Shown piece after piece: positions 1 through 12,826 of a DNA stretch of 12,826 nucleotides. Position 1 is the first letter of the stretch, and each line of letters opens with the position of its first letter. The notes beneath the pieces are model-generated. The model saw only the letters and a list, made by a program, of their open reading frames with translations, had not been told where the DNA came from and did no database searches. The translations under genes were made by a program, and so were the position numbers. Source of the stretch: Candidatus Acidiferrales bacterium. GTDB taxonomy: Bacteria > Acidobacteriota > Terriglobia > Acidiferrales > UBA7541. Location: positions 1 to 12,826 of the forward strand of contig CATPAM010000433.1 of the NCBI GenBank assembly GCA_955651735.1. The letters run 5' to 3'.

Positions 1-381
1 GCCATGAAGAGCCTGCTCCACTACGATTGGCCGGGCAACGTCCGGGAACTGGAGAACTGCGTCGCTCGCGCGGTCACGCTCGGCGATCATCAGATCATCG
101 ATGTAAACGATCTGCCCCCGGCGATCCGAACCGAACAGCCTTCTGCGGCGGCCGCTTCCGCGCAGGACGCCGCATCGCTTTCCACCACCGCGCTCGCCGA
201 AATGGAGCGCATGACCATCCTGCGCGTGTTCGAGCAAGCCAACGGCGACAAAGCGCTGGCCGGCAAAATGTTGGGCATCAGCCGTGCCACGCTTTATCGC
301 AAACTCAAGCGCTACAACATTCCCGTCAAAGCCGGCGCATCGCCCGCAACTCCCGAGCAACAGCGCGCCGCCTCTCACTAG
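1..381 (+). CDS. Sigma-54-dependent response regulator / activator, NtrC family (C-terminal part)
   Basis: Only the last 126 codons are in the window; the gene starts to the left. The visible part begins near the end of the AAA+ sigma-54 interaction domain: WPGNVRELEN, the conserved sensor-2 motif, then a DLPP turn typical of the domain end. After an Ala/Ser-rich linker, a Fis-type helix-turn-helix follows (EMERMTILRVFEQANGDKALAGKMLGIS, ending RATLYRKLKRYNI), which binds enhancer DNA. The family uses ATP hydrolysis to open sigma-54 RNA polymerase promoters from upstream sites. The N-terminal domain, which would tell whether it is a two-component regulator, is not visible. The next gene lies 268 bp downstream and that gap contains sigma-54-like promoter signals, so this protein may control the cluster; that link is inference. 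Family call is firm from the two motifs. Confidence 0.93.
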   Translation, partial: AMKSLLHYDWPGNVRELENCVARAVTLGDHQIIDVNDLPPAIRTEQPSAAAASAQDAASLSTTALAEMERMTILRVFEQANGDKALAGKMLGISRATLYRKLKRYNIPVKAGASPATPEQQRAASH

Positions 382-390
382 CCACCGCCT

Positions 391-457
391 GTCTCATCCC
401 GCCCCAGCAGACCTCCACCAGCGCAGGAGCTGAGACGCAATCGTTTCACGCTGAGAC
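391..457. repeat. Three TGAGAC boxes (one inverted, two direct) upstream of a -24/-12-like site
   Basis: TGAGAC occurs inverted (GTCTCA) at 391-396 and direct at 431-436 and 452-457. The two direct copies share GCTGAGAC (429-436 and 450-457) and are exactly 21 bp apart, about two helical turns. They lie 88-149 bp upstream of the -24/-12-like sequence at 540-555, the usual range for activator sites of sigma-54 promoters. The role as an enhancer is inferred; no footprinted motif for this regulator is known to me. Confidence 0.35.
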
Positions 458-539
458 ATTTGCACCGCTGGCACGATCCGGGAAATCCGTAACCCCCATC
501 CTTTCAACTGCTTCACCACCCACCAGAGCAAGCCCTTTT

Positions 540-555
540 TGGTGTCCGACGTGCA
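540..555 (+). promoter_or_regulatory. Candidate sigma-54 (-24/-12) promoter for the PilZ-like gene
   Basis: The sequence TGGTGTCCGACGTGCA has GG and GC separated by 10 bp, as sigma-54 promoters require, with TGC at the -12 element, though it has GTGCA rather than the preferred TTGCA and GTGTC rather than CACG. A T-run precedes it. The implied start is near 566, leaving a leader of about 84 nt before the GTG at 650. The preceding gene encodes a sigma-54 activator, and a very similar sequence lies at 3269-3284. Promoter assignment is inferred from these matches only. Confidence 0.35.
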
Positions 556-578
556 TTCCTCATCGCCGGGACACTGTC

Positions 579-613
579 TTTCGCAGTGCTAGGTGTGTGC
601 AGGCCCTGCGAAA
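579..613 (+). other. Leader hairpin with 8-bp perfect stem
   Basis: TTTCGCAG (579-586) is the exact reverse complement of CTGCGAAA (606-613). The stem can continue with TGC (587-589) pairing GCA (599-601), leaving GGCC (602-605) as a bulge and a 9-nt loop. No T-run follows, so it does not look like an intrinsic terminator. It lies between the candidate transcription start and the GTG of the PilZ-like gene, so it would be in the mRNA leader. I do not recognise a known riboswitch class in it. Confidence 0.4.
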
Positions 614-638
614 CGAGTGAACCGCCAAGTCGGCAAGC

Positions 639-642
639 GGAG
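639..642 (+). promoter_or_regulatory. Ribosome binding site deciding the GTG start at 650
   Basis: GGAG lies 7 nt before GTG 650, whereas the upstream in-frame ATG at 593 has no such site and lies within the leader hairpin. The GGAG is part of GCGG (637-640), which can pair either with CCGC at 622-625 or with CCGC at 646-649, so access to it may depend on RNA folding. Confidence 0.5.
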
Positions 643-649
643 AAGCCGC

Positions 650-1003
650 GTGAAACGTTCAACCGAAACTACCGTCAGCGAGCACGAGCTGGGTTGCGCG
701 GAGCAGTTGGCGCGCTTTTTCCCGGGCGCCGCTGCCGTTCGCGTCCCCGTGCAGGTGACCGCCCTCCGCGGCGGAAGGGCTAAGCTCCGGGAAGCTACAG
801 TTTTGGAATTTGGCGGTACGCAACACGCAATTTTTCTTTCAACGCTGCCGCTGGAGTTTGAAGACCGTGTGCGGCTGGAACGCGATCCGCACGGAGCCGC
901 AGTGGCTGATGCAACCGTGGTTGCCGTGCAGTATCACGAAGGACGAAAGGCTGTGGCCGTTAAATTCACACAGGGATTGTGCGATTGGGTGATGCAGCCG
1001 TGA
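650..1003 (+). CDS. PilZ-like domain protein, degenerate c-di-GMP motifs
   Basis: A 117-aa protein, chosen from GTG 650 because of a well-spaced GGAG; ATG 593 would add 19 basic residues encoded by a structured leader. The pattern is that of the small beta-barrel PilZ fold seen in many acidobacterial proteins: a V-P-V-Q-V strand, an E-x-T-V-L-E-F segment, L-P-L-E-F-E-D-x-V-x-L, then A-T-V-V-A-V and a closing KAVAVKF strand. PilZ domains usually bind cyclic di-GMP through an RxxxR and a D/NxSxxG motif. Here RAKLR matches RxxxR only by position-poor coincidence and the second motif reads EFGGTQ, so nucleotide binding is doubtful. Its stop overlaps the next gene's GTG (GTGA), suggesting translational coupling. 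The PilZ call rests on pattern alone; a plain conserved hypothetical is the alternative. Confidence 0.6.
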   Translation: MKRSTETTVSEHELGCAEQLARFFPGAAAVRVPVQVTALRGGRAKLREATVLEFGGTQHAIFLSTLPLEFEDRVRLERDPHGAAVADATVVAVQYHEGRKAVAVKFTQGLCDWVMQP

Positions 1004-2448
1004 ACAAAACCACAACGACACTCAACCCAGCGTCGGCACGGCCAGAAGTCTCGCTGCAGGAACAATGGGCGGAGTTCCGCTCGGTCTTCCCGATTTACCT
1101 GGCGCTGGCAAAGGAATTGGAAATCGCCATTCCCTTTCCGCAGGAAACTCGCAACCTGCCAGAGAAACCACCCCTTGAACTCTTCAAGCAAGTGCAAAAT
1201 TGGCTGGATTCGCTCGACTCGCGCGTGCTCGTTCACCAGTTGCGGCATCTGTTGCAGCAAACCACGCTGAACGCTAGCGAGAGCGGTCTCCGTGCGCTGA
1301 TTCAGCGGCACCTCCGTAAACCATCCAAAACGAACATCGACCGCGACAAAATTGACTTCCTGCTCGTTCAGTATTTCGCGTTGTGCGCGCCTGCGAAAAT
1401 CTACCATAAGCAAATCGAACTGGAAGATACGGCCGCGGTTATGAAGCCGGTCCTCGGCGAAACGGATACCACTCCGCTCTCTTGGTGCGAGCCGTTGGAG
1501 AAAATGATCACCGGCTTGCGTGGGTTCCGCAGCCTTCGCGACATGCTGAAGACGAATTTCATAGCCGAAGGCCGCAAAGTAAAGGAGGCCGCTGGTGGAA
1601 TGTTTTACGACTCTTCGGCTCTCATTTCATTCATTCGCTTCAACTTTTTGCTGCGCCGCACGCTGATCGAACTGATGCACGCTGACCTTATCGCCATTCG
1701 CACCGGGTTACAGCAGCTTGAAGCCGCGGGCACCCGCACCCTCGATTGCCGCCAATCGGGCTTTGCGGCTTCGGAGCCGGTTGCCAAAATCAGGCAATTC
1801 GCCGATGAATGGAAGCAGCCGTTTCAAAAGGACTACACGGAGCGTGCCGTCAACGAAACATTCGACAAATTGCTGAATCTACGCACCGCTGTGGAGAAAT
1901 CGCTCCAGCAGGTGGCTGCGAAGTCCGGCGCCCCTGCCGCTTCCCGCGCTCCCGCACCCGCCGCCAAATCTGCAGCGCCGCCACCTGAAGTTGCTGCAAA
2001 GCAGGCTAAGGTGCCGGAGCCAGCCACGGAACCGGAGCCTGATCCCGGCCTCGACTTTGAGACTTGCCTCGAGCAGATCTGGGAACAGCTCATTGCCACG
2101 CCTCCGATGCGCGGACGCTCAATGACCACCGTGAAAATCGGCCGCGCGCGCATCCTGATGTCCTCGTGGGAAGTCACTGCGTTTGTCAGCGAGGACAGTT
2201 CGGCCGCCGACGATTTGCGCCGCGCGGTGGTGGCTCGCGCCATGCTTACCGCCGCGATCGAGGCTGCCAAGGAAACGGGTAACGCCACGGGACTCGATCG
2301 CGCCCTCTCCGTCGCTCGCGTGGAGGTTTCGCGATTGCAAGAGCGCGTCGATGTAGCCAAGCAAGCTAAGGACACCGAAGCAGCGGTGAACCTGGGCATC
2401 AGCACCAAGCGCTTGCTTTCGGCGCTGGATGAAGCGGAAAAGTTGTAA
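1000..2448 (+). CDS. Conserved-looking helical protein of unknown function with Pro/Ala linker
   Basis: I do not recognise this 482-aa protein. The start is taken as GTG 1000, which overlaps the previous stop as GTGA; GTG 979, 7 codons upstream in frame, is possible. Residues 1 to about 306 look mainly alpha-helical and soluble, with many Leu/Arg/Glu heptad-like stretches and no signal peptide or membrane segment. Residues about 307-348 form a linker rich in Pro, Ala and Lys/Glu. Residues about 349-482 form a second module: a short strand-like part (TTVKIGRARILMSSWEVTAF) then long helices up to the C-terminal LLSALDEAEKL. Two globular modules joined by a flexible linker suit an adaptor or scaffold. 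Its place between a PilZ-like gene and a DHp protein, next to a chemosensory operon, suggests a signalling role, but this is inference. Codon use and length leave little doubt that it is a real gene. Confidence 0.85.
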   Translation: MNKTTTTLNPASARPEVSLQEQWAEFRSVFPIYLALAKELEIAIPFPQETRNLPEKPPLELFKQVQNWLDSLDSRVLVHQLRHLLQQTTLNASESGLRALIQRHLRKPSKTNIDRDKIDFLLVQYFALCAPAKIYHKQIELEDTAAVMKPVLGETDTTPLSWCEPLEKMITGLRGFRSLRDMLKTNFIAEGRKVKEAAGGMFYDSSALISFIRFNFLLRRTLIELMHADLIAIRTGLQQLEAAGTRTLDCRQSGFAASEPVAKIRQFADEWKQPFQKDYTERAVNETFDKLLNLRTAVEKSLQQVAAKSGAPAASRAPAPAAKSAAPPPEVAAKQAKVPEPATEPEPDPGLDFETCLEQIWEQLIATPPMRGRSMTTVKIGRARILMSSWEVTAFVSEDSSAADDLRRAVVARAMLTAAIEAAKETGNATGLDRALSVARVEVSRLQERVDVAKQAKDTEAAVNLGISTKRLLSALDEAEKL

Positions 2449-2504
2449 CGAGTACTGCGGCGGAACGCGGTCGCCGAAAAATCTTTCCGGGGAGCGGGCC
2501 ACTT

Positions 2505-3188
2505 TTGCGAAGCGCAAGCGTATTGATCCTGACTGATGAAACTGATTTCGCACGCCTGCTGACCGCGTGCTGGCAAGCGGAAAAGCATGCGCCGGGGATC
2601 ACCGTGCTGGGCAGCGATCTCTGGAAAGATCATGAGGCGGTGCCGCACGATCTCGTCGTGGTGGGGCCGCTGCGCGACGGCAAACTCTCGGAAATCCTGC
2701 GTTCGCTCGAGCCGGCCACCGCTTTGATACTTTGCGCTCCGGCGGACTCCCGCGAACTCAACCACCTTCGCGGCAAATATCCGCGGCTAGTGCACGTGCC
2801 GTTGCGCGAGGATTGGACGCAAACGCTCTTGCTCGTAGCCGGCGAGTCGTTGCGCCGCACCGAAGCTTTGCGCGTCGCACGCCAAGCCGAGAGCAAGGCG
2901 TCGCGCAACGAACAATACGCCACACTCGGCCGCTACATGACGGACATGAAGCACAGCGTCAACAACGCCCTTACCTCCATGATTGGCAACGCGGAACTGC
3001 TGCTGCTCGAACCCGGCCAGCTATCGAAGCAGTCCCTGGCGCAGATCAAAACCATTCACAGCATGGCCCTACGCATCAACGAAATCATGCAGCGATTCTC
3101 ATCGCTGGCCAGCGAGATGAAGGACGCTGAGAATGCATCTCAAGCTGAGACGGAAGAGGCCCCGGCGATCCCTTCCCGCCGCCGCTGA
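2505..3188 (+). CDS. Pseudo-receiver plus orphan histidine-kinase DHp domain, no ATPase domain
   Basis: A 227-aa protein starting at TTG 2505 with GGGGAG (2489-2494) 10 nt upstream. Residues 5-115 follow a receiver-like beta/alpha rhythm (VLILTD, DLVVVGP, ALILCAP, LVHVPL), but the phospho-acceptor position appears to be Gly54 and the acidic pair is not intact. A linker helix (about 115-137) leads into a two-helix DHp-like domain at about 138-206: LGRYMTDMKHSVNNALTSMI resembles the kinase H-box, with His150 at the phospho-site, and a second helix (QIKTIHSMALRINEIMQRF) follows. The usual H-E-x-N-x-P is H-S-V-N-N-A: the Glu next to His and the Pro are lost. The protein ends soon after, without any HATPase domain. 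It may be a phosphotransfer or docking protein, in the way ChpT or Spo0B use DHp folds, or an unphosphorylated dimeric adaptor. Gene reality is firm, function is inferred. Confidence 0.8.
   Translation: MRSASVLILTDETDFARLLTACWQAEKHAPGITVLGSDLWKDHEAVPHDLVVVGPLRDGKLSEILRSLEPATALILCAPADSRELNHLRGKYPRLVHVPLREDWTQTLLLVAGESLRRTEALRVARQAESKASRNEQYATLGRYMTDMKHSVNNALTSMIGNAELLLLEPGQLSKQSLAQIKTIHSMALRINEIMQRFSSLASEMKDAENASQAETEEAPAIPSRRR
3128..3151. repeat. TGAGA/TCTCA cluster upstream of the second promoter-like site
   Basis: TGAGA (3128-3132), TCTCA (3138-3142) and TGAGAC (3146-3151) stand within 24 bp, forming two short overlapping inverted repeats. GCTGAGAC at 3144-3151 is identical to the pair at 429-436 and 450-457. 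The cluster is inside the 3' end of the preceding gene and 118-141 bp upstream of the -24/-12-like sequence at 3269. A shared activator site is possible; chance is not excluded. Confidence 0.25.
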
Positions 3189-3268
3189 CGCTGCTTAGAA
3201 ACGCCGTAAGCCCTTCATTCGAGAGGCTATATATCACACCGACACCGCAGCGCTCAACGTCGACGGGC

Positions 3269-3284
3269 TGGCCGCTGACGTGCA
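3269..3284 (+). promoter_or_regulatory. Candidate sigma-54 (-24/-12) promoter for the cheY-led chemosensory operon
   Basis: TGGCCGCTGACGTGCA has the GG-N10-GC spacing of sigma-54 promoters and shares GACGTGCA at the same place with the site at 540-555. The implied transcription start, near 3295, would leave a leader of about 27 nt before GTG 3322 with its GGGGAG. It sits in the 133-bp gap 3189-3321, which otherwise holds an AT-rich CTATATATC at 3227-3235 that could be a weak sigma-70 -10 element without a convincing -35. Confidence 0.35.
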
Positions 3285-3306
3285 CCTCTGCTCTGCGGAG
3301 AACTCT

Positions 3307-3312
3307 GGGGAG
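3307..3312 (+). promoter_or_regulatory. Ribosome binding site deciding the GTG start of cheY at 3322
   Basis: GGGGAG lies 9 nt before GTG 3322. The longer in-frame GTG at 3280 falls within the candidate -12 element and would add 14 residues before the first receiver strand, so 3322 is preferred. Confidence 0.65.
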
Positions 3313-3321
3313 AAGTCTGCC

Positions 3322-3684
3322 GTGCAGAAAAAGGTCCTGATCGTTGACGATTCGCCGGCGCAGGTGAAGCTGATTCAGGGGCTACTCGAACCTGAAGGCT
3401 ACCCTTCCGTCGGTCTCAACGATCCCAGACGCATCGAGGAAACCATCACGGCGGAGCGCCCCTGCATGATCTTGCTGGACGTAGTGATGCCAGAGCGCAA
3501 CGGGTTTCAGATTTGCCGCGAACTGAAGAGCAGCACGGAGTTCAATGCCATCCCGGTGATCCTGGTGACCTCGAAAGACACCGTCAGCGATCGCTACTGG
3601 GGCGAGCAACAAGGCGCGGACGGTTACGTCACAAAGCCTTTCACGCGCGAGGAACTGCTGCGCGCGGTACGCAGGTTTGCATGA
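3322..3684 (+). CDS. CheY-like response regulator (PilH/PilG type)
   Basis: A 120-aa single receiver domain. All key residues are present: acidic pair D9-D10, phospho-acceptor D53 in LLDVVMPERNG, switch T83, aromatic Y102 and K105 in YVTKPF. The segment DRYWGEQQGADGYVTKPF recalls PilH of the Pil-Chp system, where the loop reads DKVWGKRQGA. It should accept phosphate from the CheA encoded downstream and act on a motor or a regulator not in this window. The start at GTG 3322 gives the usual family length and has a good ribosome site. It is 24 bp upstream of a cheW gene and likely the first gene of the main operon. Receiver identity is certain; the PilH-type assignment is by resemblance. Confidence 0.92.
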   Translation: MQKKVLIVDDSPAQVKLIQGLLEPEGYPSVGLNDPRRIEETITAERPCMILLDVVMPERNGFQICRELKSSTEFNAIPVILVTSKDTVSDRYWGEQQGADGYVTKPFTREELLRAVRRFA

Positions 3685-3708
3685 GAGTGAAGACGGAACA
3701 ACGAACCG

Positions 3709-4236
3709 ATGAATGAAGATTTTCATCTGACGCCGCTGTCCGCCGACGCGGACTCCGCCGACCTGCTCGAGGCGCTCGGCCCGATGGAAGACCGTCCGCC
3801 GGAATCGCAGTACTGCGTGTTCCGCAGCGGACGTGAACGCTTTTGCCTTCCGGTTCTCGACGTCGAGGAAGTTCTGGAATGGCCGGTGCTGACCAAGCTA
3901 CCCCTCGCGCCCGCGTACTTGGTGGGAATTTTCAATCTGCGCGGCATTATCGTACCGCTGATCGACATCGCCATGACCGAAGGCCGCAGGCCCGGGCTTC
4001 TGCCGAAACACGTGGTCGTGGCTTCGCTGCGCGGCGAGGGTCAGCACGACGACGTGCGCATCGGAATCGCCTCCGATGAAGTTATCGGCACCTACAGCGT
4101 CACATCCGAGGATTTGTTGGAGCAGGCGCCGGAAAATGTGCCGCACTGCATCGGCATGCTGCGCCACGACGACCGGCTGGCTTTGGTGATCGATTTGAGG
4201 AGATTGCTCGAGGTATTCCCGGGCCCCAGTATTTGA
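3709..4236 (+). CDS. cheW: CheW-type coupling protein (first copy)
   Basis: A 175-aa protein with one CheW domain at about residues 34-168, preceded by an acidic N-terminal extension of about 33 residues. The domain opens with [23 protein letters not shown] and carries the conserved core [15 protein letters not shown], whose Arg-Gly is the receptor-contact loop in the family. It closes with [19 protein letters not shown]. CheW bridges chemoreceptors and CheA in the signalling array in the cytoplasm. A modest ACGGAA 10 nt upstream supports ATG 3709. Of the three CheW-like proteins in this cluster it is the most canonical and stands directly before the receptor gene, so it is the likely partner of that MCP. 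Confidence 0.9.
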
Positions 4237-4240
4237 TTGC

Positions 4241-4274
4241 GGCGGTCGCATCAACCCGCGGTACGACAACCGCC
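4241..4274 (+). other. Inverted repeat in the cheW-MCP gap
   Basis: GGCGGT (4241-4246) is complementary to ACCGCC (4269-4274); alternatively GCGGT (4258-4262) can pair with ACCGC (4269-4273). The two hairpins are mutually exclusive and lie 10-20 nt before the MCP ribosome site. No T-run follows, so this is not an evident terminator. A role in setting MCP expression or mRNA ends is only a possibility. Confidence 0.25.
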
Positions 4275-4284
4275 ACAGACATTT

Positions 4285-4290
4285 GGAGGA
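4285..4290 (+). promoter_or_regulatory. Ribosome binding site deciding the ATG start of the MCP gene at 4295
   Basis: GGAGGA lies directly before ATG 4295 (spacer 4-5 nt). The in-frame TTG at 4283 overlaps this ribosome site and so cannot be the start. Confidence 0.75.
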
Positions 4291-4294
4291 AGGC

Positions 4295-5743
4295 ATGAAA
4301 TCGCGATTGAGTTCAACAATTTGGACGCTGGTTCTGGTCAACGGACTGGTGCTGTTCGGCGTGCTGTGGCTGGCTTACAGCGCCGGCCGGCAGTCAAACG
4401 GAGCGTCCATGCTGGATTTTGGCTCGCTGCCCAGCGGCGCCAGCGGGTCGGTGCTGTTCGCCCTATTTCTGGTGCTGGGATCGATCTTCTTCCTGGCATG
4501 GCGGCTGAACAGCGCGTTCGTATCTCCGGTGCAGGAACTCGCGCAGTTCTCCGAGCGCTTTGCAGCTGGCGATTCCAAGGCACGCGCGGAGGTCAACTCT
4601 AGCGACGAGCTTGGCTACATCGCCGAAAATTTGAATCGCGCCGTCGCCCGGGTCTCCAAGGCCACCAGCAACCAAGAGGCCAGCGATCATCTCCAGCGCA
4701 GCATCACCGAGTTGCTCACCGTTATCAACCAAGTGGCGCGCGGCGATCTGACCCTGCGCGGAAAAGTTACCAACGACGCGCTTGGCAACGTCGCGGACTC
4801 CATCAACTACATGCTCGACAACTTCACTAAGGTTCTCGAGCGCGTCCGCAAGGCCGCCATGGAAGTCACCGCATGCTCCAACAACATTCTTGTCGCTGCC
4901 GATGAGATGCAAGCCGGCGCGACGCAACAGGACCAGGAAATTACCAATACTTCCAGCGCCGTCGAAGAGCTAACGGTCTCGATGAAACAAGTTTCCAACA
5001 ACGCCGAAGCCAGCGCCGAAGCCGCGCGCCGCGCCCTTGATGCCGCCGAACAGGGCAACCGCGCGGTACGCGACACGCTCGAGGGCATGCAGCGCATTCG
5101 CGCCTCCGTGCAAGCCACCGCAAAGAAGATCAAGTCGCTCGGCGATCGCTCGCTGGAAATTTCGGAAATCATCAATGTTATCAACGACATCACCGAGCAG
5201 ACCAACTTGCTGGCCCTCAACGCTGCCATCGAAGCGGCGCGTGCCGGAGAAGCAGGCCGCGGTTTCGCGGTCGTCGCCGACGAAGTACGCAAACTGGCCG
5301 AACACTCCCGCAGCGCCACGAAAGACATCGCCGCGCTCATCAAAGCCATCCAGGCCGAAACGAACGAGGCCGTGGTGGTCATGGAAGAAGGCACCAAGGA
5401 AGTGGAAGGCGGCGCAACGCTGGCCGATCAAGCCGGGCGCGCGCTCGACGCGATTTCCAGCGTCGTTCGCCAGTCCGCCGAGCTCGTTCAGGAAATTTCG
5501 CTGGCTTCTAAACAGCAGGTGCGCGGCACGGAAGGCGTCGCACATGCCATGCAGATTATTTCCAACATCACGCGCCAAACATCGCAAGGAACGCGCGGCA
5601 CGGTGGCGACCGTCAGCCAGCTCGTCAAGCTCTCGGACCAATTGAACGAAGCGTTGGCCCAGTTCCGCGCCATCAACAAGCAAGGCAACAACAACGCTTC
5701 GCACGAATCCGAGCGGCCCGTTCCTGCAGTCGCTCTGCGGTAG
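4295..5743 (+). CDS. Methyl-accepting chemotaxis protein, double HAMP, almost no periplasmic domain
   Basis: A 482-aa receptor. Two membrane helices are seen at about residues 9-30 and 51-70, joined by only about 20 residues, so there is no room for a periplasmic ligand domain. HAMP-like segments follow at about 72-124 ([17 protein letters not shown], then [11 protein letters not shown]) and about 139-190 ([20 protein letters not shown], then [11 protein letters not shown]). The rest is the long signalling coiled coil with the invariant hairpin tip at about 301-335 ([19 protein letters not shown], then [16 protein letters not shown]), which contacts CheW and CheA. The C-terminus ends without an NWETF-like CheR tether. 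PilJ of Pil-Chp systems is the nearest analogue in role, but it has larger periplasmic domains. The receptor probably senses the membrane, a partner protein or a cytoplasmic state. Flanking cheW and cheR fit this. Confidence 0.95.
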
Positions 5744-5793
5744 GTTGGTGAACTTTTGCTTCGGCCAGCAGCCGGAGCCGGAACGTTGGGACC

Positions 5794-6678
5794 ATGAGCG
5801 AACGCCAGGGACCGGTGGGCGGTCTGAGCGAACACGAATTGAGCGAGATCCGCATGCTGATTGAAGAGCGGACCGGCATCTGTTTCGACGAATCGCGCGA
5901 GCGCTTCTTCTCCACCCGCGTGCGCGAACACCTGCGCGCGAAGAAGTTCGCGCACGGCACGGATTTGCTGCGCGCGATGCGTAAGACCAACGTCGAATAT
6001 GAAGCCTTGCTCGAGCGGCTCCTGACTCAGGAGACTTCGTTTTTCCGCTACCCTGCGGTGTACGAAACGTTCGAGAAGCGAGTGCTCCCGGAATTGCATG
6101 TGAAAAAGTTCTGGAAAAATCCGCGAACGCTGCGCGTGTGGAGTGCCGGATGCTCCACCGGCGAAGAGCCTTACTCCATCGCCATCACCATCGCCGATGC
6201 CCTTTCCTTCGCCGATGCGTGGAATGTCGAGATTTTGGCCACCGACGTAGGCCGTCAAGCGCTCAAGCACGCTGAGCGCGGCGTCTACTCTGGCCGCTGC
6301 CTCGCCAGCGTCACCCAAACGCAACTCGCCGCGCACTTCAACCCCGTCGAAGGCGGCCACCAGGTTAAGCCGCGTCTGAAGAAAATGGTTACTTTCGCGC
6401 AAATGAATCTTGCCTCCGCGGTCTATGTCGGGCGCATGGACCTGATTTTCTGCATGAACGTGCTGATCTATTTCTCGGAAGAGCGCCGCCGCAATTTGGT
6501 GCAACGCTTCTACGACTCGCTTGAACCAGGTGGCTATCTGTTTCTCGGCCACTCCGAGTCCATCTCCAAGATGCCGGTGAAGTTTCAAGCCATCGTGCTC
6601 AACGATTGCATTCTGTACCGCAAGCCGACCGCCGAGGAATTGCAGAAGTCCGAACTCGTCACGGAGGGACGCGCGTGA
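5794..6678 (+). CDS. cheR: CheR, chemoreceptor glutamate methyltransferase
   Basis: A 294-aa protein of normal family length. The N-terminal helical domain begins at LSEHELSEIRMLIEERTGI, and the SAM-dependent methyltransferase domain follows. Visible motifs are ETSFFRYP (substrate-side Arg), WSAGCSTGEEPYSIA (SAM-binding loop), EILATDV, FCMNVLIYF and GGYLFLGHSES. It transfers methyl from S-adenosylmethionine to receptor glutamates to adapt signalling, opposed by CheB in this operon. No extra TPR or other C-terminal domain is present. ATG 5794 gives the expected N-terminus; its ribosome site is weak (GGAG far upstream, or GGGA very close). The stop overlaps the GTG of cheA, so the two are probably translationally coupled. 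Confidence 0.96.
   Translation: MSERQGPVGGLSEHELSEIRMLIEERTGICFDESRERFFSTRVREHLRAKKFAHGTDLLRAMRKTNVEYEALLERLLTQETSFFRYPAVYETFEKRVLPELHVKKFWKNPRTLRVWSAGCSTGEEPYSIAITIADALSFADAWNVEILATDVGRQALKHAERGVYSGRCLASVTQTQLAAHFNPVEGGHQVKPRLKKMVTFAQMNLASAVYVGRMDLIFCMNVLIYFSEERRRNLVQRFYDSLEPGGYLFLGHSESISKMPVKFQAIVLNDCILYRKPTAEELQKSELVTEGRA
6663..6668 (+). promoter_or_regulatory. Ribosome binding site deciding the GTG start of cheA at 6675
   Basis: GGAGGG lies 6 nt before GTG 6675, an optimal spacing. ATG 6681, two codons later, would be 12 nt away. GTG 6675 also overlaps the cheR stop as GTGA. Confidence 0.65.
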
Positions 6679-9635
6679 GCATGCCCGACCGCGAAGCCGT
6701 CGAACTTTTCCTCCAGGAAGCCTCGGAGCGCCTGCAGTACTTGCGGGAATACGTCAGCGTGCTTCAGGAAGTCGAGCCGCGGCGCGAAGATCTCGAACGC
6801 CTCTACATCGCGGCACACAATTTGACCGGCACTTCGGCAAGCTACGGTTACCCTCGATTCTCGGAAGTTTCCGCAAAATTAGCGCACGTTTTCCAATATG
6901 CGCTGAATGCCACGCTGGGCGAAGACTTGCACGGCCCGCTTACCGAATTCCTCTCCGACGGAATTTCCGTCCTCGAAACCGATTTGCTGGAGATTAGCGA
7001 TACCGGCGAAGAGAGCGTAGAAGACATCGTCGCTTTCAAGGAACGCTACCGTTTTGCCTTCCCAGCCGAGCCGGCGCCCCTCAACTACGGGCAGCAGCGC
7101 ATTACCGAGCAGGCCATCGAGCAGTATGCGCAGGAAGCTCACGAGGAGGAATCCACTGGCTCCTATTTCGACGCGCTGCCCGCCGACGACGAGGTCCCCG
7201 ACGAAATTCTCGAATTTTTCCAGCCGGAAGCCGACGAACATCTGCAAGTCGTCAGCGACTGCTTGATCTCTCTGGAAGGCAACAACAATCCCGAAGAGGT
7301 CAATCGCCTCTTCCGCGCGATTCACACCGTAAAGGGTTCCGCCGCGCAAGTTGGCTTGAAGCGCCTCGGCGGCATCGCGCACCGCGTGGAAGATTTGATC
7401 GGCCGTCTTCGCGACGGTGAAATCGAACCATCTGCCGACGTCGTCGACCTTTGCCTCGCTTCCGTCGACGTCTTGAAAAAGACTTTGCATCACCAGTGGA
7501 CCGATGAATCCGCAATGCGCGCCGAGGTCGATTCCCTGCTCGGCCGCATCGCCGAATTCGCGCCGCCCGAGGAAGAAGAACTCCAAGCCAAGCAATCCGT
7601 CGTGGAGGAAGCGAAGGCTGCGGCAAGTGCCGCGCAAGCACCTGCCATGACACGCAAGCCCGGCAAGCATCCTGCCGGTGCCGCCGCAAAATCCGTGCGC
7701 ATCGCGCTGGAACGCCTCGATCGCATGATGAACACGGTCGGCGAGTTGGTCATCAACCGCACCCGCATGGTCGGCCGCGTCGCCGAACTGGAAAAACTCG
7801 TGGACACCCTGGGCTTCTCCAAGGAGCGGTTGCAGGGCAAGGTTTCCGAGTTCCAGGAAAAATACGAATTCAATCGCATCAGCAATTCGCGCGCACCCGC
7901 GCGCTGGAACCCCAACACCACGCCGCAGCGCCTCACCAGCGCCGCCGCCGGCGATACCTCCTTCTGGTCCGACTTCAGTGAACTGGAAATGGACCGCTAC
8001 GACGACTTCAACATTCTTTCGCGCTCTATGGCGGAAATTTCCGCCGACGTCAACGAAGTTCTGGCTCAGCTCGAAGGTTTCATCGGACGCGTCGAGGGCG
8101 ACATCGATGAGTTCACTAAACTCGCCCATCACTTGCAGGACGAATTCACCGCCGCGCGCATGGTGCCCATCGGCACGCTCTATTCTCGGCTTTCACGAGC
8201 TGTGCGCGACGCCGCTACCTCCGCCGCCAAACAGGTCGAACTCGATCTCACCGGCAGCGAAACCGAGCTGGACAACAACATCATCCAGCAAATCTCCGAT
8301 CCGCTCGTCCACCTAGTGCGCAATTCCGTCGCTCATGGAATCGAGCACGCCGACGTCCGCCGCGCCGCCGGAAAGTCCGAAGCCGGCAAAGTTTCTCTCC
8401 GCGCTTACCATCGCGGCAATCACATTTATATCGAAGTCGAAGACGACGGCGGCGGCATCGATTACGATCGCGTGAAGCAGAGCGCCATCGAGCGCGGCCT
8501 GGTCTCGCCCGAGACCGCGGACCGCCTCACCGATCGCGATTTCCGCGAGATGCTCTTCCATCCCGGCTTTTCCACCGCACCCGCGAAGACGGAACTCGCC
8601 GGCCGCGGCGTCGGCCTGGACGTCGTGCGCGCCAATCTCAATGTGCTGAACGGCGAAATTGACATCCAAAGCACGCGCGGCCAGGGAACCAAGTTCACGC
8701 TGAAAGTTCCGCTGACCCTGATCATCTCCCCCGCGCTGTTCGTGCGCTGCGGCGGCACCAGCTTCGCGCTTCCGCTCGCCGTGGTCGAGGAAATCCGCCG
8801 ACTCCGCGCCGACGAAATCGAAGACGTTGGCGGCAAGCTGCTCACCAAGGTTCGCGACGTGGTCACCGAAGTTATCCGCTTGGATTCCTATCTCGGCCTG
8901 CCACCGCTCGAGCCCATCAACGGCTACTTCCGCATGGTCGTGGCCAACGCCGGTAGTCGCCAGATCGGCTTGGTCGTCGAGGAAGTCCTCGGCAAAGATG
9001 AAATCGTCATCAAGAATCTCGGCGAGTACTTGCGCCGCGTCAAGCTCTTCCCTGGCACAACTATCGCACCGGACGGCAGCTTGATTCTTCTGATCGACTT
9101 GAATCGTATGGTGGCCACCGAACCCAGTGAGCGCCGCACCTTGCAAGCTACGCCTACCGCCGCGCGCATCTTCGCTCCGGGCTCCGCGGCAGTCGCTCGC
9201 GGCACCATTCCCGCCGAGGCCATCGACCGTGTCGAGCACGAGCGCGTCATCGTCGTCGCCGACGACTCCATCAGCGTCCGCAAATTCGTCGGCCGCATGC
9301 TCGAGAAGAACGGCTATCGCGTGCAGCTGGCCGCCGACGGCCTGGAGGCCGCCGAACTCGTCGCGCAACACGGCTGCCACCTGGTTATCACTGATCTCGA
9401 GATGCCGCGCATGACCGGCTACGAACTCATGGTGCAATTGCGTCAAAGCCCCACGACGCGCCGCATCCCCGTCATGGTCGTCACCTCGCGCGCTGGTGCA
9501 AAGCATCGCGATCGCGCCATAAAGGAAGGCGCCGCCGCTTTCCTGACCAAGCCCGTCCAGGAAGATCAATTGCTCGCTGCGATCGAACAACTCATAGGAA
9601 CGGAGGCGACGCGCCCGGTTGTTCCGGTGGCGTAG
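6675..9635 (+). CDS. cheA: Hybrid CheA histidine kinase with two Hpt domains and a C-terminal receiver (ChpA/PilL type)
   Basis: A 986-aa sensor kinase. Order: Hpt1 at about 5-110 with His48 (AAHNLTGTS, where the usual Lys of HxLKG is Thr); Hpt2 at about 175-285 with His217 (AIHTVKGSAAQVGL); an Ala-rich linker; a dimerisation domain from about 335 (RLDRMMNTVGELVINRTRM, later FSELEMDRYDDFNILSRSMAE, a ChpA-like feature); the HATPase domain with N-box HLVRNSVAHG (Asn550), DDGGGID and GRGVGLDVV; a CheW-like regulatory domain (LIISPALFVRCGGTSFALPL onward); and a receiver at about 857-975 with ADD, Asp907 in ITDLEMPRMTG and Lys959 in TKP. It should autophosphorylate under MCP/CheW control and pass phosphate to its own receiver, CheB and the CheY proteins. 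ChpA itself has more Hpt-like domains, so this is a shorter relative. Start GTG 6675 overlaps cheR. Confidence 0.96.
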   Translation: MSMPDREAVELFLQEASERLQYLREYVSVLQEVEPRREDLERLYIAAHNLTGTSASYGYPRFSEVSAKLAHVFQYALNATLGEDLHGPLTEFLSDGISVLETDLLEISDTGEESVEDIVAFKERYRFAFPAEPAPLNYGQQRITEQAIEQYAQEAHEEESTGSYFDALPADDEVPDEILEFFQPEADEHLQVVSDCLISLEGNNNPEEVNRLFRAIHTVKGSAAQVGLKRLGGIAHRVEDLIGRLRDGEIEPSADVVDLCLASVDVLKKTLHHQWTDESAMRAEVDSLLGRIAEFAPPEEEELQAKQSVVEEAKAAASAAQAPAMTRKPGKHPAGAAAKSVRIALERLDRMMNTVGELVINRTRMVGRVAELEKLVDTLGFSKERLQGKVSEFQEKYEFNRISNSRAPARWNPNTTPQRLTSAAAGDTSFWSDFSELEMDRYDDFNILSRSMAEISADVNEVLAQLEGFIGRVEGDIDEFTKLAHHLQDEFTAARMVPIGTLYSRLSRAVRDAATSAAKQVELDLTGSETELDNNIIQQISDPLVHLVRNSVAHGIEHADVRRAAGKSEAGKVSLRAYHRGNHIYIEVEDDGGGIDYDRVKQSAIERGLVSPETADRLTDRDFREMLFHPGFSTAPAKTELAGRGVGLDVVRANLNVLNGEIDIQSTRGQGTKFTLKVPLTLIISPALFVRCGGTSFALPLAVVEEIRRLRADEIEDVGGKLLTKVRDVVTEVIRLDSYLGLPPLEPINGYFRMVVANAGSRQIGLVVEEVLGKDEIVIKNLGEYLRRVKLFPGTTIAPDGSLILLIDLNRMVATEPSERRTLQATPTAARIFAPGSAAVARGTIPAEAIDRVEHERVIVVADDSISVRKFVGRMLEKNGYRVQLAADGLEAAELVAQHGCHLVITDLEMPRMTGYELMVQLRQSPTTRRIPVMVVTSRAGAKHRDRAIKEGAAAFLTKPVQEDQLLAAIEQLIGTEATRPVVPVA

Positions 9636-9642
9636 ACGCGCG

Positions 9643-10770
9643 ATGGCACCAGCAACCCTCAAGAAATTCCGCGTCTTGATCGTGGACGACTCCGCCTTCA
9701 TGCGTAAAGTCCTCGAGCAGATTTTGAATTCCGACGACCAACTCCAGGTCGTAGGCCATGCCAAGGACGGCCGCGAAGCCGTCGCCATGGCCGAATCGCT
9801 CAAGCCCGACGTCATCACCATGGACATCAACATGCCCCACATGGACGGTCTGCAAGCCACCGCGCAGATCATGACCACGAATCCCAAGCCCATCGTCATC
9901 GTCAGCTCGGAATCGAGGGAAGGCGCTGCCGGCTCGCTTAAATCGCTGGAACTCGGCGCCATCGAATTTGTCGGCAAACCCTCCAGCGGCATCGACCTGG
10001 ACATGCAAAGCGTGAAGGAAGAGCTGCTGCGCAAGGTGCGCATGGCTGCCAAGGTGCGCGTCGTGCGTACCGCCTCCAGACTCGCACTCACCGTACAGGG
10101 CGCGAACGGCGGCGCGACGCCGGCCAAGCCATCGCCGCCCGTTCGCACAGCCCCTGTGATTCCCGCGGACCAGCGCTTCCCGGTCGTTGTCATGGGCGCC
10201 TCCACCGGCGGACCTGCCACTGTGATGCGCCTTGCTCCGGGATTCACGCGCGACTTCCCTGCTGCGGTTTTGCTGGTGCAGCACATGCCTGCGTCCTTCA
10301 CCACCCAATACGCGGCGCAGCTTGCCGAATTCACCAGCATTCGCGTGAAGGAAGCGGAAGCCAACGAAGCCGTGCAGCCCGGCACGCTTTATATTTGCCC
10401 CGGCGCGCAACACCTGCGCGTTACGCCCACGGGCCGCATTCAACTCGACGCCGCTTCCGGCCGCATCAACGGCTATTTGCCCAACATCGATGTCACCATG
10501 GAAACGGTCGCGGCCTATGCCGGAACCATGAGCATCGGCGTGGTCCTCACCGGCATGGGCGCCGACGGCGCAAACGGCGCCAAAGCCATCAAGTCCGCCG
10601 GCGGCATGGTTCTCGCCCAGGACGAAGCCACCTCCGTGATTTTCGGCATGCCGGCGGAGGCCATCAAGCTCAACGCGGTCGACCAGGTCCTCGGTATCGA
10701 CGACATCTACGCCGCCATCGAAAAGCGCGTCATCAGCATCTGCAAAGCAACCCCTGTGGGGGTCAAGTAG
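9643..10770 (+). CDS. cheB: CheB, receptor methylesterase/deamidase with receiver
   Basis: A 375-aa protein of usual family length. An N-terminal receiver (about 8-130) has D15-D16 and phospho-acceptor Asp61 in TMDINMPHMDG. A linker rich in Ala and Pro (about 148-176) leads to the CheB methylesterase domain (about 180-370). The catalytic triad is intact: Ser187 in MGASTGGP, His214 in VQHMPASF and Asp308 in TGMGADG. It removes methyl groups from receptor glutamates or deamidates glutamines, and is activated when CheA phosphorylates the receiver. It begins 7 bp after the cheA stop. The ribosome site is weak, so translation may depend on cheA. The stop shares its last base with the GTG of the next gene. 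Confidence 0.97.
   Translation: MAPATLKKFRVLIVDDSAFMRKVLEQILNSDDQLQVVGHAKDGREAVAMAESLKPDVITMDINMPHMDGLQATAQIMTTNPKPIVIVSSESREGAAGSLKSLELGAIEFVGKPSSGIDLDMQSVKEELLRKVRMAAKVRVVRTASRLALTVQGANGGATPAKPSPPVRTAPVIPADQRFPVVVMGASTGGPATVMRLAPGFTRDFPAAVLLVQHMPASFTTQYAAQLAEFTSIRVKEAEANEAVQPGTLYICPGAQHLRVTPTGRIQLDAASGRINGYLPNIDVTMETVAAYAGTMSIGVVLTGMGADGANGAKAIKSAGGMVLAQDEATSVIFGMPAEAIKLNAVDQVLGIDDIYAAIEKRVISICKATPVGVK
10750..10763 (+). other. Small GC hairpin over the second cheW ribosome site
   Basis: ACCCC (10750-10754) pairs with GGGGT (10759-10763) around a TGTG loop, just 7 nt before the GTG at 10770 and within the last cheB codons. The G-run is also the only ribosome-site-like sequence for the next gene, so folding would hide it until ribosomes translating cheB open it. 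No T-run follows, so it is not an intrinsic terminator. The coupling role is inferred. Confidence 0.35.
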
Positions 10771-11327
10771 TGCGCCCCAATTTTCCAATCAAGGCTCCCG
10801 CCCCGCGCACCGAGCAGATCATCCTGTTCCGCGTCAGCGGCCAGCTTTTTGCCGTCTCTTCCGCTTCCGTGCAGGAAGTTCGCGGCGTGGACAGTCTCTC
10901 CGGCGCAGCGAAGGAGATTTTGCAGCCCAGCCTGCGCAAAGTGAAGCACGTCGTGCGTCGCGGCGAAAATTCCGTATACGTCGTAAACGCCGCTATGCAC
11001 TTTGGCTTGCCGCCGGCGCCACCCGCTCTCGTTTTCGTGCTCCGGCGCACACGTACCGCCCTGCTGATCGACGGCATCGAGAAAATGACCAGCATGACCC
11101 GCTTGCAGGCGCTCCCTCTAGCCTTTTGCCACGAAGAGCGCGGCTGGTATCGCGGGCTCACCGCGCTCGACCAAACCGTCGTGCCGGTCGTGAAGCCGGA
11201 CGGCTTTTTAACTCCAGAGGAGATTTTCCTGTTAGACGCTTCGTTGTCGCAAGAGGCCGATGCGGAGGCAATTCGCAAAGCAGAAGAGAACGCGCAACAC
11301 GATATAGACACGAGCATCACGCAATGA
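10770..11327 (+). CDS. CheW-like protein, divergent (second copy)
   Basis: A 185-aa protein from GTG 10770, overlapping the cheB stop by one base. Residues about 14-155 fit a CheW fold: EQIILFRVSGQLFAVSSASVQEV at the start, and RTALLIDGIEKM and TVVPVVKPDGF later. The core that is normally G-x-x-NLRG-x-x-x-P-x-x-D is here VVRRGENSVYVVNAAMHFG: the Arg-Gly is kept but the Asn-Leu, Pro and Asp are lost. A charged tail of about 25 residues (EADAEAIRKAEENAQ) follows. It may be a specialised coupling protein with altered receptor or CheA affinity, or a competitor in the array. The N-terminus was chosen because anything further upstream overlaps cheB in another frame. Family call is good, function of the divergence unknown. 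Confidence 0.82.
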   Translation: MRPNFPIKAPAPRTEQIILFRVSGQLFAVSSASVQEVRGVDSLSGAAKEILQPSLRKVKHVVRRGENSVYVVNAAMHFGLPPAPPALVFVLRRTRTALLIDGIEKMTSMTRLQALPLAFCHEERGWYRGLTALDQTVVPVVKPDGFLTPEEIFLLDASLSQEADAEAIRKAEENAQHDIDTSITQ

Positions 11328-11803
11328 CTCTGATCGCCGAAACCGACCTGCAATCTTTCGTCCTGCTACGGCTGGGCGACCGCCGTTTTGCGGTTGCCGC
11401 CAATCAAATTGCAGAGCTTGTCACGCCGAGCCGCATCTTCCGTTTCCCGCACCACACCAGCGAAGTCGAAGGCGTGATCCTCCGCCGCGGCCGTATTGTG
11501 CCCGTCTGCGACGTTGCGGAGAAACTCATCGGCAAGGGTTTGAAGTCGCGCCGCTTCTATCTGATCGCCCAGCGCTGCTATGGCCCGCAGACCGAGTGGG
11601 TCGCGCTCCCGGTCACCGGAGATTGCGAGCTCATCAACGCCGAGATGACTTTGCCCAGCGATTCCGACGCACCGCACGTTTCTGGCTGGCTTTCGCACGC
11701 CGGCGACGTCATCGAAGTGCTCAACCTTGCCGCCTTGACCCCCGGCCCCAGCGGCATGGCGCCCGTAGCCGCGCCTCCTCAGCCTCTGGAGGCCCGGCCA
11801 TGA
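11324..11803 (+). CDS. cheW: CheW-type protein (third copy)
   Basis: A 159-aa single-domain CheW-like protein. ATG 11324 overlaps the preceding stop as ATGA. The domain spans nearly the whole chain: FVLLRLGDRRFAVAANQIAELV, then the core GVILRRGRIVPVCDVAEKL, which keeps the Arg-Gly, Pro and Asp of the family with Arg for Leu. A loop then gives EWVALPVTGDCELINAEMTL, and GDVIEVLNLAAL ends the fold. The Pro/Ala-rich C-terminal tail is short. It should join receptors to CheA like the first CheW; its separate place after cheB suggests another array or partner. Its stop overlaps the next gene's ATG. Confidence 0.88.
   Translation: MTLIAETDLQSFVLLRLGDRRFAVAANQIAELVTPSRIFRFPHHTSEVEGVILRRGRIVPVCDVAEKLIGKGLKSRRFYLIAQRCYGPQTEWVALPVTGDCELINAEMTLPSDSDAPHVSGWLSHAGDVIEVLNLAALTPGPSGMAPVAAPPQPLEARP
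11788..11792 (+). promoter_or_regulatory. Strong ribosome binding site for the REC-PATAN gene
   Basis: GGAGG lies 7 nt before ATG 11800, inside the end of the third cheW gene. It fixes the start of the next gene well downstream of the other in-frame codons. Confidence 0.7.
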
Positions 11804-12567
11804 TTCCCAACGGGCGCCCCGCAAAGATTTTGCTCATCGACAGCAACGTCTATTTTGCCAAGAAGCTCGGCGATGCTCTCAAACGCGAAGGCTTTGAGGT
11901 GATTTCCAGCACGCAGGCGGCGTTTGCGCTAACCACCCTGGAGTACGACGCTCCAACCGCCATCGTCTGCGCCACCAACATGCGCGAAATGGGCGCGCTC
12001 GAAATCGCCAAGATCATTCACGCCGACCCGAAGAATTCAGCCCTGCCGGTGATTGCCCTGGGCGACGGGAGCCAACGCGCCTTGATGGAGGCATTTCAAG
12101 CCGGCTGCGACGATTACATCGATCGCCGCCGCACTCCGGCGATTATCGCTACGCACGTGCGCAATATCGTCACCAGCAAAGCAGAAGGCTTTCAGCCCAC
12201 GCAGATGCTCGCGCAGGCCGACACCAGCCTCAGCGGCAGCCTCACCCACACCGACCTTCCCGGCGTGTTGCAGATGCTCACCCACGCGCATCAGACCGGC
12301 GCGCTGCACATCAACGCCGCGAACGCCGACGCCGTGCTCTTCTTCGATGCCGGCGAAATCCGTCACGCCGAATGTGGCAGTCTCTTCGGCGACGAAGCCG
12401 TTGTGCACATCGTCAAAAACGTGCACGGCAACGGCGTCTACAAGTTTGTCTACGGAAGCACTTCACCGCAGCATACGGTGCTGCGCAATGCCACGGATCT
12501 CATGCTCGATGCCATGCGCGAATTCGACGAAGGCGCTCGCGACATGGCGGATAAGGAAGCGCTATGA
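11800..12567 (+). CDS. Pseudo-receiver fused to a PATAN (DUF4388) domain
   Basis: A 255-aa protein starting at ATG 11800, overlapping the previous stop as ATGA. Residues 9-125 have the receiver fold pattern, but every phosphorylation residue is changed: the acidic pair reads D14-S15, the acceptor Asp is Ala58 (in CATNM), the switch Thr is Gly88 and the conserved Lys is Arg109 (in YIDRR). Residues about 144-245 match the PATAN/DUF4388 family: LSGSLTHTDLPGVLQML, TGALHI, VLFFDAGEIRHAECG, FGDEAVVHIV, GVYKFVYG, and a final helix with AMREFDEGARD. PATAN proteins of response-regulator type, as in the cyanobacterial phototaxis proteins PatA and PixG-like regulators, pass chemosensory signals to type IV pilus motors or gene expression. 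Here the signal cannot come through Asp phosphorylation of this receiver, so protein binding is likelier. Domain calls are good, role is inferred. Confidence 0.87.
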   Translation: MIPNGRPAKILLIDSNVYFAKKLGDALKREGFEVISSTQAAFALTTLEYDAPTAIVCATNMREMGALEIAKIIHADPKNSALPVIALGDGSQRALMEAFQAGCDDYIDRRRTPAIIATHVRNIVTSKAEGFQPTQMLAQADTSLSGSLTHTDLPGVLQMLTHAHQTGALHINAANADAVLFFDAGEIRHAECGSLFGDEAVVHIVKNVHGNGVYKFVYGSTSPQHTVLRNATDLMLDAMREFDEGARDMADKEAL

Positions 12568-12826
12568 GCGAAGCAATGACCATACCGCCCCTGGCCGATG
12601 CGCCCGTAAAGCGCACGCCCACGGTCTATTTCATCGATGACAGCGCTACCATGCGCGAAGTCATCAAGATTGCTTTCCGCCGCGAAAGCTTCAACGTCGT
12701 CGCCTGCGCCGATGCCGCCTCTGCGCTTGCGCAGTTCGCACAGAATGCCCCGGATGTCGTCATCACCGATGTCATCATGCCCGATCAGGACGGCTACTCG
12801 GTCTGCACGCAAATCAAGCAGCATCC
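12564..12826 (+). CDS. CheY-like response regulator (5' part, runs off the window)
   Basis: The first 87 codons are visible; the gene continues to the right. ATG 12564 overlaps the previous stop as ATGA and has AAGGAA 5 nt upstream. An N-terminal stretch of about 19 residues precedes the receiver, which shows the acidic pair D25-D26 in FIDDSATMREV and the phospho-acceptor Asp69 in VITDVIMPDQDGYSV. The 44-residue gap between D25 and D69 is the normal one. Switch Thr and Lys lie beyond the window. It is probably a phosphorylatable output of the CheA above, unlike the pseudo-receiver just before it. A further domain downstream cannot be excluded. Confidence 0.93.
   Translation, partial: MSEAMTIPPLADAPVKRTPTVYFIDDSATMREVIKIAFRRESFNVVACADAASALAQFAQNAPDVVITDVIMPDQDGYSVCTQIKQH

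Follow-up and report, generated by a model that had tools for sequence, protein, structure and literature searches.

A pseudo-receiver and DHp protein without an ATPase domain beside an acidobacterial chemosensory cluster: a candidate receiver-docking pseudo-kinase

What might a protein do that carries the DHp hairpin of a histidine kinase but no ATPase domain, behind a receiver-like fold with no acceptor Asp, next to a cluster of chemosensory genes? The question is raised by a stretch of DNA of 12,826 nucleotides (the window) from a Candidatus Acidiferrales bacterium whose genome sequence amounts to 3.26 Mb on 577 contigs and is 73% complete. On the plus strand the window encodes, in order, the end of a sigma-54 response regulator, a short protein, a 489-aa protein, the 227-aa protein of interest, CheY, CheW, MCP, CheR, CheA, CheB, two CheW-like proteins and a receiver-DUF4388 protein. 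The regulator (4..381) is cut by the window edge, and Pfam recognizes the AAA lid and Fis-type HTH in its remaining C-terminal end; a full-length relative at another locus (L036) has receiver and sigma-54 domains. The short conserved protein (593..1003), a frequent upstream neighbour, has no Pfam match; 'PilZ-like', a label for positions 593-1000, was a guess to which Pfam gives no support. The conserved 489-aa protein (979..2448) belongs to no known family, as Pfam gives nothing above cut-off for it and NCBIfam no match at all; it is predicted to be mostly helical at middling confidence (pLDDT 76), and its model has no match in the PDB at E<=0.001. Further downstream lie a CheY-like receiver with acceptor Asp and Lys (3322..3684; Pfam, on a frame from 3280), a CheA with two Hpt domains and a C-terminal receiver (6681..9635; Pfam, in a frame of 6606-9635 whose ATG at 6681 was taken as the start) and, closing the che cluster, the receiver-DUF4388 protein (11596-12567; Pfam). 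A promoter and terminator scan of positions 800-3800 yielded nothing above shuffled sequences.

The 227-aa protein is encoded at 2505..3188 on the plus strand. Its N-terminal part has a receiver-like fold (residues 5-97; 2517..2795) with Gly54 at the acceptor place (codon 2664-2666). In the predicted structure this is followed by a linker helix and DHp hairpin (residues 104-168 and 175-217; 2814..3155), and the monomer model includes both DHp helices. Pfam HisKA (PF00512) covers residues 142-202 with 28.2 bits against a cut-off of 26.9, and matches 52 of 53 family members at E<=0.1. The H-box reads HSVNNAL, with His150 (codon CAC, 2952..2954) and with Asn154 at H+4. No HATPase_c match to the protein was found in Pfam at E<=1, and this domain is absent from the families matched by the 53 members; of a Rec-DHp-CA order, the Rec fold and the DHp were found by Pfam and predicted fold, and the CA domain was not. 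All of this bears out the sequence-only reading, which had described a receiver-like domain with Gly54, a DHp hairpin with His150, a missing ATPase domain and an H-box altered to HSVN. In searches of solved structures, the single sequence found no match at E<=1, and a profile returned a de novo designed protein (E 0.00029), an acetyltransferase (0.08) and kinase chains (1.4-1.5). The best matches among open PMC papers included no literature on this family. Outside any domain, residues 212-217 form a tail motif, SQAETE, which is alike in many members of the window's family and weaker in the sister family.

Could it be the remnant of a larger kinase? A frameshifted kinase, with a cryptic ATPase domain in a neighbouring protein, had been considered alongside the sequence-only reading and is rejected: of 28 genus loci translated, with the start chosen nearest the query's start, 27 give a protein of 227 aa and the other (L020) one of 226, and among the scanned window genes CheA alone has an ATPase domain. 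Decay of a kinase gene into a fragment is highly improbable as well. It would agree with the missing ATPase domain and with the gene's absence from some genomes, but the gene gives a match free of internal stops in 36 of 36 genus genomes (its own included), and residues remain invariant across two families. The gene belongs to a conserved family.

In what follows, f1 is the window's family, g1 its genus, f2 the sister family and G000 the window's genome. The gene is found in 58 of 89 f1 genomes, as a single match in 56 of the 58. A profile search of a draw from the class found it in 79 of 399 genomes (58 f1 and 21 f2), with internal stops reported for G374 and G375 only; a single-sequence search of a draw from the phylum found it in 5 of 297. 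Among the records found, those nearest to the window come from Candidatus Acidiferrum and other Acidobacteria, and many of them bear the label gp2. One record (L011) carries the title Betaproteobacteria bacterium yet has the same gene cluster; at the protein level, 10 of the 11 genes matched there share 64-90% identity with those of the window, which suggests a mistaken label or binning.

Residue 150 differs between lineages of the family. Three protein searches returned 5572, 4801 and 3813 relatives at E<=0.001, and the best 120 from each were used; 406 rows less 6 identical ones left 400, and 17 further distinct members brought the relatives to 417. Residue 150 is His in 284 of these, Pro in 131, Asn in one and Ser in one, a ratio of His to Pro that describes three top-120 lists round three queries plus loci and is not a population frequency. 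By list, it is His in 120/120 of the window clade, Pro in 119/119 of a second clade and His in 120/120 of a third; the 41 other loci have His in 28, Pro in 12 and Asn in one. The tree was built from 58 of 63 genome loci, leaving out four duplicates and the fragment L111 (also Pro); for the f2 carriers, 20 of 21 loci were read, G579 being left out. In this set residue 150 is His in 44, Pro in 12, Asn in one and Ser in one, and His is kept in 23 of 24 g1 and 19 of 20 f2 members. The single members with Asn and Ser are L054 (G325) and L094 (G537), the latter also with Asp at the receiver acceptor place but without the acid pair. The tree separates f1 from f2 and recovers g1 and g177 each as one group; it requires at least four changes at residue 150, or two for His versus Pro alone. 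Several clear independent losses of His were not upheld, as Pro forming one clade is not rejected (p-AU 0.445). A synonymous-codon test of constraint on His150 was uninformative in g1, where the codon is CAC in 23/23. Conservation of His150, a point on which the sequence-only reading had staked itself, largely holds within the genus and gives way in the Pro-bearing sister clade and in the two single members.

The surroundings of residue 150 are more constant than the residue itself: among 227 positions ranked by entropy, H150 comes 62nd and N154 28th, and the segment round the H-box (N153, N154, L156, T157, S158, G161, N162) ranks with the best-conserved parts of the protein. H+1 is acidic in 0/417 relatives and H+5 is Pro in 0/417, and H+4 is Asn in 387, Asp in 29 and Ser in one. 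The 119 rows of the Pro clade have N153, L156, T157, G161 and N162 throughout, S158 in 118, and at position 154 Asn in 94 and Asp in 25. Two g168 members have the His, with SD in place of NN. L156, T157, G161, M187 and E204 are invariant in 58/58 members of the tree set. The pseudo-receiver has Asp at place 54 in 1/417 relatives and Lys at place 98, a place set from the model, in 1/58; Trp23 is present in 58/58 and Trp104 in 55/58, which suggests a possible binding surface.

How closely is the protein tied to the neighbouring CheA? Every f1 carrier (58/58) has the large CheA, and none of the 25 f1 genomes without this CheA has the gene. Here CheA counts rest on the best 9 candidates scored per genome and on 65 matches, from which G341, a 43% partial match to another CheA, was dropped. 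Six f1 genomes have the CheA with no match to the gene; at three of them (L108, L109, L110) CheY comes next after the 489-aa gene, the 227-aa gene being missing from its place. Eight of the 21 f2 carriers have the CheA and 13 have only other CheAs, at 34-46% identity. Absences are less sure in f1 than in f2, because many f1 genomes are incomplete and the 13 f2 carriers without this CheA are all at least 97% complete. An obligatory partnership with CheA is rejected for f2, for all its constancy in f1: the CheA at 6681..9635 is a neighbour, not an obligatory partner. Of the tie to CheA that the sequence-only reading had drawn, the two-Hpt CheA and its company in f1 stand; its generality does not, given f2 and the three CheA-bearing loci without the gene.

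Two other neighbours are more constant. Both the 489-aa gene and the sigma-54 regulator are found in 16 of 20 fetched f2 loci, and the former is also frequent in f1 loci and stays even where the che cluster is gone. At the 12 fetched f2 loci without the large CheA, the 489-aa gene lies beside in 9 and the sigma-54 regulator in 10 (that of L037 in the adjoining L058), and 11 retain His150. Downstream in such f2 loci, on the other strand, uvrB was seen in L036, L037, L038, L093, L095, L096, L099 and L107. Phospho-sites are intact where matched, and wherever CheY and CheA occur this holds for the His clades as well as for the Pro clade: CheY D53 and K105 in 46/46, both Hpt His in 38/38 and the CheA receiver Asp in 32/32. 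Matches below 48% identity were dropped from this count, which leaves two g173 loci without a CheY match; in one of them, L044, CheW adjoins the gene.

All 7 of the 7 genomes looked at (L055, L056, L057, L058, L059, L060, L061) have a second CheA on the opposite strand, 10-21 kb upstream at a position that is conserved and within a shared gene cluster; this operon has a 670-aa gene that we presume to be an MCP ('MCP2'). A CheX match lies near the second CheA in 5/5 genomes searched of these seven. G000 has its sole CheX match on the contig of its second CheA and none in the window. CheX matches were found in 10/10 and CheC matches in 9/10 genomes searched, so a need for a phosphatase is not proven, and an argument from a 'missing phosphatase' was dropped.

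The window's genome provides a control. On contig C569 it encodes a receiver-like and DHp protein of 223 aa, again without CA (L003:1114-1785; also L144:3188-3859), directly after a 941-aa hybrid-kinase frame whose end, by inspection, reads as an ATPase and a receiver domain. Profile comparison of this paralogue with the window family gives a probability of 98.9 over 189 columns at 22% identity (residues 2-200 against 5-213). Its box is the canonical HEMNNPL. A match to it occurs in 60 of 89 family genomes at E<=1e-15, in some over the DHp part only, and its 30 best-matching loci all have the His, Glu at H+1, Asn at H+4 and Pro at H+5; H+3 is Ser in one. Loss of the motif is thus particular to the window family at the sampling depth used. 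The paralogue itself is a candidate phosphotransferase.

Which known systems does the family resemble? LvrB, a Rec-DHp-CA kinase, has D56 and H161, whereas the window protein lacks the CA domain and the receiver acceptor Asp; ChpT and Spo0B keep a second, CA-like domain. ChpT, Spo0B and PhyT derive from histidine kinases by degeneration and retain the DHp part (PMC3433190, PMC5898713), as the window protein does; they keep the acceptor His, which is not family-wide here, and the window family has no CA-like domain. DivL likewise has a DHp fold in which, as in one lineage here, the acceptor His is replaced; it reads a phosphorylated receiver with no need of kinase activity (PMC4211667). DivL differs in its PAS and CA domains and in its Tyr at the site, a non-phosphorylatable residue where the window has His and the sister clade Pro; the window family lacks CA and has a pseudo-receiver in front. 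The ShkA hybrid kinase also has a receiver fold without acceptor, which binds its HisKA domain (PMC12632262); the window protein has its pseudo-receiver at the N-terminus and no kinase left.

A parallel to the altered H-box is CrdS, whose target is an NtrC-type regulator with ties to a chemosensory system (PMC3510030); the neighbourhood in the window is of a similar kind. In the H-E/D-x-x-T/N motif the acid serves the kinase and T/N the phosphatase reaction; in CrdS the H+1 acid is needed for kinase only and the H+4 Asn for phosphatase only, and CrdS H371A retains most of its phosphatase (CrdA~P half-life 2.6 min, against 0.7 in wild type and 53.5 with no kinase; PMC3510030). The window family likewise keeps the H+4 Asn with a kinase residue dispensable, but differs from CrdS in lacking the CA domain, the acidic H+1 and the H+5 Pro. 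P376A (H+5) cost CrdS much of its phosphatase, and PleC H610A lost phosphatase too (PMC3510030). HK853 without CA reportedly shows phosphatase activity in vitro at pH 8, although CA with nucleotide boosts it in HK853 and EnvZ (PMC7005713), and truncated ChrS without a working CA acts without its His, with phosphatase seemingly lost and heterodimers suggested as the route (PMC9491836). Among 76,471 sampled HisKA domains 722 lack the His, and loss is commoner in HisKA than in HisKA_3 (PMC12632262), a trend contrary to that expected if the role were in general that of a phosphatase.

Our preferred explanation, to which we give an even chance, is a receiver-docking pseudo-kinase acting as a kinase-dead phosphatase or as a DivL-like reader. 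The protein has the Rec-DHp order of a Rec-DHp-CA kinase minus the ATPase domain; the DHp would dimerize, and its helix-1 face would dock the phosphorylated receiver of a neighbouring regulator, either CheY or the sigma-54 response regulator, which shares with the 489-aa protein the place of most constant neighbour. Docking might drain phosphate, as in a kinase-dead HisKA phosphatase using Asn154, or might read it as DivL does, with the state handed on by way of the pseudo-receiver, and perhaps of the 489-aa neighbour as well. A heterodimer route as in truncated ChrS could occur with a kinase of the locus. The loss of the H+1 acid with retention of the H+4 Asn counts for docking, by analogy with the division of roles in CrdS. 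The replacement of His150 in a clade whose CheY and CheA sites are intact, the canonical box of the paralogue, the five invariant DHp residues, the f2 carriers without the large CheA and the absence of a CheX match from the window count on the same side. The total lack of Pro at H+5 speaks against a strong phosphatase, because CrdS P376A lost much activity, and the Asp that replaces Asn154 in some relatives counts against a phosphatase too, as do the PleC and ChrS results and the boost that CA with nucleotide gives in HK853 and EnvZ. Against a dispensable His stands its near-constancy in g1 and f2, and against independence from CheA its strict company in f1.

A His-dependent phosphotransferase of the Spo0B/ChpT/PhyT kind, working in the His150 lineages including the window's and turned non-catalytic in the Pro clade, would account for the retained His. 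It may have no need of the H+1 acid, which PMC3510030 suggests serves autophosphorylation, and a paralogue whose H-box retains H, E, N and P directly follows a hybrid-kinase frame. Yet the Pro-clade loci have the same neighbours, with the CheA and CheY sites intact, and nearly all f2 loci without the large CheA still have the His, so that this CheA is not the donor there; we consider such a phosphotransferase unlikely. A structural adaptor, in which the DHp is a dimerization device only and the pseudo-receiver binds another partner or ligand with no contact to a phospho-receiver, is possible, if rather doubtful. The two conserved Trp would fit a working surface on the pseudo-receiver and the 489-aa protein is a frequent neighbour, but conservation of the H-box segment appears to exceed the needs of dimerization alone. 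The sequence-only reading had offered a shuttle, a sink or a docking protein. Shuttle and sink would both need His150, and since this is Pro throughout the sister clade, Asn in one other member and Ser in another, neither is supported as a function of the family; the docking protein remains. An obligatory phosphate carrier does not fit the Pro clade, and a receiver-binding DHp dimer fits all of the data considered here.

Pseudo-kinases and pseudo-receivers have each been described on their own, but little is settled about how they work, and the mechanisms of bacterial pseudo-receivers are said to remain a mystery (PMC12632262). The 227-aa family joins both defects in one protein. We tentatively propose, as somewhat less probable than its opposite, that this doubly pseudo acidobacterial family is a stand-alone phosphatase or phospho-reader for receivers that evolved beside its CA-less paralogue with full H-box, so that one cell would contain two versions of the fold, a carrier and a non-carrier adaptor. 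With a His clade, a Pro clade and the canonical paralogue as control, the family offers a way to test whether an isolated DHp hairpin, lacking both ATPase domain and His, regulates receivers. In these soil Acidobacteria, the protein probably docks to signalling proteins and does not take part in a phosphate relay.
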